Positions 1-64,000 of a stretch of DNA of 64,000 nt are shown one piece after another. The notes under the pieces were generated by a model. It had not been told where the DNA came from and searched no databases. It saw only the letters and a list, made by a program, of their open reading frames with translations. Position 1 is the first letter of the stretch. Every line of letters begins with the position of its first letter. The stretch is from NCBI GenBank assembly GCA_017466445.1, contig JAFTUC010000027.1, positions 45,811 to 109,810 of the forward strand, in the 5' to 3' direction. This DNA is from Clostridia bacterium (lineage in GTDB: Bacteria; Bacillota; Clostridia; Oscillospirales; CAG-272). Both the position numbers and the translations under genes were made by a program.

Positions 1-125
1 GCCGTCTGTTTCTTCATCTTTGAATATGACACCCGGGATTTTTGGTATCTCCACTTTGCCCCTATAGCAGAGTGTGTTATACGTTTCGTTATTTCAAATC
101 TAAATAAAGGAGGAAAATTAAGAAA
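1..125 (+). promoter_or_regulatory. 5' leader of TasA-like gene, duplicated at 17113-17237
   Basis: These bases match 17113-17237 almost base for base, with only a handful of differences, and both copies run straight into the same start of a TasA-type gene. The AAAGGAGG ribosome site is at 106-113, 12 bases before the ATG at 126. At 17 kb the equivalent stretch is the 3' part of a long structured 5' UTR, so the promoter and the 5' half of this leader probably lie just outside the window. Confidence 0.6.
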
Positions 126-2498
126 ATGACGAAAAAGACAACCAGAAGAGCTCTGATCACAAGTGTAATTTCCATGCTTCTTTGTGTGACGATGCTCGTA
201 GGCACCACTTTCGCTTGGTTTACCGATTCGGTAAAAAGCGGAAAGAACAGAATCGTTGCGGGAAACCTCGATATCGAGCTTGAGTATTCCAAGGATATGA
301 AATCGTGGAAATCCGTGGCGGAACAGAGCGATCTTCTCGATCCCGAAGCGCTTTGGGAACCCGGACATACTGAGGTAGTTTATCTCAGAATATCCAATCT
401 CGGATCGCTCGCGCTCGAGTATCAGTTCTCTATGAACGTTTACGACAAGGTAATCGGAGAGAGCGTGCTCGGAAATAAGATCGACCTTGCTGACTATCTT
501 AAGTACGGCGTAGTCGATTGCAGCAATGCGTATGCAGACCGCGACGCAGCGCTCGACGCAGTTGAGAATGTAGCTATCGATCTCGATGACTATTTCGCAA
601 ACGGCGCAATGGAGGCAGGAGACGCACCCAAGACTCTTGCACTCGTAGTTTACATGCCAACTACCGTCGGTAATGAGGCAAACCACAAGACCGGAACTAT
701 CGCTCCCGCAATCGAGCTTGGAGTTGAACTCTTCGCAACTCAGGATGCAGTTGAATATGATAGCTTCGATAATCAGTATGATGCGGGTGCAGCTATTTAC
801 GTAAAGAATACTGCTGAAGCTCAGGCGGCTCTGGATAATGCCAAGAAGGATGATGTGATCGTGCTTGCTCCCGGCGTTGATTACGGTACGCTTTTCCTTC
901 GCCCCGTAGATGGAAATGCCAACACTACCACGAGCCTCAACGAAGCAAATGGCGAGGGTCTCACCGGTTATAGAAATGAGTACATTCGTACAGTAGAGAA
1001 TCTTACTATTCTCGGTGCAACCAATGCAAAGGTTGACGCGATCAAGGTTGTGTCCGGTTATATTGAAGGTAGCGGCAGCTCCTGCAACCTTGTTGATGTC
1101 AAGGGGCTCGTGATCGACTCGGTCGAATTTACCGATAAAGCCGATTGTGCACCTCATACCTACTCCGCTCCTATTTTCTTCAATCTCACTTGGACGGATG
1201 TTGACGGTCTTACTGTTAAGAACTGTAAGCTGATCGGTAACGACGACAAGGTTAATTTCGTGTACTTCACGATTGATGGTTCGAGTGCATTCGATGGCGT
1301 AGCGTCGAATGTAACCCTTACCGGCAACACCGTTGACGGTATCGCAAGACTTTGCGAGCTTCGTCAGACCGAGAACGTTACCATTACCGATAACGTAATC
1401 AAAAACACCGTTCTCCACGGTATACTCCTTCCCGTTCACAACGGATCTTACAGCGGCGACGTAACCATCACCGGTAACACCGCATACGGTATCAACGATC
1501 GTTTCGTAAGAATGGCAGGCGCAGGCGATGCGAACGTTGTTATCAAGGACAACACCATCACTAACTATCTTGGTGAAGATGCTGATTACATTAAAGTTAC
1601 CGATTCCAACGGAACTCCCGTGATTGAGAACAATACCTTGGTTTCTATCGGTGTTAAGGATGCCGCTGCTGCTCAGGCCGCGCTTGATAATGCAGTTGCT
1701 GGTACTACCATTCAGCTTCAGCCCGGCGTAAACTATGGTACGCTTCTCCTTCGCCCCGTAGATGGAAATGCCAATACCACTACGAGCCTGAACGAAGCTG
1801 ATGGCGAGGGCCTCACCGGTTATAGAAATGAGTATATTCGTAAGGTTGAAAATCTTACCATTATCGGTGCTCCCAGCGCAACGGTTGACGCGATCAAGGT
1901 TGAATCCGGTTATATTGTAGGCAGCGGCTCCTCCTGCAATCTCGTTGATGTCAAGGGGCTCGTGATCGACTCGGTCGAATTCACCGATAAAGCCGATTGT
2001 GCACCTCATACCTACTCCGCTCCTATTTTCTTCAATCTCACTTGGACAGACGTTGACGGTCTTACTGTTAAGAACTGTAAGCTGATCGGTAACGACGACA
2101 AGGTTAATTTCGTGTACTTCACGATTGATGGTTCGAGTGCATTCGATGGCGTAGCGTCGAATGTAACCCTTACCGGCAACACCGTTGATGGTATCGCAAG
2201 ACTTTGCGAGCTTCGTCAGACCGAGAACGTTACCATTACCGATAACGTAATCAAAAACACCGTTCTCCACGGTATACTCCTTCCCGTTCACAACGGATCT
2301 TACACCGGCGACGTAACCATCACCGGTAACACTGCTGTAGGTATCAATGAGCGTTTCGTAAGAATGGCAGGCGCAGGCGATGCGAACGTTGTAATTAAGG
2401 ATAATACTATCCTCAACTATAAGGGTGAAGATGCTGATTACATCAAAGTTACCGATTCTAACGGAACTCCCGTGATTGAGAACAATACCTTTAATTAA
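126..2498 (+). CDS. TasA/CalY-type secreted protein with duplicated beta-helix domain
   Basis: A predicted secreted surface protein of 790 residues. Residues 1-35 form a SipW-type signal peptide: basic MTKKTTRR, a hydrophobic stretch, then TTFAWFTDSV, followed by the NLDIELEY strand typical of the TasA/camelysin family. The head domain (to about residue 225) contains WEPGHTEVVYL, shared with the genes at 17238 and 63120. The rest is two nearly identical copies of a roughly 275-residue unit, rich in short strands such as NVTITDNVIKNT and DVTITGNTA, as in right-handed parallel beta-helix proteins. No sortase motif or C-terminal membrane segment is visible, so retention, if any, would be by assembly or association. 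TasA relatives form biofilm fibres; the role here is inferred. The start follows AAAGGAGG at 106-113. Confidence 0.8.
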   Translation: MTKKTTRRALITSVISMLLCVTMLVGTTFAWFTDSVKSGKNRIVAGNLDIELEYSKDMKSWKSVAEQSDLLDPEALWEPGHTEVVYLRISNLGSLALEYQFSMNVYDKVIGESVLGNKIDLADYLKYGVVDCSNAYADRDAALDAVENVAIDLDDYFANGAMEAGDAPKTLALVVYMPTTVGNEANHKTGTIAPAIELGVELFATQDAVEYDSFDNQYDAGAAIYVKNTAEAQAALDNAKKDDVIVLAPGVDYGTLFLRPVDGNANTTTSLNEANGEGLTGYRNEYIRTVENLTILGATNAKVDAIKVVSGYIEGSGSSCNLVDVKGLVIDSVEFTDKADCAPHTYSAPIFFNLTWTDVDGLTVKNCKLIGNDDKVNFVYFTIDGSSAFDGVASNVTLTGNTVDGIARLCELRQTENVTITDNVIKNTVLHGILLPVHNGSYSGDVTITGNTAYGINDRFVRMAGAGDANVVIKDNTITNYLGEDADYIKVTDSNGTPVIENNTLVSIGVKDAAAAQAALDNAVAGTTIQLQPGVNYGTLLLRPVDGNANTTTSLNEADGEGLTGYRNEYIRKVENLTIIGAPSATVDAIKVESGYIVGSGSSCNLVDVKGLVIDSVEFTDKADCAPHTYSAPIFFNLTWTDVDGLTVKNCKLIGNDDKVNFVYFTIDGSSAFDGVASNVTLTGNTVDGIARLCELRQTENVTITDNVIKNTVLHGILLPVHNGSYTGDVTITGNTAVGINERFVRMAGAGDANVVIKDNTILNYKGEDADYIKVTDSNGTPVIENNTFN
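822..1645 (+). repeat. Intragenic repeat unit, copy 1
   Basis: First copy of an in-frame tandem duplication within the TasA-like gene. It aligns without gaps to 1674-2497 at a constant offset of 852 bp (284 codons). The centre, about 1100-1450, differs from copy 2 at only a few positions, mostly synonymous, while the flanks differ more. Confidence 0.9.
1674..2497 (+). repeat. Intragenic repeat unit, copy 2
   Basis: Second copy of the 852-bp-offset unit; it ends at the stop codon. The near-identity of its central part to 1100-1450, silent sites included, points to recent duplication or ongoing gene conversion. Confidence 0.9.
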
Positions 2499-2536
2499 TC
2501 GCATAATTACTATCCTTTTTGGATAACAAAGTCCGT

Positions 2537-2622
2537 CCTATCCCTCGCAAGAGGGATAGGCGGCAAGATTTTAGTACATATAAATATGCAAAATGACCCA
2601 CTCGTCAGAGTGGGTCGTTTTT
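2537..2622 (+). terminator. GNRA-loop hairpin followed by rho-independent terminator
   Basis: Two hairpins follow the TasA-like gene. The first (2537-2560) is a perfect 10-bp stem closed by a GCAA tetraloop with no U-run. The second (2595-2616) is a perfect 9-bp stem GACCCACTC/GAGTGGGTC followed by TTTTT at 2618-2622, a standard terminator. A third small stem, CCCATAG/CTATGGG at 2643-2659, lies just past the end of the convergent LysM gene and may help end its transcript. Confidence 0.8.
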
Positions 2623-2670
2623 ATATATCGTTTTTTCAACAACCCATAGGTTCTATGGGCGCTGTGATCG

Positions 2671-3954
2671 TTATTCAAAAATCGAGCGTTTGTTGTAAAG
2701 GATATTGAATATTACCCAAAGCTGAGGGAAAAAGTTCATTATATTCCATACTCCTACTCCGAACAGATCAAGCTCGCTCGCAAGGGCGAGCTTCGCTTTT
2801 ATGCTGCGCGCGTCCTCAAAATGCACCTCGTGATTTACTCCCGCAAGAGTGTAGGTGAAATATGGCGTCTGAGATTTTGTATCGAAGATTATTTCCGAAT
2901 CGGTCTCTACGGCGAGACGTATCGCCTCCTCGTTTGATATCGTCTTTGCGGGAGGACCGCCCTTGTCAAAGGGGATGGTGAAATCATATCCGTAGTTCGG
3001 AACACCGAGAAAGATCTTTGAAGGATCGATCTCGCTTACCGCGTATCTCGCTACCTGCTCTACCTTGTCAAGCGGAGAAACGGGCATTGCGGGACCTCTT
3101 GAATATCCCCATTCATATGTCATAAGAAGGACTCTGTCCGCTACCTTTCCGAGAGATGCGTAATCGTGAGCCTCGTAAAGAAGACCGCTCTGCTCAGATG
3201 AGGTCTTGGGCGCGAGAGCTATCCATAGCTGATATCCGTACGGCTCGAGGATGCTCTTTGCCCGTTCGGCGAATTCGGTGTAAAGATTGCGCTCCTCCGG
3301 GAAAATAAATTCAAAATCGAGATCGAGAACGCGGTATCCCTTGGCGTTCATATTTGATATGACGTTTGATAGAAGCGTCTCCTGAAGCGATATGTCGTTA
3401 AGAAGCATCGATGTCAGCGTATTGTCAAAAACACCCTTGTCGCTGAGAGATGAAAGTATCATTATCGGGACCGCTCCGCTGTCGAGCGTTGCCGATATCA
3501 GACGGGTGTCCTCGGGAGATATAAGCTCGCCCTCTGCGCTAAATCCGTAGGTGAACGGGGTCAGCGACGAGAGGAAGGGAAGCGTCCTTCTTAGCGTTTC
3601 GTCGCTTACATAGGGATAAGCGTATCCGTTTGAGGCAAGTGCTCCGAGCTTTTCGTCTCCGTACGAGATTATAAGCACTTGACCGGGATATATGGCGTCA
3701 CTTCCCATAAGAGAAAGATTGTTTCGCCTCAACTGATTTACTCCGATTCCGTATTTTATAGCAATCGTAAAGAGGGTCTCTCCGGGAGATACCGTATGGG
3801 TGAGCGTGGGGATAGCTATTATAAGCGCTTGACCGAGCGCTATCTGAGAGCTCGGATCTATTCCGTTGTCCCTTATTATCTGAGAGGGAGACGCCGAATA
3901 CTGCCTTGCTATCGAATATACCGTCTCTCCTGCCTTTACCGTGTGTATTATCAT
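2671..3954 (-). CDS. LysM-GH18 spore-type peptidoglycan/chitin hydrolase family protein
   Basis: This 427-residue protein starts with two LysM modules (residues about 2-46 and 52-97, each with the HTVxxGETxxxIAxxY pattern) that bind peptidoglycan, then a glycoside hydrolase family 18 barrel. The GH18 catalytic signature is visible as LDLDFEF, and MTYEWGYSRGP matches the late-barrel MTYDW strand. The arrangement is that of Bacillus YaaH/YdhD (SleL-type) spore cortex enzymes, which act on muramic-delta-lactam peptidoglycan or sit in the spore coat. There is no signal peptide, which is usual for spore-coat members made in the mother cell. AAAGGA precedes the ATG. It stands alone between terminators. 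Confidence 0.85.
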   Translation of the reverse strand: MIIHTVKAGETVYSIARQYSASPSQIIRDNGIDPSSQIALGQALIIAIPTLTHTVSPGETLFTIAIKYGIGVNQLRRNNLSLMGSDAIYPGQVLIISYGDEKLGALASNGYAYPYVSDETLRRTLPFLSSLTPFTYGFSAEGELISPEDTRLISATLDSGAVPIMILSSLSDKGVFDNTLTSMLLNDISLQETLLSNVISNMNAKGYRVLDLDFEFIFPEERNLYTEFAERAKSILEPYGYQLWIALAPKTSSEQSGLLYEAHDYASLGKVADRVLLMTYEWGYSRGPAMPVSPLDKVEQVARYAVSEIDPSKIFLGVPNYGYDFTIPFDKGGPPAKTISNEEAIRLAVETDSEIIFDTKSQTPYFTYTLAGVNHEVHFEDARSIKAKLALASELDLFGVGVWNIMNFFPQLWVIFNILYNKRSIFE

Positions 3955-4034
3955 GATTTCATCCTTTCATAATAAAAGTTCTCCTTACAGAATATGAAGA
4001 AAATAAAAAAATGAGAACGTAAAATCCTCAAAAT

Positions 4035-4065
4035 GAAAGACCCTGCCGTGAAGGCAAGGTCTTTT
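4035..4065 (-). terminator. Terminator of AEC transporter gene
   Basis: Minus-strand hairpin AAGACC-TTGCC/GGCA-GGGTCTT with a TTCA loop, directly at the stop codon of the AEC gene and followed on that strand by a T-rich stretch. Confidence 0.75.
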
Positions 4066-5018
4066 TATATAAGCTTAAGGTATTTTAGTATAAAGGCAAA
4101 GATAAATATCGTCAGCGAGCAGAGAAGAGTGGTAAAGAGAACTATCTGCTTTGCGAGTCGAGCGTTACTGTGCATGCTCTTTGACATTATGTAGCTCGTC
4201 GCCGCCGTGGGACTCGTTCCGAGGATCATTACAAGTCCGAGAGATTCCCCTCTGAAGCCTAAAAGCACTGCGGAGACTATGAAGAGCGAGGGTAACACTA
4301 TAAGCTTTATAGCGGTCGCGACGATCGCCTCGGGCATGATAGTGCCCTTTTCTCCGCTTGTGTCTATCGCTCCGAGTGAGAGAAGGGCGAGTGGTGTCGC
4401 TATGTTCTTTATGTAGTCAAGCGAGTCGGAGGCTATGCCGGGAAGCTTTATCTTGAATACCATAAAGGGAATGGCTGCGGCGACACCGATTATAAGCGGA
4501 TTTGTAACTATGTTTTTAAGTATGTCGATAATGATCTTGCCAAACGGCATGCGCTTTTCGCGCGGCATATTTACTGTAAGAGTGGTCACTGCGAGAATGT
4601 TCGACGTGATTATAACAAACGGAGTTGCGCACGCGATCACGGTGGCTCCCGTTTTTCCGAGGATCGTTTCGGCAAGCACGAAGCCGACTATCGAGAAATT
4701 CGCTCTGAATGAGCCGTGAACGAACGATCCTCTCTTGTCGGGCGCTATAAAGAGGTAAGCGCCGAGCGATATCAGTATGAATGCGGATATTATCGCTATA
4801 ACGCAGAAGATTATCGCCCTCGGATCGGGAAGGTGCGAGAGATCGGACTCGACGAGCTTGCAAAACAGAAAGATCGGGAGTGCTATCTTAAAAACGAGCT
4901 TGTCGCTCTGATCGAAAAAGCTTTGCGGCAAGAATTTGCGCGAAAGCAGATTTCCGAGCAGTATCATGAGAAGTATCGGTGCTACCGCTCGGAAGCTGTA
5001 AATAAAACATTCTATCAA
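4065..5018 (-). CDS. AEC family (auxin efflux carrier-like) membrane transporter
   Basis: A 317-residue integral membrane protein with about ten hydrophobic segments. It has the AEC (PF03547) pattern: paired five-helix halves with a polar break between them, and characteristic pieces such as NLLSRKFLPQ near the N-terminus and LGTSPTAATSYIMS near the C-terminus. Relatives export or exchange small organic anions such as malate; the substrate cannot be read from sequence. The start is a TTG at 5018 preceded by a weak AGAG site. It follows mutS2 by 23 bases on the same strand, so it may be the last gene of the yqfC-mutS2 transcription unit. The family assignment is firm. Confidence 0.85.
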   Translation of the reverse strand: MIECFIYSFRAVAPILLMILLGNLLSRKFLPQSFFDQSDKLVFKIALPIFLFCKLVESDLSHLPDPRAIIFCVIAIISAFILISLGAYLFIAPDKRGSFVHGSFRANFSIVGFVLAETILGKTGATVIACATPFVIITSNILAVTTLTVNMPREKRMPFGKIIIDILKNIVTNPLIIGVAAAIPFMVFKIKLPGIASDSLDYIKNIATPLALLSLGAIDTSGEKGTIMPEAIVATAIKLIVLPSLFIVSAVLLGFRGESLGLVMILGTSPTAATSYIMSKSMHSNARLAKQIVLFTTLLCSLTIFIFAFILKYLKLI

Positions 5019-5041
5019 TCAAATCATCTCTTTTCGCATGT

Positions 5042-7432
5042 TTAGCGGAGCTCTATTATAGTAACTCCCGTGTCACCCTCACCCCAGTTTCCGAGACGGT
5101 AGGATTTGATCCTTTTGTCGCTTCGAAACAGCTCCCAAAGATATTTTTTGAGCGCTCCCGTTCCTTTTCCGTGGATTATGCGAAGGGTGGATATTCCGGC
5201 GACGGTCGCGTTGTCGAAATACTTGTCAAGCTCGAGACGGGCCTCCTCGCCGTTCTTTCCGCGAAGATCTATCTCGGGTGAAAAGCTTTTTGTTATCGAT
5301 TCGGTAACTACCGGCTTCGGGATACGTTTTTTGTTCTCATCCATAAATATGATTCCCTCGCCGTCCTCGCTGAGCATAAGATTTTTGATCGAGGTCTTGA
5401 GAGTCATGATACCCGCCCTTACCGAAACGTTACCGTCCTTGTCGGGATCGGATATAAGAGTGGCGCTTTGATTTATGTCTATGAGTATTACGGAGTCGCC
5501 CTTTTTCAGCTTTCTCGGCAGAACGTAATTTTCCGCCTTGTGCTCGATAACAGGGTCTACCTTGTCGCGGCTTGCCTTGAGTGATGCCCTGATGTTCGAT
5601 CTCGCCTTTTCAAGCTCACTCGCCGCGCGTGCGCTGTCACGGGCTCTCTTGGCTTTTTCGAGCTCCGCCATAACGTATTCGGACGTTACGCGCGCGTTTT
5701 CGATTATCTCTGCCGCCTTGGCAAGGACTCTCTCCTTTTCGCGCTCGGCGGCGGCGAGATCGGCGGAAGCCTTCGCCCTTGCCTCGGAAAGAAGAGTCTC
5801 GTATTCCTTTCTCATCCTCTCGGTCTCGATAAGCTTTTTTTCACCCTCGATGCGGTCGCTTTCGAGCTTTTCTATTACCTTTTCAAAGCGCTTTCCGTCC
5901 TCCGAAATAAGCTCTTTTGCACGGTCTATAACGCTTATGTCGAGTCCGAGACGGGAGGCTATCGCAAACGCGTTGGACTTTCCGGGTGCGCCGATTATGA
6001 GCCTGAAGGTAGGCGAGAGCGATTTGATGTCAAACTCGCATGCGGCATTGCAGACTCCGGGAGTTTCGAGAGCGTACGTCTTCATCTCGGCGTAGTGAGT
6101 GGTCGATACCGACCATGCACCGCTGCTTCTGACCTTTTCCGTGACCGAGACCGCAAGTGCGGCACCCTCAGTCGGGTCGGTGCCGGCACCGAGCTCGTCA
6201 AAGAGTACGAGACTGCTCTCGTCGGCCTCCTCTATTATCGATACGATCGTCTTCATGTGAGCGGAAAATGTCGAAAGGGACTGCTCGATGCTCTGCTCGT
6301 CACCGATGTCGGCAAGGATCTTGCTGAATATCCTTACCTGCGAGCCCTCTCTTGCGGGAATGTGCATTCCGCTCTGTGCCATAAGGCTGAAAAGACCGAT
6401 CGTCTTCAGCGATACCGTTTTTCCGCCCGTGTTGGGTCCGGTTATTATAAGTGAATCGAAATCCTTTCCGAGCGAGATGTCGATCGGAACGGCTTTGTTC
6501 TTGTCAAGCAGGGGATGACGCGCGCCGAGTATGTCCACGACGTCGGATATGATCGGCTCAGACGCGCGCATGCGCCAGGAAAGCTCGGCACGTGCGAAAA
6601 TGAGATCGAGCAGGATTATGTTAGAATAGTTGAGGATAAGCGCAGACGCAAAGGATGCAACGTCCGAGGAAAGATTTGTCAGTATGCGCTCGATCTCCTC
6701 ACGCTCCTCAGCCTCGAGACGGCGAAGATCGTTGTTTGCCTCCACGACCGCGATAGGCTCTATAAACAGAGTAGCGCCCGAGGATGAAGCGTCGTGAACG
6801 AGACCGCTTATCTCCGATTTGTGCTCCACCTTTACGGGAATAACGTATCTTCCGTTACGCATGGTAACGATGTTGTCCTGAAGAGTTTTTGAGTACTGAG
6901 GACTCGTTATATAGCTTTGGAGCATGTCTCTTATGCGGCTGTTCGTGCTTCGTATGCTCCTTCTTATCGAAAAGAGCTGAGGAGATGCGTCGTCTGCTAT
7001 CGTGTCCTCTGAGATTATGACACGCTTTATCTCCTTTTCGAGCGTTGGGTTTTTGAATATTCGGTCGAATATCTCCTGAAGGGAACCGCAGGACAGATTT
7101 TTTGTGCCCGAATAGGCTATGAGTCCGGCAGAAACGTAAAGAAGGTCTGCGATGTCGAGAAGCTCGCGAAGCGAGAGCATAGCGCCCTTTTCCGCACGGT
7201 CGACCGAGTCGCATATGTTTTTTATTCCTCCGAATGACGGAGCGCCGTTTACCGAGGTCATGTGCTTTGCGTCGCTCGTCTGCTTAAGGAGCCTTGCGAC
7301 GGATAAGCGGTCGTCGGTAGGGAAGGTCGATAAGACGAGCTCCCGACCGCCGTCGGTTGACGCGCATTCGGCAAGAAGATTTAATATTTTGTCATATTCA
7401 AGCGTTTTTATTGCTTTTGTAAAGTTACTCAT
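5042..7432 (-). CDS. mutS2: Endonuclease MutS2 / ribosome collision factor
   Basis: A 796-residue MutS2, normal length for the family. The N-terminal clamp and core are followed by the ATPase, with Walker A GPNTGGKT around residue 335, Walker B LVLFDELGAGTDPTEG and the THY switch. A long charged coiled coil (about 515-610) and a C-terminal Smr nuclease domain follow, the latter with DLRGKNGEEA and HGKGTGALK. MutS2 restricts homologous recombination and, in Bacillus, splits collided ribosomes. There is no mismatch-recognition domain, which separates it from MutS. It lies 39 bases after recO. Confidence 0.97.
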   Translation of the reverse strand: MSNFTKAIKTLEYDKILNLLAECASTDGGRELVLSTFPTDDRLSVARLLKQTSDAKHMTSVNGAPSFGGIKNICDSVDRAEKGAMLSLRELLDIADLLYVSAGLIAYSGTKNLSCGSLQEIFDRIFKNPTLEKEIKRVIISEDTIADDASPQLFSIRRSIRSTNSRIRDMLQSYITSPQYSKTLQDNIVTMRNGRYVIPVKVEHKSEISGLVHDASSSGATLFIEPIAVVEANNDLRRLEAEEREEIERILTNLSSDVASFASALILNYSNIILLDLIFARAELSWRMRASEPIISDVVDILGARHPLLDKNKAVPIDISLGKDFDSLIITGPNTGGKTVSLKTIGLFSLMAQSGMHIPAREGSQVRIFSKILADIGDEQSIEQSLSTFSAHMKTIVSIIEEADESSLVLFDELGAGTDPTEGAALAVSVTEKVRSSGAWSVSTTHYAEMKTYALETPGVCNAACEFDIKSLSPTFRLIIGAPGKSNAFAIASRLGLDISVIDRAKELISEDGKRFEKVIEKLESDRIEGEKKLIETERMRKEYETLLSEARAKASADLAAAEREKERVLAKAAEIIENARVTSEYVMAELEKAKRARDSARAASELEKARSNIRASLKASRDKVDPVIEHKAENYVLPRKLKKGDSVILIDINQSATLISDPDKDGNVSVRAGIMTLKTSIKNLMLSEDGEGIIFMDENKKRIPKPVVTESITKSFSPEIDLRGKNGEEARLELDKYFDNATVAGISTLRIIHGKGTGALKKYLWELFRSDKRIKSYRLGNWGEGDTGVTIIELR

Positions 7433-7471
7433 ATTCGGAAAGATTTACCTTTCGTTTAGTAAAGAAGAAAT

Positions 7472-8233
7472 CTAAAGTGATCTGTAAAAATCAAGTGAAT
7501 CGAAGCCTCTGCCTATCTGAGACAGAGTATATTTTTCGGATACCGATGCGAGCTCGTTTAAAAAATCGTTTTCCGCGCTGAAGGCGAATATCCGTTTTTT
7601 CGGAGCGTCAACGATGTATCGCATGGCTCTTAAAACGTGCGATCCCACGAAAACGTAGGCACGTGACGAATCAAGGACCTCGCCCGACCTCTCGAAGATG
7701 CACTCTCTGCATTTTAGCGTTCCGCCTATCGGATCGAGATAAAATTCACCGTCCGTGCAGTTGCATATCTCGCAGCCCGACAGATCGGGCATAAGACCGA
7801 TCTCGCAGAGAAGACGGAGCTCGAAAACGCTTTTTATGAGCGCAAGGGGCTTGTCCGAAAGAAGTATGTGGAGAGAGTTCAGTGCAAGCGAAAGGATCTC
7901 GCTCTGATCCTCGTTTTCTACCGTCACCTCGCACAGAAGATCGGCAAAATACTGCGCAAGTGCGAATTTTTCGATATCCGAGCGGATACCAAAAAAGTTT
8001 TCGATAAGACAGGCCTCGCCGAGCGTGTATCTGTCTCCCTTGACGGAAACGGTAAGCTCGTCGTAGCAAAAGAGCTGGGTCGCCGCTATGCGATGGCTTT
8101 TTATGCTGCGCACACCTCTGCAGTATACCGAGATCTTTCCCATGGACGGTGTAAGAAAGGTTATTATCTTGTCGCTTTCTCCTACGGCGATCTCGCGAAT
8201 GGCAAGACCGAGCGTTTTTATGCTCTCGCTCAT
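7472..8233 (-). CDS. recO: DNA repair protein RecO
   Basis: A 253-residue RecO. The N-terminal OB fold (LAIREIAVGESDKIITFLTP) is typical, as are the helical core and the zinc finger with CEIC at about 155 and CREC at about 178. RecO loads RecA onto SSB-coated single-stranded DNA together with RecR. It starts 5 bases after era, the order conserved throughout Bacillota, implying translational coupling. Confidence 0.95.
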   Translation of the reverse strand: MSESIKTLGLAIREIAVGESDKIITFLTPSMGKISVYCRGVRSIKSHRIAATQLFCYDELTVSVKGDRYTLGEACLIENFFGIRSDIEKFALAQYFADLLCEVTVENEDQSEILSLALNSLHILLSDKPLALIKSVFELRLLCEIGLMPDLSGCEICNCTDGEFYLDPIGGTLKCRECIFERSGEVLDSSRAYVFVGSHVLRAMRYIVDAPKKRIFAFSAENDFLNELASVSEKYTLSQIGRGFDSLDFYRSL

Positions 8234-8238
8234 ACGTC

Positions 8239-9159
8239 TCAGTCTTCGTTCTTGAAGCCGAAGTTGCTTATTGTTATATCACTGTCGCGCCAGTTTTCCT
8301 TGACCTTGACCCAAACGTCGAGAAATACCTTCGTGTCGAAGAATTTTTCCATGTCCTCGCGTGCGTAGGAGGCTATCTTCTTGAGCGTCTCGCCCTTTTT
8401 GCCGATTATTATGCCCTTGTGATTTTCTCTTTCGCAGAATATTTCGGCACGTACGCTTATCATGCTTTTCTCTTCCTTGAAATCCTCGATAACGACGGCG
8501 GCACCGTGAGGGATCTCGTTGTCAAGAAGACGGAGCAGCTTTTCTCTTATTATCTCGGCAGCGATCTGCTTCTCCGGCTGATCGGTAAGCTCATCGCTTT
8601 CAAAGAACCATTCGCCCTCTGAAAGGAGCTTCGACGCCTCGTCGATAACTATATCGACGCCGTCGTTTTTAAGAGCCGAGATCGGAATGACCGATGCGAA
8701 ATCGCAGAGCTCCGCATATGCGCGGATGGTGCTTCCTATCTGCTCGTGAGAGCAGTTGTCGGTCTTGTTGAGAACGAGGATGATCGGCAGCTCGGAGCTC
8801 TCGAGACGCTTTATAAGCGAGATCTCGACGTCACCCGGAGCGTATGACGCGTCCGCGACGAGAATTGCGGCGTCGACGTCTCCGATGGCACCGTTTATCG
8901 ATCTTACCATAAACTGACCGAGCTTCGTTCTCGGCTTGTGCATACCGGGGGTGTCGAGAAATACAAACTGATCGGCGCCTCTTGTGAGTATGCCGGTTAT
9001 TCTGTTTCGCGTGGTCTGAGGCTTTTTTGATACTATCGCGATCTTTTCTCCGAGCATTGCGTTGAGAAGAGTGGATTTTCCGACGTTCGGACGTCCGACG
9101 ATGGCAATAAAGCCCGTTCTCATCGGGATATCAAGATTTTCACCGTATATTTTTTCCAT
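8239..9159 (-). CDS. era: GTPase Era
   Basis: A 306-residue Era. G1 is GRPNVGKST near residue 22, followed by the TTRNR switch region, G3 DTPGMH, G4 NKTD and a G5-like SALKNDG. The C-terminal KH domain is seen as GIIIGKKGETLKKI. Era binds the 3' end of 16S rRNA and assists 30S assembly. Its upstream neighbour ybeY also works on 16S 3'-end maturation, a functional pairing kept in many genomes. Confidence 0.97.
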   Translation of the reverse strand: MEKIYGENLDIPMRTGFIAIVGRPNVGKSTLLNAMLGEKIAIVSKKPQTTRNRITGILTRGADQFVFLDTPGMHKPRTKLGQFMVRSINGAIGDVDAAILVADASYAPGDVEISLIKRLESSELPIILVLNKTDNCSHEQIGSTIRAYAELCDFASVIPISALKNDGVDIVIDEASKLLSEGEWFFESDELTDQPEKQIAAEIIREKLLRLLDNEIPHGAAVVIEDFKEEKSMISVRAEIFCERENHKGIIIGKKGETLKKIASYAREDMEKFFDTKVFLDVWVKVKENWRDSDITISNFGFKNED

Positions 9160-9191
9160 ACTGTAATATTCCTTCCTTGTGTTGACTTCCT

Positions 9192-9662
9192 TTATCTTTT
9201 AAGTCCCATCGAGACAAGTATTGCCTCTTGGCGGGAGAACATCTCCTTTTCGTCCTCGGGAGAGGTCTCGTGATCGTATCCGAGCAGGTGAAGCACCGAG
9301 TGCACGGTGAGAAAAGCAAGCTCTCTTTCGAGCGAATGTCCGTACTGCTCAGCCTGACGCTTTGCGGTGTCGTAGGATATGACTATATCTCCGAGCACGG
9401 CGTAGCCTACCCCGAAATCCTCGTCAAAAACGGGGAAGGAGAGAACGTCCGTGGGACGGTCGACTCCTCTTGTCTCGAGATTCATCTCGTGAATGCTCTG
9501 ATCGTCGAGGATCGTTACCGATATCTCGGCGACACGCTTGAAGCCCTCCGATTTAAGTGCTTTGTTTATCGCCTTTTTTATTAGCTTTTCTTCCTTTTTT
9601 GTCAGTACCTGCGGATCGTACTCATCGCTTATGTATATCCTGTTTTTTCTGAAAAGATCCAT
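9192..9662 (-). CDS. ybeY: Endoribonuclease YbeY
   Basis: A 156-residue protein with the metal-binding triad HSVLHLLGYDH (the HxxxHxxGxxH family signature) near residue 120, and RPTDVLSFP upstream. YbeY is a metal-dependent RNase for 16S rRNA 3'-end maturation and ribosome quality control. It sits between phoH and era in the conserved order; the dgkA and cdd genes often found here in Bacillus are absent. Confidence 0.96.
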   Translation of the reverse strand: MDLFRKNRIYISDEYDPQVLTKKEEKLIKKAINKALKSEGFKRVAEISVTILDDQSIHEMNLETRGVDRPTDVLSFPVFDEDFGVGYAVLGDIVISYDTAKRQAEQYGHSLERELAFLTVHSVLHLLGYDHETSPEDEKEMFSRQEAILVSMGLKR

Positions 9663-9698
9663 TGCCCTTGTTATGTATGTCCTTCCTTCTTATTTGCC

Positions 9699-10727
9699 TT
9701 ATTTGCCTTCGCTGTCGCTTTTTCTGAAGCGGTGCGGTCTGTCTCCCTCGCGAGCGGCACTTCTTTCTCTGTCGTATTTGTCATAGGCGAGGATTATCTG
9801 GCGCACGAGCCTGTGACGTACGACGTCACGCTCGCTGAATCGGTGGATATATATGTCGTCTATTTCCTCAAGGATCGTGACCGCCTCCTTGAGACCGCTT
9901 CGCATGCCTCTCGGAAGGTCGGTCTGAGTAAGGTCGCCCGTGACTACCGCCTTGGAGTTGTTTCCGAGACGGGTAAGGAACATCTTCATCTGCTCGGGAG
10001 TCGTGTTCTGCGCCTCGTCGAGAATTATGAAGCAGTCATCGAGCGTTCTTCCGCGCATATACGCAAGCGGAGCGACCTCGACTATTCCTTTTTCAACGTT
10101 TCTGAGATAGTTTTCCGCACCCATCGTCTCGTAAAGAGCGTCGTAGAGCGGACGCAGATAGGGGTCTATCTTGCTCTGAAGATCGCCCGGAAGGTATCCG
10201 AGACGCTCTCCCGCCTCGACTGCGGGTCTTGTAAGGATTATTCTCGACACCTCGTGTCTGCGAAGAGCAGATACCGCCATAGCCACGGCAAGAAAGGTCT
10301 TACCCGTTCCCGCGGGACCGATGCCGAATACGAGCGTGTTCTTTTTTATCGCGCTTACGTATTTTTTCTGACCGACCGTCTTTGCTTTTATCGGCTTTCC
10401 CTTGGCGGTTATACAGACACAGTCCGAATCAAACTCGGAAAGCTCCTCCGCACGTCCGTCCTCGATCATTCCCATGGTGTATTCGACCTTTTGCTCGGAG
10501 ATCTCCTCGCCGAGCACGAATATTCTTTTGAGATAGTTTATAACGGTGAGCGCAAGATCGACCGATCTTTCATCGTTTCCCGAGACCGAGAGCGAATCGC
10601 TTCCGCCGAGACTGTGAGTTATGCGCACGTTGAAATGCTTTTCTATGATATCCTGGTTTCTGTCATAGCTGCCGAGTATCGCCGAAAGCTGCTCGTCAGA
10701 ATCAATTGGGATTATCTTTTCGATCAT
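9699..10727 (-). CDS. phoH: PhoH family ATPase
   Basis: A 342-residue PhoH-like protein with Walker A GPAGTGKTFLA near 140, Walker B IILDEAQN and the motif TTPEQMKMFLTRLG. The N-terminal region is KH-like. PhoH proteins are cytoplasmic ATPases related to superfamily 1 helicases and associated with RNA metabolism; co-occurrence with ybeY is near universal. The charged tail after about residue 320 is poorly conserved. AAGGAGA precedes the ATG. Confidence 0.95.
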   Translation of the reverse strand: MIEKIIPIDSDEQLSAILGSYDRNQDIIEKHFNVRITHSLGGSDSLSVSGNDERSVDLALTVINYLKRIFVLGEEISEQKVEYTMGMIEDGRAEELSEFDSDCVCITAKGKPIKAKTVGQKKYVSAIKKNTLVFGIGPAGTGKTFLAVAMAVSALRRHEVSRIILTRPAVEAGERLGYLPGDLQSKIDPYLRPLYDALYETMGAENYLRNVEKGIVEVAPLAYMRGRTLDDCFIILDEAQNTTPEQMKMFLTRLGNNSKAVVTGDLTQTDLPRGMRSGLKEAVTILEEIDDIYIHRFSERDVVRHRLVRQIILAYDKYDRERSAAREGDRPHRFRKSDSEGK

Positions 10728-10762
10728 TTTGAGTAAAAAATCTCCTTTTCAAGATCCTTGCT

Positions 10763-12016
10763 TTATTTTAAATTTACGTCAGATGCAAACAAAGGGGTCT
10801 CGACGGCAATGTCGCGTATGCATTCTATACTGCACGTCAGGGTATAGAACTCGCCGTCAGTCTCGGATTCGGTACGCTCGCACAGCAAGATCCCCTCATC
10901 TCCGAGAAGGGACGAGAGCCTCTCGGCAAGCTCGCCTCTTGCGAGCCTTTCCGCCTCTGCCTCTGTAAGCGTGATCTCTTTTTCGACGTATGGAAGACAG
11001 AGCTCTCTTTCAATGGCGATAGGAAGTATCTTTTCACCCGGAAGCTCTATTTCGTCATACATCCTTATTATATCACAAGATGTAGGTGAATTTCTACCCA
11101 TAAACGAAAAATTTATTGATTTTGAGAAAAAAATAAACGATTTTTTTTCGTGTTTCTCACCGGTGTACTCCTTTTTCACCGTCTTGAGAGGAATTTTCAC
11201 CTCGATAGTTTCCTTTGTCAGTGCAAAGACCTTTGCTATAGAGCGCTCGAAATGATAGGTCGGGTTCTCCACCGGAGCCTCCGCGATGCCATCCTTCTCG
11301 TTTTGGACGAGACCGCTTATAAGCACCTGACCCTTTAAAACGCTCTCTCCTCCGAAGACGAGCCTCTGCCCACCGCTCAGCTCCACCCGATAAATAAGTC
11401 CGTCGCAGTCGGCAACTATGTTGGAGGGTCGTTCCGCTTCGGGTGCGGGTCTTGTGGATTTGTCCTTAAGGACGACCTCAACGCAGTTTCCGATAGCGTT
11501 TATCCGTATCCAGGATATACCGTCGCATTCAATAAGAAAATCGGTGCAGATGCCGTCTATATCAAGACTTGGAATGAAGGCGCCTTTTTTTAGTCCGAGA
11601 CTATCAAGCACGCGAAGAGTTTCGGAAACGCTCGTGCTCCCGTCGGGCACGACCTTTATCTGCCATATAAATCTCTGAGAAAAAAATGTTATAAGAAGCA
11701 AGGTGAGAAGCCCGAGCATAAGACCGTATCTTTTTGAGAGTGATAAAAAAAGTGCGGGCAGACCGTGATCTTCACCTACGGAAAAGCTCACGCCGATGCG
11801 TGTAAAGCTCTCACAGATCTCCTTCTTTCTGAAAAGAAATGCTCTGAAGGACAGCGCTCCGTCTTCGCTTTTAACGTAAGAAAAACGAAATCCCTTTGCT
11901 ATCATAAGGGTGAGCGCCCTTTCCGAGCCCTCGGTCACGGTCAGGGAAAATGATCCGAAAACGAGCATCAGGATGATATCGCTCGGACGCGCATACGGTA
12001 TTTTTATCTTTTTCAT
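10763..12016 (-). CDS. yqfD: Sporulation protein YqfD
   Basis: A 417-residue protein. A cytoplasmic region of about 95 residues precedes a membrane segment (YGLMLGLLTLLLITFFSQRF), then an outer domain. This domain includes a POTRA-like segment (VSETLRVLDSLGLKKGAFIP) and GNCVEVVLKDKS, as in YqfD. In Bacillus yqfCD are under sigma-E and YqfD is required for normal sporulation. The first codon overlaps the end of yqfC by 4 bases (ATGA type), supporting coupling. Confidence 0.9.
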   Translation of the reverse strand: MKKIKIPYARPSDIILMLVFGSFSLTVTEGSERALTLMIAKGFRFSYVKSEDGALSFRAFLFRKKEICESFTRIGVSFSVGEDHGLPALFLSLSKRYGLMLGLLTLLLITFFSQRFIWQIKVVPDGSTSVSETLRVLDSLGLKKGAFIPSLDIDGICTDFLIECDGISWIRINAIGNCVEVVLKDKSTRPAPEAERPSNIVADCDGLIYRVELSGGQRLVFGGESVLKGQVLISGLVQNEKDGIAEAPVENPTYHFERSIAKVFALTKETIEVKIPLKTVKKEYTGEKHEKKSFIFFSKSINFSFMGRNSPTSCDIIRMYDEIELPGEKILPIAIERELCLPYVEKEITLTEAEAERLARGELAERLSSLLGDEGILLCERTESETDGEFYTLTCSIECIRDIAVETPLFASDVNLK

Positions 12017-12255
12017 GATCTCTCCTTTCCGCTTTTGGAGATCGATACTTTCTCAATGCAGCCCTTTATGCGTACCTCGCTGCCAAAAAAATCGCATAAG
12101 TATAGTCGGTCTCCGACTATCTCTATTTCGGCACCCGAGACACGGATCGATATTAGTGTCTCCGAATAAGAGAGTATCTGCCTGCAGTCGGAGATGAGTA
12201 TGTCGCTTCCGTTTTCTATTATGATATGGTACAGTGGTATTTTGAAGGTCTTCAA
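12013..12255 (-). CDS. yqfC: Sporulation protein YqfC (YabP/YqfC family)
   Basis: A protein of about 80 residues with a small beta-rich YabP/YqfC domain, including ILSYSETLISIRV and LYLCDFFGSEVRIKG. I chose the TTG at 12255 because a strong AGGAGG (12266-12271 region) sits about 10 bases before it; a longer reading from 12279 would place the ribosome site inside the gene. It heads the minus-strand run through yqfD, phoH, ybeY, era, recO and mutS2. Confidence 0.85.
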   Translation of the reverse strand: MKTFKIPLYHIIIENGSDILISDCRQILSYSETLISIRVSGAEIEIVGDRLYLCDFFGSEVRIKGCIEKVSISKSGKERS

Positions 12256-12374
12256 TCGGAATAATCCTCCTTGGGGCAAAATATAATTTACAAAGCCTTT
12301 CGGTGATTTTATCTTATTCGGAGATCGGGCTTTTGATTACCTGATAATGGCAGGGGAGAGCTGAAAGGAGAAAA

Positions 12375-13310
12375 ATGAAAAAAATTAAGAAGCTTGCGCT
12401 GAGCGCGATTCTTACCGCTACCCTCTCGCTTTTGATTTATTTGTCGCCCGAAAGCAGGGAAGAGTTCGCAAGATCGGTTCGCTTTTGCATCGACGTGCTG
12501 ATCCCGTCGGTCTTTCCCTTTGCCGTGCTCGGATCCCTGGCGGGAAGCGAGCTTGCAGCCGTTCCCGAATTTATCACCTCGGTGGTTGGAAAGCTTTTCG
12601 GTACAGATAAGCGGTATTCAAAGGCTCTTCTTTTCGGCCTCGTTTTCGGATTTCCAACGGGAGCCTCGGCTATGAGGACGCTTCCTCTTGAAAGTGAAAA
12701 AAATGTCCGCGATTACCGAGTGACCGCGGCGATAAGCTGCGTCCCGGGGATGGCATTTACCGTGCTCGGAGTGGGTAGGGGACTTCTCGGCTCGAGCCTT
12801 TTGGGAACTGTAATTTATCTCTCAAATATGCTCGCCTCGCTTGTCGTCGGATGCACCCTTTCTGCTCTTGAAAAGAAAAAATATGCCGATAATGTGCAGG
12901 TGTCTTCCTCTCAAAATGAAGCGAGTGAGGGTGTGGTACTTACTCTTTGCGATTCGGTGACTAAGGCGGGAGGCGCGATGATAACCGTTTGCGCCTTCGT
13001 CGTCTTTTTTTCTCAGATATCGCTTCTTTTGTCACTTCTTCCGCTTCCGAAAAACGTTTCTTTTCTGCTTTCTTTGCTGTTTGAGGTGGGAGGTGCCACT
13101 AAAAAAGCATGTGAAATTTCGGAAAATTGGCGGGTCTTGCTTTCCTGCTTTGCCATTTCGTGGAGCGGTCTGTCTGTACAGATGCAGACCATTTCGATGT
13201 CAAGAGAAAGGACGCTCGGACTTAATTACGTCGCTCTTGTCCGACTTTGCGTTTCGGTGACGGCGACCCTTGTCTGCTCTGCCTTTTTGGTGATCTTTGA
13301 TCTTGCCTGA
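12375..13310 (+). CDS. YlbJ-like sporulation membrane protein
   Basis: A 311-residue protein with about eight hydrophobic segments. The N-terminal VRFCIDVLIPSVFPFAVLG and the FGFPTGAS motif resemble the YlbJ/SpoIIIAE-neighbour gate-type membrane proteins of sporulating Firmicutes. YlbJ is sigma-E dependent and needed for heat-resistant spores; this is family knowledge. It is divergent from yqfC with about 120 bases between the starts, so the two sporulation genes may share a control region. AAGGAG precedes the ATG. The fold assignment is good; orthology to ylbJ is less certain. Confidence 0.7.
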   Translation: MKKIKKLALSAILTATLSLLIYLSPESREEFARSVRFCIDVLIPSVFPFAVLGSLAGSELAAVPEFITSVVGKLFGTDKRYSKALLFGLVFGFPTGASAMRTLPLESEKNVRDYRVTAAISCVPGMAFTVLGVGRGLLGSSLLGTVIYLSNMLASLVVGCTLSALEKKKYADNVQVSSSQNEASEGVVLTLCDSVTKAGGAMITVCAFVVFFSQISLLLSLLPLPKNVSFLLSLLFEVGGATKKACEISENWRVLLSCFAISWSGLSVQMQTISMSRERTLGLNYVALVRLCVSVTATLVCSAFLVIFDLA

Positions 13311-13332
13311 TATCGCAGTAAAATGTCGATAC

Positions 13333-13361
13333 TTGACAAAAAAGCGAGATGCGTGTATAAT
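13333..13361 (+). promoter_or_regulatory. Consensus housekeeping promoter for HAD-cvpA operon
   Basis: TTGACA at 13333-13338, a 17-base spacer and TATAAT at 13356-13361: a perfect consensus. Its position 34 bases before the ATG at 13395 rules out the in-frame ATG at 13323 as the start of the HAD gene. Confidence 0.9.
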
Positions 13362-13394
13362 ATACCGTGTATCGCTAATGAAAGGACAGGCTCT

Positions 13395-14048
13395 ATGATG
13401 ATAACAGATTTTATTTTCGATCTCGGTAACGTTCTTGTGGACTATAATCCGATGAGATGCATTCTCGGTTATACTCATAACGTGATCGATGCTAACTATA
13501 TAGCGTCCGAGGTGTTCGCCTCCGAGCAGTGGATTATGCTTGATAAGGGTACTATTACGTACGAGGAGGCTCTGCGTGTCTGGAAGGAGCGCATTCCCGA
13601 AAGGCTCCATTCGCAGCTTGACGAGATCATAGCGAATTTCCATAAGCATCTGCCCGAGATACCCGAAATGACCGAGCTTGTAAAAAGGCTCAAGGAATCG
13701 GGAAAAAGGATATTCATACTCTCCAACGTGAGCGAGCGCTTCCCCAAGATAACCGAGGGGCTTGAGGTTATGAAATATGTTGACGGAGCCGTGCTCTCGC
13801 ATGAGGAAAAAACGCTGAAGCCCGACCCGCACATCTACGCCTCACTGCTGAAAAAATATTCTATAAATCCGCAGGGAGCGATATTTATAGACGATAATGC
13901 GGAAAACGTTCATATAGCAACTAAATTCGGTATGACCGGATATATATTCGACGGAGATGCGGAAAGGATCACAGAATCTTTTGCTAACCTCGGATTCTTT
14001 AAGCTTTCCGTGCCCGTAGAGGATGACGTTATAAATAGGGAGGAATAA
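13395..14048 (+). CDS. HAD superfamily hydrolase (phosphatase)
   Basis: A 217-residue HAD hydrolase. Motif I is FDLGNVLVDYN (residues about 6-16), motif II LSNVSE, motif III lysine in KPDPHIY and motif IV FIDDNAENV; the cap is the C1 helical type. Close relatives are phosphoglycolate phosphatase or YihX-like sugar-phosphate phosphatases; the substrate is undetermined. The start is fixed by the consensus promoter at 13333-13361 and the purine-rich AAAGGACAGG before the ATG. The stop is 2 bases before the next gene, so the two are co-transcribed. Confidence 0.9.
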   Translation: MMITDFIFDLGNVLVDYNPMRCILGYTHNVIDANYIASEVFASEQWIMLDKGTITYEEALRVWKERIPERLHSQLDEIIANFHKHLPEIPEMTELVKRLKESGKRIFILSNVSERFPKITEGLEVMKYVDGAVLSHEEKTLKPDPHIYASLLKKYSINPQGAIFIDDNAENVHIATKFGMTGYIFDGDAERITESFANLGFFKLSVPVEDDVINREE

Positions 14049-14050
14049 AA

Positions 14051-16765
14051 ATGATCTCAACAGTTGTTTCGGTAATAGGAGTGGTAACCACTATACTGCT
14101 TACTCTCCTGCTCGTTCTCTTCATAGTCGTAAACACCTTGAGGGGACGCTCAAAGGGATTTTTGCATTCGCTTTTGAAGATCGCGTCTGCGTTTATCGCG
14201 GGATTTCTTGCACTTCTTCTTGCAAGACCGATAGGACATACCATATCGGGCGTTCTTGCCAAGCCTATAGTAAAGGCTATATCGGGTATCTTTTCCGGAT
14301 ATGACGACCTTATGTCCGCAACCTCGGTCATAAACGATATAATAGTTGGAATACCCGGAATACTCTTTACAGTGATAATCTATATAGTGCTTTTTATCCT
14401 GTTCTATGCGCTTTTGTCGATACCGATCCACTTCCTTAAGAAGCTTATACTTGATAAATTTCCCGATTTTCCCGACCATGCGTGGGCGGGAGCGCTCTGC
14501 GGAGCATTCGTCGGTATCATAATGTTTGTCTTCTTGCTTGCGCCGCTTGCGGGAACGCTTTCGCTTGTAGGAGACGTTTCCGAAATGGTAATGGCCGTTA
14601 CCGCTGCCGACGGCAGCTCTGATACATCCGATATCACAGAAGCAGACGGTAAATCAAATCTTACCATGCTTGCCTCCGATATCGGAGCAAACACCCTGCT
14701 TGCAAACGGAGCGACCGCTTCCGTAGGTAATAATTTCATGGTGAAGACCGTTTGCTTCCTCGGAGGAAAGCCGATATATGATACCCTTACCGTTATAAAG
14801 GTCGGCGGACAAAGCATAAGCGTCTCTAAGGAGATAACGGTCATGTCGGACGTTGTGACCGCACTCTCTCCGATCTTTGACGGACGCTCGCCCTCGAAGT
14901 GGACCGAGAAGGACATAAAGAGCATCAAAAGGTCTACCGAGAAGATGGATGATTCGAAGCTCGTCGTCTCGCTTATGGCCGATATTGTTTCGGAGGTCGG
15001 GGAAAAATGGTCGGATAATAAATCCTTCCTCGGAATGAAAATGCCGAAGGTCGGAAGAAACAGCGTCGATCGATTCTTCGGGGATCTCTTCCTCGTACTC
15101 GAGAGCACTACCGAAAAGACGGTAAGCTCGGATCTCGGAGTGATCGCCGATATACTCGGACAGCTTCAGAGATACGGTGTGCTCGATTCTACCGATAAGA
15201 GCGATATCGGAAAGGATATCGGAAAGGACGGCTTCGTTTCCGGACTCCTTGAAATAATAGTTAAAAATAAACGCTTTAAGGGACTTGCCGCATCCGCAGT
15301 CAATCTCGGTGTAAGCGAAACGCTCGATATACTTAACGTTCCCGCGACCGACAGTGAGGTCTACGACCGCTTCGTAGACAAGATGGCAAACGCTATAAAC
15401 GAGGTTGGCGCAAACGGAAAAACCGAATCCGAATTCAGGGATGAGGTGTGCGATATATTCGAGAGCCACGGCATAAAAGCAAACAGAAGAGTGACCGATT
15501 GCGTTTCCGATTACTTCCTTGCCGACTTTAAGGGAAGGAACGACGTTTCCGTCGATGAGGTCTCTGCATTCTTTGCTATCGCGTTTGCGACCGATAACGC
15601 ATCTCCCGCAAATATGCACTTCGTAAACGATCCCTTCGCGGCGCTCCCGCTCGGATCGGCGAGATATAGCGGCGCAAATGCTCTCAGAGCAATGCTCGAG
15701 AGTATTCGTGAGCAGGCAGAGGAAAACGGCGAGGATGTCGATTGGGATGCGCTTGCGACCCTTACGAGCAGGGAAGCGTTCAGAAGCGACGCCGTAAAGT
15801 CGGAATCTCTTCGCGTTACCGAGGAGATGGTCGCGTCTCTCAGCTACGATGAGCTTATGCGCGAATGTAAGGATATCGAGAATATCCTTCGTGATATGAT
15901 AAAATTCTCCGAGTCTGCCGAAGCGGACGGAGGAATGAAAAAAGCGGACGTCAGTGCGCTCGGTAACGCTCTTAATACCATAGGCGGCAGTAAGATGCTC
16001 GGCAATATTTCGGACGACTTTATAAAGGCGACGCTCGGATCGGATGCGGTCAGAAGAAACGTTTCCATCTCTCAAAAGACGCTTGATTCTATGGTAGGAT
16101 CCGACGGGACCGATTATAAGAATATCCTTGTTTCGGTCCAGAATACGGCAAATATCATAGACGGACTCGGAAATGCCGAGGGTAATATCAGCGACGAGGA
16201 GCTTGACGAAAAGCTCGGATGGATGCTTGACGATATGTCCGAGAATACCGCGACCGTCGTCGGAGACATTTTTGACTCGAAAAACGCTCAGAAATTCGGT
16301 ATTCCGAAGGAAAATGCCGATAAGATAGCATCCGCCGTCAACGTTTTCTTTGTGAAAATGGCTGAAAGTAAGGCGGACACCTCCGATCCCAACGATAAGG
16401 ATATGAAGGCGTCGAAGGCGCTGTTTAAGTTCATCAGCGCTACCAAAAACAGTGAAGGCGATCTTTTCGAGACGGTCGGTATGAGCGTTTCCGAAACGAT
16501 AAGCGTCTTTATGGGCTCGCATATCTCGAGAGAGACTATGATAGAAGCGTCTTACAAGGACGGAGAGCTGATCCTTGACGCATTCGGAGTTGCGGGCTCG
16601 GTAAGCGATGAGGCAAAGCAGGAGGCTATCGAGGCTCTTGAGGACGAGACACGCAGTAACTATTCAGGTGCGCAGGATAGGACCGAATATAAAAAGGCTA
16701 TCCTTGCGATAGGCGCGGTTGTGGGAGTGGATGTATCCACTTATTTCCCGACGTGGATCGGATAA
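14051..16765 (+). CDS. Large CvpA-like membrane protein with long C-terminal domain
   Basis: A 904-residue protein. Residues 1-170 hold four membrane segments with the CvpA pattern (RGRSKGFLHSLLKI, then AFIAGFLALLLARPIG), a family linked to colicin V production and envelope integrity. The remaining roughly 730 residues are hydrophilic, helical and acidic, have no recognised motif, and end without another membrane segment. Typical CvpA proteins are 160-200 residues, so this is a very long variant. It follows the HAD gene by 2 bases and ends in a strong terminator. The N-terminal assignment is fairly good; the C-terminal function is unknown. Confidence 0.75.
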   Translation: MISTVVSVIGVVTTILLTLLLVLFIVVNTLRGRSKGFLHSLLKIASAFIAGFLALLLARPIGHTISGVLAKPIVKAISGIFSGYDDLMSATSVINDIIVGIPGILFTVIIYIVLFILFYALLSIPIHFLKKLILDKFPDFPDHAWAGALCGAFVGIIMFVFLLAPLAGTLSLVGDVSEMVMAVTAADGSSDTSDITEADGKSNLTMLASDIGANTLLANGATASVGNNFMVKTVCFLGGKPIYDTLTVIKVGGQSISVSKEITVMSDVVTALSPIFDGRSPSKWTEKDIKSIKRSTEKMDDSKLVVSLMADIVSEVGEKWSDNKSFLGMKMPKVGRNSVDRFFGDLFLVLESTTEKTVSSDLGVIADILGQLQRYGVLDSTDKSDIGKDIGKDGFVSGLLEIIVKNKRFKGLAASAVNLGVSETLDILNVPATDSEVYDRFVDKMANAINEVGANGKTESEFRDEVCDIFESHGIKANRRVTDCVSDYFLADFKGRNDVSVDEVSAFFAIAFATDNASPANMHFVNDPFAALPLGSARYSGANALRAMLESIREQAEENGEDVDWDALATLTSREAFRSDAVKSESLRVTEEMVASLSYDELMRECKDIENILRDMIKFSESAEADGGMKKADVSALGNALNTIGGSKMLGNISDDFIKATLGSDAVRRNVSISQKTLDSMVGSDGTDYKNILVSVQNTANIIDGLGNAEGNISDEELDEKLGWMLDDMSENTATVVGDIFDSKNAQKFGIPKENADKIASAVNVFFVKMAESKADTSDPNDKDMKASKALFKFISATKNSEGDLFETVGMSVSETISVFMGSHISRETMIEASYKDGELILDAFGVAGSVSDEAKQEAIEALEDETRSNYSGAQDRTEYKKAILAIGAVVGVDVSTYFPTWIG

Positions 16766-16784
16766 AAACGTAATAATTCAAAAC

Positions 16785-16825
16785 GAACCGAAAAGGGAAG
16801 TATGACCTTTTCGGTTCATTTTTTT
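16785..16825 (+). terminator. Rho-independent terminator after CvpA-like gene
   Basis: A perfect 12-bp stem GAACCGAAAAGG/CCTTTTCGGTTC with a 9-base loop, followed by seven T residues (16819-16825). The stretch 16826-16957 after it is AT-rich and shows no gene. Confidence 0.95.
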
Positions 16826-16957
16826 GTTGCCGAAAGCACCGGATTCTCGATGACCGTAATTTTCAAAATAAATGCTGTTATAATGGAAAAAGATATAAAA
16901 TCGCATTTATTTGTTGCTAAAAATAAGACTTTTGCGAAAATAATTATTAAAAAAGCA

Positions 16958-16985
16958 TTGACAAAATGTTTATTTGTGCTATAAT
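16958..16985 (+). promoter_or_regulatory. Strong promoter of the 17-kb TasA-like gene
   Basis: TTGACA at 16958-16963, 16-base spacer, TATAAT at 16980-16985, with an extended -10 TGC just upstream. Transcription should start near 16992, giving a leader of about 245 bases before the ATG at 17238. Confidence 0.85.
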
Positions 16986-17025
16986 GTCGGTGTATGGCAT
17001 ACCTCGGACACTTTAAGTGAAAAAG

Positions 17026-17134
17026 CAAAGATAAAGAAACGGACGGCAGGAAAACACAAAAAGCAAGCTTTCCTCTTTTAAAATAACGAAAATAACGAAA
17101 ATGTATGCCTCTGCCGTCTGTTTCTTCATCTTTG
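17026..17134 (+). promoter_or_regulatory. Long-stem leader RNA structure
   Basis: Bases 17026-17049 can pair with 17111-17134 over 24 positions, with one A-C mismatch and one G-U pair, enclosing a 61-base loop. The loop carries two tandem copies of AAATAACGAAA (17081-17091 and 17090-17100), each perfectly complementary to TTTCGTTATTT at 17196-17206, just upstream of the ribosome site. This suggests a regulated leader with alternative pairings. It does not match a riboswitch class I recognise. Confidence 0.6.
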
Positions 17135-17237
17135 AATATGACATCCGGGATTTTTGGTATCTCCACTTTGTCCTTAGGGCAGAGTGTGTTATACGTTTCG
17201 TTATTTCAAATTTAAATAAAGGAGGAAAATTAGGAAA
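17113..17237 (+). repeat. Second copy of the duplicated TasA-gene leader
   Basis: Nearly the same as window bases 1-125, and the similarity continues through the signal-peptide codons of both genes. The AAAGGAGG site lies at 17218-17225. The pair marks a gene duplication that copied the leader along with the 5' coding end. Confidence 0.9.
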
Positions 17238-19868
17238 ATGACGAAAAAGACAACCAGAAGAGCTCTGATCACAAGTGTAATTTCCATGCTTCTTTGTGTG
17301 ACGATGCTCGTAGGCACCACCTTCGCTTGGTTTACCGATTCGGTAAAAAGCGGAAAGAACAAAATCGTTGCGGGTAACCTCGATATCGAGCTTGAATATC
17401 TCGATGGCGACAAGTGGGAAACCGTCAACGGAGAAACCAACGTTTTCAAAGAGGGAACTCTTTGGGAACCCGGACATACCGAGGTAGTTTACCTCAAGGT
17501 TAAGAACGCGGGAACTCTCGCGCTCAAGTATGACCTTGGAGTTAACGTTGCAAGCGAGGTACTGTCTGTTAATGTTAAGGGAGAGCTTCTCAAGCTTTCC
17601 GACCACATCATGGTAGGTGTAGTCGACGGTAGAAATACCGCTTTTGCCACCAGAGATGAGGCTCATGCCGCTTTTAATGCAAACGACGCTAAGGCTATCA
17701 ACGCAGGATATGCAAAGAATGGTAGTCTCGAAGCTAAGGGTGAGGACTACGTTGCTCTCGTAGTTTACATGCCCGAGACCGTTGGTAACGAGGCTAACTA
17801 CAAGACCGGTGCTGAAATTCCCGAGATCCTTCTCGGAATCGATCTCTACGCAACTCAGCTTGCAAGTGAGAACGACTCTTTCAACAACCGTTATGACGCG
17901 GGTGCTCCTTGGACGGGTGCGACCGATATCAGCTGGTACACCGAAAATCCCGATGCTACCGAGTTTATTATCGACTCTCCCGAGGGACTTGCAGGTCTCG
18001 CAGCTATCGTTAACGGAACCGCTACCGCAGGCGTAACCACCTTTGCGGCAGGTACGGCTACCGCTATTCAGGATACCTTTAACGGAAAAACTGTAAAGCT
18101 TACTACCGATGTTGATCTCAGAAATATCGAGTGGACTCCTATCGGAAGAATAGGAACTACGTCTACCGATTTCACATATTCCTTCAGAGGAACCTTTGAC
18201 GGCGGAGATCATACCGTTTCCAATCTTAACGTTTCTAACGAAGGATGGGCAGGCGTTTTCGGAATAGCGTATAAGGCTACTATAAATAACCTCAAGGTTA
18301 ACGGTGTCAAGCTCGAGAGCAACCGTATGACCGGCGCTATCGTAGGTCAGCTTTACGGAAGCATCGATAACTGCCACGTTTCCAATGCTAGTATCACCGT
18401 TACCCCCAACGCCGTTAAGGACGGATTTGACAACGGAGATAAGGTCGGAGGTATCGTTGGTTGGCTCGGAGATAACGGAAATAACCATACCCTTACCAAC
18501 TGCTCTGCAGATAAGGTTACAGTTAAAGCTTATCGCGATGTCGGATGTATAGCGGGTTACGTTGCATGGTCGACCACTCTTTCCGGAAATAAGGTAACCG
18601 AGTCCTCTGTTCTTTCCGACCAGTCTGTTGGATTCTACGGACATAAGGATGCCAATGCAGGCAAGGTATGGGGAAGAAATTCTGTAAGCAACAATGGCGA
18701 AGGAATAATCGACACCAACAATACTGCTGGTGATGACGTTACGGTCGAGGTTCGCAACGTAGTTGCTACCGTAGACGAGCTTAAAGATGCTCTTACAAAC
18801 GGCGGCACATACTACGTGGCATGTGATATAAATCTCGATGCCGACGTGACTATGACCGTTCCCGCGGGCGTTACCGCAGTACTTGATCTTAACGGACACA
18901 CCATCGCGGGTATCACCGATGATGCTGACAAGAATGATGACGGCAAGCTTACCAGCGCTGATAACGAAGTTATGATCGACGTTCGCGGAACTCTTACCGT
19001 TAAAAACGGAACGATGACCATCAAGCATACGAGCGATAACTTCGCTTGGAATGCATGCACCGAGATATTCTATGTTGGATTTAACGGAACCCTTAATGTT
19101 AAGGATATGACCCTCGAGAATATCGGCGGTTCTGATATGGCTTATGCTATCGATCTCGTAAACGCAACGAATACCACCCTTAAAATTGAAAACTCTACCG
19201 TTAAGTCCTCTTATATCGCTGTTCGCGTATTCAACAACAGCTCGGGTATGAACAATGTTACTATCGAGGATAGTACTCTTGACGGTAAGTATGCTTTCTG
19301 GGTACATATCTACTCCAACAAAGATAACGGCGGCAAGGGCATCAAGTCCGCAACTCTTAACTTTGATATCTACAACGGTACCAATACATTCAAGAGCACT
19401 GCTAAGCCCGCAACTCCTATCATCTATGGATTCGATGATGAGATTTACCTGAACTCTGACGGTCTTCAGGTCGTAACTGCTCCTATCGATGTCGCTGTAG
19501 CTCCTCTTGAGGAGGATTTCCTCTTCCCCGCAGGAACCGCTGCCGTTATTTATAAGGATATGGTTCTTAGCGGCGACGCACAGATAGTTCATGAGGAGAA
19601 TGCCGTTCTCGGACTTCAGAACGTAAAGGCTGATCTTGATCATGACGTTATCATCAGAAAATCCGGCGGTGCTATCTGTATCTCCGATTGCGACTTCACT
19701 CTTGCTGACGGAGCAAAGCTCATAAGCGTAGGTGAAGGCGGCGATGCTCATCAGGTATTCCTTATCAACGTTACCGTAAACGGTGAGCTTCTTACCGATA
19801 CTAACGCAGGTCAGTATCTTGAAGGCATCTCCTGGTTCGGTGCATATCCCGAATGGCCTAATACCTGA
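17238..19868 (+). CDS. TasA/CalY-type secreted protein with GLUG and beta-helix domains
   Basis: An 876-residue predicted surface protein. Residues 1-60 are almost the same as in the gene at 126: SipW-type signal peptide, TTFAWFTDSVKSG, NLDIELEYL. The head domain runs to about 225 and contains WEPGHTEVVYLKV. Then comes an ISWYTEN...PEGLAGLAAIVNG segment and GLUG-like repeats (about 265-430, with GGIVGWLGDNG and DVGCIAGYVAW), followed by a beta-helix region with LDLNGHTIAGITDD and LTVKNGTMTI. GLUG and beta-helix units are common in adhesins. No sortase motif is visible. Beyond the head, the body is unrelated to that of the first gene, so the family keeps the export head and swaps the passenger. 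Confidence 0.8.
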   Translation: MTKKTTRRALITSVISMLLCVTMLVGTTFAWFTDSVKSGKNKIVAGNLDIELEYLDGDKWETVNGETNVFKEGTLWEPGHTEVVYLKVKNAGTLALKYDLGVNVASEVLSVNVKGELLKLSDHIMVGVVDGRNTAFATRDEAHAAFNANDAKAINAGYAKNGSLEAKGEDYVALVVYMPETVGNEANYKTGAEIPEILLGIDLYATQLASENDSFNNRYDAGAPWTGATDISWYTENPDATEFIIDSPEGLAGLAAIVNGTATAGVTTFAAGTATAIQDTFNGKTVKLTTDVDLRNIEWTPIGRIGTTSTDFTYSFRGTFDGGDHTVSNLNVSNEGWAGVFGIAYKATINNLKVNGVKLESNRMTGAIVGQLYGSIDNCHVSNASITVTPNAVKDGFDNGDKVGGIVGWLGDNGNNHTLTNCSADKVTVKAYRDVGCIAGYVAWSTTLSGNKVTESSVLSDQSVGFYGHKDANAGKVWGRNSVSNNGEGIIDTNNTAGDDVTVEVRNVVATVDELKDALTNGGTYYVACDINLDADVTMTVPAGVTAVLDLNGHTIAGITDDADKNDDGKLTSADNEVMIDVRGTLTVKNGTMTIKHTSDNFAWNACTEIFYVGFNGTLNVKDMTLENIGGSDMAYAIDLVNATNTTLKIENSTVKSSYIAVRVFNNSSGMNNVTIEDSTLDGKYAFWVHIYSNKDNGGKGIKSATLNFDIYNGTNTFKSTAKPATPIIYGFDDEIYLNSDGLQVVTAPIDVAVAPLEEDFLFPAGTAAVIYKDMVLSGDAQIVHEENAVLGLQNVKADLDHDVIIRKSGGAICISDCDFTLADGAKLISVGEGGDAHQVFLINVTVNGELLTDTNAGQYLEGISWFGAYPEWPNT

Positions 19869-19910
19869 TAAAATATACAACCGATAAGCCTTGATTTTGC
19901 AAGGATAAGA

Positions 19911-19939
19911 CAACCCCTCGGAGTTTATCCGAGGGGTTG
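19911..19939 (+). terminator. Shared terminator between convergent genes
   Basis: Perfect 10-bp stem CAACCCCTCG/CGAGGGGTTG with a 9-base loop and a T-rich 3' side (ATTGGTTTT). It sits between the TasA-like gene and the convergent metallo-hydrolase gene and could serve both. Confidence 0.8.
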
Positions 19940-19954
19940 ATTGGTTTTATGTAA

Positions 19955-20722
19955 TTACAGACCCGGCTTAAGGAATATTACCTCTGCACCCGCGCTTGCC
20001 GCCGCCGACGAGATGGTATCCTCGGAGCATGCGTTTATCGCGTAAAGATCGTGATGCATCGCAACGAAGGGTACGTTAAGATCGGCAGAAAGCGCCGCCG
20101 CCTCGGTCTCGGTTATATTACCGATTATCCCCTTTGACGTGCGCTCGTCATCCCGTCCGTTGCAGGGAAGGAGCAGAAGATCGATCTTTTCACGTGAAAG
20201 ACGCTCGCAAAGACCGTCGTACATGCTCATGTCTCCGCCGAAAAACACCGTAGCGTCGGGGAATTTTATTATATAACTCAGCTCAAAGAAGGCGCCGCCC
20301 TCGTCAAGGTGAAAATCTGTGTGCGCACAAGGAATAGGAACTATCTCGCAGTCCCCGATCACTATCGGCCTTTCGCTGTGAGCATCTATTATGCGCGAGT
20401 CGGATATACCGAGATCGGTGAGCATATATCTTATCGGAGCCGGTATCACGAATATCGGATCCTGACCGGCATTAAGACATTCGAGGATGGTCTCGGGATT
20501 TAAATGATCGTCATGCTCGTGGGAAATGAGAACAACGTCGGGTCGTATTTCGGAAAGACGGCAGGGCGGCGGATATAGACGCACCCACGGTGTCTGCTCA
20601 CAGTAATGATCCCTGTCAACGCTGTATGAAAGATAAGGATCGGTGACTATGCGGCTTTTTTTCGTTTCAATAAGAAATCCGCACTGCCCGAGATATTTTA
20701 TTTCGAGAGATGAAAGCTTCAT
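19955..20722 (-). CDS. Metallo-beta-lactamase-fold hydrolase (UlaG-like)
   Basis: A 255-residue cytoplasmic MBL-fold protein. The metal-binding motif SHEHDDH is at about residues 67-73, further ligands are in CAHTDFH and GGDMSMYDG, and the terminal histidine is in AMHHDLYA. The short GQCGFLIE N-terminus and the spacing resemble UlaG/YfnF-like lactonases and phosphodiesterases. The substrate is not evident. AAAGGAC precedes the ATG. It is divergent from the Zur-like gene, with about 185 bases between. Confidence 0.85.
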   Translation of the reverse strand: MKLSSLEIKYLGQCGFLIETKKSRIVTDPYLSYSVDRDHYCEQTPWVRLYPPPCRLSEIRPDVVLISHEHDDHLNPETILECLNAGQDPIFVIPAPIRYMLTDLGISDSRIIDAHSERPIVIGDCEIVPIPCAHTDFHLDEGGAFFELSYIIKFPDATVFFGGDMSMYDGLCERLSREKIDLLLLPCNGRDDERTSKGIIGNITETEAAALSADLNVPFVAMHHDLYAINACSEDTISSAAASAGAEVIFLKPGL

Positions 20723-20832
20723 GTTTTTTGTCCTTTACCTGTTTTTTTGTATTATATCCCCTTTTTTCTGAAAAGTCAACCGCTTTTAAATATGAATATT
20801 CTGTAAAACACAAAATACTTCTTCCTTTTGAC

Positions 20833-20861
20833 TTGACAAACCGTTTGCAAAATGTTATCAT
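20833..20861 (+). promoter_or_regulatory. Promoter of zur-znuABC operon
   Basis: TTGACA 20833-20838, 17-base spacer, TATCAT 20856-20861. The -10 box abuts a perfect palindrome at 20862-20884. Confidence 0.85.
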
Positions 20862-20884
20862 AATTTGCAAATGATTTGCAAATT
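20862..20884. promoter_or_regulatory. Putative Zur/Fur operator (11-1-11 palindrome)
   Basis: AATTTGCAAAT, a single G, then ATTTGCAAATT: a perfect 23-base inverted repeat covering the expected transcription start of the fur-family gene. A further TTTGCAAA half-site lies in the spacer at 20844-20851. The geometry fits Fur-family repressor operators, and the operon it controls is a zinc importer, so metal-dependent autorepression is the natural reading. Confidence 0.75.
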
Positions 20885-20908
20885 CGCTGATTTTGAAAGT
20901 GTGCTTAT

Positions 20909-21325
20909 ATGAAGACCTACGATACTGAGCAGAGAAGAACGCTTGTAAGGATACTCGAGACCAACACAGACAGACAGTTTTCGGCACTCGAGCTTGCAAG
21001 ACTCTGCGAAAGGGAAAAACCCGAGCTTAAAATAAATACGAGCACAGTCTACAGACTCCTTGCGAGACTCGTTGACGAGGGAAAGGCGGAGCGCACCGCA
21101 TCGCCCGACGGGCACAGACTTCTGTACCGTTATATCGACGCCTGCGAGTGCGCGGAGCATATACACTTAAAGTGTAAAAAATGCGGACAGATACTTCATC
21201 TTGAGGATGAGGAAGCGGAGAAAAATCTCGTTAAGGCAATGGAAAAATGCAATTTTACCGTGGACGAGGCGCAGTCGCTTATCGTCGGCGTTTGCGGAAA
21301 ATGCACGGACGTCAAGATAGGATAG
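20909..21325 (+). CDS. Fur family metalloregulator, probably Zur
   Basis: A 138-residue Fur-family repressor. The N-terminal winged helix includes FSALELARLC and NTSTVYRLLARLVDEGKAER. The dimerisation domain has the structural zinc cysteines CKKC (about 90-93) and CGKC (about 130-133), plus HIHLKC. With zinc uptake genes directly downstream, zinc-sensing is inferred over iron. It is the first gene of the operon and has a perfect palindrome over its start site. Confidence 0.88.
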   Translation: MKTYDTEQRRTLVRILETNTDRQFSALELARLCEREKPELKINTSTVYRLLARLVDEGKAERTASPDGHRLLYRYIDACECAEHIHLKCKKCGQILHLEDEEAEKNLVKAMEKCNFTVDEAQSLIVGVCGKCTDVKIG

Positions 21326-21335
21326 GTCATAATTT

Positions 21336-22298
21336 ATGAAAAAAATTATCGGATATATCAGCATTTTTATAGCGCTTACCATGCTGCCGCTTGCGCTTTT
21401 TTCGTCCTGTGTGGGACCTTCGGGTGATGGGCACGGTATAATATGCACATCGTTTGCGCAGTACGATTTTACGCTTAACATCCTCGGCGAGCGTGCGGAT
21501 GATTTTAACGTAAGATATCTGCTCGAGAGCGGTGTCGATATGCACAGCTACTCAAATTCGATGAGCGTTTCGGATAAGGTGGATATCCTTGGCTCCGAGC
21601 TTTTCATCTGCATCGGCGGTTCCTCCGAAAAGTGGATCGACGGTATCTTGAAGGACTCGGGTAAAAACGGACCAAGGGTCATAAGGCTTATAAATGAGGT
21701 CGGTGATACCGTTTGCGCGCTCGACGACACTCACGGACATTCTCACGAAAACGGTGGGCACGAGAGCGATGAGCATATCTGGCTTTCGCCAAAGCGCGCT
21801 GCCATGATGTGCGAGGCTATCTGCGACGGAATATGCTTGGTAGATCCCGATAATTCGGATATTTACCGCAAGAATTGCGAAAATTATCTGAAAAAGCTTG
21901 AAAAGCTTGATCTCGACTACGAAAAAGCCTTTAAGGAGGCAGGCGATCCCTATCTCGTTTTCGCAGACAGATTTCCTTTTATCTATCTCACAGAGGACTA
22001 CTCGATACCCTATTCGGCGGCGTTCGACGGATGCTCCGCAGAGAGCAACGCTTCGTTTGAAACGGTCGCAAGGCTTGTGTCCGATATAAAAAAGCATGGC
22101 GTTGAGACTGTGATAACGCTTGAAAAGAGCAGGGACGCGATAGCGGATACTCTTATAAAGCAGGTCGGGGACGTGTCGCTGAAGTCGGTATCCGTTTCGT
22201 CTATGCAGAACGTAACGAAAAAGGATATAGCAAACGGACTTGACTATATTTCTGAAATGGAAAAGAACCTTGAGGTGTTCAGAAAGGCAATGAACTGA
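21336..22298 (+). CDS. Zinc ABC transporter, substrate-binding lipoprotein (ZnuA-like)
   Basis: A 320-residue cluster A-I metal-binding protein. The signal peptide ends in a lipobox-like LALFSSC (Cys near residue 25). Metal-ligand regions are GVDMHSYS and DEHIWLSPK, preceded by a His-rich loop with THGHSH and GGHESDEH, a hallmark of zinc rather than manganese binding proteins. It lies 10 bases after the zur gene. Confidence 0.9.
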   Translation: MKKIIGYISIFIALTMLPLALFSSCVGPSGDGHGIICTSFAQYDFTLNILGERADDFNVRYLLESGVDMHSYSNSMSVSDKVDILGSELFICIGGSSEKWIDGILKDSGKNGPRVIRLINEVGDTVCALDDTHGHSHENGGHESDEHIWLSPKRAAMMCEAICDGICLVDPDNSDIYRKNCENYLKKLEKLDLDYEKAFKEAGDPYLVFADRFPFIYLTEDYSIPYSAAFDGCSAESNASFETVARLVSDIKKHGVETVITLEKSRDAIADTLIKQVGDVSLKSVSVSSMQNVTKKDIANGLDYISEMEKNLEVFRKAMN

Positions 22299-22299
22299 T

Positions 22300-23025
22300 A
22301 TGGCACTGCTCGAATGTAAAAATCTTAAGCTTGCATACGAGGGAAGAACGATCGTGGAGGATCTCTCCTTCAAGGTCGAGCGTGGGGATTATCTTTGTAT
22401 CGTCGGAGAAAACGGCTCGGGAAAGACCACGCTTATGAAAGCACTTCTCGGACTCAAAAATCCGTCGGGCGGAGAGATAATCTTCGGTGACGGACTTAAG
22501 GCGACCGAGATCGGATATCTTCCTCAGCAAAGCGATACGCAAAGAGATTTTCCCGCAACCGTAAGGGAGGTCGTCCTCTCCGGTTGTCTTGGTAAGCGCG
22601 GACTTTTCCCCTTCTATAAAAAGGAGGACAGAGAGCTTGCCGAAGAAAATATGAAAAAAATGGACATTTCCGAGCTTTCCGAAAGATGCTACAGAGAGCT
22701 TTCGGGCGGACAGCAGCAGAGAGTCCTTCTTGCTCGTGCGCTGTGCGCGGCAAAGGAGCTTCTTCTTCTCGATGAGCCTGTCTCGGGACTCGATCCGAAG
22801 GTCAGCGCCGAGCTTTACTCTGTCGTCTCCGAGCTTCGTGAAAAGCATAAAATGACGGTAATAATGGTATCTCACGATATCTACGCGGCGCTTAAATACT
22901 CTACTCACGTGCTTCATATAGGTCATACTCCGCTATTTTTCGGTAAAACGGAGGATTATCTTTCGTCCGGAAGCGGAAGACTTTTCGATGCCTCGAAAAT
23001 AGGGGAGGTAAGCGAAAATGAATGA
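22300..23025 (+). CDS. Zinc ABC transporter ATP-binding protein (ZnuC-like)
   Basis: A 241-residue ATPase with Walker A GENGSGKTT (about 38-46), Q-loop LPQQ, signature LSGGQQQR and Walker B LLLLDEP, followed by VSHD as the switch histidine. It energises import through the permease encoded next. The start is 1 base after the znuA stop and the end overlaps the permease gene by 8 bases, a tightly coupled operon. Confidence 0.93.
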   Translation: MALLECKNLKLAYEGRTIVEDLSFKVERGDYLCIVGENGSGKTTLMKALLGLKNPSGGEIIFGDGLKATEIGYLPQQSDTQRDFPATVREVVLSGCLGKRGLFPFYKKEDRELAEENMKKMDISELSERCYRELSGGQQQRVLLARALCAAKELLLLDEPVSGLDPKVSAELYSVVSELREKHKMTVIMVSHDIYAALKYSTHVLHIGHTPLFFGKTEDYLSSGSGRLFDASKIGEVSENE

Positions 23026-23860
23026 TTTTTTTGTAAAGCTTTTCGCTTACCTCGAAATGGATTTCGTTTGGTATGCGATAATAGTAGGTGTTCTTATCGC
23101 GCTTTGCTCCTCGCTTTTAGGTGTGACCCTCGTTTTGCGCCGATTTTCCATGATCGGTGACGGACTTTCCCACGTTGCGTTCGGAAGTGCTACGGTCGCC
23201 GCAGTCTGCGGTCTTACAAACGAGACCTTCGTGGTGCTTCCCGTGACCGTGATCTCCGCAATACTTCTTCTTCGTCTCGGAAAAAATTCGAGAGTGAAGG
23301 CGGATGCGGCAATAGCAATGATATCCGTGGCGTCTCTTGCTCTCGGATATCTCATGATGAATATTTTTTCATCGTCGGCAAACGTAAACGGAGACGTTTG
23401 CGGAGCGCTTTTCGGCTCTGTGAAGATAATATCGCTCACAAAGCTCGATCTCTGGCTGTGTGTCCTGCTTTCTCTTATCGTTATAGGATGCTACGTTTTG
23501 TTTTACAATAAGATATTCGCTCTCACCTTTGACGAGAGTTTTTCGGCGGCAACAGGTGTAAAAACGTCGATTTATAATACATTTATAGCCGCGGTCACGG
23601 CGATCGTTATCGTTCTCGCTATGAATCTTGTCGGAGCGCTCCTCGTTTCTGCACTTATAGTTTTTCCGGCGATCAGCGCAATGCGAATAGTAAAGAGCTT
23701 TAGGGGAGTTACCCTGTGCGCCGCTGTTATATCTGTCGTTTGCGTTCTTGTAGGTCTTCTTATAACAATAATGGCGGGAACTCCCGCGGGCGCTACCATA
23801 GTCAGCGTAAATATCGTGCTCTATGCTTTGCTTTCGCTTGTGGGACTTGTCAAAAAATAA
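23018..23860 (+). CDS. Zinc ABC transporter permease (ZnuB-like)
   Basis: A 280-residue ABC-3 family permease with about eight hydrophobic segments. Family features are SLLGVTLVLRRFSMIGDGLSHVAFGS near the N-terminus and NLVGALLVSALIVFPA around residue 205. It forms the channel with the ATPase encoded just upstream. It is the last gene of the zinc operon. Confidence 0.92.
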   Translation: MNDFFVKLFAYLEMDFVWYAIIVGVLIALCSSLLGVTLVLRRFSMIGDGLSHVAFGSATVAAVCGLTNETFVVLPVTVISAILLLRLGKNSRVKADAAIAMISVASLALGYLMMNIFSSSANVNGDVCGALFGSVKIISLTKLDLWLCVLLSLIVIGCYVLFYNKIFALTFDESFSAATGVKTSIYNTFIAAVTAIVIVLAMNLVGALLVSALIVFPAISAMRIVKSFRGVTLCAAVISVVCVLVGLLITIMAGTPAGATIVSVNIVLYALLSLVGLVKK

Positions 23861-23910
23861 GGTAATATGTAAAAAGTTTGGAAAGTCGTAATATACGGCG
23901 TCCGAACGTA

Positions 23911-23939
23911 TTGAAATTTTGTGTCTTAAGTGATATAAT
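23911..23939 (+). promoter_or_regulatory. Promoter of Cys-repeat surface protein gene
   Basis: TTGAAA 23911-23916, 17-base spacer, TATAAT 23934-23939. It sets the start of the next gene at the ATG at 23970, not at an in-frame ATG inside the -10 region. Confidence 0.8.
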
Positions 23940-23969
23940 TTGTATAATAACAGGAAGGGAGAGATCAAA

Positions 23970-25478
23970 ATGCACAGGTCTGTACGCTCGCATAGGGTGA
24001 GAATATTCACCGTTGTTGCTATGCTTGCTTTAATATCCGCGGCGTTGCTCTCTTTTTCTCTCACCTCCTACGCCGCATCCCCAAAGGTCACGGTCGGAAG
24101 TGCGGAAAGCACAGACAGTAACGGAAACTACGCCATTACCGTAACGATGACGGATATCTCTCTTTCGGCAAAAAAGAGTATTGACGTCGGTATAATATAT
24201 AACAATATGGCGTTTTCTATAGTGAAGACCGAGATCGCGTCATCACTGGAGAAATATACGTCCGTCGGAAAAACAGGAGATAACCCGTATCATATAAAAA
24301 TAAGTGCTTCGAGCTCTACGCTTAAGCCGAGCGGAACAGTATGCACCATTTATTTTGAGCCGATCGGTATTCCCGAGGTGAAGGATTACGTAATACGCGC
24401 GTCGGTCAGCGGAGACGTTTCGGCAAGTGCCGTAAACGGAGAGATCCAAGTGAAATGTGCTCACGTTTACGCTAAGGAGAGCACAGTGGATCCGAACTGT
24501 ACGTCGGGTGGATATACGCTTGAAAAGTGTACGAAATGCGGCGGATACCGTCAAAGCAATAAGACATCTCCTATAGGTCATAAATATGAGGAAAAGGGAA
24601 CCGTTGCTCCGAACTGTGAAAAGGACGGATATACGGTAATGGAATGTAGCCGATGCGGTCACAGAGATCTCAGAGAGGGTGAAAAGGCGCTCGGACATGA
24701 ATACGGAATAGGCGCAAGCAGAATAGTTGAGCCGACCTGTTCAAGTAAAGGATATACCGAGTACGATTGCCTTCGTGATGGATGTACCTACAGTCTCAAA
24801 ACGGATTATACAGACACAGTCGATCACGTTAGAGGCGAGACCGTGACCGTTAATTCTACCTGTCAGAAGCACGGAAGCAGGAGCGTTTACTGCGAGCACT
24901 GCGGATGTTGTCTGGAGGAGGAACGCCTTGAGATCGTTCCGCATAAGTTTACCGATACTGTAGTGCCGCCTACCTGCACGAGTAAGGGATATACCCTGAG
25001 AGTCTGCGATGCGTGTAATACGACAAGACGTGAAAATTCGGTCGCCATGGCAGAGCATAACTATACCGAGATCATAGAAAGACCGTCCGACTGCACGAGT
25101 GCGGGACGTAAAAAATATCTCTGTATCTGCGGAGATAGCTATACGGAAGAGATAGAGGCACACGGACACGATTACGTCAAGGAGAGCGTTATAGACGCTA
25201 CCGAGGAAAGCGACGGAATGATAAACTACGTCTGCAGTGTGTGCGGAGATACCACGCTCCGTATAATTCCTGCGGGAAGCACGGGAAGCGGAAATAGCTC
25301 GGATAAAAAGGAGCCTGTAGGTCTGTCGGATGAGAAAAAGGAGACCGTATTTGTGAACAGACTCGTTCTGAACGTTATGTTCTTCCTTGCCACCGTTTTG
25401 GTAGTCGTGCTTATATTTATCATAATAAAAGCTCTCGTGAGGGAGATAATCTTTATAAGAAAACGTAAAAGGACCTGA
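23970..25478 (+). CDS. Membrane-anchored surface protein, cohesin-like domain plus CxxC repeats
   Basis: About 502 residues: a signal peptide (hydrophobic MLALISAALLSFSLTSYA), a beta-rich domain of about 130 residues resembling cohesin/CBM-carrier modules (KSIDVGIIYNNMAFS, GTVCTIYFEP), then about seven tandem units. Each unit has the form C-x3-GYT-x4-C-x2-CG, for example CTSGGYTLEKCTKCG and CTSKGYTLRVCDACN, with histidines between them. A C-terminal membrane segment (FFLATVLVVVLIFIIIKAL) and basic tail follow. The Cys units occur in many gut clostridial surface proteins and are presumably small metal- or disulfide-stabilised folds. No enzymatic motif is visible. GGAAGGGAGAG precedes the ATG. 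Confidence 0.75.
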   Translation: MHRSVRSHRVRIFTVVAMLALISAALLSFSLTSYAASPKVTVGSAESTDSNGNYAITVTMTDISLSAKKSIDVGIIYNNMAFSIVKTEIASSLEKYTSVGKTGDNPYHIKISASSSTLKPSGTVCTIYFEPIGIPEVKDYVIRASVSGDVSASAVNGEIQVKCAHVYAKESTVDPNCTSGGYTLEKCTKCGGYRQSNKTSPIGHKYEEKGTVAPNCEKDGYTVMECSRCGHRDLREGEKALGHEYGIGASRIVEPTCSSKGYTEYDCLRDGCTYSLKTDYTDTVDHVRGETVTVNSTCQKHGSRSVYCEHCGCCLEEERLEIVPHKFTDTVVPPTCTSKGYTLRVCDACNTTRRENSVAMAEHNYTEIIERPSDCTSAGRKKYLCICGDSYTEEIEAHGHDYVKESVIDATEESDGMINYVCSVCGDTTLRIIPAGSTGSGNSSDKKEPVGLSDEKKETVFVNRLVLNVMFFLATVLVVVLIFIIIKALVREIIFIRKRKRT

Positions 25479-25483
25479 ATAAC

Positions 25484-26014
25484 ATGGATAATAAAGTAAT
25501 ACTGAAGCTATCCGATAAGCCGTGCAAAAACGAGGCGGTAAGCAGATTCTTCGGATCTCCCACGGTCCCCGGCGAGTGGTTCGATGACGGGATCTTTTCG
25601 GATTTCGAGGTCTTCGTCTGCCAGATAGCGCTTGCCGATCTTACCGATTTCGGAGGATACGGTCTTCTTCCGAGTGACGGATATATCTATTTCTTTTATG
25701 ATACGGATGACTCGGAAAATCCCGTACGTATCAGATTCTTTTCGGACGATCCCGATACTGTCGTTGAGGATTTCAATGAAAGCGTTGATTTCGATATTCC
25801 GAATAAGGAGTATAGCGTGACGTTTTTCAGGGACGGTGAGGCACTTCCCGGAGAATCTGTCTCCTGCGTCGAGCCTTTAGGCGAGGAGCTGGTGCTCTTT
25901 GATTTCTCAAATGCCGACGAAAAGCTTTTTTCCTTCCTCGGTGATAAGAAAAAGATCGTTATATCAAAAAAAGCGCTTAAAAGGCTTGAATTTGACAGCG
26001 CAAGACTCGTTTAG
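25484..26014 (+). CDS. DUF1963 (YwqG)-like protein
   Basis: A 176-residue soluble protein. SRFFGSPTVPGEWF, VCQIALADL and LPSDGYIYFFYDTDD match the order of landmarks in DUF1963/YwqG proteins (G-P-x-P, FLAQINL, LP-x-G-x-LYFFYD). Function is unknown. It starts 5 bases after the surface protein gene, so the two are probably co-transcribed, and a strong terminator follows its stop. The protein is shorter than most family members. Confidence 0.65.
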   Translation: MDNKVILKLSDKPCKNEAVSRFFGSPTVPGEWFDDGIFSDFEVFVCQIALADLTDFGGYGLLPSDGYIYFFYDTDDSENPVRIRFFSDDPDTVVEDFNESVDFDIPNKEYSVTFFRDGEALPGESVSCVEPLGEELVLFDFSNADEKLFSFLGDKKKIVISKKALKRLEFDSARLV

Positions 26015-26021
26015 AAAAAAA

Positions 26022-26053
26022 CTCTCCCGATGCCGAATCGGGAGAGCTTTTTT
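26022..26053 (+). terminator. Rho-independent terminator
   Basis: A 10-bp stem CTCTCCCGAT/ATCGGGAGAG with loop GCCGA, followed by TTTTTT. Confidence 0.95.
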
Positions 26054-26226
26054 ATGTCGGATAGGAGTGTTGTTCCTTTCTTTTAACTATGCCGTATTGC
26101 GATATTTCACATATTATGTAACAAGCGGTCGATTAGTTTTTTCGGACTTTTTCAAAAGTGCGTTTAAAGACTTGCTGCGTCGGTAAAAATAATATCGGAA
26201 ATAAAAAATATACGGAGAGTGATAAA

Positions 26227-26697
26227 ATGACGGTAAAACGAGGAGATATATATTACGCAGACCTTAGTCCGGTGGTCGGCTCGGAGCAGGGCGGTCTCAG
26301 ACCCGTTTTGATAATACAGAACGATGTCGGAAACAAATACAGTCCGACTGTCATAGCGGCGGCTATAACGAGCAGGCAGGGAAAGACGAGGCTTCCTACG
26401 CATATAGACGTTTGCAGATCGGAGACGGGATATGAGGGAAGCGTTGGACTTTCGCGCAATTCGGTGGTGCTGCTTGAGCAGATACGAACGCTCGATAAGC
26501 GCAGACTCAAGGAAAAGATGGGTCATCTCGATGACCTTGCAATGAAAAGAGTGAACGATGCTATCAGTATAAGCTTCGGTCTGTCGGAAAGCGCGGGATA
26601 CGCTTCGGAGGATAGGGAGGCAATTCCCGCATCGCTGAGCTTTGCTCCCGATAGTGGCGAAGATGAAAATATCTCTGTAAAGCAAGACGAAAATTGA
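26227..26697 (+). CDS. MazF/PemK family endoribonuclease toxin (solitary)
   Basis: A 156-residue PemK/MazF-fold protein. [21 protein letters not shown] at the start carries the conserved RGDI-x-D and SEQGG-x-RP substrate loop, followed by AAAITS and the RTLDKRRL region of Firmicute EndoA. EndoA-type toxins cut mRNA at short sequence motifs. The usual upstream antitoxin gene is missing: 26054-26226 holds no credible small gene, and a terminator separates it from the previous gene. About 35 acidic residues extend beyond the usual MazF end. GGAGAG supports the ATG at 26227. Confidence 0.88.
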
Positions 26698-26708
26698 TAA
26701 AACATACA

Positions 26709-26738
26709 TACGGGAGAGCACTTTTGAGCTCTCCCGTA
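26709..26738 (+). terminator. Hairpin after mazF
   Basis: An 11-bp stem TACGGGAGAGC/GCTCTCCCGTA with an 8-base loop. The 3' side lacks a clean U-run, so termination may be partial. Confidence 0.6.
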
Positions 26739-26776
26739 TAGTATTTCTACAAAAATAAAAAAAATATCAAAAGCTC

Positions 26777-26805
26777 TTGATTTTTAGTAAAAAAAGGTGT
26801 AAAAT
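26777..26805 (+). promoter_or_regulatory. Promoter of aldolase gene
   Basis: TTGATT 26777-26782, 17-base spacer, TAAAAT 26800-26805, about 40 bases before the fba start. Confidence 0.7.
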
Positions 26806-26844
26806 GGTATAGTAAAAAAATATCAAAACATAAGGAGAATATCA

Positions 26845-27804
26845 ATGGCACTCGTAACTACGACCGAAATGTTTAAAAAGGCGTATGCCGGCGGATACGC
26901 TATAGGCGCATTCAACATCAATAATATGGAGATCATCCAGGCGATCGCCGAGGCGGCAGGAGAGACAAAGTCTCCCGTTATCCTTCAGGTTTCCGCAGGC
27001 GCAAGAAAGTACGCTAAGCAGGCATACCTTCTCGCTCTCGCAAAGGCGGCTATCGAGGATTCCGGTATCGACCTCGCTCTTCACCTTGACCACGGCGCAG
27101 ACTTTGAGATCTGCAAGGACTGTATCGACGGCGGATTCACCTCCGTAATGATCGACGGATCGCATCATTCCTTCGAGGAGAACATCGCACTTACCAAGAA
27201 GGTGGTTGAATATGCACACGCACACGGCGTAGTAGTAGAGGGAGAGCTCGGAGTTCTCGCAGGCGTTGAGGACGACGTTGTCGCTGAGCATTCTTCCTAC
27301 ACAAAGCCTGAGGAGGTAGAGGAATTCGTTTCCCGTACCGGAGTTGACTCTCTTGCGATCTCCATCGGAACCTCTCACGGCGCATATAAGTTCACCGCAG
27401 CACAGTGCACCCGTAACGAAGAGGGCATCCTTATTCCCCCTCCGCTCCGTTTCGACATTCTTGAGGGTGTAGCTGAAAGACTTCCCGGCTTCCCGATCGT
27501 TCTTCACGGCGCGTCCTCCGTATCGCAGGCACACGTTAAGGAGATCAACGCTCTCGGCGGAAAGCTTCCCGACGCAGTTGGAATTCCCGAAGAGCAGCTC
27601 CGCAAGGCCGCAAAGATGGCAGTTTGTAAGATCAATATCGACTCGGATATCCGTCTTGCTCTTACTGCAGGTATCCGTAGAAAGTTCGCAGAGGATCCCT
27701 CGGCATTCGACCCCCGTACTTATCTCTCTGTCGCAAGACAGGAGGTCAAGGAAATGGTCAAGCATAAGATCATCAACGTACTCGGATCTCAGAACACTCT
27801 TTGA
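26845..27804 (+). CDS. fba: Class II fructose-bisphosphate aldolase
   Basis: A 319-residue zinc-dependent aldolase interconverting fructose 1,6-bisphosphate with glyceraldehyde 3-phosphate and dihydroxyacetone phosphate. AFNINNMEIIQA opens the barrel, HLDHG (about residues 80-84) carries catalytic and metal residues, VEGELG a metal-site glutamate, LHGASSV the phosphate loop and KINIDSDIRLA the late barrel signature. It has its own promoter; AAGGAG precedes the ATG. Confidence 0.96.
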   Translation: MALVTTTEMFKKAYAGGYAIGAFNINNMEIIQAIAEAAGETKSPVILQVSAGARKYAKQAYLLALAKAAIEDSGIDLALHLDHGADFEICKDCIDGGFTSVMIDGSHHSFEENIALTKKVVEYAHAHGVVVEGELGVLAGVEDDVVAEHSSYTKPEEVEEFVSRTGVDSLAISIGTSHGAYKFTAAQCTRNEEGILIPPPLRFDILEGVAERLPGFPIVLHGASSVSQAHVKEINALGGKLPDAVGIPEEQLRKAAKMAVCKINIDSDIRLALTAGIRRKFAEDPSAFDPRTYLSVARQEVKEMVKHKIINVLGSQNTL

Positions 27805-27817
27805 TTTTAAACTTTAC

Positions 27818-27841
27818 CGGGAGACTCGAAAGAGTCTCCCG
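27818..27841 (+). terminator. GAAA-loop hairpin after fba
   Basis: A perfect 10-bp stem CGGGAGACTC/GAGTCTCCCG closed by a GAAA tetraloop. No U-run follows, so it may be a partial terminator or a 3'-end stabiliser ahead of the thioesterase gene. Confidence 0.6.
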
Positions 27842-27871
27842 ACTTCTGTAAAAGGAAAACGGTAAACTGTT

Positions 27872-28597
27872 ATGAAATATTCGGTAAAATATAAGCTTAC
27901 GTCACTTGATATAGCACCTAACGGGGGAGTGCGTCCCGCATCTCTCCTTCGCTATTTTCAGGAGGCGATAAATCTTCAGATGTACGATAATCCTCCGTCA
28001 ACAGAGGACCTTTTTGCCGCGGGTCAGGCGTTTATCCTCAGCCGTACCGCAATGCAAATATATACAAAGCTCTCGGTATATGATGAGATAACCGTTACCA
28101 CGTGGGCAAATACGAGCAAGGGAGCCACCTTTGTAAGAAGCGCTCAGATATTCCTCGGGGATACGCTTGCCGCCGATATAATCACACTTTGGGCGCTTGT
28201 CGATATAAACGAGCATAGGCTTGTTCGCGTAAAGGATGCAAAGCTCGGAATTTCCACACTCGACGAGCTTCCGTCCATTCCTCTTCCCGAAAAGATCAGG
28301 ATACCCGAAGGGGAAATGAAAAAGGTCGGAGAAAGACCTGTATTCTACTCGGATATTGACAGAAACGATCATATGAATAATACAAGATATATCGATATGA
28401 TCTGCGATTTTCTCCCCGATCTTGAAAATAAGACGGTAAGATCGTTCACGGTCAACTATGTTACCGAGAGTAAGCTCGGTGAGGTGCTCAGCATTTACCA
28501 TACTAATAGCGACGGGGATGATTATTTCCGCGCGGTAAAATCGGACGGCACGACATCTGTCGAGCTTGTGCTTCGCCTTGAGGATATAAAAAAATAA
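27872..28597 (+). CDS. Acyl-ACP thioesterase
   Basis: A 241-residue double-hotdog thioesterase of the FatA/FatB-like bacterial family (TE14). It releases free fatty acids from acyl-ACP. The first hotdog has FQEAINLQM and the catalytic region in the second is DIDRNDHMNNTRYID, with the family's Asn/His residues. The open reading is complete and ribosome spacing normal. It lies 67 bases after fba. Confidence 0.88.
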   Translation: MKYSVKYKLTSLDIAPNGGVRPASLLRYFQEAINLQMYDNPPSTEDLFAAGQAFILSRTAMQIYTKLSVYDEITVTTWANTSKGATFVRSAQIFLGDTLAADIITLWALVDINEHRLVRVKDAKLGISTLDELPSIPLPEKIRIPEGEMKKVGERPVFYSDIDRNDHMNNTRYIDMICDFLPDLENKTVRSFTVNYVTESKLGEVLSIYHTNSDGDDYFRAVKSDGTTSVELVLRLEDIKK

Positions 28598-28630
28598 AGC
28601 TTTTTAAATTTTCGAAACGGGGATATTTTT

Positions 28631-29164
28631 ATGCTGATAGTTTCAGGCGACGAGGTCTTTTCCTTCGCACTAAGACAGTATCTTGAGGATTCGGATATAA
28701 ACGCGTCGGTGCTCGATAGATGCGTGCTTGTTGATCTCGATTTTTCCTCGGGAAACGTGGGGAAGGGGACGGTGACCTTTTCTCGGGACGAGAAAAAGAA
28801 TCCCGATCTCGTAAGACCTTTTCTTATGAAGGATCTTGAAAGACTTGTGAGAACACGCTTTTCGGGCGATAATATCGATTACGCATCCAAAGAGGAGGAT
28901 ATCTTCCTCAGCGCGGACGGAGTGACCTATAAGGGCATTTTTACTCCGCTTACTCCGAAGGAGCACGATCTTCTCGCACTGCTCGTATCAAACAGGGGCA
29001 GAGCGCTTTCCAGGGAGGATATATATAAGCAGCTCTGGAATGACGATACGGCAAACAGTAATGTCGTTGACGTTTATATAAGATATCTTCGTAAAAAGCT
29101 CGATTTCCATTTCGGTGAGCGTATAATCTACACAAGACGCGGATGCGGGTATTATATTAAGTAA
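28631..29164 (+). CDS. Winged-helix regulator with vestigial receiver domain
   Basis: A 177-residue protein whose C-terminal 90 residues are a clear OmpR/PhoB winged helix (TPKEHDLLALLVSNRGRALSR, then NVVDVYIRYLRKKL and RRGCGYYIK). The first 85 residues are too short and irregular for a phosphorylated receiver: VDLDFS could be a leftover of the phospho-Asp strand, but the lysine and threonine switch sites are not apparent. No histidine kinase gene is adjacent. It probably works without phosphorylation or senses something else. Confidence 0.8.
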   Translation: MLIVSGDEVFSFALRQYLEDSDINASVLDRCVLVDLDFSSGNVGKGTVTFSRDEKKNPDLVRPFLMKDLERLVRTRFSGDNIDYASKEEDIFLSADGVTYKGIFTPLTPKEHDLLALLVSNRGRALSREDIYKQLWNDDTANSNVVDVYIRYLRKKLDFHFGERIIYTRRGCGYYIK

Positions 29165-29177
29165 AACTAATAAAAAG

Positions 29178-29216
29178 AAACGCTTTTGATGTTTTTTTGC
29201 ATCGGAAGCGTTTTTT
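29178..29216 (+). terminator. Rho-independent terminator
   Basis: Stem AAACGCTT...GATG/CATC...AAGCGTTT with a T-rich loop and TTTTTT at the end (29211-29216). Confidence 0.85.
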
Positions 29217-29274
29217 GTGTTAAAAGTTTATGAAGATGTACAGAAATCTTGAAAAATAATATTTTTAAATACGA

Positions 29275-29306
29275 AAACGGAGCACCTTAGTGCTCCGTTT
29301 CCTTTT
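29275..29306 (-). terminator. Bidirectional terminator at end of repeat lipoprotein gene
   Basis: An 11-bp stem AAACGGAGCAC/GTGCTCCGTTT with a 4-base loop. On the minus strand it directly follows the lipoprotein stop codon and is trailed by TTTT; on the plus strand it has TTTCCTTTTTT. Confidence 0.85.
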
Positions 29307-31616
29307 TTAATTTTCTATAGCGTTGCCGTTGCTGTCATAATAAACAGAGCTTATTATGTCGCCGTCCTCGGAATACCTTGTGACCCGCTTCGTGTTGTCC
29401 GAGAAATATTCGATGAGCAGTGAAAGGTAAGTTCCAAAATAACTGTCTTCCGGATAAGAGAACTCAGCCTCATATACGAGAGAGCCATTATCGTATTTTT
29501 TTTGATAAATGAAATGACCGTTCTCGTCATACTCGTGTTCATATTCGAAGGAGTATGTAACGTCGCCCTGCGAATCGTAAAGAGTTTCGTTTGTCACCGA
29601 TCCGAAAAGGTCATATATGACGATCTCTTTTGATTTGTCGGGATTGTAAATGGTCGATTTAGAAAGATACGTGTCGTACGGATCGTCGGGATAGTAAGAA
29701 TACTCGTGCTCCGATCTGAGCTCTCCGTTGTGATATTCGTCTTCGTGTATCAGGACATCGTTGTCATCAAAGTCGTACTCGTAAGTGAACTCTTCGATTA
29801 TATTTCCGTCCGCATCGTAGAGTCTCGTACTGCTCTGCAGTGATTTGTCGTTGTATAACGATACGTATTTCGATCCGTTACTGTAATAATAGATCTCCGA
29901 GGTGATCGAGCCGTTTTCACCGTAAAAGGTCTCCAATTTCTCCGAATCCTCGTAGTATATGGTGCTCTTGCTTTGGTAGGTTTCTTTGCTGTTTTTTCGA
30001 TATGAATATTCGTAGGTCTCTACCAAAACTCCGTTCTCATATTCATTTATTTTTACGAGGTCTCCGTTACTGTTGTATATGTTTTCGTGTTCCTCGGAGT
30101 AAACGATCTGTCCGTCACTGTCATATTCGGTTTCGCTTTTAATATTTTCATGGTTATCGTAGATAGTGACGTATTTTCCGCCGTCCGGATAGTATTCGGT
30201 CTCCTTGGATACGTAGGTGCTGTCCGGATCGTCGGGGAAATATGAATATTCCTTCTCGTAGATCAGCTCGCCGTTCTCATACTGTTTTTCATACAGAGGG
30301 TTGCCGTTTTCATCACGGGTATATTCGTAATTATGCTCGTATTCCACGTTTCCGTCGGGATCATAGCGGATTTCCTTTAAAGTGTTTCCGTCCTCATCGT
30401 ACCAAACTACGTCTTTGTATCCGTCGTCATAGAAGGTGCGCTTTGATTCGTGGGTCGATTTTTTGTCATCGGTGTAATAGGAATATTCGTGTTCGTAAGT
30501 AAGCTCCCCGTTTATGAATTCCTGAAGTTTAATGTAGTTTCCGTATTTGTCGTAAGTGGTTTTGAACGTGCTTTCGGATGTAAGCTCGCCGTCACTGTCG
30601 TATCTTAAGATGCGTACGCAGTCATTATTTTCGTTGTATTCGTAAATATATTTTTCGTCCTGATAATAGGCCGTATCCTTTGATATATACGTGGGAGTGT
30701 ACGCATAGTCGTAGGTAGTATAGGAGTACTGCTTTTCGCGGTAGAGCTTGCCGTCTACATATTCCTTTGAAAATACTACGTTCCCGTCCTTGTCGTATGT
30801 GTATTCGTAGTCAGACGATTCGCTTACGTTTCCGCCGGCGTCATAATAGGTGGATGATATAGTTTCCTCTTTTTCGTCAAAAAGCTCTGTCAGCTTTTCT
30901 CCGTTTGAAAAATAGTAGGTTGACGATTTAGTGCGGTTGCTTTTTTTGTCGGAAAGCTCCTCGTATACGGTTTCTTCTATCAATCTTTCGTTTATGTACT
31001 GCTTTCTTAAAACAAGGACTCCGTTTTCGCTGTAGGTGTTTTCATAGGAGACGCACTCGATCTCCTTGCCGTTTTTGTCGTATTCCGTGAGCTTTAACGT
31101 TTTTTCGTGCTCGTCATAAATGCGGATACGGTAGTTGCCGTCACTGTAATAGGAGGTATATTGAGATATGCGGTATCCGTATTTCCCGCCCTTGACGATA
31201 ACACCCTCTTCGATTAGGATGCCATCGCTGTACGTCTTGTATCCGGTGTAATCCGAGCCCTTCTTTTCGAATTTGGTATCTTCTTTTACTATGATCTCAC
31301 CGTTATAGTATTCCGTGAAGGTCTCAACCATGTTTATCTCGTTAAATATGCTTACAACGACATTCTCGGGAGAGTATGCAATGACCTTTGCCTTGCATAC
31401 CGTGCAGATATGATCACTGTCAACGGTGTGCTTACCTTCATTTATTTTTTTGTTTTCCGCGTTGCAATTCTGATAGTGTCCCTTGTTGTCGATCACCCAC
31501 TCGCAGCTTTCGTGCGTGTGTTTTTTATTATCCTTGCCGCTGTTTCCGCCGGAGCAGGAAGCAAGCGCGATGAGACACAGGGTCAGCGCGAGAAGTAAGC
31601 TTGTAGCTTTTTTCAT
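29307..31616 (-). CDS. Repeat lipoprotein with about eight 80-residue YD/MORN-like units
   Basis: A 769-residue lipoprotein: signal peptide MKKATSLLLALTLCLIALASC with the lipobox LASC. A short Cys/His segment follows (HTHESCEW, ICTVCKAK), then tandem units of about 80 residues. Each unit contains YDxDGxxxxE, a NGELxxExEYSYY strand and a Y-x-DG strand, and all are rich in Tyr, Glu and Asp. They resemble RHS/YD and MORN-variant repeats seen in surface proteins. Acidic and Tyr-rich strands suggest an extended beta structure outside the cell; the function is unknown. The ATG at 31616 is chosen because AGGAGG lies just before it and a promoter at 31653-31681 fits. An upstream extension would run through the promoter. 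Confidence 0.75.
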   Translation of the reverse strand: MKKATSLLLALTLCLIALASCSGGNSGKDNKKHTHESCEWVIDNKGHYQNCNAENKKINEGKHTVDSDHICTVCKAKVIAYSPENVVVSIFNEINMVETFTEYYNGEIIVKEDTKFEKKGSDYTGYKTYSDGILIEEGVIVKGGKYGYRISQYTSYYSDGNYRIRIYDEHEKTLKLTEYDKNGKEIECVSYENTYSENGVLVLRKQYINERLIEETVYEELSDKKSNRTKSSTYYFSNGEKLTELFDEKEETISSTYYDAGGNVSESSDYEYTYDKDGNVVFSKEYVDGKLYREKQYSYTTYDYAYTPTYISKDTAYYQDEKYIYEYNENNDCVRILRYDSDGELTSESTFKTTYDKYGNYIKLQEFINGELTYEHEYSYYTDDKKSTHESKRTFYDDGYKDVVWYDEDGNTLKEIRYDPDGNVEYEHNYEYTRDENGNPLYEKQYENGELIYEKEYSYFPDDPDSTYVSKETEYYPDGGKYVTIYDNHENIKSETEYDSDGQIVYSEEHENIYNSNGDLVKINEYENGVLVETYEYSYRKNSKETYQSKSTIYYEDSEKLETFYGENGSITSEIYYYSNGSKYVSLYNDKSLQSSTRLYDADGNIIEEFTYEYDFDDNDVLIHEDEYHNGELRSEHEYSYYPDDPYDTYLSKSTIYNPDKSKEIVIYDLFGSVTNETLYDSQGDVTYSFEYEHEYDENGHFIYQKKYDNGSLVYEAEFSYPEDSYFGTYLSLLIEYFSDNTKRVTRYSEDGDIISSVYYDSNGNAIEN

Positions 31617-31652
31617 AAATGTTCCTCCTGATATGAGAGTTTCTTTTTTTGT

Positions 31653-31681
31653 ATTATAACAAAAAAACAGCCTATATTCAA
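31653..31681 (-). promoter_or_regulatory. Promoter of repeat lipoprotein gene
   Basis: On the minus strand, TTGAAT (31676-31681), a 17-base spacer and TATAAT (31653-31658). Confidence 0.8.
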
Positions 31682-31705
31682 TATTTGCAAAAAAATTAAC
31701 AATTA

Positions 31706-31730
31706 AAAAAGCACCGCAGTCGGTGCTTTT
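31706..31730 (-). terminator. Terminator overlapping the end of the dihydroorotase-like gene
   Basis: AAAAGCACCG/CGGTGC-TTTTTT with a 4-base loop on the minus strand. The stem begins at the stop codon at 31729-31731. Confidence 0.9.
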
Positions 31731-33039
31731 AAAATTCACTTATATCGGGATTTGTGTTCAGTATTCCGTCTATCACGGTGTGGGTCAGACATCCTCTGAA
31801 GCTCGTTTCAAGGTACGGAGAGTTTTTTGACTTACTTTTTATGTTTTGTACCTGAAAAAAGGTATCGTGCTCGAGAGATATAACGTTGAGATACGCGGGA
31901 GCGCCCACCTCGATCTTAAAGAAGTGACCGAGTATTGATGCGGGATTGTCGCAAAACAGACGGATGAGGTCGAAGATCGTTATGTGAGATTCCATAACGA
32001 GCGAGCTCAGCGCTACCGTGAAGGCGCTCTGAAGCCCGATGATGCCGGGAAGAGCTTTGGTGAAATCGCTTGGCTTTTCCGCATAGGTGCGGGGCGCGTG
32101 ATCCGAGCATATGCAGTCGATGGTGCCGTCCTTCAGTGCCTCAATTACCGCCGCAACGTCATCCGACGTGCGAAGGGGAGGCTCGACCTTTGCGTTTGCG
32201 CTGTAGTAGAAGACGTCGCTGTCCGTGAGTGTGAAATACTGGACCGCGGTGTCACAGGTCACATTGACTCCCGATTTTTTGGCGTTTCTGATCATATCGA
32301 GCGATCTTTTCGTGCTGACGTGCGATATGTGAAGACGGCAGGAGGTCTCCGCGGCGAGCAAAAGATTTCTTGCGACGGCTATCTCCTCGGCGGCGTAGGG
32401 AATGCCCTTGTATCCGAGCATGCTGCTTATATGTCCGAGATGCATATCTCCGTCCGATATAGATCTGTCCTCACAGTGAGTGACGAGAAGGATATCGTTT
32501 TCCGCGCAGGATCGCATAATAGCGAGCATTTCCGAGGTAGAGGCAGCTCCGCTCTCTCCGATGGCGCACGCTCCACAATCGCGAAGGCGGGATGGGTCGC
32601 AGGGACTTCGGTCTCTGAGCAGAGCGGGAGCACTCGGATATATCTTTATTCTGCCCGCTCGCTTTTCGTTTTGCAGGATGTAGCTTATTACGGTCTCCTC
32701 GTCCGCGTCGATGCCGCTTATCGGGACAGAGAGAAGCGCGCCAAAGCCGCCGTATGCCGCTGCCTCTCCGAGAGTTTCAAAGGATTCTCGGTTGCGGCTT
32801 CCCGGCTCGCAGATGTCACATCTCATGTCGGTAAATGACGGACATACTATCCTGCCGAAAAGATTTAACGTGCGGAGCATGACGTTTTTTCCCGATGGTG
32901 GCGTGATGTCTTCTCCGAGAGCGACGATCTCGCTGCCCGACTCGCCGTCCGATCTGCGTATAAGAATATCGGAGTCCCTCAGTGTGGACGTTTGGGTGTC
33001 GGCTATTCGCGCGTTCTGTAAAAGAATGTAACGTTCCAT
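31729..33039 (-). CDS. Dihydroorotase-like amidohydrolase lacking the HxH metal site
   Basis: A 436-residue protein with the full-length layout of type I/III dihydroorotase: N-terminal beta sandwich, barrel and C-terminal sandwich. Family landmarks kept are LLVTHCED, LHISHVST, CSDHAPR and ALPGIIGLQSAF. However, the first metal site, normally D-x-HxH-x-R-EPG, reads FTDMRCDICEPG: both histidines and the arginine are replaced (R, D, C). It is therefore probably not an ordinary zinc dihydroorotase. It could be a non-catalytic partner of aspartate carbamoyltransferase, as described for inactive DHOase homologues, or an altered enzyme. It is third in a minus-strand run after mrp and a sugar isomerase. 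Confidence 0.8.
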   Translation of the reverse strand: MERYILLQNARIADTQTSTLRDSDILIRRSDGESGSEIVALGEDITPPSGKNVMLRTLNLFGRIVCPSFTDMRCDICEPGSRNRESFETLGEAAAYGGFGALLSVPISGIDADEETVISYILQNEKRAGRIKIYPSAPALLRDRSPCDPSRLRDCGACAIGESGAASTSEMLAIMRSCAENDILLVTHCEDRSISDGDMHLGHISSMLGYKGIPYAAEEIAVARNLLLAAETSCRLHISHVSTKRSLDMIRNAKKSGVNVTCDTAVQYFTLTDSDVFYYSANAKVEPPLRTSDDVAAVIEALKDGTIDCICSDHAPRTYAEKPSDFTKALPGIIGLQSAFTVALSSLVMESHITIFDLIRLFCDNPASILGHFFKIEVGAPAYLNVISLEHDTFFQVQNIKSKSKNSPYLETSFRGCLTHTVIDGILNTNPDISEF

Positions 33040-33076
33040 AAAAAGAGACTCCTTTCGTTATTTTATTTGTTTTTTA

Positions 33077-33940
33077 TCAGATGCCGATCGCGCGTCTGAG
33101 ATTCTTTCCGCCGAGCTCGATGCCCTTTATGGGATCCTCCATTCCCTCAAATTCAAGGGAAAGGTATCCGTCGTAACCGCTTCTTTTCAGAATTTCGATG
33201 CACTGCCTTACCTTGACCACGCCGTGACCGAGCATGGCACCGCGGAGATAGTCTCCCGAAGACGTGCGGAAGAAGCCCTCACCCGGGTCGTCGAGAGAAC
33301 CGCTTCTGAAGTGGAAATCCTTCGCGTGACAGTGGATGGCGTAGGGAGCGAGAAGAGCGACCGCGTCGGTCGGCTCGGCACCCACGCACATAAAGTTTCC
33401 GATGTCGATAAGCGCGCCGAAGTTTTCGCTGTCAACCGCGTTTATGAGCTTTTCGACACGCTCGGGATGCTGAATGAAAAATCCGTGATTTTCAACGCAG
33501 GTCTTTATGCCGAGCGTCTCTGCGTGATCGGTGATCTCTCTGTAGCACTGTGCAAGCATGGGGAGGAGTGCGTCGAAGCTGCGTCCGATCCTCATTGAGC
33601 TCGGAGGAGTGTTCGCTCCGTCGTGACGCATTACCGAGCATCCGAGAGCGGCGGCAATCTCAAGAGAGAATTTCATGCGCTCGATCTCGCTTTTTCTGTT
33701 TTCGGTAACGAAATTCGCTCCGGTGCAGAAGCAGACCGGCTCCATTCCGATCTCGCGACAGAAATTTCCGATGTCGGTAGCCCTTGCAAGATACTCCGAG
33801 CGCTCGGAATAATTGCCGAAGTCCACGAAATCAAAACCGGTGAATCCGAGCTCCTTTGCCTTTTCTATGCAACCCTTGATCCCAAGAGAATCGTCGTTTT
33901 TGTAATCGTGAAAGCTGTATAAGCTTACTCCCGCCTTCAT
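33077..33940 (-). CDS. Sugar phosphate isomerase/epimerase (AP-endonuclease-2 TIM barrel)
   Basis: A 287-residue TIM-barrel protein of the xylose-isomerase-like family. Metal-site residues appear in CVENHGFF, LIDIGNF, HCHAKDF and SLEFEG, the usual E-D-H-E set. Substrates in this family vary widely (sugars, inosose, hydroxypyruvate), so the reaction is open. The ATG at 33940 is preferred over a TTG at 33955 because the GGGGGT ribosome site lies between them. It is 15 bases after mrp and 37 bases before the dihydroorotase-like gene. Confidence 0.82.
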   Translation of the reverse strand: MKAGVSLYSFHDYKNDDSLGIKGCIEKAKELGFTGFDFVDFGNYSERSEYLARATDIGNFCREIGMEPVCFCTGANFVTENRKSEIERMKFSLEIAAALGCSVMRHDGANTPPSSMRIGRSFDALLPMLAQCYREITDHAETLGIKTCVENHGFFIQHPERVEKLINAVDSENFGALIDIGNFMCVGAEPTDAVALLAPYAIHCHAKDFHFRSGSLDDPGEGFFRTSSGDYLRGAMLGHGVVKVRQCIEILKRSGYDGYLSLEFEGMEDPIKGIELGGKNLRRAIGI

Positions 33941-33955
33941 TTTGCTTACCCCCAA

Positions 33956-34822
33956 TTATTTGCTTTCGCAGAATTTCTCGATCTCTTCACTTGCCTTTTC
34001 GAGATAATCGTTTTCCATCAGCTCAAGAGCACCCTTGTCGCAAAGTGCCGCAAGACGGTGATCGATCGGGATCTTTGCAAGAACGGGAAGACCGTACTTC
34101 TGCGCGATCTCGTCGATGTGGCTCTCTCCGAAGGGATAGAGCTTTTTACCGCAATCGGGACACTGCATGTAGCTCATGTTCTCGATAAGTCCGATGATCG
34201 GGATGTTCATCATTTCAGCCATCTCAACCGCCTTGGCAACGATCATCGAAACGAGCTCCTGAGGAGATGCGACGATGATTATTCCCGCAATGGGAAGAGA
34301 CTGGAAGACGGTGAGCGGAACGTCGCCCGTTCCGGGAGGCATGTCCACGTACATATAGTCTACGTCACCCCAGCAAACGTCTGTCCAGAACTGCTTTACC
34401 GTTCCCGCAATGACGGGACCTCTCCAGATGACAGGAGACGTCTCGCTGTCAAGAAGGAGATTTATGCTCATTACTCTTATTCCGGTCTTGGTCTGAAGAG
34501 GGAACATACCGTATTCGCATCCGGTGACCTCTCCCTTTACTCCGAAGATCTTCGGAATGGACGGGCCGGTTATGTCCGCGTCGAGAAGAGCGGTCGTGTT
34601 TTGGCGTCTTGCGCTCATTACCGAGAGCATGGAGGAGACGAGAGATTTTCCTACTCCGCCCTTGCCGCTGACTACGGCTATAACGTTTTTAACGCTGCTA
34701 AGCTGATTTTCCGCTTCGATGAGGCTTTGCGGATCTTTTTTTGAGGGACAGTTTGCTCCGCAGCTCGAGCAATCGTGCGTGCAACCCTCGGGAACCTGAT
34801 TTATTTCCTTGTTGTCTGCCAT
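33956..34822 (-). CDS. Mrp/NBP35-type iron-sulfur carrier ATPase
   Basis: A 288-residue Fe-S cluster carrier. The N-terminus has CTHDCSSCGANC, the four-Cys motif of the Nbp35 branch. The deviant Walker A is VSGKGGVGKS and the C-terminal bridging CxxC is MQCPDCGKKL. Mrp/ApbC proteins bind a [4Fe-4S] cluster at the dimer interface and pass it to apoproteins. That is a sensible job next to the large Fe-S hydrogenase locus transcribed divergently. I used the ATG at 34822, preceded by AAAGGAAAAAGG. Confidence 0.92.
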   Translation of the reverse strand: MADNKEINQVPEGCTHDCSSCGANCPSKKDPQSLIEAENQLSSVKNVIAVVSGKGGVGKSLVSSMLSVMSARRQNTTALLDADITGPSIPKIFGVKGEVTGCEYGMFPLQTKTGIRVMSINLLLDSETSPVIWRGPVIAGTVKQFWTDVCWGDVDYMYVDMPPGTGDVPLTVFQSLPIAGIIIVASPQELVSMIVAKAVEMAEMMNIPIIGLIENMSYMQCPDCGKKLYPFGESHIDEIAQKYGLPVLAKIPIDHRLAALCDKGALELMENDYLEKASEEIEKFCESK

Positions 34823-34860
34823 TTTACAGTACCTTTTTCCTTTCAAATTGTTCTCTTTAT

Positions 34861-34953
34861 ATTATATCACTAAAAAAATATATTTCAAGAGGTAAAGAAA
34901 AATTTAACAAACCCCAAAAAACTATAGACAATTATAAAAAAATGTTATATAAT
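34861..34953. promoter_or_regulatory. Divergent promoters: mrp (-) and hydrogenase sensory operon (+)
   Basis: Minus strand: TTGAAA (34883-34888), 16-base spacer, TATAAT (34861-34866) for mrp. Plus strand: TAGACA (34925-34930), 17-base spacer, TATAAT (34948-34953) for the DRTGG-hydS run. The two are back to back in a 190-base intergenic region. Confidence 0.75.
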
Positions 34954-35012
34954 ATAACCAAACCTATGGGATCTCAAAAAAATAAAATCGTAGAAGGTGT
35001 ACGGAGGTAGAT

Positions 35013-35369
35013 ATGAAGATCGGAAAAATAGCGTCGCTTCTGAACGCAGAGGTGCTCTGCGGAGAGGATAAGCTGGATTGCGAGGTAAAATCGGCGTGCG
35101 GCTGTGATATGATGAGCGACGTTCTCGCTTTTGTCAAGGAGCAGTCGGTGCTCATTACCGGACTCTGCAATCCTCAGGTCGTGCGTACCGCGCAGATGAT
35201 GGATATGGTTTGCATAGTTTTCGTAAGAGGGAAAAGACCCCCTAAGGAGGTAATAGAGCTCGCTCGCGAGGAAGGGATAGCCGTGCTTGCGTCAAGCGAA
35301 AGAATGTATATCGCGTGCGGTAAGCTCTATCAGGAAGGACTTTCCGGAGGTAGCTTGCTGAATGAATGA
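35013..35369 (+). CDS. DRTGG domain protein
   Basis: A 118-residue single-domain DRTGG protein (MKIGKIASLLNAEVLCG, VLITGLCNPQVVRTAQM, DMVCIVFVRGKRP). DRTGG domains occur in phosphotransacetylases and CBS proteins and are thought to bind a ligand or act as regulators. In clostridia a stand-alone copy commonly opens hydrogenase clusters like this one. It overlaps the next gene by 8 bases. GGAGGT precedes the ATG. Confidence 0.82.
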   Translation: MKIGKIASLLNAEVLCGEDKLDCEVKSACGCDMMSDVLAFVKEQSVLITGLCNPQVVRTAQMMDMVCIVFVRGKRPPKEVIELAREEGIAVLASSERMYIACGKLYQEGLSGGSLLNE

Positions 35370-35787
35370 CGATTTTGTAAGACTTTCATATGACATAGAC
35401 GGAGAAAATTTCGTTTCCGCGGGAGAGGCGTCGACCAGAGTCAAGCGCAGCCTAAGACAAATGGGATTCGACCCCGAAATAATACGTAAGGTATCGGTCG
35501 CTATGTACGAGGGCGAGATAAATATGGTGATACACGCCAAGGGCGGAAAGGCAACTGTAGATGTCTATGACGATAAGATAGTTATAGAGCTTGCCGATGA
35601 GGGTCCGGGTATACCCGATATCTCACTGGCGATGCAGGCGGGCTTTTCCACTGCACCCGATAATATCCGCTCGCTCGGATTCGGAGCCGGAATGGGTCTT
35701 CCTAATATGAAAAAATATACCGACGAGATGAATATAGAAACGGTGGTCGGCAAGGGTACTACTGTCAGGATGACTGTGTACGTCTAA
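35362..35787 (+). CDS. RsbW/SpoIIAB-like GHKL ATPase (anti-sigma type)
   Basis: A 141-residue GHKL-fold ATP-binding protein. The N-box region is AMYEGEINMVIHA, G1 DEGPGIPD and G2 GFGAGMGLPNMK. It is the size of anti-sigma-factor serine kinases, but no sigma factor or anti-anti-sigma gene is adjacent. Its coupling to the HydS-like gene suggests a phosphorylation or ATP-dependent signal step linked to redox or hydrogen sensing; that is inference. Confidence 0.82.
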   Translation: MNDDFVRLSYDIDGENFVSAGEASTRVKRSLRQMGFDPEIIRKVSVAMYEGEINMVIHAKGGKATVDVYDDKIVIELADEGPGIPDISLAMQAGFSTAPDNIRSLGFGAGMGLPNMKKYTDEMNIETVVGKGTTVRMTVYV

Positions 35788-35843
35788 AAAAATTCTGATA
35801 CCTATTTACTTAAGATCTTCGGGAAAGGAGTTTATGAGTGTGA

Positions 35844-37199
35844 ATGAAGCAGACAGGTAATATTATAAACCATTCGGTAACTCTTGATATAAGTAAGTGT
35901 AAGGGCTGTACAAACTGTATAAAGCGCTGTCCGACCGAAGCGATAAGAGTGCGAGATAATCACGCGCAGATAGAAAACGCAAGGTGCATAGACTGCGGAG
36001 AATGCATAAGGATCTGCCCTTATAAGGCCAAAAAGGCCATTTATGATAAATTTGAGGATTTTGAAAGCTATAAATATAAGATAGCTCTGCCCGCACCCGC
36101 ACTTTACGGACAGTTTGACGAGCTTACGGATATGGATTTTCTTCTGACCGCGCTTGTTGAATGCGGCTTTGACGAGGTCTTTGAGGTCGCTAAGGCTGCA
36201 GAGATAGTGTCTGAATACACGAGAAAATTTCTTGAAGAAAGGACCGATTTTCCCCGTCCGGTCATATCGTCCGCCTGCCCGGTTGTGGCAAGGCTTATAG
36301 GAATAAGATACCCGCTTTTAAAGGATCAGATACTTCCTATCCTGCCGCCTATCGAGATAGCGGCAAGGCTTGCGAGAAAGAAGGCGCTCGAGGAGCATCC
36401 CGAGCTTTCGGATGACGATATCTGCGTGCTCTTCATATCACCGTGTCCCGCTAAGGTAAGCTATGTGAAGAGTCCCCTCGGAACCGCAAAAAGCGCGGTG
36501 AACGGCGCACTTTCGGTGAGCGATTTTTATTTCAGACTCAGAACGAAAATAAATGCGATAAAGGATCCTTACGTTGACTCCGAGTCGGGAATAATCGGTA
36601 TAAGCTGGGCAAGCACGGGCGGAGAGGCAAAGGCGCTTCTCAACGATAAATATCTTGCCGCGGACGGTATAGATAACGTCATCAAGGTTCTTGATGAGAT
36701 AGATAACGGTAATATACATAACGTTGATTTCGTTGAGCTCAACGCCTGCAGCGGAGGATGCGTCGGAGGAGTTCTGAATATAGAAAATCCGTATATAGCA
36801 AAGGCAAGACTTCAGACTCTCAGAAGATTTTTGCCAGTTTCGCTTAACAGGACCACTCCTGAGGGTGAGAACTACGGATGGGATCAGGAGCTCGATTACG
36901 GATACGTCACCACTCTTTCGGGCGACCGAAAGGAGGCGATGCGCAAGATGCGCGATATCGAGGAGATATATGCAAAGCTTCCTCATATGGATTGCGGCTC
37001 CTGCGGAGCACCCACTTGTCGGGCTCTTGCTGAGGATATCGTGAGCGGTAAGGCAAGGCTTGAAAAATGTACGGTCGTTATGAAAAACAGACTTGCGGAC
37101 TTCTGTCGCAGGCATACCGAGATCGATTTCGAGGAGCTTGGATTTGCCGATATTCTCGATGATATTTCCGAGAGAAAGGATGAGTACGATGACAATTAA
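35844..37199 (+). CDS. HydS-like [FeFe]-hydrogenase-related protein, putative sensor
   Basis: A 451-residue protein. The N-terminus has two [4Fe-4S] ferredoxin motifs (CKGCTNCIKRCP and CIDCGECIRICP). An iron-hydrogenase large-subunit domain follows, with H-cluster-like motifs SSACPVV, SPCPAK and NACSGGCVGG. A C-terminal CGSCGAPTCRALAED Fe-S domain ends it. The first H-cluster motif differs from the TSC-type motif of the catalytic subunit at 41703, as in putative sensory hydrogenases. With regulatory genes on both sides, a hydrogen or redox sensor is more likely than a bulk enzyme. The start at 35844 is forced by a stop just upstream; the AAAGGAG site is unusually far (about 13 bases). Confidence 0.8.
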   Translation: MKQTGNIINHSVTLDISKCKGCTNCIKRCPTEAIRVRDNHAQIENARCIDCGECIRICPYKAKKAIYDKFEDFESYKYKIALPAPALYGQFDELTDMDFLLTALVECGFDEVFEVAKAAEIVSEYTRKFLEERTDFPRPVISSACPVVARLIGIRYPLLKDQILPILPPIEIAARLARKKALEEHPELSDDDICVLFISPCPAKVSYVKSPLGTAKSAVNGALSVSDFYFRLRTKINAIKDPYVDSESGIIGISWASTGGEAKALLNDKYLAADGIDNVIKVLDEIDNGNIHNVDFVELNACSGGCVGGVLNIENPYIAKARLQTLRRFLPVSLNRTTPEGENYGWDQELDYGYVTTLSGDRKEAMRKMRDIEEIYAKLPHMDCGSCGAPTCRALAEDIVSGKARLEKCTVVMKNRLADFCRRHTEIDFEELGFADILDDISERKDEYDDN

Positions 37200-37515
37200 C
37201 GAGCTTTCCGAAATTCTTTCGCTAAAAGAGCTTTGTGTATGCGAGAGAGACAGAAATATCAAGGGCTGCTATACCGGAGACCTGCTCAGCTGGGTCATGG
37301 GTAAGGCAGGCTCGGGAGATGTCTGGGTGACGATAATGACTAACGTAAATATCGTTGCGGTAGCCATGCTTACCGACGTTTCGTGCATAATAGTTGCCGA
37401 AAACGCAGAAATGCCTGCCGAGACGCTTGAAAGAGCAAGAGAAAAGAACGTGAATATCTATACGTCCGAAAAAAGCGCGTACGAGCTTTGCTCGGAAATA
37501 TCAAAATATATCTGA
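37189..37515 (+). CDS. DRTGG domain protein, second copy
   Basis: A 108-residue DRTGG-type domain (NIKGCYTGDLLSWVMGKAG, VWVTIMTNVNIVAVAML, DVSCIIVAENAEMP), a distant paralogue of the gene at 35013. The start at 37189 has AAAGGA about 8 bases upstream and overlaps the HydS-like gene by 11 bases, so translation is probably coupled. Confidence 0.8.
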   Translation: MTINELSEILSLKELCVCERDRNIKGCYTGDLLSWVMGKAGSGDVWVTIMTNVNIVAVAMLTDVSCIIVAENAEMPAETLERAREKNVNIYTSEKSAYELCSEISKYI

Positions 37516-37542
37516 CTATAACAGAGAAGGGAGGCGAGCAGG

Positions 37543-38271
37543 ATGCTCTTTTACGATTTTCATATACATTCCTGTCTGTCTCCTTGCGCTGATGACGATA
37601 TGACTCCCGGTAATATTGCGGGAATGGGGTATATAAAGGGTCTCGGCGCAATGGCGCTTACCGATCATAACAGCTGCAAAAACTGTCCCGCCTTCTTTAA
37701 GGCGTGCGAAAAATTCGGAATAGTGCCGATCGCCGGAATGGAGCTTTCGAGCGCCGAGGACGTGCATCTCGTTTGCCTCTTTCCGACGCTTGAAAAAGCA
37801 ATGGCATTTGACAGCGAGCTCGACTCGCACAGAATGCCGATCGATAACCGTCCCGATATATTCGGAAACCAGATCATAATGGGAGAAAATGACGAAAAGC
37901 TTGGAGATTACGAAAGGCTTCTCATCGCATCTACCGATCTGTGGATGGGAGATGCCGTAGAGCTTGCGAGATCGTTCGGCGCACTTGTCTATCCCGCGCA
38001 CATAGACAGATCGTCAAACGGTATCATAGCCGTGCTCGGCGGCTTCCCGGAGGAGTACCGATTTGACTGTATAGAGATGCGCGACAGATCGTCCTATGAC
38101 TCATACTGTGAGAATCATCCGCAGATAAAAGGACTGAATCTGCTCGTGTGCTCGGATGCACATTCGCTCGGAGCTATATCCGAGCCCGAAAATGCACTGG
38201 ATATCGATCCGAACGTCACCGAAATCGACAAAATTCGTGAACAAATCTTTAACTATATATCAAAAAGTTAA
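37543..38271 (+). CDS. PHP domain metal-dependent phosphoesterase
   Basis: A 242-residue PHP protein. Motif 1 is DFHIHSCLSP, motif 2 ALTDHN, the glutamate is in AGMELSS, and late ligands are in YPAHIDRSS and CSDAHSLG. Stand-alone PHP proteins are histidinol-phosphatase-like or nucleotidyl phosphatases. In this cluster it may reset a phosphorylated or nucleotide signal made by the GHKL ATPase (inference). GGGAGG precedes the ATG. Confidence 0.87.
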   Translation: MLFYDFHIHSCLSPCADDDMTPGNIAGMGYIKGLGAMALTDHNSCKNCPAFFKACEKFGIVPIAGMELSSAEDVHLVCLFPTLEKAMAFDSELDSHRMPIDNRPDIFGNQIIMGENDEKLGDYERLLIASTDLWMGDAVELARSFGALVYPAHIDRSSNGIIAVLGGFPEEYRFDCIEMRDRSSYDSYCENHPQIKGLNLLVCSDAHSLGAISEPENALDIDPNVTEIDKIREQIFNYISKS

Positions 38272-38309
38272 AAAATTAACAAAGATCGTGATTTTTTGCG
38301 AAAAAGCTA

Positions 38310-38338
38310 TTGAAAAAATTTTTCTTTGGTAGTATAAT
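38310..38338 (+). promoter_or_regulatory. Promoter of bifurcating hydrogenase operon
   Basis: TTGAAA 38310-38315, 17-base spacer, TATAAT 38333-38338. It separates the sensory run upstream from the structural genes downstream. Confidence 0.8.
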
Positions 38339-38379
38339 AACAAGTAATCGTGATTAAAAAATCAGAAGGAGTTTCCAAA

Positions 38380-38874
38380 ATGAAAAAGAATTTGACCACA
38401 GTTGAATTTCGCGGAACCAAGGCTCAGGAAGAGCAGCTTCTTGAAGTCATAAATAAGCACCGCGATCTCCCCGGCGCTCTGATGCCCATACTTCAGGACG
38501 CTCAGGCAATTTACGGCTATCTTCCCATCGAAGTGCAGAAGATAATCGCAAAGGAGCTTGATATCTCCTACGAGGAAGTATTCGGAGTTGCAACCTTCTA
38601 CTCGCAGTTCGCACTTAATCCTAAGGGCGAGGTCGCTATCGCAGTTTGCCTCGGAACCGCTTGCTACGTTAAGGGAAGCGGAAAGCTTCTTGAGAAGATC
38701 ACCGAGACCATCGGCGTTGACGCGGGCGCTACCTCGGCTGACGGAAAGTTCTCCGTTGAGGCTACCCGTTGCATCGGTGCCTGCGGACTTGCTCCCGTTC
38801 TTACCATCAATAACGAGGTTTACGGACGTCTCGTTCCCGCGGATATTCCCGGTATCCTCGGAAAGTACATGTAA
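38380..38874 (+). CDS. NuoE/HndA-type [2Fe-2S] subunit of bifurcating hydrogenase
   Basis: A 164-residue thioredoxin-fold [2Fe-2S] protein (complex I 24-kDa type). Cluster cysteines are in CLGTACYVKG and CIGACGLAP, and SYEEVFGVATFYSQF is the family hallmark. It passes electrons within the NADH-dependent hydrogenase. The ATG at 38380 has AGAAGGAG upstream; an in-frame ATG at 38350 would precede the ribosome site. Confidence 0.93.
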   Translation: MKKNLTTVEFRGTKAQEEQLLEVINKHRDLPGALMPILQDAQAIYGYLPIEVQKIIAKELDISYEEVFGVATFYSQFALNPKGEVAIAVCLGTACYVKGSGKLLEKITETIGVDAGATSADGKFSVEATRCIGACGLAPVLTINNEVYGRLVPADIPGILGKYM

Positions 38875-38895
38875 TCAGGGCTGTCGCCTCTCTAT

Positions 38896-39441
38896 ATGAA
38901 AGAACTTTCGCTTAATATACTTGATATAGCCAAGAATTCAACGGCGGCGGGAGCAAGTGAGGTGAGGATCTCGCTTGTTACCGACGAAAACGGATTTTTG
39001 ACTCTTACTGTCTCGGATAACGGATGCGGAATGGACGAAGAGACACTGAAGCGTGTTTCCGACCCCTTCTACACCACAAGGACAACAAGAAAGGTCGGGA
39101 TGGGTATCCCACTCCTTCGTCTTGCCGCAGAGCAGACCGGCGGAGAGGTAAAGATATCCTCCACAAAGGACGGGCTCCTGCATGGAACCGAGCTTACGGC
39201 GACCTTCGATACAAAGCATATCGATTTTTGCCCGATCGGGGATATAGTTTCAAGTATATGCGTTCTGATTTCCGGAAATCCCGAAATAGATATCCTCTTT
39301 ACGGACGTGACTCCCGAAAGAAGCGTGTCGCTTGATACAAAAGAGCTTCGCGCGGTGCTCGGTGACGTTTCACTTGCCGAATATGAGGTTATCTCGTGGA
39401 TCAGGAAATATTTAAGCGCTCAATACGATTATAATAATTAA
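38896..39441 (+). CDS. GHKL ATPase domain protein of hydrogenase cluster
   Basis: A 181-residue histidine-kinase-like ATPase: N box LDIAKNSTAAGA, G1 VSDNGCGMDEE, F-box SDPFYTTR, G2 VGMGIPLLRL. There is no dimerisation or phospho-acceptor histidine domain, so it is not a classical sensor kinase. The same small ATPase is often found between nuoE and hndB in clostridial hydrogenase operons. The role is unknown, perhaps regulatory or in assembly. The C-terminal 60 residues are outside the fold. Confidence 0.82.
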   Translation: MKELSLNILDIAKNSTAAGASEVRISLVTDENGFLTLTVSDNGCGMDEETLKRVSDPFYTTRTTRKVGMGIPLLRLAAEQTGGEVKISSTKDGLLHGTELTATFDTKHIDFCPIGDIVSSICVLISGNPEIDILFTDVTPERSVSLDTKELRAVLGDVSLAEYEVISWIRKYLSAQYDYNN

Positions 39442-39465
39442 AAGTAAAAATACGGAGGAAAAGTT

Positions 39466-39834
39466 ATGATATCTCTTGAAGAACTTGCTGCTATAAGAGA
39501 AAAGATGAAGGATAAGGTCGTTATCCGTGAGGGAAGTGCTACAACGAGAGTTGTAGTAGGTATGGCTACCTGCGGTATCGCCGCAGGCGCAAGACCGGTT
39601 CTTAACGCATTCGTCGACGGAGTTGCAAAGGAAGGTCTTACCGATAAGATCACCGTTTCTCAGACCGGTTGCGTAGGACTCTGCCAGTATGAACCTATCG
39701 TTGAGGTCTATGAGGGCGGAAAAGAAAAGGTTACTTACGTTAAGCTCGACGCTGAAAAGGCTGAAAGAATCATCAAGGAGCACCTCGTCGGCGGAAACGT
39801 AGTTACCGAATATACCATCGGCGCTAAGGCATAA
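39466..39834 (+). CDS. HndB-type [2Fe-2S] thioredoxin-like subunit
   Basis: A 122-residue thioredoxin-like ferredoxin. Cluster cysteines are C at GMATCGIAAGA and CVGLCQYEP, the pattern of HndB and of the N-terminal domain of the next gene's product. It is an electron-carrying subunit of the bifurcating hydrogenase. GGAGG precedes the ATG. Confidence 0.9.
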   Translation: MISLEELAAIREKMKDKVVIREGSATTRVVVGMATCGIAAGARPVLNAFVDGVAKEGLTDKITVSQTGCVGLCQYEPIVEVYEGGKEKVTYVKLDAEKAERIIKEHLVGGNVVTEYTIGAKA

Positions 39835-39870
39835 CAGGGAATAAGATTAAGGTAGAAAGGATAATAAACA

Positions 39871-41685
39871 ATGGTACGTTCACATGTATTGGTTTGCGGC
39901 GGAACCGGATGTACTTCCTCGGGAAGTGAAAAGGTAATCGAAGCGCTTAACAGCGAGATCGCCGCAAAAGGACTTGCAGACGAAATAAAGGTCGTTAAGA
40001 CCGGATGCTTCGGACTTTGCGCACTCGGCCCTATTATGATAGTATATCCCGAAGGAACGTTCTATCATAGCGTAAAGGCAGAGGATATCGCAGAGATAGT
40101 TGAGGAGCACTTCCTCAAGGGTCGTCCCGTCTCCCGCCTTGTATATCACGAGAAAGAGGCTGACACTAAGGTGGCTACCTCGCTCAGCGACACCGCGTTC
40201 TATAAGAAGCAGAAGAGAGTCGCACTCAGAAACTGCGGCGTTATCAACCCCGAAAATATCGACGAATATATCGCTATCGACGGATATAGCGCACTTGCAA
40301 AGGTGCTCACCGAGATGACTCCCGATGAGGTCATCCAGACCGTTCTCGATTCCGGACTCCGCGGACGCGGAGGCGGCGGATTCCCCACCGGTCTCAAGTG
40401 GAAATTTGCTTCGGGCAACAGAGGAAACGTAAAGAAGTACGTTGCATGTAATGCGGATGAGGGTGACCCGGGAGCATTCATGGACCGTTCGATCCTCGAG
40501 GGTGACCCCCACGCGGTTATCGAGGCTATGGCTATCGCAGGATATGCTATCGGCGCTGACGAAGGCTACATATACGTTCGTGCAGAGTATCCTATCGCAA
40601 TTCACCGTCTTGAGATCGCTATAAAGCAGGCGCGTGATTACGGACTTCTCGGAGAGAATATCTTCGGAACCGGATTCAACTTTGATCTTAAGCTCCGTTT
40701 CGGTGCAGGTGCGTTCGTGTGCGGAGAAGAGACCGCTCTTATGACCTCTATCGAGGGTAACAGAGGTGAGCCCAGACCCCGTCCTCCGTTCCCTGCAGTA
40801 AAGGGACTTTTCGGTCAGCCTACCGTCCTCAATAACGTTGAGACCTATGCTAACATTCCTCAGATCATTACCAAGGGCGTAGATTGGTTCACCTCCATGG
40901 GTACTGAAAAATCCAAGGGAACCAAGGTATTCGCTCTCGGCGGAAATATCACCAATACCGGACTCGTTGAGGTTCCTATGGGAACTACTCTCCGCGAGGT
41001 CGTTGAAGAGATCGGCGGAGGAATCCCCGGCGGAAAGAAGTTCAAGGCGGCTCAGACCGGCGGACCTTCCGGCGGATGTATCACCGCAGAGAATCTCGAT
41101 ACTCCTATCGACTACGATAACCTTATCGCTCTCGGCTCGATGATGGGCTCGGGCGGACTTATCGTTATGGATGAGGACAACTGTATGGTCGATATCGCAC
41201 GCTTCTTCCTCGACTTCACCGTTGACGAGTCGTGCGGAAAGTGTACTCCTTGCCGCGTAGGTACCAAGAGAATGCTTGAGATCCTCGATAAGATCATTGC
41301 AGGAAACGGAACTCTCGAAGACCTCGACAGACTCGAGGAGCTCGCTAACTATATTAAGTCTGCATCTCTCTGCGGACTTGGACAGACCGCTCCTAACCCC
41401 GTACTCTCCACTCTCCGTAACTTCAGAGATGAGTACGTTGCTCACGTCGTTGACAAGAAGTGTCCTGCAGGCGTATGTAAGAACCTTCTTCAGTTCAAGA
41501 TCAACGCCGATAAGTGTATCGGATGCGGAATGTGCGCTAAGCAGTGTCCCGCAGACGCTATTACGAGAACCGATTATATCGCACCCGGACATAAGCTTGC
41601 GTCCTTCACTATCGATACCTCTAAGTGCGTAAAGTGCGGAGCATGTATGGAAAAGTGTAAGCCTCACGCAATTTATAAGGACTAA
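39871..41685 (+). CDS. NuoF/HndC-type NADH- and FMN-binding subunit
   Basis: A 604-residue flavoprotein. Residues 1-95 are a [2Fe-2S] thioredoxin domain (CGGTGCTSSG, CFGLCALGP). The complex I 51-kDa core has RGRGGGGFPTGLKWK (NADH) and NADEGDPGAFMDRS (FMN), and the [4Fe-4S] site is SCGKCTPCRVG. Two C-terminal ferredoxin motifs are CIGCGMCAKQCP and CVKCGACMEKCK. This is the flavin site where electrons from NADH and ferredoxin are merged or split. Length and order match HydB/HndC. Confidence 0.95.
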   Translation: MVRSHVLVCGGTGCTSSGSEKVIEALNSEIAAKGLADEIKVVKTGCFGLCALGPIMIVYPEGTFYHSVKAEDIAEIVEEHFLKGRPVSRLVYHEKEADTKVATSLSDTAFYKKQKRVALRNCGVINPENIDEYIAIDGYSALAKVLTEMTPDEVIQTVLDSGLRGRGGGGFPTGLKWKFASGNRGNVKKYVACNADEGDPGAFMDRSILEGDPHAVIEAMAIAGYAIGADEGYIYVRAEYPIAIHRLEIAIKQARDYGLLGENIFGTGFNFDLKLRFGAGAFVCGEETALMTSIEGNRGEPRPRPPFPAVKGLFGQPTVLNNVETYANIPQIITKGVDWFTSMGTEKSKGTKVFALGGNITNTGLVEVPMGTTLREVVEEIGGGIPGGKKFKAAQTGGPSGGCITAENLDTPIDYDNLIALGSMMGSGGLIVMDEDNCMVDIARFFLDFTVDESCGKCTPCRVGTKRMLEILDKIIAGNGTLEDLDRLEELANYIKSASLCGLGQTAPNPVLSTLRNFRDEYVAHVVDKKCPAGVCKNLLQFKINADKCIGCGMCAKQCPADAITRTDYIAPGHKLASFTIDTSKCVKCGACMEKCKPHAIYKD

Positions 41686-41702
41686 GAAAGGAAAGAGTGC
41701 AA

Positions 41703-43442
41703 ATGGAAACTGTAAATATTAAAATAAACGGCAAAGATTATACCGTTCCCAAGGGCATCTCCGTCCTTGAAGCCGCTAAAATGGCAAATATTGATATTCC
41801 CACCCTTTGCTACCTCAAGGACATCAATGAGATCGGCGCGTGCCGTCTCTGCCTTGTAGAGGTGAAGGGAGCAAGAGGTCTCGTTACCGCTTGCGTATAT
41901 CCCGTAGACCGTGACGGTATGGAGATCGTTACCAATTCTCCCGCTATCATGAGATCGAGAAAGATGAACCTCGAGCTCCTTCTTTCGAACCACGACAGAA
42001 AGTGCCTCTCTTGCGTACGTTCCACGACCTGTGAGCTTCAGAAGCTCTGCCGTGAGTACGAGGTGGACGAGGAGTATTTCGCAGGTGATAAGACCGAACA
42101 GCATTTCGATACCTCTTCTGCTGCTATCGTCCGTGACTCCAGCAAGTGTATCCTCTGCCGCAGATGCTCCGCAGTATGCCAGAAGATCCAGGGAATCGGC
42201 GTTATCGGCGCTAACGACCGTGGATTCGATACGCATATCGGATGCACCTTCGACACTAAGCTCGGCGACACCTCCTGTATCAACTGCGGTCAGTGTATCG
42301 TAGCCTGCCCCACCGGTGCTCTCTACGAGGTAGACCATACTCAGAAGGTATTTGAGGCTCTCTCCGATCCCACCAAGCACGTTGCTATCTGCTGCGCACC
42401 ATCCGTACGCGCTCAGATCGGCGAATGCTTCGGATACGCTCCCGGAACCGATACCGAAGGCAAGATGATCTCGGCTACCAAGGCTCTCGGCTTTGACGGT
42501 GTTTACGATATGAACCTTACCGCTGACCTCACCATTATGGAAGAGGCTACCGAGTTCCTTAACAGAGTAAAGAACGGCGGAAGACTTCCCATGATCACTT
42601 CCTGCTCGCCCGGATGGATCAAGTTCTGCGAGCATTATTTCCCCGAAATGACCGAAAATCTCTCGACCTGTAAGTCTCCTCAGCAGATGTTCGGCGCGAT
42701 CTACAAGACCTACTATGCTCAGAAGGTCGGACTCGATCCCAAGGATATCGTATTCGTATCCGCAATTCCTTGTACTGCAAAGAAGTTCGAGGTAGGCAGA
42801 GACGGACAGAACGCAGCAGGCGTTCCCGACGTTGACTACGCTATCACCACCCGTGAGCTCGCAAGAATGATCCAGAGGGCAGGAATCGACTTCTGCGCTA
42901 TGGAAGACGGTGAGTTTGACCACCCGTTCGACGTAGGATCGGGCGCAGGCGTTATCTTCGGTGCTACAGGCGGAGTTATGGAGGCTGCTCTCCGTACCGC
43001 AGCTGAGGTCATTGAAGGCAAGCCTCTTGAGAAGGTCGAGTTCAACGACGTACGTGGAACCGAGGGAATCAAGTTCGCTTCCTATAAGCTCGGTGATATG
43101 ACCCTTAACGTAGCGGTCACCTCGGGTACCGCAAACGCTAAGAAGCTTCTCCGTGACGTTCAGGCAGGAAAGGTAGACGTTCAGTTTATCGAGGTTATGG
43201 CATGCCCCGGCGGTTGCGTAAACGGCGGTGGACAGCCCTATCAGCCCGCATCTGTTCGTAACTCGGTAGACCTCAGAGCTCTCCGCGCGCAGGTTCTTTA
43301 TACCTCCGATGCGGCTAAGGATCTCCGTAAGTCTCACGAGAACAGCGCAGTTAAGAAGCTTTATGAAGAGTTCCTCGGTGAGCCTAATAGCCATAAGGCA
43401 CACGAGATCCTCCATACTCATTACGTAAAGCGCGGTCTTTAA
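41703..43442 (+). CDS. [FeFe] hydrogenase catalytic subunit (HydA/HndD)
   Basis: A 579-residue group A [FeFe] hydrogenase. The N-terminal [2Fe-2S] domain has IPTLCYL, GACRLC and VTAC; a His-Cys3 site is HDRKCLSC...CELQ; two [4Fe-4S] ferredoxin motifs are CILCRRCSAVC and CINCGQCIVACP. The H-cluster domain has TSCSPGW, IPCTAKKFE and ACPGGCVNGGGQP. It reduces protons (or oxidises H2) and with NuoE/HndB/NuoF forms a bifurcating complex using NADH and ferredoxin. I used the ATG at 41703 with AAGGAAAGAG upstream rather than a GTG at 41697. The H-cluster maturases (HydE, F, G) are not in the window. Confidence 0.96.
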   Translation: METVNIKINGKDYTVPKGISVLEAAKMANIDIPTLCYLKDINEIGACRLCLVEVKGARGLVTACVYPVDRDGMEIVTNSPAIMRSRKMNLELLLSNHDRKCLSCVRSTTCELQKLCREYEVDEEYFAGDKTEQHFDTSSAAIVRDSSKCILCRRCSAVCQKIQGIGVIGANDRGFDTHIGCTFDTKLGDTSCINCGQCIVACPTGALYEVDHTQKVFEALSDPTKHVAICCAPSVRAQIGECFGYAPGTDTEGKMISATKALGFDGVYDMNLTADLTIMEEATEFLNRVKNGGRLPMITSCSPGWIKFCEHYFPEMTENLSTCKSPQQMFGAIYKTYYAQKVGLDPKDIVFVSAIPCTAKKFEVGRDGQNAAGVPDVDYAITTRELARMIQRAGIDFCAMEDGEFDHPFDVGSGAGVIFGATGGVMEAALRTAAEVIEGKPLEKVEFNDVRGTEGIKFASYKLGDMTLNVAVTSGTANAKKLLRDVQAGKVDVQFIEVMACPGGCVNGGGQPYQPASVRNSVDLRALRAQVLYTSDAAKDLRKSHENSAVKKLYEEFLGEPNSHKAHEILHTHYVKRGL

Positions 43443-43453
43443 TTCAAGATATG

Positions 43454-43491
43454 AAACGTTCCTTTGGGCATAGCCCAAGGGAACGTTTTTT
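43454..43491 (+). terminator. Terminator of hydrogenase operon
   Basis: A 16-pair stem (43454-43469 with 43473-43488, one G-U) and TTTTTT at 43486-43491. Confidence 0.95.
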
Positions 43492-43505
43492 GTACTTCGT
43501 AAAAA

Positions 43506-43568
43506 GCGAATATTGTTATAATAAATGCGAATATTGTTGTTGATTTTGCTGATTTGATGTGATATTAT
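43506..43568 (+). promoter_or_regulatory. Fucosidase promoter with 21-bp-phased direct repeat
   Basis: GCGAATATTGTT occurs twice, at 43506-43517 and 43527-43538, exactly 21 bases apart, and ends 1 base before the -35 box. The promoter is TTGATT 43540-43545, 17-base spacer, TATTAT 43563-43568. Two helical turns between repeats and abutment on -35 are typical of AraC-type activator sites. Confidence 0.75.
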
Positions 43569-43600
43569 TGTAATATAAAATATGTTTCGGAGGAAATGTT

Positions 43601-44833
43601 ATGATAGTTAAAGAATATATCAAGAATTTTGAACGCCTTGGATTCGGTATGTTCGTTCATTTCGGACTTTATAGCGTGCTCGGACGCGGTGAATGGGCGC
43701 AGTTTACCCACCGTATACCGGCCGAGGAATATGAGCCGCTTCAAAAGCAGTTTGTCCCCGATCCTGATTGGGCAAAAGAACTTGCTTTAACTGCTAAAAG
43801 AGCAGGATGTAAGTATATAACCATCACTGCAAGGCACCACGATGGGTTCTCCCTTTTCGATACCTGTGGACTCAGCGATTATGATGCTCCCCATAACTGT
43901 GGGCGCGACCTGATTCGTGAGTTTGTCGATGCTTGTCACGAAAACGGACTTATCCCATTCTTCTATCATACTCTTATAGATTGGCACGTTGCGGAATATA
44001 AGACCGATTTTCCGAAATATCTCAAATATCTCCGCGCCAGTGTAGAGATACTCTGCAAGAATTATGGAAAGATCGGCGGTATATGGTTTGACGGAATGTG
44101 GGATAGATGGGATGCAGACTGGGAAGAGGACGCTCTCTACTCTATGATGAGATCCTATCAGCCCGAGATGATGATAATAAATAATACCGGACTTTCGGAG
44201 AGAGGTGCGCTCGGACATATAGAGCTTGATAGCGTTACCTTCGAAAGAGGACGCCCCGAGCCGATAAATCTTTCCGATTCTCCCAAATATATTGCAAGTG
44301 AGATGTGTCAGACCCTCGGCAGCCATTGGGGATTTGCAAAGAAGGAGCTGAATTATAAATCCCTCGGCACGCTTATCGAGGATCTCTGCTGTTGTCGCAG
44401 ATACGGCTCAAATCTCCTTCTTAACGTGGGACCGAGGCCCGACGGAAGCCTCAGACCGCTTGATAAAGCAATGCTCGAGGCGATGGGTGAATGGGTCGCA
44501 ATAAATGAAGAGGCTATCAGAGATCCCCGTCCTACCGATATAAAGGTCAACGAAAACGGCAAGGATTTTATCCTGAAGGGAAGCGAAAATACCTACTATC
44601 TTTTCGTTCACGGACTCGCGACTAACGGAGATCCAAACGTTTCGATAGGAATATCGGAAAGCGGACACACAAGATCGTTTGACTTTGATAAGGAGATACT
44701 TTCGGTAAAATGGACCGATTCGGGCGAAGAGACCGAATTTAAGCAGGAAAACGGCGTAACTACTCTGCTTACAAAGCCCTTTGTCTATGGCGAAGATCTC
44801 GTTATCAGAGTTGCAAAAATTATATGTAAATGA
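43601..44833 (+). CDS. GH29 alpha-L-fucosidase
   Basis: A 410-residue GH29 enzyme. It opens with FGMFVHFGLYSVLG, has the substrate-binding ARHHDGF (H79, H80), and the nucleophile is in GGIWFDGMW (D164). It removes terminal alpha-L-fucose from glycans. No signal peptide is present, so it acts inside the cell on imported oligosaccharides. It is the first gene of the glycan region and has its own promoter with AraC-type repeats. CGGAGG precedes the ATG. Confidence 0.92.
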   Translation: MIVKEYIKNFERLGFGMFVHFGLYSVLGRGEWAQFTHRIPAEEYEPLQKQFVPDPDWAKELALTAKRAGCKYITITARHHDGFSLFDTCGLSDYDAPHNCGRDLIREFVDACHENGLIPFFYHTLIDWHVAEYKTDFPKYLKYLRASVEILCKNYGKIGGIWFDGMWDRWDADWEEDALYSMMRSYQPEMMIINNTGLSERGALGHIELDSVTFERGRPEPINLSDSPKYIASEMCQTLGSHWGFAKKELNYKSLGTLIEDLCCCRRYGSNLLLNVGPRPDGSLRPLDKAMLEAMGEWVAINEEAIRDPRPTDIKVNENGKDFILKGSENTYYLFVHGLATNGDPNVSIGISESGHTRSFDFDKEILSVKWTDSGEETEFKQENGVTTLLTKPFVYGEDLVIRVAKIICK

Positions 44834-44872
44834 AAATCAGACCCGAGATGCAGATCTCGGGCCTGATTTTGT
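44833..44872 (+). terminator. Terminator after fucosidase gene
   Basis: Stem AAAATCAG-a-CCCGAGAT/ATCTCGGG-c-CTGATTTT with a GCAG loop, ending in TTTT. Confidence 0.9.
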
Positions 44873-44924
44873 ATAATTTGTGTATAAATAAATCCTAAAA
44901 TGATATATTTATCCGAATTATTAC

Positions 44925-44953
44925 TTGACTTTGAACACAATATGTGCTATTAT
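44925..44953 (+). promoter_or_regulatory. Promoter of small lipoprotein gene
   Basis: TTGACT 44925-44930, 17-base spacer, TATTAT 44948-44953 with an extended -10 TGC. Confidence 0.75.
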
Positions 44954-45006
44954 ATAAATAACGGCTTTTAGCCGATAAATATTTACATTTCGAAAGGAAA
45001 TACATC

Positions 45007-45642
45007 ATGAAAAGACTGTTAGCAATTATTCTTCTTGCTTGCATGGCACTTTCCTTTGCAAGCTGTTCCGCTCCCAAACCCGACAAGACCGCAGAAAAGT
45101 ACGTTAAGGCACTTGTAAACGGCGATATCAAGGCTATGTCCAAGTATAGCGCGGTAAAGTCCAAGGATATTTTCAACATCATGGTAGAAAAGATGATGAA
45201 GGAAAACGAAATGAAGAAGAGCGAAGTTTTCGAGACTATCTCCGAAGCTACCGACGAAAAGATCAAGAGCTTCAACGACTACTGCAAGGTTCTTAAGAAG
45301 AGCGCTAAGGAAGATCTTGAGGATGCTTACGGCAAAAAGTACAAGATAAAGGTATCCGCAGTTGCTTCCGAGATCCTTGAAGAGGATATCAAGTACGCAA
45401 GACTTACCGCTATTTCCAAGGCGTACGACTCGACCGGCGTTATCGTTTCCGACGAGATCAACTTCTCCAAGATCAAGGAGTGCCGCAACGTTACCGTTTC
45501 TGTATACTTCTATGAGGCTAAGACCGACTACTACACCGACGTAGAGAATTTTGATTTCCTTATGGCAAGAATCGGAAACAAGTGGTACGTTCTTGACAAT
45601 CCCACTGCACTTATCGGCAACTTTGGTATATCTGAAGGCTGA
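45007..45642 (+). CDS. Small lipoprotein, function unknown
   Basis: A 211-residue predicted lipoprotein: MKRLLAIILLACMALSFASC with lipobox SFASC. The mature part starts KPDKTAEKYVKALVNGDIKAMSKY, resembling NTF2-like lipoproteins (DUF4878 type) where a helix leads into a cone-shaped sheet. It is lysine-rich and has no catalytic motif. It is transcribed alone, with its own promoter and terminator, between fucosidase and galactosidase genes. A link to glycan use is only positional. Confidence 0.7.
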   Translation: MKRLLAIILLACMALSFASCSAPKPDKTAEKYVKALVNGDIKAMSKYSAVKSKDIFNIMVEKMMKENEMKKSEVFETISEATDEKIKSFNDYCKVLKKSAKEDLEDAYGKKYKIKVSAVASEILEEDIKYARLTAISKAYDSTGVIVSDEINFSKIKECRNVTVSVYFYEAKTDYYTDVENFDFLMARIGNKWYVLDNPTALIGNFGISEG

Positions 45643-45655
45643 AAAATGATAAAGT

Positions 45656-45684
45656 AAAAAACGGATCCGCGGATCCGTTTTTTT
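45656..45684 (+). terminator. Terminator after small lipoprotein gene
   Basis: A perfect palindrome built on ACGGATCC/GGATCCGT with flanking A and T tracts, ending in seven T residues. Confidence 0.93.
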
Positions 45685-45695
45685 GCGCAAATATC

Positions 45696-45747
45696 TATAT
45701 TTTTTGATAAAAAACTTATATTAATTGTATTTTGATTATGATACAAT
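45696..45747 (+). promoter_or_regulatory. Alpha-galactosidase promoter region with phased repeat
   Basis: TATATTnnTTG occurs at 45696-45706 and 45717-45727, 21 bases apart. A good -10 TACAAT lies at 45742-45747, but the -35 position (TATTAA, 45719-45724) is poor and overlapped by the second repeat, as at activator-dependent promoters. The AT-rich sequence makes the repeat less certain than the one at 43506. Confidence 0.45.
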
Positions 45748-45794
45748 ATGGAAAAAATGATCTTGTAAAACAGCTTTAAGAAAGGATCAGAGTT

Positions 45795-47756
45795 ATGATT
45801 TTTTTTGAGGATAAGACGCTTTTTAACTTTTCGTATGCGGGAAAAGCTTTTTCCGAGCTTGAATGCTCTGTAGAAAGGGAAGAAACGGACGGTATACTTA
45901 CGAGAGTATATACCCTCCCTGACGGTCTTAAGATCACAAATGCGCTTTATAAAAAGGGAATGGCGTACGAATGGGTAAGTAGCTTTGAGAACACCTCTGA
46001 CAGACCGAGCGAGGTAATAACCGAGCTTTTCGATGCGGACATATCTCTTCCTATGTCACTTGAAAAGACCAAACCCTTCGTTTCGTATCAGGATAACTTC
46101 AAGGATGTTACTGCAGTGTGGGCTCCAAAGGGCTCGGTGTGGTCGTTTGATGAATTTTATAGCTTTGCTGACAGAAAGATCGAAAATTCCTTTGAGGGTC
46201 ATCTGTATGCGGGTGATAAGAAGACATATTCTACATCAGGCGGACGCTCAAGTCAAGAGCAAGCTCCTTTTTTTAATGTTCATAAGGACGGTAAAGGATA
46301 TATCTTCGCAATCGGATGGACCGGACAGTGGAACTGCGAGATAAGTCGCTCTGAGGACGCTGTCATGATAAAAAGCAAGATCGAGGATACCGAATTCAGA
46401 CTTCTGCCCGGTGAAAAAATAAGGACGTCGTCTTTTGTGCTTATGCCATATGAGGGAAGCGTAGAAAAATCGCAAAACCTTTGGAGAAAAACTGTTAAGG
46501 AGCATTTTTCTCTTATCGGAAAAGAGGGAAGACCCGAGTACGGACCGCTTTGCGCGGGTGTTTGGGGAGGAATGAAGACATCCTCTGTGCTTTACAGAAT
46601 AGATACGATAAAGAAAGCAGAGATCCCCTTTGAGTTTATATGGATGGATGCCGGATGGTATGGAGCAGATACTCAGCCCACTCCGAATGAGTACGAGGGA
46701 GATTGGTGGGAACGTTCGGGTGACTGGACGGTAAGTCCTCTTATCCATCCGAACGGTTTGAAGGATGTTTCAAAGGCTGTTCACGATGCGGGAATGAAAT
46801 TCCTTCTGTGGGTCGAACCCGAAAGGGTAAAGCCCCGTGCTCCCATAGTAAAGGAGCACCCTGAATATTTCACGCCTTCTCCGTATAGCTGGACAGACGA
46901 TCTTCTTCTCGACCTTGGAAACGAAGAGGCTTGGAATTATTGCTACGAGACTCTTTCCGGACTTATAGAGTCGATAGGCATTGATTGCTACCGTCAGGAT
47001 TTCAATATGAATCCGCTTGCCTATTGGAGACAAAAGGATGCTCCCGACAGAAAGGGCATAAGCGAGATAAAGCATATAAACGGACTTTACAGACTTTGGG
47101 ATGCACTCCTTGAGAGATTCCCCTCGCTCATTATCGATAACTGTGCGTCGGGAGGAAGACGAATAGACATAGAGACTCTCAGACGCAGTATTCCGCTCTG
47201 GAGAAGTGACTATCAGTGTCCCGCTGTCCCTCACGTGTCGGGAACACAGTGCCATCATTTTTCGTTTAATACCTGGATGCCCTTCTCGGGAACAGGATGC
47301 GGGCGCGCTTACGATACCTACCGCATAAGAAGCGCATACAGCGCAGCAATGACTACGAACTACACTTTCAGTGAGACTGATGCCTTCGGAGATGATCCCG
47401 AAAAGCTCGCGTGGCTTAAGGAGCGTGCTTGCGAATATCTAAAAGTGCGTCCCTATATGAGCGAGGATTTCTATCCGCTCACCGAGCTGAGCGATAGAGA
47501 GGATATTTGGTTCGCATCTCAGTTTGACCGTCCCGATAAAGGAGACGGAGCGCTGCTCATCTTCAGACGTGAGAGATCACCGTATCCTGTTATTACTCTT
47601 GAACTTAGGGCGATCGATCCCGACGCCGAGTATACCTTCTATGACGTTGATAGCGAGGGTGAGACTCTTGTAAGCGGAAGCGAGCTTTTGGAGGATGGAC
47701 TCACGGTAAGTCTTGATAAATTCGAATCCGCTCTCATCTTTTACCGCAAAAACTGA
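45795..47756 (+). CDS. GH36 alpha-galactosidase
   Basis: A 653-residue enzyme of GH36 length and layout: N-terminal beta supersandwich, barrel with FIWMDAGWYG and LWVEPERV, nucleophile in CYRQDFN (D402), DNCASGGRR, and acid/base in LWRSDYQ (D472). It hydrolyses terminal alpha-galactosides such as melibiose, raffinose or host glycan caps. No signal peptide is present, so it is intracellular. AAAGGA precedes the ATG. It is transcribed alone and convergent with the sialidase-like gene. Confidence 0.94.
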   Translation: MIFFEDKTLFNFSYAGKAFSELECSVEREETDGILTRVYTLPDGLKITNALYKKGMAYEWVSSFENTSDRPSEVITELFDADISLPMSLEKTKPFVSYQDNFKDVTAVWAPKGSVWSFDEFYSFADRKIENSFEGHLYAGDKKTYSTSGGRSSQEQAPFFNVHKDGKGYIFAIGWTGQWNCEISRSEDAVMIKSKIEDTEFRLLPGEKIRTSSFVLMPYEGSVEKSQNLWRKTVKEHFSLIGKEGRPEYGPLCAGVWGGMKTSSVLYRIDTIKKAEIPFEFIWMDAGWYGADTQPTPNEYEGDWWERSGDWTVSPLIHPNGLKDVSKAVHDAGMKFLLWVEPERVKPRAPIVKEHPEYFTPSPYSWTDDLLLDLGNEEAWNYCYETLSGLIESIGIDCYRQDFNMNPLAYWRQKDAPDRKGISEIKHINGLYRLWDALLERFPSLIIDNCASGGRRIDIETLRRSIPLWRSDYQCPAVPHVSGTQCHHFSFNTWMPFSGTGCGRAYDTYRIRSAYSAAMTTNYTFSETDAFGDDPEKLAWLKERACEYLKVRPYMSEDFYPLTELSDREDIWFASQFDRPDKGDGALLIFRRERSPYPVITLELRAIDPDAEYTFYDVDSEGETLVSGSELLEDGLTVSLDKFESALIFYRKN

Positions 47757-47762
47757 AAAAAT

Positions 47763-47790
47763 AAAAGGCTTTTCATCGAAAAGCCTTTTT
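47763..47790. terminator. Bidirectional terminator between convergent genes
   Basis: A 12-bp stem AAAAGGCTTTTC/GAAAAGCCTTTT with a 3-base loop, with T-runs on both strands. Confidence 0.92.
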
Positions 47791-47801
47791 GTTTTGCCCG
47801 A

Positions 47802-49202
47802 TTATTCGAGGATCGGAGAACTGTCTCTGAAATTCTTTATTTTGTGGAAGGTGGAGTAGTTCGCGTCATGGAAATTTCTCGCTCCGTTAAGCGCAGTTCT
47901 GCACTGGAAATAGATAGTGTCATTCTCTATAAAGAAGAAGATGTACTGGAATCCGACGTCCTTTTCGAGCGCAATGTCACGGTAATCAAAGAGATCCATA
48001 ACAAGCTCCCAATTCTCGAGATCCTTGGATCTCATGAGAGAGACCAGACGCCTGTCGCAGCATCTGTTTTTGTCGGTAAGCCTGTTTATGATCGAGAAAT
48101 AGTCCCCGGTCAGCTCGTCCCTGCGGATCATAAACTTCGAATGGTTTCCGTTAAGATTTATTGCGTGTGAGAACTTAAGCGGAGCCGTCGGATCATTTGT
48201 GTTTATCTCGTATGCGAGGACTTTTCCGAATTTTTCCTCACTCTGAGTCATATCGTAACGCATTACGTTGTAAAGCTTTCCGTCAGGAGCTTCAACGACC
48301 GTTCCTTCGATACATCCGGTGCTCGGGAAATCTCCGACCCCCTCCCACGAGGAATCGTATTTTACGGGATAAGTTATCGACCAGTTGGAAGCATCAAGCA
48401 GATCCTTGGTTGCATCGCAGGATATGACTGATGCCGCATGAAATCCACGGGACCACGAGCCCCATTCGCATGATGTGTAGAGACGTCCGTCCTTGAAATA
48501 AATGTTCTGTGGAGCTTTGTGCGTACCGAGATCCTTGTTACTGCATGAGCCGCGAAGAATAACTGTAGGGGCTCCGAAGGTCTCGCCGCCGTCTGTGGAT
48601 TTTCCGATAAGCAGGTCGCCGTACTCGGTCGAAACTCCAAGTACATAGAGCTCGCCGTTGTGAATGAACATAGCGGGCCAATAGCAGGGGAAAAGATCGG
48701 TGAGATGGTGCCAGGTCTTTCCGTCATCGTATGAACGGAAGAGTAAGCAAAGATTTTGCGGGCGCTCGGGAGCAAAAACGTCCATACTTGCGAGAAGTGA
48801 TCCGTTGGGATGACGTATTACGCATGGAGAGCAGAGTGCTCTTCCGGAAAAATCGTATACGATATCGTCAGGATGAAGATAGTTCACTACCGTTCCGACT
48901 GCCTTGCCGGTGCGTGCAAGACGAATGATACTCTTCTTGTCGCCACAGCTTACGTAGAATTCGTAATCGGTGAGATCCTCAAGACCACTTAAAGTGTATT
49001 CTCCGTTGGTTATCCCGTCAACCGTAATGAATTGCTCGTCGCCTCTTTTTCTGTAGTGGATACTGTAAACAGCGCCCTCCTCGGTCTTCCATTCAAAATG
49101 AACGTACTCTTTTCCGGGGGCTACTCGGCAAATGTAAATGTCACCGCATTCGAATAAAAACGGTTTGTACCAGCTATAATTCCAATCTATGCTTTTTTGC
49201 AT
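47802..49202 (-). CDS. Sialidase-superfamily (BNR/Asp-box) protein
   Basis: A 466-residue protein. Residues about 25-100 look like a fibronectin-type beta domain (WKTEEGAVYSIHYRKRGDEQ). A six-bladed propeller follows, with Asp boxes SYDDGKTW and STDGGETF and the opening strand SPCVIRHPNGSLLAS. A clear RIP arginine motif at the usual place is not seen, so true sialidase activity is uncertain. There is no signal peptide. It is 14 bases after the aldolase-like gene, forming a two-gene minus-strand operon likely to act on sialic-acid-type sugars. AAGGAGAT precedes the ATG. Confidence 0.78.
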   Translation of the reverse strand: MQKSIDWNYSWYKPFLFECGDIYICRVAPGKEYVHFEWKTEEGAVYSIHYRKRGDEQFITVDGITNGEYTLSGLEDLTDYEFYVSCGDKKSIIRLARTGKAVGTVVNYLHPDDIVYDFSGRALCSPCVIRHPNGSLLASMDVFAPERPQNLCLLFRSYDDGKTWHHLTDLFPCYWPAMFIHNGELYVLGVSTEYGDLLIGKSTDGGETFGAPTVILRGSCSNKDLGTHKAPQNIYFKDGRLYTSCEWGSWSRGFHAASVISCDATKDLLDASNWSITYPVKYDSSWEGVGDFPSTGCIEGTVVEAPDGKLYNVMRYDMTQSEEKFGKVLAYEINTNDPTAPLKFSHAINLNGNHSKFMIRRDELTGDYFSIINRLTDKNRCCDRRLVSLMRSKDLENWELVMDLFDYRDIALEKDVGFQYIFFFIENDTIYFQCRTALNGARNFHDANYSTFHKIKNFRDSSPILE

Positions 49203-49216
49203 GTCTGTATCTCCTT

Positions 49217-50164
49217 TTAAATCTTTAGAAGCTCGCGGTAAGAAATGGCAAGCTCACGCATCTGCCTTACGCATTCCTTTGCGTAAGGGGTGAGAAGAGA
49301 GGAATCCTTGACTCTCGAAATGTTTTCGGTAGGGATTCCCTCAAGGCACATATGGTATTTTGCGATAAGCGGATAGGGAAGTCCCTGCTCAACGAAGGCA
49401 ACAGTTCCGAGGAAGTTCTGAAGCATATCTGCCTTTTCGGGCTCCTTTTCGTAATTTTCGTAAAGCCATACGTAAAGCTCGGGATGGAAGTTTGCCATTA
49501 TGCTGCTATATCCCGACGCGCCATAGCGGAAGGATTCAAGAAGAGTCTGCGCGTTTGCGTTCATAAGCATAAATTCGCTTCCGCGGAGAATGTCAAGACG
49601 CTCCTTTATCATGTCGATATCACAGCAGGTGTCCTTCATGAAACGGAAACGGCCGGTTTCCTTGCACCAATTAAGTATTCTCGGAGTGACGAGGCGCTTG
49701 TAAGGATAGGGAACCTCATACATTCCGAGCATAATATCATCGGGAATGAGAGAGAGAAGCTTGTCCGCATTCCTTAGCCAAACGTCGTCCCCCTCGTTTT
49801 TAAGGTCGAGACGGTTGGTCATAAATATCATAGCGTCGCTTCCCGACTCGTATATCTTCTGCATATCGTATGCCTGCTCCTCCACGCTTTCGGCAATGTG
49901 ACCCGAGGTAACTATAGTAAAGGTCCTTCCACTCTCGCGTTCGAGCTGCTTTGCGGTTTCGTAAACTCTCTTGTTGAGCGCAATACGCTCGTCAAGAGTC
50001 AAATGGAACGTTTCACTTGACTGGCAGATAGAGAAGATGCCGTGGCATCCCTTGTCAAAATACCATCTTACGTACTTTTCCGCAGTATCAAGGTCAACGC
50101 TGCCGTCTGCACGGTAGGGCGTTATCATGGTCGGATAAACTCCGCCATTGTATGTTTTTTTCAT
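49217..50164 (-). CDS. DapA/NanA family aldolase
   Basis: A 315-residue DHDPS-family barrel. The Schiff-base lysine is in FRFMKDTC (K177) and the catalytic tyrosine in GMYEVPYP (Y149). The usual GTTGE/GSTGE loop reads SICQSSE (about 45-51), so carboxylate binding differs from textbook DapA or NanA. Its neighbours (sialidase-like proteins, sugar kinase, AraC) favour a sialate-lyase-like or other sugar-acid aldolase over lysine biosynthesis. AAAGGAGG precedes the ATG; it heads the minus-strand operon. Confidence 0.85.
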   Translation of the reverse strand: MKKTYNGGVYPTMITPYRADGSVDLDTAEKYVRWYFDKGCHGIFSICQSSETFHLTLDERIALNKRVYETAKQLERESGRTFTIVTSGHIAESVEEQAYDMQKIYESGSDAMIFMTNRLDLKNEGDDVWLRNADKLLSLIPDDIMLGMYEVPYPYKRLVTPRILNWCKETGRFRFMKDTCCDIDMIKERLDILRGSEFMLMNANAQTLLESFRYGASGYSSIMANFHPELYVWLYENYEKEPEKADMLQNFLGTVAFVEQGLPYPLIAKYHMCLEGIPTENISRVKDSSLLTPYAKECVRQMRELAISYRELLKI

Positions 50165-50193
50165 GGTCCGTGAACCTCCTTTTCTTTATCTGT

Positions 50194-50294
50194 ATTTTAT
50201 CATACACGGATAGGGATTTTCAATACCTTTTTGGGGACATTTTTTTGCTAAAATCGGACATTTCATTGACAAACGGTATGCGATATGATAAAAT
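50194..50294. promoter_or_regulatory. Divergent promoters with AraC-type direct repeats
   Basis: Minus strand: TTGAAA (50218-50223), 18-base spacer, TAAAAT (50194-50199) for the aldolase gene. Plus strand: TTGACA (50266-50271), 17-base spacer, TAAAAT (50289-50294) for the araC-pfkB fusion. Between them GGACATTT occurs at 50235-50242 and 50256-50263, 21 bases apart, with the second copy ending 2 bases before the plus-strand -35. The fusion protein is the obvious candidate to bind it. Confidence 0.75.
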
Positions 50295-50323
50295 ATCTGC
50301 GTATGAAAGGAGGAACCTTGATT

Positions 50324-52087
50324 ATGACTTTTGATAGACGGGATTTTGACTCTCTCAAGCGTCTTTCGCCATCGGGCACGGTGTCCGATTCGCTGAGCTT
50401 TGATCTTCATTGGCTGAACGTGATGGATGCCTCCGAAGCACTTACAAATCAGACTACGCAGATGCATTATCATAACTTTTTTGAACTTCATTTCCTGCTT
50501 AAAGGAAAAATGACCTATCTTATTGAGGACGCTACGTGCGAGCTTGACGAAGATACCTGTATTGTTATCGCGCCCGGACACCTCCACGGTGTCGAAAGCT
50601 ATAGCTCTGATCTTTTGAAGTTTTCTATGACCTTTCTTGTTGAGACTGACGATCCACTATATACGATGATCGTTGCAAAAAGCGGACATATATGTTCTGC
50701 AGATCCCTTTAAGGATTCAATACGCTTTATGTGCGATATCGCCTCTTCAAATATTTCGCATGCCGAATATGTTATAAAAAACCGTGCTTTTGAGATTCTT
50801 TGTCTTATGTGCGGGAGCCTTAAAAACGAAAAAAGACATCCCTCGCGAAATTTTCTTTCAAAGGATGGAGATATACGTCTTTTTAAGGCAAAGCGATTTA
50901 TAGAGGATAACGCGCAGCTCTATCTCGGCTGTGAGGACGTAGCGTCTTACGTTGGAATAAGCTCAAAGCAACTTGGCAGGATATTTCTCAGGTATGAAGG
51001 GATATCGCTTCGCGATTATATCCATAAAAAGAAGGCGGAGGAGGCTAAAAGAATGCTTGAGGAGACCGATCTTCCGCTTGCGATGATAAGCGACGGTCTC
51101 GGATTTTCGGGCGTATGCTATTTTAATAACTTTTTTGTCAAAAATTTCGGTACATCACCCGGAAAATACAGAAAAAACAAAGAAAAGACGGTAATGAGTA
51201 AAATGAAGCTGCTTTCGTTTGGCGAAATAATATGGGATATATTTGATAAGGAAGAGCATATCGGTGGAGCACCGCTTAATTTTGCCGCTCACGCCGCAAG
51301 GCAGGGCGCCGATGCGTGGATCGCTTCCGCGGTCGGTAACGATGAGCTCGGAAAAAGGGCGCTTTCTAAAGTAAGGGAGCTCGGGGTAGGCACCGAGCTT
51401 GTAGGGGTAGTAAATGACCTTCCGTCCGGAAGCTGTACGGTGACACTCGACGAAAATTCTCATCCGCACTACGATCTGGCAGATCCTGCCGCCTACGACC
51501 GTATAGATATTCCCGATAGCATCAAAAGTATGCATTTTGATTATCTTGCTTTCGGTACTCTCGCGCTTCGCCACGAGCATAATAAAAGCACTGTAAAGGA
51601 GATCATCGCGCTCGGTGTCTGTGATAAGATATTTGCCGACGTAAATATAAGACCGCCTTTTTTTGATAAGGAGAGCCTTTTTATATGCCTTGAAAACGCA
51701 AATATCGTAAAAATAAGTGATGAGGAGCTGCCGACCGTTACCGAGCTTGTCGGGATCTCCGAAAAAAATGTCGAAAACAGTGCAGTGGCACTTTCGAAAA
51801 AATTTAAAAATATAGAAATTATCGTAATAACGCTCGGAGAAAAGGGCTCGCTTGCTTACGACTGCGAGGAAAAGAAATTTTTCAGACAGGGAGCTATTAT
51901 AGCAAGGGTCGTATCCACAGCAGGAGCGGGAGATAGCTTCGGAGCTACGCTCCTTGTGTCTATCCACAAAAAGGATCCGATCGAAAAAAGCCTTCATAAG
52001 GCGTCAAGCGTCAGCTCGTTTGTGGTAAGCAAAACGGGAGCGCTGCCCGAATATAACGAAGATCTTCTGGAGGAACTGAAAAAATGA
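50324..52087 (+). CDS. AraC-family regulator fused to PfkB-family sugar kinase
   Basis: One uninterrupted 587-residue reading frame encodes two proteins that are normally separate. Residues 1-290 are an AraC regulator: cupin-type sensor (MHYHNFFELHFLLKG, PGHLHGV) and paired helix-turn-helix (CEDVASYVGISSKQLGRIF, then ISDGLGFSGVCYFNNFF and GTSPGKYRKN). Residues 291-587 are a PfkB/ribokinase-fold kinase (LLSFGEIIWDIF, GGAPLNFAAHAARQGAD, catalytic base in TAGAGDSFG, D537). There is essentially no linker: the AraC end meets an in-frame ATG at 51194 where a stop codon would be expected. AAAGGAGG at 50306-50313 fixes the start. It overlaps the next gene by 4 bases. Confidence 0.88.
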   Translation: MTFDRRDFDSLKRLSPSGTVSDSLSFDLHWLNVMDASEALTNQTTQMHYHNFFELHFLLKGKMTYLIEDATCELDEDTCIVIAPGHLHGVESYSSDLLKFSMTFLVETDDPLYTMIVAKSGHICSADPFKDSIRFMCDIASSNISHAEYVIKNRAFEILCLMCGSLKNEKRHPSRNFLSKDGDIRLFKAKRFIEDNAQLYLGCEDVASYVGISSKQLGRIFLRYEGISLRDYIHKKKAEEAKRMLEETDLPLAMISDGLGFSGVCYFNNFFVKNFGTSPGKYRKNKEKTVMSKMKLLSFGEIIWDIFDKEEHIGGAPLNFAAHAARQGADAWIASAVGNDELGKRALSKVRELGVGTELVGVVNDLPSGSCTVTLDENSHPHYDLADPAAYDRIDIPDSIKSMHFDYLAFGTLALRHEHNKSTVKEIIALGVCDKIFADVNIRPPFFDKESLFICLENANIVKISDEELPTVTELVGISEKNVENSAVALSKKFKNIEIIVITLGEKGSLAYDCEEKKFFRQGAIIARVVSTAGAGDSFGATLLVSIHKKDPIEKSLHKASSVSSFVVSKTGALPEYNEDLLEELKK

Positions 52088-53103
52088 GAATAACCAAGGT
52101 GGAAGAATACGGAAAAAAGGGATATTCGCTCTATAGGATCCCGGGTGTCGTATGTACCGAGAAGGGAACTGCCCTTGCTTACTGTGAGGCAAGACACGGA
52201 ACTGATTGGGGCGTAACCGATATAACGCTCAGGCGTAAGGAGGTCTGCTCCGAAAGCTGGTCGGAAAGAATTATGATAGCCGACAGTAAGGGCAGATGCG
52301 TAATGAATAATCCGGTCGCCTTCGTTGACGGTGATACCGTTAGAATGATATTTTGCCGTAACTACAGAGAGCTTTACTATACTGAAAGCCACGACGACGG
52401 AAAAACATGGGAAAAGGCGAGAGATATCACCTTTGTTCCCGAAAAGCTGCTTGATAGCTATAACTGGACGGTAGTAGCGGCAGGTCCCGGTCACGGACTC
52501 GTTACAAGCAAGGGACGCCTTATCGCCACGCTCTGGCTCGCATCCAACAAACATGATATAAACGCGCACTGGCCATCGGTCGTGACAACGGTCTATAGCG
52601 ACGATCACGGAAAAACGTGGGAGTGCGGTGAGATCGTAAGAGGGATTCCCGATGTTTTCGTAAATCCGAGTGAATCGAGCCTTGCCGAGCTTTCCGACGG
52701 CAGTATCATGATGAACTGCCGACACGCTACGGGAAACGATATGCGCGCCGTTTTCTACAGTCCCGACGGACTCGGATGCTGGAGCGACGTGACCTTCGAT
52801 CCAACTCTTCCCGATCCTGCTTGCATGGGCTCTCTTGCACAGTGCGATAGGGGAATACTCTTTACAAACTGCTCAGCTCCATCGTCAAAGGGAAGAGTGC
52901 ATACGACAGTTAAGCTCAGCACTGATGACGGAAAAAGCTGGAGCTTCCTTGTCGAGATAGCCGAAAAGGGCGGATACAGCGATGTTTATTATAATAAGGT
53001 AACGAAAGAGATATGCGTCTTTGCCGAGAGCGGAAGAAATAAAGAGGGTGATATGTTCTCATTTGATCTCGAGTTTGCCGAATTTACGTTTGATGAGATT
53101 TAA
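52084..53103 (+). CDS. Sialidase-family exo-glycosidase (GH33-like)
   Basis: A 339-residue single-domain propeller. The RIP motif carrying the first catalytic arginine is in LYRIPGVV (R18), followed by GTALAYCEARHG and DWGVTDITLRR in the acid/base region. Asp boxes are SHDDGKTW, SDDHGKTW and STDDGKSW. It lacks a signal peptide, so it would act inside the cell. The ATGA overlap with the kinase fusion shows co-transcription and coupled translation. Sialidase or a related glycosidase is likely; the exact substrate is open. Confidence 0.82.
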   Translation: MRITKVEEYGKKGYSLYRIPGVVCTEKGTALAYCEARHGTDWGVTDITLRRKEVCSESWSERIMIADSKGRCVMNNPVAFVDGDTVRMIFCRNYRELYYTESHDDGKTWEKARDITFVPEKLLDSYNWTVVAAGPGHGLVTSKGRLIATLWLASNKHDINAHWPSVVTTVYSDDHGKTWECGEIVRGIPDVFVNPSESSLAELSDGSIMMNCRHATGNDMRAVFYSPDGLGCWSDVTFDPTLPDPACMGSLAQCDRGILFTNCSAPSSKGRVHTTVKLSTDDGKSWSFLVEIAEKGGYSDVYYNKVTKEICVFAESGRNKEGDMFSFDLEFAEFTFDEI

Positions 53104-53148
53104 GAATATCAAAAAAATCCTTATTTCCTTGAAAAAATTGACATGTTA

Positions 53149-53187
53149 GCGAAAAGTCTTGATTTTATTGTCTGTAAGTGCTACACT
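53149..53187 (+). promoter_or_regulatory. Promoter of second araC gene with shared motif
   Basis: TTGATT 53159-53164, 17-base spacer, TACACT 53182-53187. The sequence GCGAAAAGTCTTGA at 53149-53162 runs into the -35 and matches 12 of 14 bases at 54107-54120 before the MFS gene, a candidate common regulator site. Confidence 0.65.
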
Positions 53188-53219
53188 TGTGAAGAAAGCA
53201 TTTATGGGGAGGAGATATC

Positions 53220-54032
53220 TTGACAGAGCTTGCCCGTAAGGAAATAAATAATTTCTATTTCGGAATAAGAGAAAACAAGAAAAGCACGGTCTCGTCCGAG
53301 CATTATCATGACGAATACGAGATATATTACCTCGAAAAGGGGAAATGCAACTATTTCATAGACGAAAAATGCTATGAGGTAGAGGAGGGCGACGTGGTCA
53401 TAATACCTCCGAGGGCGATACACGGGGTAGTATATCTTGAAGAAAATAATTTCAGGCGTATCATGATTTGTCCGAGCTCCTGCCTTTCGGAAACTGTGCT
53501 TGGCGCGCTTGATAATATTCTTTACGTTTACAGAAATCATAACGTGCGAGACCGTATAATCGATATTCTTGGTAGGATAGAGACTGAAAATTCGGTCAGA
53601 GACGAGTTCTTTGCCGACATTATGCTCTCTCTTATAAACGAATTCTTCGTGCTTATGCTCCGAAACAGACAGACGAGATTTGATATAATCACGGGAGATC
53701 TGTATATAGAGCATGCCGTAAAATATATTAAAAGAAATTATCAAAACAACATCGGACTTATCGAGGTTGCCGAATTTTGCCATATGAGTGCGGAGCATCT
53801 TTCAAGAAAATTCAAAAAGGAGACCGGACTTGGATTCAGCGAATATCTTAACGCCCTCAGGCTTCAAAGAGCGGAAGTGCTTCTTTTAAGCAGGACCGAT
53901 CTTACAGTTTCCGAGATCGCGTATAACTGCGGATATAACGATCCGAATTATTTTTCAAAAAAATTCAAAATCCGATACGGGATCTCTCCGCAGGCTTTCC
54001 GTAAAGGAAAAAAATATGACCGCGCAAGATAG
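53220..54032 (+). CDS. AraC family transcriptional regulator
   Basis: A 270-residue AraC regulator. The cupin-type sensor has HYHDEYEIYYLEKGKCNYFI and PPRAIHGV, and two helix-turn-helix units follow (LIEVAEFCHMSAEHLSRKFKK, then VSEIAYNCGYNDPNYFSKKFK and GISPQAFRKG). The start is a TTG at 53220 with GGGGAGGAG upstream; no ATG offers a better fit. It lies between the sialidase-like gene and the MFS transporter and probably controls the latter. Confidence 0.9.
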   Translation: MTELARKEINNFYFGIRENKKSTVSSEHYHDEYEIYYLEKGKCNYFIDEKCYEVEEGDVVIIPPRAIHGVVYLEENNFRRIMICPSSCLSETVLGALDNILYVYRNHNVRDRIIDILGRIETENSVRDEFFADIMLSLINEFFVLMLRNRQTRFDIITGDLYIEHAVKYIKRNYQNNIGLIEVAEFCHMSAEHLSRKFKKETGLGFSEYLNALRLQRAEVLLLSRTDLTVSEIAYNCGYNDPNYFSKKFKIRYGISPQAFRKGKKYDRAR

Positions 54033-54053
54033 TGACGGGTACTGAAGGAAAGT

Positions 54054-54092
54054 AAAAAGCCGATATGGATTTGATTCCGTATCGGCTTTTTT
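54054..54092 (+). terminator. Terminator after second araC gene
   Basis: A 12-bp stem AAAAAGCCGATA/TATCGGCTTTTT with an internal GGA/TCC pairing, ending in TTTTTT. Confidence 0.93.
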
Positions 54093-54106
54093 ATGAAAAT
54101 AAAAAT

Positions 54107-54145
54107 GTGAAAAGACTTGAAAAATAAGATGTTTTGTGCTACAAT
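54107..54145 (+). promoter_or_regulatory. Promoter of MFS transporter gene
   Basis: TTGAAA 54117-54122, 17-base spacer, TACAAT 54140-54145. GTGAAAAGACTTGA at 54107-54120 overlaps the -35 and repeats the motif at 53149-53162. Confidence 0.75.
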
Positions 54146-54172
54146 TGATAGGATTTATCGGGAGGGATTTTT

Positions 54173-55474
54173 ATGAATGAGAAAACGCTTAAGGATCCGT
54201 ACAGATTCAGTCGGATCATGTATATAATCGAAGCGGCACTTGAGTATTTTATATCGCTCGTCGTTACCGATGCGTATCTTGCCAAGATAGCAAAATCCAT
54301 CGATATGAGCGACGGACTTATAGGAGTTATAAGTGCGTTCGTTTCGCTTGGATGCGGAATGCAGATAGTAGCCATCTTTTTTTCGGGGCGCGGACCTGTA
54401 AAGAGGCTTGTGTGCACGGGAACCGTTATAACGAATCTTGCGTTTATGCTCGTTTATCTGACCCCGTTCTTTCCGGTCGGAAACGGTGTGAGAACTGTGA
54501 TACTTATAGCGATCTTCCTGGGCGCCCATCTAATAAAGAATATCGTTCATTCTCCGAAAATAAACTGGTTCATGTCTCTTGTCGAGGACTCAAAAAGAGG
54601 CGTGTTCACGGCAAATAAGGAGATAATCTCGCTTATAGGCGGAATGATCTTTACTCTCATTATGGGCGCGGTGATAGACGGATTTGAAGCGGCTAACAAT
54701 CTTAACGGCGCGTTTATAACGAGCGCTGTCACGATCCTTGTGCTCGGCGCCTTGCATATCCTTACAATGGTGCTCGCTAAGGAAAAAACAGATCCGAGCA
54801 TGGGCGAGGTCAAGGAGAAATCCAAACAGAAATTTCCCATAAAGGAGCTGCTTGCGAATAAAAACCTTGTCAAGATCGTTCTGTTTTCGGTGATCTGGCA
54901 TATCGCTCAGTATGCGGCGACCCCCTTTTACGGTGCGTATAAGGTCGATGCACTCGGATTCACGATGCTTTTCAACTCTGTGCTTATGATAGCGTACAGC
55001 ATCGTCAGAGCACTGTTCTCAAGACCGCTCGGACGCTTTGCAGATAAAAGATCGTTTGCCACGATGCTCATTCTCTGCTTTGCGGTCATCTCGGTGGCGT
55101 TTGGAATAAACGTGTTTACCGTTCCGTCTAACGGACACGTGATGTTTACCGTCTATTATATGCTCTTTGCGGTGGCACTTGCGGGAATAAACAGCGGAAC
55201 GATAAATCTCGTTTATGACTACGTTCCGCACGATCAAAGAGTCGCCGCTCTCGCTCTTCAGAATTCGATAGCCGGAATAGCGGGATTTCTTACGACCACG
55301 CTCGTGAGCTTCCTCGTTGAGCATATTCAGAAAAACGGAAACGTTTTCCTCGGAATGAACGTATATGCTCAGCAGGTCGTGTCCGTTTTCGGATTTGTCG
55401 GATCGGTGATCTGCGAGCTCTATCTCATATTCGTCATAAGAAAAATACATAAAGTAAAAGAACCGTCGGTATGA
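54173..55474 (+). CDS. MFS transporter
   Basis: A 433-residue major facilitator protein with about twelve membrane segments and a cytoplasmic loop near residue 215 (KEKTDPSMGEVKEKSKQK). The loop-2 motif is diverged (FFSGRGPVKRL), while RPLGRFADKRS in the second half is a good MFS signature. In this context it probably imports a sugar or sialic-acid derivative for the intracellular glycosidases. GGGAGGGA precedes the ATG. Confidence 0.85.
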   Translation: MNEKTLKDPYRFSRIMYIIEAALEYFISLVVTDAYLAKIAKSIDMSDGLIGVISAFVSLGCGMQIVAIFFSGRGPVKRLVCTGTVITNLAFMLVYLTPFFPVGNGVRTVILIAIFLGAHLIKNIVHSPKINWFMSLVEDSKRGVFTANKEIISLIGGMIFTLIMGAVIDGFEAANNLNGAFITSAVTILVLGALHILTMVLAKEKTDPSMGEVKEKSKQKFPIKELLANKNLVKIVLFSVIWHIAQYAATPFYGAYKVDALGFTMLFNSVLMIAYSIVRALFSRPLGRFADKRSFATMLILCFAVISVAFGINVFTVPSNGHVMFTVYYMLFAVALAGINSGTINLVYDYVPHDQRVAALALQNSIAGIAGFLTTTLVSFLVEHIQKNGNVFLGMNVYAQQVVSVFGFVGSVICELYLIFVIRKIHKVKEPSV

Positions 55475-55488
55475 ACCGACGGTCTTTT
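55462..55488. terminator. Bidirectional terminator, MFS/glnS
   Basis: A 9-bp stem ACCGTCGGT/ACCGACGGT with an ATGA loop that contains part of the MFS stop codon, then CTTTTTG. It separates convergent genes. Confidence 0.9.
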
Positions 55489-55490
55489 TG

Positions 55491-57164
55491 TTATTTTTCA
55501 GGGGTGTAGCTGTCCTTGAGGCTGACTATGCGGTTGAAGGTGTTGGGGTATTTTGAATCCTTTACAAAATATCCGGTCCTTACGAACTGGAATCTGTCGC
55601 CTGCCTCTGCACTGTCGAGAGAAAGCTCGATCTTGCAGCCCTCAAGCTTCTTAAGAGACTCGGGGTTTAGGAAATCGTTGTAGGTGGCGTCCTCGGGCAT
55701 GTCGTTGAGATTGGGGATCGTGAAGAGCTTGTCGTAAAGCATGATGTCAACGTTTTTGCAGTGAGATGCGGAAAGCCAGTGGATGGTGCCCTTGACCTTG
55801 CGTCCGTCGATCGGTTTGCCGTTGCCCGATTCAAGATCGGCAGTGCAACGTATCTCGGTGATCTTGCCGTTCTCGTCCTTGATTATCTCGTTGCATTTTA
55901 CGATGTAAGCTCCCATGAGACGAACCTCTCCGTCCGGCTTCATGCGGAAGAATTTCGGGGGAGGATTGTCCGAAAAGTCCTCTGAATCGATATAGATCTC
56001 TCTCGTGAAGGGGATCATACGCTCGCCTGCGTCGGGATTCTGAGGATTGTTTGAAACAGGGAAGTATTCGACCTTGTCCTCGGGATAGTTCGTTATAACT
56101 ACCTTTACGGGATCAAGGATGGCGATACGGCGCTCGGCACTCTCGTTGAGTTCTTCTCTTATGCAGTGCTCGAGAAGCTCGATGTCAACTATACTGTAGG
56201 TCTTTGCGATTCCCGCGCGCTTTACGAAATCGAAGATCGATGCGGGAGTGTAGCCTCTTCTGCGCAGACCGCAGATGGTGGGCATACGGGGATCGTCCCA
56301 TCCGTCAACAAGACCGGTCTCGACGAGCTGACGCAGATAGCGCTTGCTCATTACCGTGTATGTCACGTTGAGACGGGCGAACTCTCTCTGCTTCGGGGCA
56401 GGAGAGAAGATTCCGATGTTGTCTATGACCCACTCGTAAAGGGGTCTGTGGTTCTCAAATTCGAGCGAGCAGAGAGAATAGGTGATACCCTCAAGTGCGT
56501 CCTGGATAGGATGAGCATAGTCGTAGAGAGGATAGATGCACCATTTGTCACCCTGACGGTGGTGGTGCGCTCTTACTATTCTGTAGATCGCGGGATCGCG
56601 CATGTTCATGTTGGGCGATGCCATGTCGATCTTAGCGCGAAGGGTCTTGGAGCCGTCGGGAAATTCACCGTTTTTCATTCGCTCGAACAGATCAAGGTTC
56701 TCCTCGATCGAGCGATTTCTGTAGGGACTTTCCTTGCCGGGCTCGGTAAGTGTTCCGCGATACTCGCGGAGCTCGTCCGCGGAAAGATCGCAAACGTACG
56801 CCTTGCCGTCCTTTATGAGCTTTACAGCGAACTCGTAGCACTTGTCAAAATAGTCCGATCCGTAGAACACGCCTCCGGTCGGCTCGGTTCCGAGCCAACA
56901 GAGATCGTTGTAGATCGAATCGACGTATTCGGTGTCCTCCTTGACCGGGTTCGTGTCATCGTAACGGAGGTTGAAAAGACCTCCGTATTTTTTTGCCGTG
57001 GCATAGTTGATGTATATCGCCTTGGCAGATCCGATGTGAAGATATCCGTTGGGCTCGGGAGGAAAACGGGTGTGTACCGTGTCGTTTATTCCTGCCTCAA
57101 GCTCGGCATCGATGATATCGTGTATAAAATTAGGTCCAATGGAAAAGATCTCGTCCTTGTTCAT
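55491..57164 (-). CDS. glnS: Glutaminyl-tRNA synthetase
   Basis: A 557-residue class I synthetase. The HIGH motif is EPNGYLHIGSAKA (about 36-48), the KMSKS equivalent is TVMSKRYL, and two C-terminal anticodon-binding beta barrels follow. The length matches bacterial GlnRS. Many Bacillota lack GlnRS and amidate Glu-tRNA(Gln) instead, so its presence here is of evolutionary interest. It follows gltX by 32 bases. AGGAGAT precedes the ATG. Confidence 0.96.
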   Translation of the reverse strand: MNKDEIFSIGPNFIHDIIDAELEAGINDTVHTRFPPEPNGYLHIGSAKAIYINYATAKKYGGLFNLRYDDTNPVKEDTEYVDSIYNDLCWLGTEPTGGVFYGSDYFDKCYEFAVKLIKDGKAYVCDLSADELREYRGTLTEPGKESPYRNRSIEENLDLFERMKNGEFPDGSKTLRAKIDMASPNMNMRDPAIYRIVRAHHHRQGDKWCIYPLYDYAHPIQDALEGITYSLCSLEFENHRPLYEWVIDNIGIFSPAPKQREFARLNVTYTVMSKRYLRQLVETGLVDGWDDPRMPTICGLRRRGYTPASIFDFVKRAGIAKTYSIVDIELLEHCIREELNESAERRIAILDPVKVVITNYPEDKVEYFPVSNNPQNPDAGERMIPFTREIYIDSEDFSDNPPPKFFRMKPDGEVRLMGAYIVKCNEIIKDENGKITEIRCTADLESGNGKPIDGRKVKGTIHWLSASHCKNVDIMLYDKLFTIPNLNDMPEDATYNDFLNPESLKKLEGCKIELSLDSAEAGDRFQFVRTGYFVKDSKYPNTFNRIVSLKDSYTPEK

Positions 57165-57196
57165 ATCCTGAAAATCTCCTGATTAGAAATTTTGAT

Positions 57197-58867
57197 TTAA
57201 AGCTTTGATGCTTCGTCTCTTACGCGCGCTACCGTGCGATCGTAGCCGAGTATCTGCATGATCTCAAAGAGGTCGGGGGAATTCTGACGTCCCGTCACCG
57301 CGATCCTGATGAAGTTGCTGACATCTCCGACGTGTCCCTTGAAGCTATCGGGATCGTTCTTGTACGCCTTTACGTCGGGCGAGAAGCCGAGCTTTTCCGA
57401 GATCGCCTTGACGCCGTCAAACCAACCGTTGTTGTCGGTATTCGGGTCGTAGGAATCAGCAAATGCATCGAGAGCGGCTTTTATGTCGGTCTTGTCAAAT
57501 CCTTCGGGATAAGCGTCGACCCTTTCAAATATCTCATCGTAGAAGAAGGACATGTAAGCCTTTGCCTCGTTCCACTTTGCGAGATCCTTTCTCGATTTTT
57601 TGCCGCCGCGTCCGATAGAAAGAATGCGAGTGGCGTATGCGGGATCTCTTTCGAGAAGTGCGGAAAATTCGGGATCGTACGATCTTGCCCATTCGGAGAT
57701 GCCCTCGTAGACTCTCTCGGCAGTCATACGGGAGATGGTAGTCTTCGAAACGTCGGTAAACTTGTCAAGATCAAATAGTGCGCCCGAGGTGTTCATCTTC
57801 TTTATCGAGAAGGGGAAGGACTTCCAGTCCTCGTCGGGGTTTGCGCGTCTCCATTCCTCATAGTTTGAGTTGAGAAGTGTCATAACGTACTCGATGACCG
57901 ATTCGGGCGGATATCCCTCTGCTCTGTAATCGGCAAGAGCCGCACCCTTGTCACGCTTGGAGAGCTTCTTCTTGGAATTGCCCTCGAGCTTCATAAGTTG
58001 AGCGAGATGCATGTATTTCGGCATTCTGAAGCCGAGATATCTGAAAAGCTGAATGTGCTTTGCAAGGCTGGGAAGCCATTCCTCACCTCTGATGACGTGA
58101 GTCGTGCCCATAAGATGATCGTCTACCGCGTGTGCAAAGTGATAGGTAGGGATGCCGTCCGATTTGAGAAGAACGAAATCCTCATCGTTCTCCGGGATCT
58201 GGAGCGAGCCCTTGATAAGGTCGGTAAAGGGTGTCTTTTTCTCGGGATCGCCGTTTGCAAGTATGCGAAGCACGAAGGGATCGCCCGCCTCGAGATGCTC
58301 CTTGACCTCTTCTATGGTGATAGCTCTCTGAGCGGCCTGACGCTCGGCTCTTTGCGCACTTTCGTCACTGTGCCAATCCTTGTTCTGGATCTCTGCCTTT
58401 TTGTCGGTGACCTTGAGCGCCTCAAGCTCCTCTTCTGATGAGAAGCAGGGATAAGCCTTGCCCTCGGAAACGAGCTGCTTTGCGAAAACGTGATAGATGT
58501 CGGCGCGGTGGCTCTGACGGTAGGGACCGTAAACGCCGTTGTCGCCGCCGGCGATCGCACCCTCGTCGAATTCTATTCTGTAGTATGCGAGCGTATTTAT
58601 AAGGTCTTCCTCGGCACCCTCGACCTCACGCTTCGAGTCGGTGTCTTCTACTCTTAAGTAGAATATGCCCTCGCTTTGATGAGCGAGTCTCTCGTTTACA
58701 AGTGCGGGGAAGAGAGTTCCGAAATGTATAAAGCCTGTGGGCGAAGGGGCAAGACGGGTTACCTTGGCACCCTCGGGAAGCTCTCTTTTGGGGAAGGATG
58801 CTTCAATGTCCTCGGGCGTTTTTGTTACGTCGGGGAAAAGAAGCTCTGCAAGACGGCTGAAATCCAT
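57197..58867 (-). CDS. gltX: Glutamyl-tRNA synthetase
   Basis: A 556-residue class I synthetase. The HIGH-like motif is APSPTGFIHFGT (about 40-51) and the KMSKS equivalent is KKLSKRDKG. It is longer than the common 470-490 residue GluRS, with the extra length mainly in the C-terminal half. It is the first gene of the gltX-glnS operon, with AAAGGA before the ATG. Confidence 0.95.
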   Translation of the reverse strand: MDFSRLAELLFPDVTKTPEDIEASFPKRELPEGAKVTRLAPSPTGFIHFGTLFPALVNERLAHQSEGIFYLRVEDTDSKREVEGAEEDLINTLAYYRIEFDEGAIAGGDNGVYGPYRQSHRADIYHVFAKQLVSEGKAYPCFSSEEELEALKVTDKKAEIQNKDWHSDESAQRAERQAAQRAITIEEVKEHLEAGDPFVLRILANGDPEKKTPFTDLIKGSLQIPENDEDFVLLKSDGIPTYHFAHAVDDHLMGTTHVIRGEEWLPSLAKHIQLFRYLGFRMPKYMHLAQLMKLEGNSKKKLSKRDKGAALADYRAEGYPPESVIEYVMTLLNSNYEEWRRANPDEDWKSFPFSIKKMNTSGALFDLDKFTDVSKTTISRMTAERVYEGISEWARSYDPEFSALLERDPAYATRILSIGRGGKKSRKDLAKWNEAKAYMSFFYDEIFERVDAYPEGFDKTDIKAALDAFADSYDPNTDNNGWFDGVKAISEKLGFSPDVKAYKNDPDSFKGHVGDVSNFIRIAVTGRQNSPDLFEIMQILGYDRTVARVRDEASKL

Positions 58868-58895
58868 AAAATAAATCCTTTCGGTGAATGTTCTT

Positions 58896-58938
58896 ATAAC
58901 TAATTAGTTATTATATCACAGATTTTTCGATTTGTCTA
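58896..58938 (-). promoter_or_regulatory. gltX promoter with 16-bp palindrome at the start site
   Basis: Minus strand: TAGACA (58933-58938), 17-base spacer, TATAAT (58910-58915). Directly downstream is ATAACTAATTAGTTAT (58896-58911), a perfect palindrome overlapping the -10 edge and start site. It could bind a repressor. No T-box elements were recognised. Confidence 0.7.
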
Positions 58939-59020
58939 TATTTTTAAGGAAAAATATTTGATGAAAACCTTTTCGGATCAAACGGGCGATGAAAGTATCG
59001 CGCGTAAAGCATACGGCGTA

Positions 59021-59060
59021 AAATAATCCGCGTATCGAAATAAGATACGCGGATTATTTT
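59021..59060. terminator. 16-bp perfect hairpin insulating gltX from recombinase locus
   Basis: AAATAATCCGCGTATC pairs fully with GATACGCGGATTATTT across a 7-base loop, with short A and T tracts outside. It is a probable bidirectional terminator placed upstream of the recombinase gene. Confidence 0.75.
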
Positions 59061-59133
59061 GTTCGTTGAACGGTTATCTTAACAGATAGTGCAAAAAATA
59101 ATAGTAAAATAAAAGAAAAACGGAGGAATTGAT

Positions 59134-59976
59134 ATGAAAAAAAGAATTATTACAGACAGTAAAGTAAAAGCATTCGAAAAAAATCTCGTAGAAAACGAAA
59201 GATCAAAGGCAACGGTTGAAAAGTACAGAAGGGATCTTCGCAACTTTATCGAATATGCCGCGGGGCGCACGCTCGATAAGCAACTGATCCTGGACTATAA
59301 GCTCGAGCTTGGGCAGAGCTATGCCGTACGCAGTGCTAATTCAATGCTTGCGGCACTTAATTCATTTCTGCGCTTTTTGGGATGGCTTGATCTGTGCGTA
59401 AGGCAGTTCAGAATACAGAGGGAGACCTATTGTTCGGAGGAAAAGGAACTGACCAAAGACGAATACAGATCACTCGTAAGAACCGCCGAGCAAAATAAAA
59501 ACGAGCGCCTGTCTCTTATAATTCAAACGATCTGTGCGACGGGTATCCGCGTCAGCGAGCTGCAAAGCATCACAGTGGAGGCAATCAGACGAGGGGAGGC
59601 GGTGGTCTCCTGTAAGGGAAAAACGCGAAAAATATTTATTATCAAAGCCCTTCAAAGTAAGCTTTTGCGTTACGTCGAGAAAAACGGGATCGTATCGGGC
59701 GTTGTTTTTGTGACAAAAGGCGGTAGAGCGCTGAATCGTAGTAACATTTGGAAGCAAATGAAGGATTTGTGTAAGGAAGCGGGTGTGTCTCACAAAAAAG
59801 TGTTTCCGCATAATCTCAGACACCTGTTTGCCCGAAGCTTTTACGCAGTCGAGAAGGATATCGCAAAGCTTGCGGACATTCTCGGACATTCTAATATAAG
59901 TACCACGAGAATTTATATTGCCACGAGCGGTGCAGAGCATCAGCGGTGCATGGAAAGCATGCGACTTGTCGTGTGA
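59134..59976 (+). CDS. Tyrosine recombinase (XerC/D-like), probable inverter of adjacent promoter
   Basis: A 280-residue tyrosine recombinase. Residues 10-90 form the core-binding SAM-like domain; the catalytic domain has R139 (ATGIRVSEL), K163 (SCKGKTRK), H226-x-x-R229 (FPHNLRHLF), H252 (LGHSN) and nucleophile Y261 (RIYI), so the full active site is present. The size is that of Xer or inverter enzymes rather than phage integrases with arm-binding domains. Just downstream lie two inverted Xer-like sites (60009-60035 and 60250-60276), the likely substrate. CGGAGG precedes the ATG. Confidence 0.92.
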   Translation: MKKRIITDSKVKAFEKNLVENERSKATVEKYRRDLRNFIEYAAGRTLDKQLILDYKLELGQSYAVRSANSMLAALNSFLRFLGWLDLCVRQFRIQRETYCSEEKELTKDEYRSLVRTAEQNKNERLSLIIQTICATGIRVSELQSITVEAIRRGEAVVSCKGKTRKIFIIKALQSKLLRYVEKNGIVSGVVFVTKGGRALNRSNIWKQMKDLCKEAGVSHKKVFPHNLRHLFARSFYAVEKDIAKLADILGHSNISTTRIYIATSGAEHQRCMESMRLVV

Positions 59977-60005
59977 AAAAATAAAACCGCTACACGAAAT
60001 AGCGG
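59976..60005 (-). terminator. Minus-strand terminator just outside the invertible segment
   Basis: Read on the minus strand, CCGCTA-TTTCGTG-TAGCGG is followed by TTTTATTTTTT, a standard terminator. On the plus strand there is no T-run after the stem. It would stop transcripts coming leftward out of the invertible promoter before they enter the recombinase gene antisense. Confidence 0.85.
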
Positions 60006-60008
60006 CTG

Positions 60009-60035
60009 ATATCACATAATGTGAATTATGTAGTA
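60009..60035 (+). repeat. Left inverted repeat (recombination site)
   Basis: A 27-base arm matching the reverse complement of 60250-60276 at 26 of 27 positions. The core is CATAA-TGTGAA-TTATG, with symmetrical outer bases (TACATAA / TTATGTA in the right copy). This is the architecture of Xer/dif-type sites: two recombinase arms around a 6-base asymmetric centre. Confidence 0.9.
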
Positions 60036-60068
60036 GTTACTGCATCTCTGCAGAACTATGTACGCTAC

Positions 60069-60097
60069 AGTATAGCACAACTTTTTGAAAATTGCAA
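60069..60097 (-). promoter_or_regulatory. Promoter inside invertible segment
   Basis: Minus strand: TTGCAA (60092-60097), 17-base spacer, TATACT (60069-60074), with an extended -10 TGC. On the plus strand the same palindromic TTGCAA has only a poor partner (TTTAAA 60115-60120), so the strong direction is leftward. Confidence 0.82.
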
Positions 60098-60137
60098 TAC
60101 ATATTTGAGCGATTTTTAAAAAAATTTAAAATTTTAG

Positions 60138-60191
60138 GCGCAAAAACAGAACCGGAAAAGAAAAATTTTTTTGCCGGTCGCTTTTTTGCGC
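60138..60191. terminator. Nested hairpin inside invertible segment
   Basis: GCGCAAAAA (60138-60146) pairs with TTTTTGCGC (60183-60191), enclosing ACCGG/CCGGT (60151-60155 with 60174-60178) and an A/T stem. It should block read-through from the recombinase gene in the present orientation, and would lie upstream of the promoter after inversion. Confidence 0.65.
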
Positions 60192-60249
60192 TTGTTTTTA
60201 ACACTTTGGTTAGTTTTTTCAGGTGCGATTATCTCGTTTGCGATCTCGA

Positions 60250-60276
60250 TACTACATAATTCACATTATGTAATAT
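60250..60276 (-). repeat. Right inverted repeat (recombination site)
   Basis: Inverted copy of 60009-60035, 26/27 identical. The core on the plus strand is CATAA-TTCACA-TTATG, so the asymmetric centre is opposite in orientation, as needed for inversion rather than excision. Confidence 0.9.
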
Positions 60277-60287
60277 ATTTTGCTGTG

Positions 60288-60306
60288 GCAAACGCTTGGC
60301 GTTTGC
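60288..60306. promoter_or_regulatory. 19-base palindrome, putative TetR operator
   Basis: GCAAACGC-TTG-GCGTTTGC, perfect 8-bp arms, between the right inverted repeat and the tetR-like gene. Its place is right for autoregulation, as it would sit in the leader of the transcript made in the ON state. A weak fixed promoter (TTGCAA 60303-60308, 17 bases, TAGTAA 60326-60331) overlaps it. Confidence 0.6.
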
Positions 60307-60361
60307 AATGTTTTGCCGAAAAATGTAGTAAACGCTTACAGTAAGGAAGGAGAAATAAGTA

Positions 60362-60958
60362 ATGAAACAGGATGAAATCCGTCGAACTCTGATTGACGGC
60401 ACGATCCATGTCATTGCCAGAGATGGGCTCGATAAAGCTACGACCAAGCAGATCGGGCTCGCGACTACCACGAATGAGGTATATATATACCGCTGCTTTG
60501 TAGATAAGGAAGATATGCTCGCAAGAACGTTTGACTCGCTCGATGAGGAGCTTGCAAACAAAGTAATGCAGTACCTTCCGATAATGTATAAAAAGGAAAT
60601 GGTATATGAGATGCGATGCCGTTTCTTCTTTTTCGAGGTGTGGAAATTCCTTCTCGGAAACAGAGATAAATGCCTTGCGTACGTTCGTTACTATTATTCG
60701 CCCTATTTCTTCAAATGCTCTGCCGACAGTCATAAAAATCGATTTGCACCGACCGTCGATAAATTCAGGGATGCCTTTAAAGAGGAGGCGGACGTGTGGA
60801 TGATACTTAACCACATATTAAACGTGATGCTTGACTTTGCCGTGAAGGTGCATAACGGTCAGATGTCGGATAGCGATGATTATTCGGAGCATATATTCCG
60901 CGTGATATACCGCTCGATCGAGCAATATTTCAGAACACCGAAGGAGATAGTTTCTTAA
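60362..60958 (+). CDS. TetR family transcriptional regulator
   Basis: A 198-residue TetR-type protein. The N-terminal helix-turn-helix (DEIRRTLIDGTIHVIARDGLDKATTKQIGLATTTNEVYIYRCFVDKEDML, in overview residues 3-52) is normal and the ligand/dimer domain is poorly conserved. It is the first gene after the invertible promoter and is 2 bases from the signal peptidase gene, so it belongs to the phase-variable operon. It may feed back on it through the 60288-60306 palindrome. AAGGAGAA precedes the ATG. Confidence 0.88.
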   Translation: MKQDEIRRTLIDGTIHVIARDGLDKATTKQIGLATTTNEVYIYRCFVDKEDMLARTFDSLDEELANKVMQYLPIMYKKEMVYEMRCRFFFFEVWKFLLGNRDKCLAYVRYYYSPYFFKCSADSHKNRFAPTVDKFRDAFKEEADVWMILNHILNVMLDFAVKVHNGQMSDSDDYSEHIFRVIYRSIEQYFRTPKEIVS

Positions 60959-60960
60959 AT

Positions 60961-61692
60961 ATGAAGAAAGCACTGAAGATTATCAAGACCACGCTTGTGT
61001 GGCTTGTCATATTGCTTGCCGTGTCGATGATGATATTTACCGTGATCTCTGTAACGACCTTTAACAGAAATGACAGAGATCTGTTCGGCTTTAAAATTTA
61101 TATAGTCAATTCGGATTCGATGGCTGCTACAGATTTCAGCGCAGGCGACCTTATCTTTGTTAAGGAGACCGATCCCAAAACGCTGAAGGCGGGCGATATT
61201 ATTACCTTCATGTCACAGGATACCGACAGCTTCGGTGAGATCATTACGCATAAGATCCGTAAGCTGACGACAGACGCCGAGGGAAACGCAGGATTTATCA
61301 CCTACGGAACTACGACAGATACCGATGACGAGACTATAGTTACATACCCATACGTGCTCGGAAAATATCAGAATAATATTCCAAAGCTCGGTAAGTTCTT
61401 TAATTTTCTCAAGACCACTCCCGGATATTTTGTTTGCATCTTCGTTCCTTTTATGCTCATCATCATCTATGAGGGCGTGAAATTCTTTAATCTCTTCCGC
61501 AGATATAGAAGCGAGCAGATGGCAGATATGCAGGCGGAGAGAGAAAAGATCGAAGAGGAAAGAGCCGCTAACGCAAAAATGCTTGAGGAGCTTCAGGCAC
61601 TAAAGGCTCAGCTTGAGGGAGATCGGACATCCGCCCCTTCCGATAATGAGACGGACATAAGCACAAGTGAGGAAAAAGCGGAGGACGATTGA
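60961..61692 (+). CDS. SipW-type signal peptidase I, long form
   Basis: A 243-residue membrane protease. The N-terminal segment is LVWLVILLAVSMMIFTVISV, the catalytic serine is in VNSDSMAA, and the second catalytic residue is a histidine in ITHKIRK instead of the bacterial lysine: the archaeal/ER (Ser-His) type that includes Bacillus SipW. A second membrane segment (GYFVCIFVPFMLIIIYEGV) is followed by a charged coiled-coil tail of about 70 residues not present in SipW. It probably cleaves TasA-type preproteins. It directly follows tetR. Confidence 0.88.
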   Translation: MKKALKIIKTTLVWLVILLAVSMMIFTVISVTTFNRNDRDLFGFKIYIVNSDSMAATDFSAGDLIFVKETDPKTLKAGDIITFMSQDTDSFGEIITHKIRKLTTDAEGNAGFITYGTTTDTDDETIVTYPYVLGKYQNNIPKLGKFFNFLKTTPGYFVCIFVPFMLIIIYEGVKFFNLFRRYRSEQMADMQAEREKIEEERAANAKMLEELQALKAQLEGDRTSAPSDNETDISTSEEKAEDD

Positions 61693-61730
61693 GGATCTGA
61701 CCGCAGATAAGACCAAAAGGAGCTTAATGT

Positions 61731-62261
61731 ATGAGTAGATTTAAAAAAATATGGAACGTAGTATCAAGCGTTTTGGTGGTGCTGATCGTTCTCTGCGCGG
61801 TGTTTCTGATGGGCTCGCGGATTATCGGATATAAATGCTTTACCGTTGTTTCGGGCAGTATGGAGCCGAAATATAGCGTAGGCGATCTGATCTATGTCAA
61901 AAAGGTGGATGCAAGCACTGTAAAGGTCGGTGATGACGTTACCTTTGTTTTGAACGAGGATCTTGTGGTTGCCACGCATAGAGTAGTGAGGATCGATGCG
62001 GAAAAGCAGCATTTGTACACTAAGGGTCTTGCAAATGAGATCGAGGATGGAGAGCCGGTCCATTTCAGTAACGTGATCGGTGTACCGCAGTTTTCAATAC
62101 CGAAGCTCGGATACGTTTCCGATTTCGTTCAGAATCCCCCGGGAATGTATGTAACGATCGCTGTAGGCGCATCGCTTATACTTCTAGTTTTCCTTCCCGA
62201 TATAATAATAAGCTTGACTAAAAAGAAAAAGGTAATTGAAGAAAACGAAGAGAACCGATAA
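61731..62261 (+). CDS. sipW: SipW-type signal peptidase I, short form
   Basis: A 176-residue protease of normal SipW size: N-terminal membrane segment, catalytic serine in VVSGSMEPKYSVGD, histidine in VVATHRVVRID, FSIPKLGYVSDF, and a C-terminal membrane segment (YVTIAVGASLILLVFLPDIII). It is a paralogue of the preceding gene. In Bacillus, SipW processes TasA and TapA for the biofilm matrix, and the TasA-type genes directly downstream repeat that arrangement. AAAAGGAGC precedes the ATG. Confidence 0.9.
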   Translation: MSRFKKIWNVVSSVLVVLIVLCAVFLMGSRIIGYKCFTVVSGSMEPKYSVGDLIYVKKVDASTVKVGDDVTFVLNEDLVVATHRVVRIDAEKQHLYTKGLANEIEDGEPVHFSNVIGVPQFSIPKLGYVSDFVQNPPGMYVTIAVGASLILLVFLPDIIISLTKKKKVIEENEENR

Positions 62262-62273
62262 CCAAGTTTTCCG

Positions 62274-62303
62274 ATCCGTGCCCCCAAACCAAGTGACACG
62301 GAT
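62274..62303 (+). promoter_or_regulatory. Intergenic hairpin between sipW and tasA-like genes
   Basis: ATCCGTG/CACGGAT with a 16-base loop, no U-run. It could be a processing or stability element that lets the structural proteins be made in larger amounts than the peptidases. Confidence 0.4.
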
Positions 62304-62341
62304 TTGAAATATAAATTCTCGAAGAAAGGAGGAAAAGTAAT

Positions 62342-63037
62342 TTGAAGATGACTAAGAAGAAGGTTTTTGTAGTAGCCCTTGCTATTTGTATAATAGCCGT
62401 TCTTTCTGCAGGTTCATTGGCTTGGTTCAGTGCACAGGATAGCGTAACGAATAATTTCTATGTCGCTGATTCTGAGGACAACGATCCTGATGACATTTTC
62501 TCCGTAGATGTCTACGAGAAATACGATTCCGATGGAGACGGTACTCCCGAGGAATATCAGAAGGGAATTTCCTACAGTGACATCCTTCCGGGCGATGTGC
62601 TTGAAAAGGATGCTATCGTTAAAAATACCGGTCACTATGATCAATATGTGAGAGTGATCATTACAATTAGCGATAAAGCTGTATGGAAGAGCATAGTTGA
62701 GTCTGCCGGCGCTAATTTTGATACGTATGATGTACGTCAGCACTTTTCCGGATTTGACTCGTCTAAGTGGGATCTTGTAAATTCCACAATGGATAATACA
62801 GGTGAAAACATTCAGTACGTTCTGTACCTAAAGGATATTCTGAAGCCGGATGAGGCATTCAGCGTGTTCACGGGAATCAAGATTCCCGAAGCAATGACGA
62901 AAGAGCACGCTTCTCATTTCGATGATGACGGCGAGTGGGGCTTTACTATCGACGTAAAGGCTCAGGCCGTTCAGACCGAGAACGTGGGAGCGAGTGCCGC
63001 AGAAGCCTTCGCAACTGTAGGTATGGCGATCAACTGA
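62342..63037 (+). CDS. TasA/CalY-type small secreted protein
   Basis: A 231-residue protein with a SipW-type signal peptide (KKKVFVVALAICIIAVLSAGSLAWFSAQDS) and the family strand pattern DILPGDVLEKDAIVKNTGHYDQYVRV. Unlike the other three relatives in the window it has no passenger domain, so it is closest in size to Bacillus TasA, TapA or CalY and could be the fibre subunit or an anchor. The start is a TTG at 62342 with AAAGGAGG 9 bases upstream; the ATG at 62348 is too far. Confidence 0.82.
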   Translation: MKMTKKKVFVVALAICIIAVLSAGSLAWFSAQDSVTNNFYVADSEDNDPDDIFSVDVYEKYDSDGDGTPEEYQKGISYSDILPGDVLEKDAIVKNTGHYDQYVRVIITISDKAVWKSIVESAGANFDTYDVRQHFSGFDSSKWDLVNSTMDNTGENIQYVLYLKDILKPDEAFSVFTGIKIPEAMTKEHASHFDDDGEWGFTIDVKAQAVQTENVGASAAEAFATVGMAIN

Positions 63038-63054
63038 TTGTCAATAAACTCGGT

Positions 63055-63067
63055 CCTGAATTTCAGG
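63055..63067 (+). promoter_or_regulatory. Small hairpin between tasA-like genes
   Basis: CCTGA-ATT-TCAGG followed by CTTT in an 82-base gap. It is a possible partial attenuator; the evidence is slight. Confidence 0.3.
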
Positions 63068-63119
63068 CTTTATAAGTGACCGATAAAAAAAGCCAAAATT
63101 TAATAGGAGGTCATTAGAA

Positions 63120-64000
63120 ATGACAAAGCAAAAATCCACAAAGCGCGCACTGATCGTGAGCGCACTCTCCATGCTGATGTGCGTATCGATGCTGATCAGT
63201 AGCACGTTCGCTTGGTTCACAGATTCCGTTATTTCCGGTAATAACAAGATTGTTGCCGGCAACTTGGACATCGAACTGGAGTACTACAACGGTACCGAAT
63301 GGAAGACTGTTAACGGTGCTACTAACTTGTTCGATGAAACTCTTTGGGAACCCGGTCATACTGACGTAGTTTACCTTCGTCTGAGAAACATCGGTTCTCT
63401 TGCTCTGAAATATGAGCTCGCAATCAACATCGTATCCGAAACTCCCGGTATTAACATGGCCGGTGAAGAATTCCTGCTCTCTGACTATATCCGCATGGGT
63501 GTTGCGGAAGGTCAGAAACCCTCCTTCGCAAGCCGTAGTGCCGCTCAGGCTGCTGTAAGCGCTACCGCAGGTCTCATCAGTGAAGGTTACGTTGCTGACG
63601 GCGAAATGGCTAAAGACGCTGAAGATCTTTACATGGCAGTTGTAGTGTATATGCCTTCTTCTGTTGACAACGACGCAAACTATCGTGGCGATACTGCTCC
63701 TTCTATCGATCTGGGCATTAACCTTGTTGCTACTCAGTTGATGAACGAGGAAGATTCCTTTGGTAAGGATTATGACGAAGCAGCTAAGTATGTTATCTCT
63801 TCTGACGAGAAAATGATCTTCAACGGCAATGAGTTTGACACTCTTGTTTCCAACAATGGTGCTGTTGATATGACCGACGTAAAAATTGAGAATGACAATA
63901 CCGGCTTCGAAAACTATGGCGTCGCAACTCTTAACGGCGTAACTGTTAATGCAGGTACTCCCGGCACCAATACTTTCGGTTATGCGATCAATGCTTATGC
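63120..64000 (+). CDS. TasA/CalY-type secreted protein (cut by window end)
   Basis: 293 complete codons are visible with no stop before the end of the window. The start has AGGAGG at 63105-63110, 9 bases before the ATG. The signal peptide and head (STKRALIVSALSMLMCVSMLISSTFAWFTDSV in overview, then NLDIELEYYNGTEW and WEPGHTDVVYLRLRN) are close to the genes at 126 and 17238. From about residue 235 a new passenger begins (VISSDEKMIFNGNEFDTL). It is the last visible gene of the phase-variable operon. Its size and full domain make-up cannot be told. Confidence 0.85.
   Translation, partial: MTKQKSTKRALIVSALSMLMCVSMLISSTFAWFTDSVISGNNKIVAGNLDIELEYYNGTEWKTVNGATNLFDETLWEPGHTDVVYLRLRNIGSLALKYELAINIVSETPGINMAGEEFLLSDYIRMGVAEGQKPSFASRSAAQAAVSATAGLISEGYVADGEMAKDAEDLYMAVVVYMPSSVDNDANYRGDTAPSIDLGINLVATQLMNEEDSFGKDYDEAAKYVISSDEKMIFNGNEFDTLVSNNGAVDMTDVKIENDNTGFENYGVATLNGVTVNAGTPGTNTFGYAINAY

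Follow-up and report, generated by a model that had tools for sequence, protein, structure and literature searches.

A probable self-contained phase-variation switch ahead of a SipW/TasA-type fibre operon in a Clostridia bacterium

The window, i.e. the whole 64-kb stretch of Clostridia DNA analysed here, carries a tyrosine recombinase gene, a pair of inverted repeats that enclose a short segment with a promoter and, to the right of the repeats, an operon in the order tetR-sip-sip-tasA (Table 1). The parts of a phase-variation switch that the first-pass annotation had recognised, namely the sites, the promoter, the recombinase and the order of the operon, are all present. The recombinase gene lies to the left of the repeats as described, at a distance of 32 bases from its end to the first arm and not the 33 given originally. 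Further left of the switch, at 55491-58867 on the minus strand, two class I tRNA synthetases of the E/Q kind are encoded side by side.

Table 1 Features of the switch locus, with positions counted along the window
Feature	Position	Strand	Remarks
Tyrosine recombinase, 280 aa, proposed invertase	59134..59976	+	PF00589 and PF02899 over cut-off
Putative leftward intrinsic terminator, between recombinase and left site	59985..60007	-	fold -12.3 kcal/mol, z -5.4
Left arm	60009..60035	+	holds recombination site 60014-60031, core TGTGAA 60020-60025
Proposed invertible segment	60036..60249	.	bounded by arms; equivalent segment inverted between relatives
Predicted extended -10 promoter, facing left (OFF), 37 bp from left site	60069..60097	-	TTGCAA-17-TATACT, TG before second hexamer
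Hairpin within segment, possible two-way terminator	60138..60191	.	inverted pair and folding
Right arm	60250..60276	+	holds recombination site 60254-60271, core TTCACA 60260-60265
Conserved palindrome in tetR leader, possible TetR operator or leader hairpin	60288..60306	.	also terminator-like in scan
TetR-like regulator, 198 aa	60362..60958	+	TetR_N PF00440 23.6 bits, just under cut-off 24
SipW-type signal peptidase, 243 aa	60961..61692	+	TIGR02228 68.9 bits, cut-off 51.85
SipW-type signal peptidase, 176 aa	61731..62261	+	TIGR02228 93.4 bits
SipW-dependent TasA/BsaA-like predicted secreted protein, 231 aa	62342..63037	+	TIGR04088 over cut-off; TIGR04090 below
Second TasA-like gene, cut by contig end	63120..63998	+	PF12389 (camelysin/M73) 21.8 bits, below cut-off 22.5

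The two 27-base arms are inverted with 26/27 identity (96% complementary) around 214 nt, just as first reported, and, of 19 inverted pairs listed between 57000 and 64000, theirs is the longest. The CATAA-6 bp-TTATG motif noticed in each arm extends to a perfect ACATAA-N6-TTATGT at both sites, and the centres, which had been called asymmetric, are indeed so and are exact reverse complements of each other (TGTGAA and TTCACA). Within the window ACATAA-N6-TTATGT with no more than one mismatch occurs at these two sites only, whereas two such sites were found in none of 100 shuffles of the window. Likewise the assembly, which is 2.09 Mb long and 86.6% complete, has the 20-base site nowhere else, even with up to three mismatches allowed. 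The hairpin inside the segment folds better than 200 of 200 shuffled sequences on the plus strand and better than all but three on the minus strand, and Rfam gave no match in the window at gathering scores.

The recombinase retains the complete R-K-H-R-H-Y set that had been ascribed to it (R139, K, H226, R229, H252 and Y261), and across 150 full-length relatives the first four catalytic residues are invariant, as are the last two but for one alignment gap. The label 'Xer-like' is fair for the shape of the sites, which presumably resembles that of dif, but does not extend to the enzyme: its best NCBIfam matches are Xer models, all of them below cut-off (XerC 147 of 220 bits, XerD 122 of 329.6, XerS 115 of 335 and XerA 59 of 267).

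A promoter of the extended -10 type is present in the segment as proposed but its supposed strength is not, since it matches the consensus in an ordinary 9/12 letters and four matches of this quality occur in 59000-60400 against 3.1 expected, so that taken alone it is not beyond chance. Its support comes instead from the enrichment of promoters in the segments of relatives. On a simple purpose-made score that calls orientation from the best promoter per segment, the window reaches exactly 9.4 leftward and 8.0 rightward, and a score of at least 9.4 is attained by 125 of 150 real segments compared with 2 of 150 shuffled ones. By the best promoter 44 segments are ON (pointing right) and 93 OFF (pointing left), with 13 that gave no clear call. 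In the window it points away from tetR-sip-sip-tasA, which agrees with the earlier reading of the sequenced orientation as OFF. This state becomes understandable in view of the leftward terminator, which would halt the transcript before it runs antisense through the recombinase gene; a terminator of this kind lies between recombinase and left site in 64 of the 87 loci with room for one, a count made without a shuffle control.

The operon is assigned to the SipW/TasA (BsaA) type because a SipW-type peptidase adjoins a SipW-dependent protein, with TIGR02228 and TIGR04088 over cut-off, and its product is a putative extracellular fibre. SipW is not abundant, with 77 matches in 21 genomes. The idea that every SipW locus carries a switch was abandoned, as L239 and L240, other SipW loci fetched from the same genome, show no such pair.

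Of 395 genomes of the family, 109 encode a relative of the recombinase at E <= 1e-40, as do 63 of 391 genomes of the class. From these 171 loci were assembled, comprising 82 from the family (including the window and its closest relative, L014), 29 from the class and 60 further copies, mostly from multi-copy genomes. The repeat pair is conserved in relatives that keep the recombinase, so that the first-pass reading survives the check on conservation that it had proposed: an inverted pair with identical cores and up to two mismatches per site lies 3' of the gene in 150 of the 171 loci, and in 148 of the 157 loci that have 400 bp or more of downstream sequence, while 12 of the 21 loci lacking a pair lie within 400 bp of a contig end. 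The left site lies a median of 26.5 bp past the stop codon and the inner gap has a median of 242 bp (118-515; 150 loci). Among loci of the first set, sites with no more than one mismatch number 158 downstream of the recombinase gene and two upstream. Plasmid records under the names Monoglobus pectinilyticus and Subdoligranulum variabile (two records) likewise have the pair 3' of the gene, whereas Pusillibacter faecalis and one unverified phage-labelled contig contain the gene but yielded no pair. Viral contigs yielded no relative of the recombinase.

The arms are nearly fixed and the cores vary freely. Both sites have perfect arms in 116 of the 150 pairs, yet these comprise 90 distinct 6-base cores, none of them palindromic. 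When the two best sites were picked regardless of core, the same core was recovered in 72 of 73 first-set loci (69 inverted, 3 direct, the latter being loci with extra sites), compared with 49 of 2628 pairs of different loci. Such matching within loci is predicted if strand exchange involves a homology test in the core. Arms of the form ACATTA/TAATGT were scored in ten pairs, two of which are imperfect (L157 and L189); that they mark a single recombinase clade was considered and rejected, since the loci concerned do not group in a quick midpoint-rooted tree. One genome (G093) contains six copies of the cassette with ACATTA/TAATGT arms (L160-L165), four of which share the core TTGATA, one being ON and three OFF, and cross-recombination between these four looks possible given their common core. 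The suggestion that copies in one genome keep orthogonal cores was likewise discarded, as a core is shared by 9 of 82 pairs within genomes, compared with 157 of 11175 pairs overall.

The cassette precedes many other genes across Clostridia, a good share of which encode surface proteins. In 68 of 70 loci with genes the first downstream gene is oriented rightward. Counted as matches to the window's own proteins, SipW-like genes follow in 24 of these loci, TasA-like genes in 23 and either in 31, and TetR in ten, all with SipW, although in L070 the TetR match is weak and lies elsewhere than at the operon head. Other first genes encode helicase-associated proteins (6), Listeria-Bacteroides repeats (4), cohesin (3) and LRR proteins (3), and this mixture implies that the cassette is not restricted to fibres or surface proteins. 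The six helicase-associated (HA, PF03457) genes all head operons (L085, L086, L092, L095, L096 and L106).

The locus is very probably a self-contained phase-variation switch that flips a promoter ahead of a SipW/TasA-type fibre operon, a reading drawn from the DNA and its relatives. It is proposed that the recombinase binds the symmetric ACATAA/TTATGT arms of both inverted sites and exchanges strands within the 6-base core, where a match would be required, so that the segment between the sites is turned around. In the OFF state the promoter would fire left, through the left site and into the terminator that shields the recombinase gene, and after inversion it would fire right into tetR-sip-sip-tasA and turn the fibre operon on.

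The closest named locus, L014, comes from a 'Clostridia bacterium' MAG of water-buffalo caecum and keeps the whole order of recombinase (72% identity), inverted sites, tetR (76%), sip, sip and a tasA-like gene. Its core is TGGGTA in both inverted copies and differs from that of the window; the two copies in a locus thus agree, whereas the sequence of the core changes from one locus to another. L014 also has a third site with the same core 62 bp past the second, and a terminator-like hairpin lies between the two (L014 5488-5833); different site pairs could flip the promoter with or without this terminator, or delete it. The association of tetR with the switch is not universal among TetR relatives (L014-L016 and L011): no recombinase, sip or candidate pair was seen in L016 (TetR 65%), and the contig of L015 (TetR 69%) begins 338 bp before tetR so that the region upstream is cut off. 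The window's TetR has no match at E 0.001 in three other genomes of the genus, one of which encodes a 50% identical recombinase with its own site pair and other cargo (L123).

The leader of tetR (60277-60361) is conserved in four loci and two mutually exclusive hairpins can form in it. Its palindrome is kept in L014, L015 and L016, in the last through changes on both sides, and a TTGCAW-17-TAGTAA element can be discerned by eye. These features, together with the retention of the leader in L016 where the switch is missing, would fit an arrangement in which inversion does occur but mainly sets how much TetR is made, sip and tasA being chiefly under a TetR-controlled promoter in the leader and therefore one step removed from inversion. 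This is considered unlikely, because only 2 bases separate tetR from sip and the two most likely share one transcript, TAGTAA makes a poor -10 box, and elsewhere the switch directly precedes sip, tasA or unrelated genes in the absence of tetR. Direct control of the fibre operon by the flipped promoter is the preferred reading.

The same genome appears to contain a second switch of different make. At L011 (contig C25, 10261-11731) the other copy of TetR (67%) stands at the head of a separate set of sip and tasA-like genes and is preceded by 21-bp inverted repeats around a 1.4-kb segment, in which lie the gene of a different integrase (PF00589, PF14659) and a promoter that resembles that of the window and likewise faces away from tetR. 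Among 25 homologue loci of this integrase an inverted pair around the gene is listed in 17 and clear in 15. Within a single genome, operons of this kind would accordingly be served by two different recombinases.

Both orientations of the segment are present among related loci, with four clusters of related segments containing the two. L085 and L086 share recombinases of 92% identity and a collinear right flank (97% over 700 bp), but their segments are 50% identical as read and 83% when one is inverted. L052 and L056, which like the window precede tetR and sip, behave in the same way (recombinase 82%, right flank 88%, segment 60% as read and 81% inverted). These pairs indicate that the exact segment between the sites inverts, at least on an evolutionary timescale, and that TetR-Sip loci are included. 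The window, L014 and the paralogous L011 are OFF only, with no ON form among the three, as would be expected if the sites and recombinase persisted as a relic and the window's locus were locked OFF. Such a relic is highly improbable, however, given an open recombinase frame with its catalytic residues complete, perfect arms, matched cores and a site spacing within 1 bp of the mean phase of the family, in which OFF is in any case the commoner state (93 of 137 called segments); the window's segment may well still flip at present. That the arms are instead dif-like sites of a Xer system or an integrative element and form an inverted pair by coincidence is hardly credible, for despite their presumed likeness to dif and the Xer models that head the NCBIfam matches, the enzyme scores far below the Xer cut-offs, 150 of 171 loci have pairs that are inverted, matched in core and provided with a promoter, and a single genome can hold several copies. 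As a separate matter, contig breaks were tried as a sign of mixed orientation and dropped as too weak: contigs end within 500 bp of the recombinase on the 3' side in 8 of 82 loci and on the 5' side in 3, and within 1400 bp in 10 and 7 respectively, a count biased against the effect by its omission of six matches whose contig ends just 3' of the gene.

In the family the site-to-site distance is phased on the helical repeat, with a coherence of 0.51 at 10.50 bp that none of 1000 sets reached. The distance from the -10 box to the site that it faces clusters at 26, 37 and 47 bp, with a coherence of 0.65 at 10.5 bp and a best period of 11.0 (n=109, one per segment cluster, these being the usable ones of 116 clusters at E < 1e-10), and 0 of 5000 jittered sets attain this value. 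Taking one locus per core leaves the coherence at 0.65 with a best period of 10.5 (n=71), and thinning at E < 1e-3, which places 119 of 150 segments in one cluster, gives R 0.59 at 10.5 bp with n=24. The intended control, how far the left site lies from the stop codon, itself shows weak phasing (0.28, 3/1000) and is to that extent not quite clean. Relative to the family mean phases the window is off by 0.1 bp (promoter to site) and 0.8 bp (site to site).

Judging from DNA mechanics, phasing between sites would be selected for if synapsed sites are joined by a short loop, and in the window two sites 240 bp apart on one helical face may allow a small loop to close. To account for the phasing of the promoter something more has to be assumed, for instance that recombinase and polymerase touch, and of all the results this is the one least well explained. 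Three or four sites with the same core occur in 21 loci, where neighbours are spaced by 30-34 bp in 14 of 24 cases. The commonest hexamer between the -10 box and the site is TATGTA, which is close to the TTATGT arm and is present in 46 of 128 loci compared with 3.5 in shuffles, while its reverse complement is at background (4 against 3.2). It begins 2-5 bp past the -10 box in 27 of the 46, and phasing persists in the loci that lack it (0.65, n=82). A tentative and rather doubtful extension is a phased nucleoprotein machine shared across Clostridia, in which recombinase would occupy the sites themselves, additional sites of the same core about 30-34 bp off and the TATGTA half-site by the transcription start, and would touch RNA polymerase on the same face of the DNA, coupling promoter activity to flipping. 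If so, the recombinase would regulate the promoter that it moves, or transcription would gate synapsis.

The switch behaves in these comparisons as a portable cassette. Its fixed arms and matched, freely varying cores amount to a natural experiment on core homology in tyrosine recombination, and the phasing of about 10.5 bp from site to site and from promoter to site makes a looped recombinase complex, perhaps including polymerase, testable. The pattern also allows surface genes under switch control to be listed directly from assemblies.

Promoter invertons are known, including Clostridial ones beside a tyrosine recombinase (PMC11892184, PMC5903667). Inverton group 139/invertase group 35 of gut Clostridia, 32 of whose 33 members are from Clostridia, adjoins a tyrosine recombinase as in the window, a likeness judged from description only, and the available account mentions no SipW/TasA cargo, core rule or phasing such as those found in the window's family (PMC11892184). 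Examples of the group in Clostridium sp. D5 and Intestinimonas have repeats of 26 and 14 bases and a spacing similar to that in the window, and their orientations shift in culture (PMC11892184). The RecV switches of C. difficile also combine a tyrosine recombinase, short inverted repeats and segments that contain promoters, but as presented there one recombinase serves several distant segments with mostly unrelated repeats, whereas in the window the gene adjoins its own pair with fixed arms (PMC5903667). Among the papers listed in keyword searches of the open literature there was no inverton on a SipW/TasA locus, no fixed-arm variable-core rule for an ACATAA-N6-TTATGT site and no promoter inverton with distances phased on the helix. 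What this switch adds to those already described is its cargo and its phasing.

The fimS switch of E. coli is a segment of about 300 bp that is handled by two recombinases with the help of host DNA-bending proteins. In this switch too, a tyrosine recombinase inverts a segment with a promoter in front of a surface-fibre operon, that of type 1 fimbriae (PMC9993118), but the fibre is different and the sites are unrelated. The XerS/difSL system of streptococci is described as using one dimer-resolution site and not an inverted pair around a promoter (PMC2731167). The sipW-bsaA operon of Clostridium perfringens is likewise a SipW-dependent filament operon and is expressed bimodally, which in the account at hand is attributed to a two-component system and PilA2 and not to inversion (PMC7395162). 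The switch in the window would tie an operon of the SipW/TasA type to a bistability that is genetic and goes beyond the purely regulatory.
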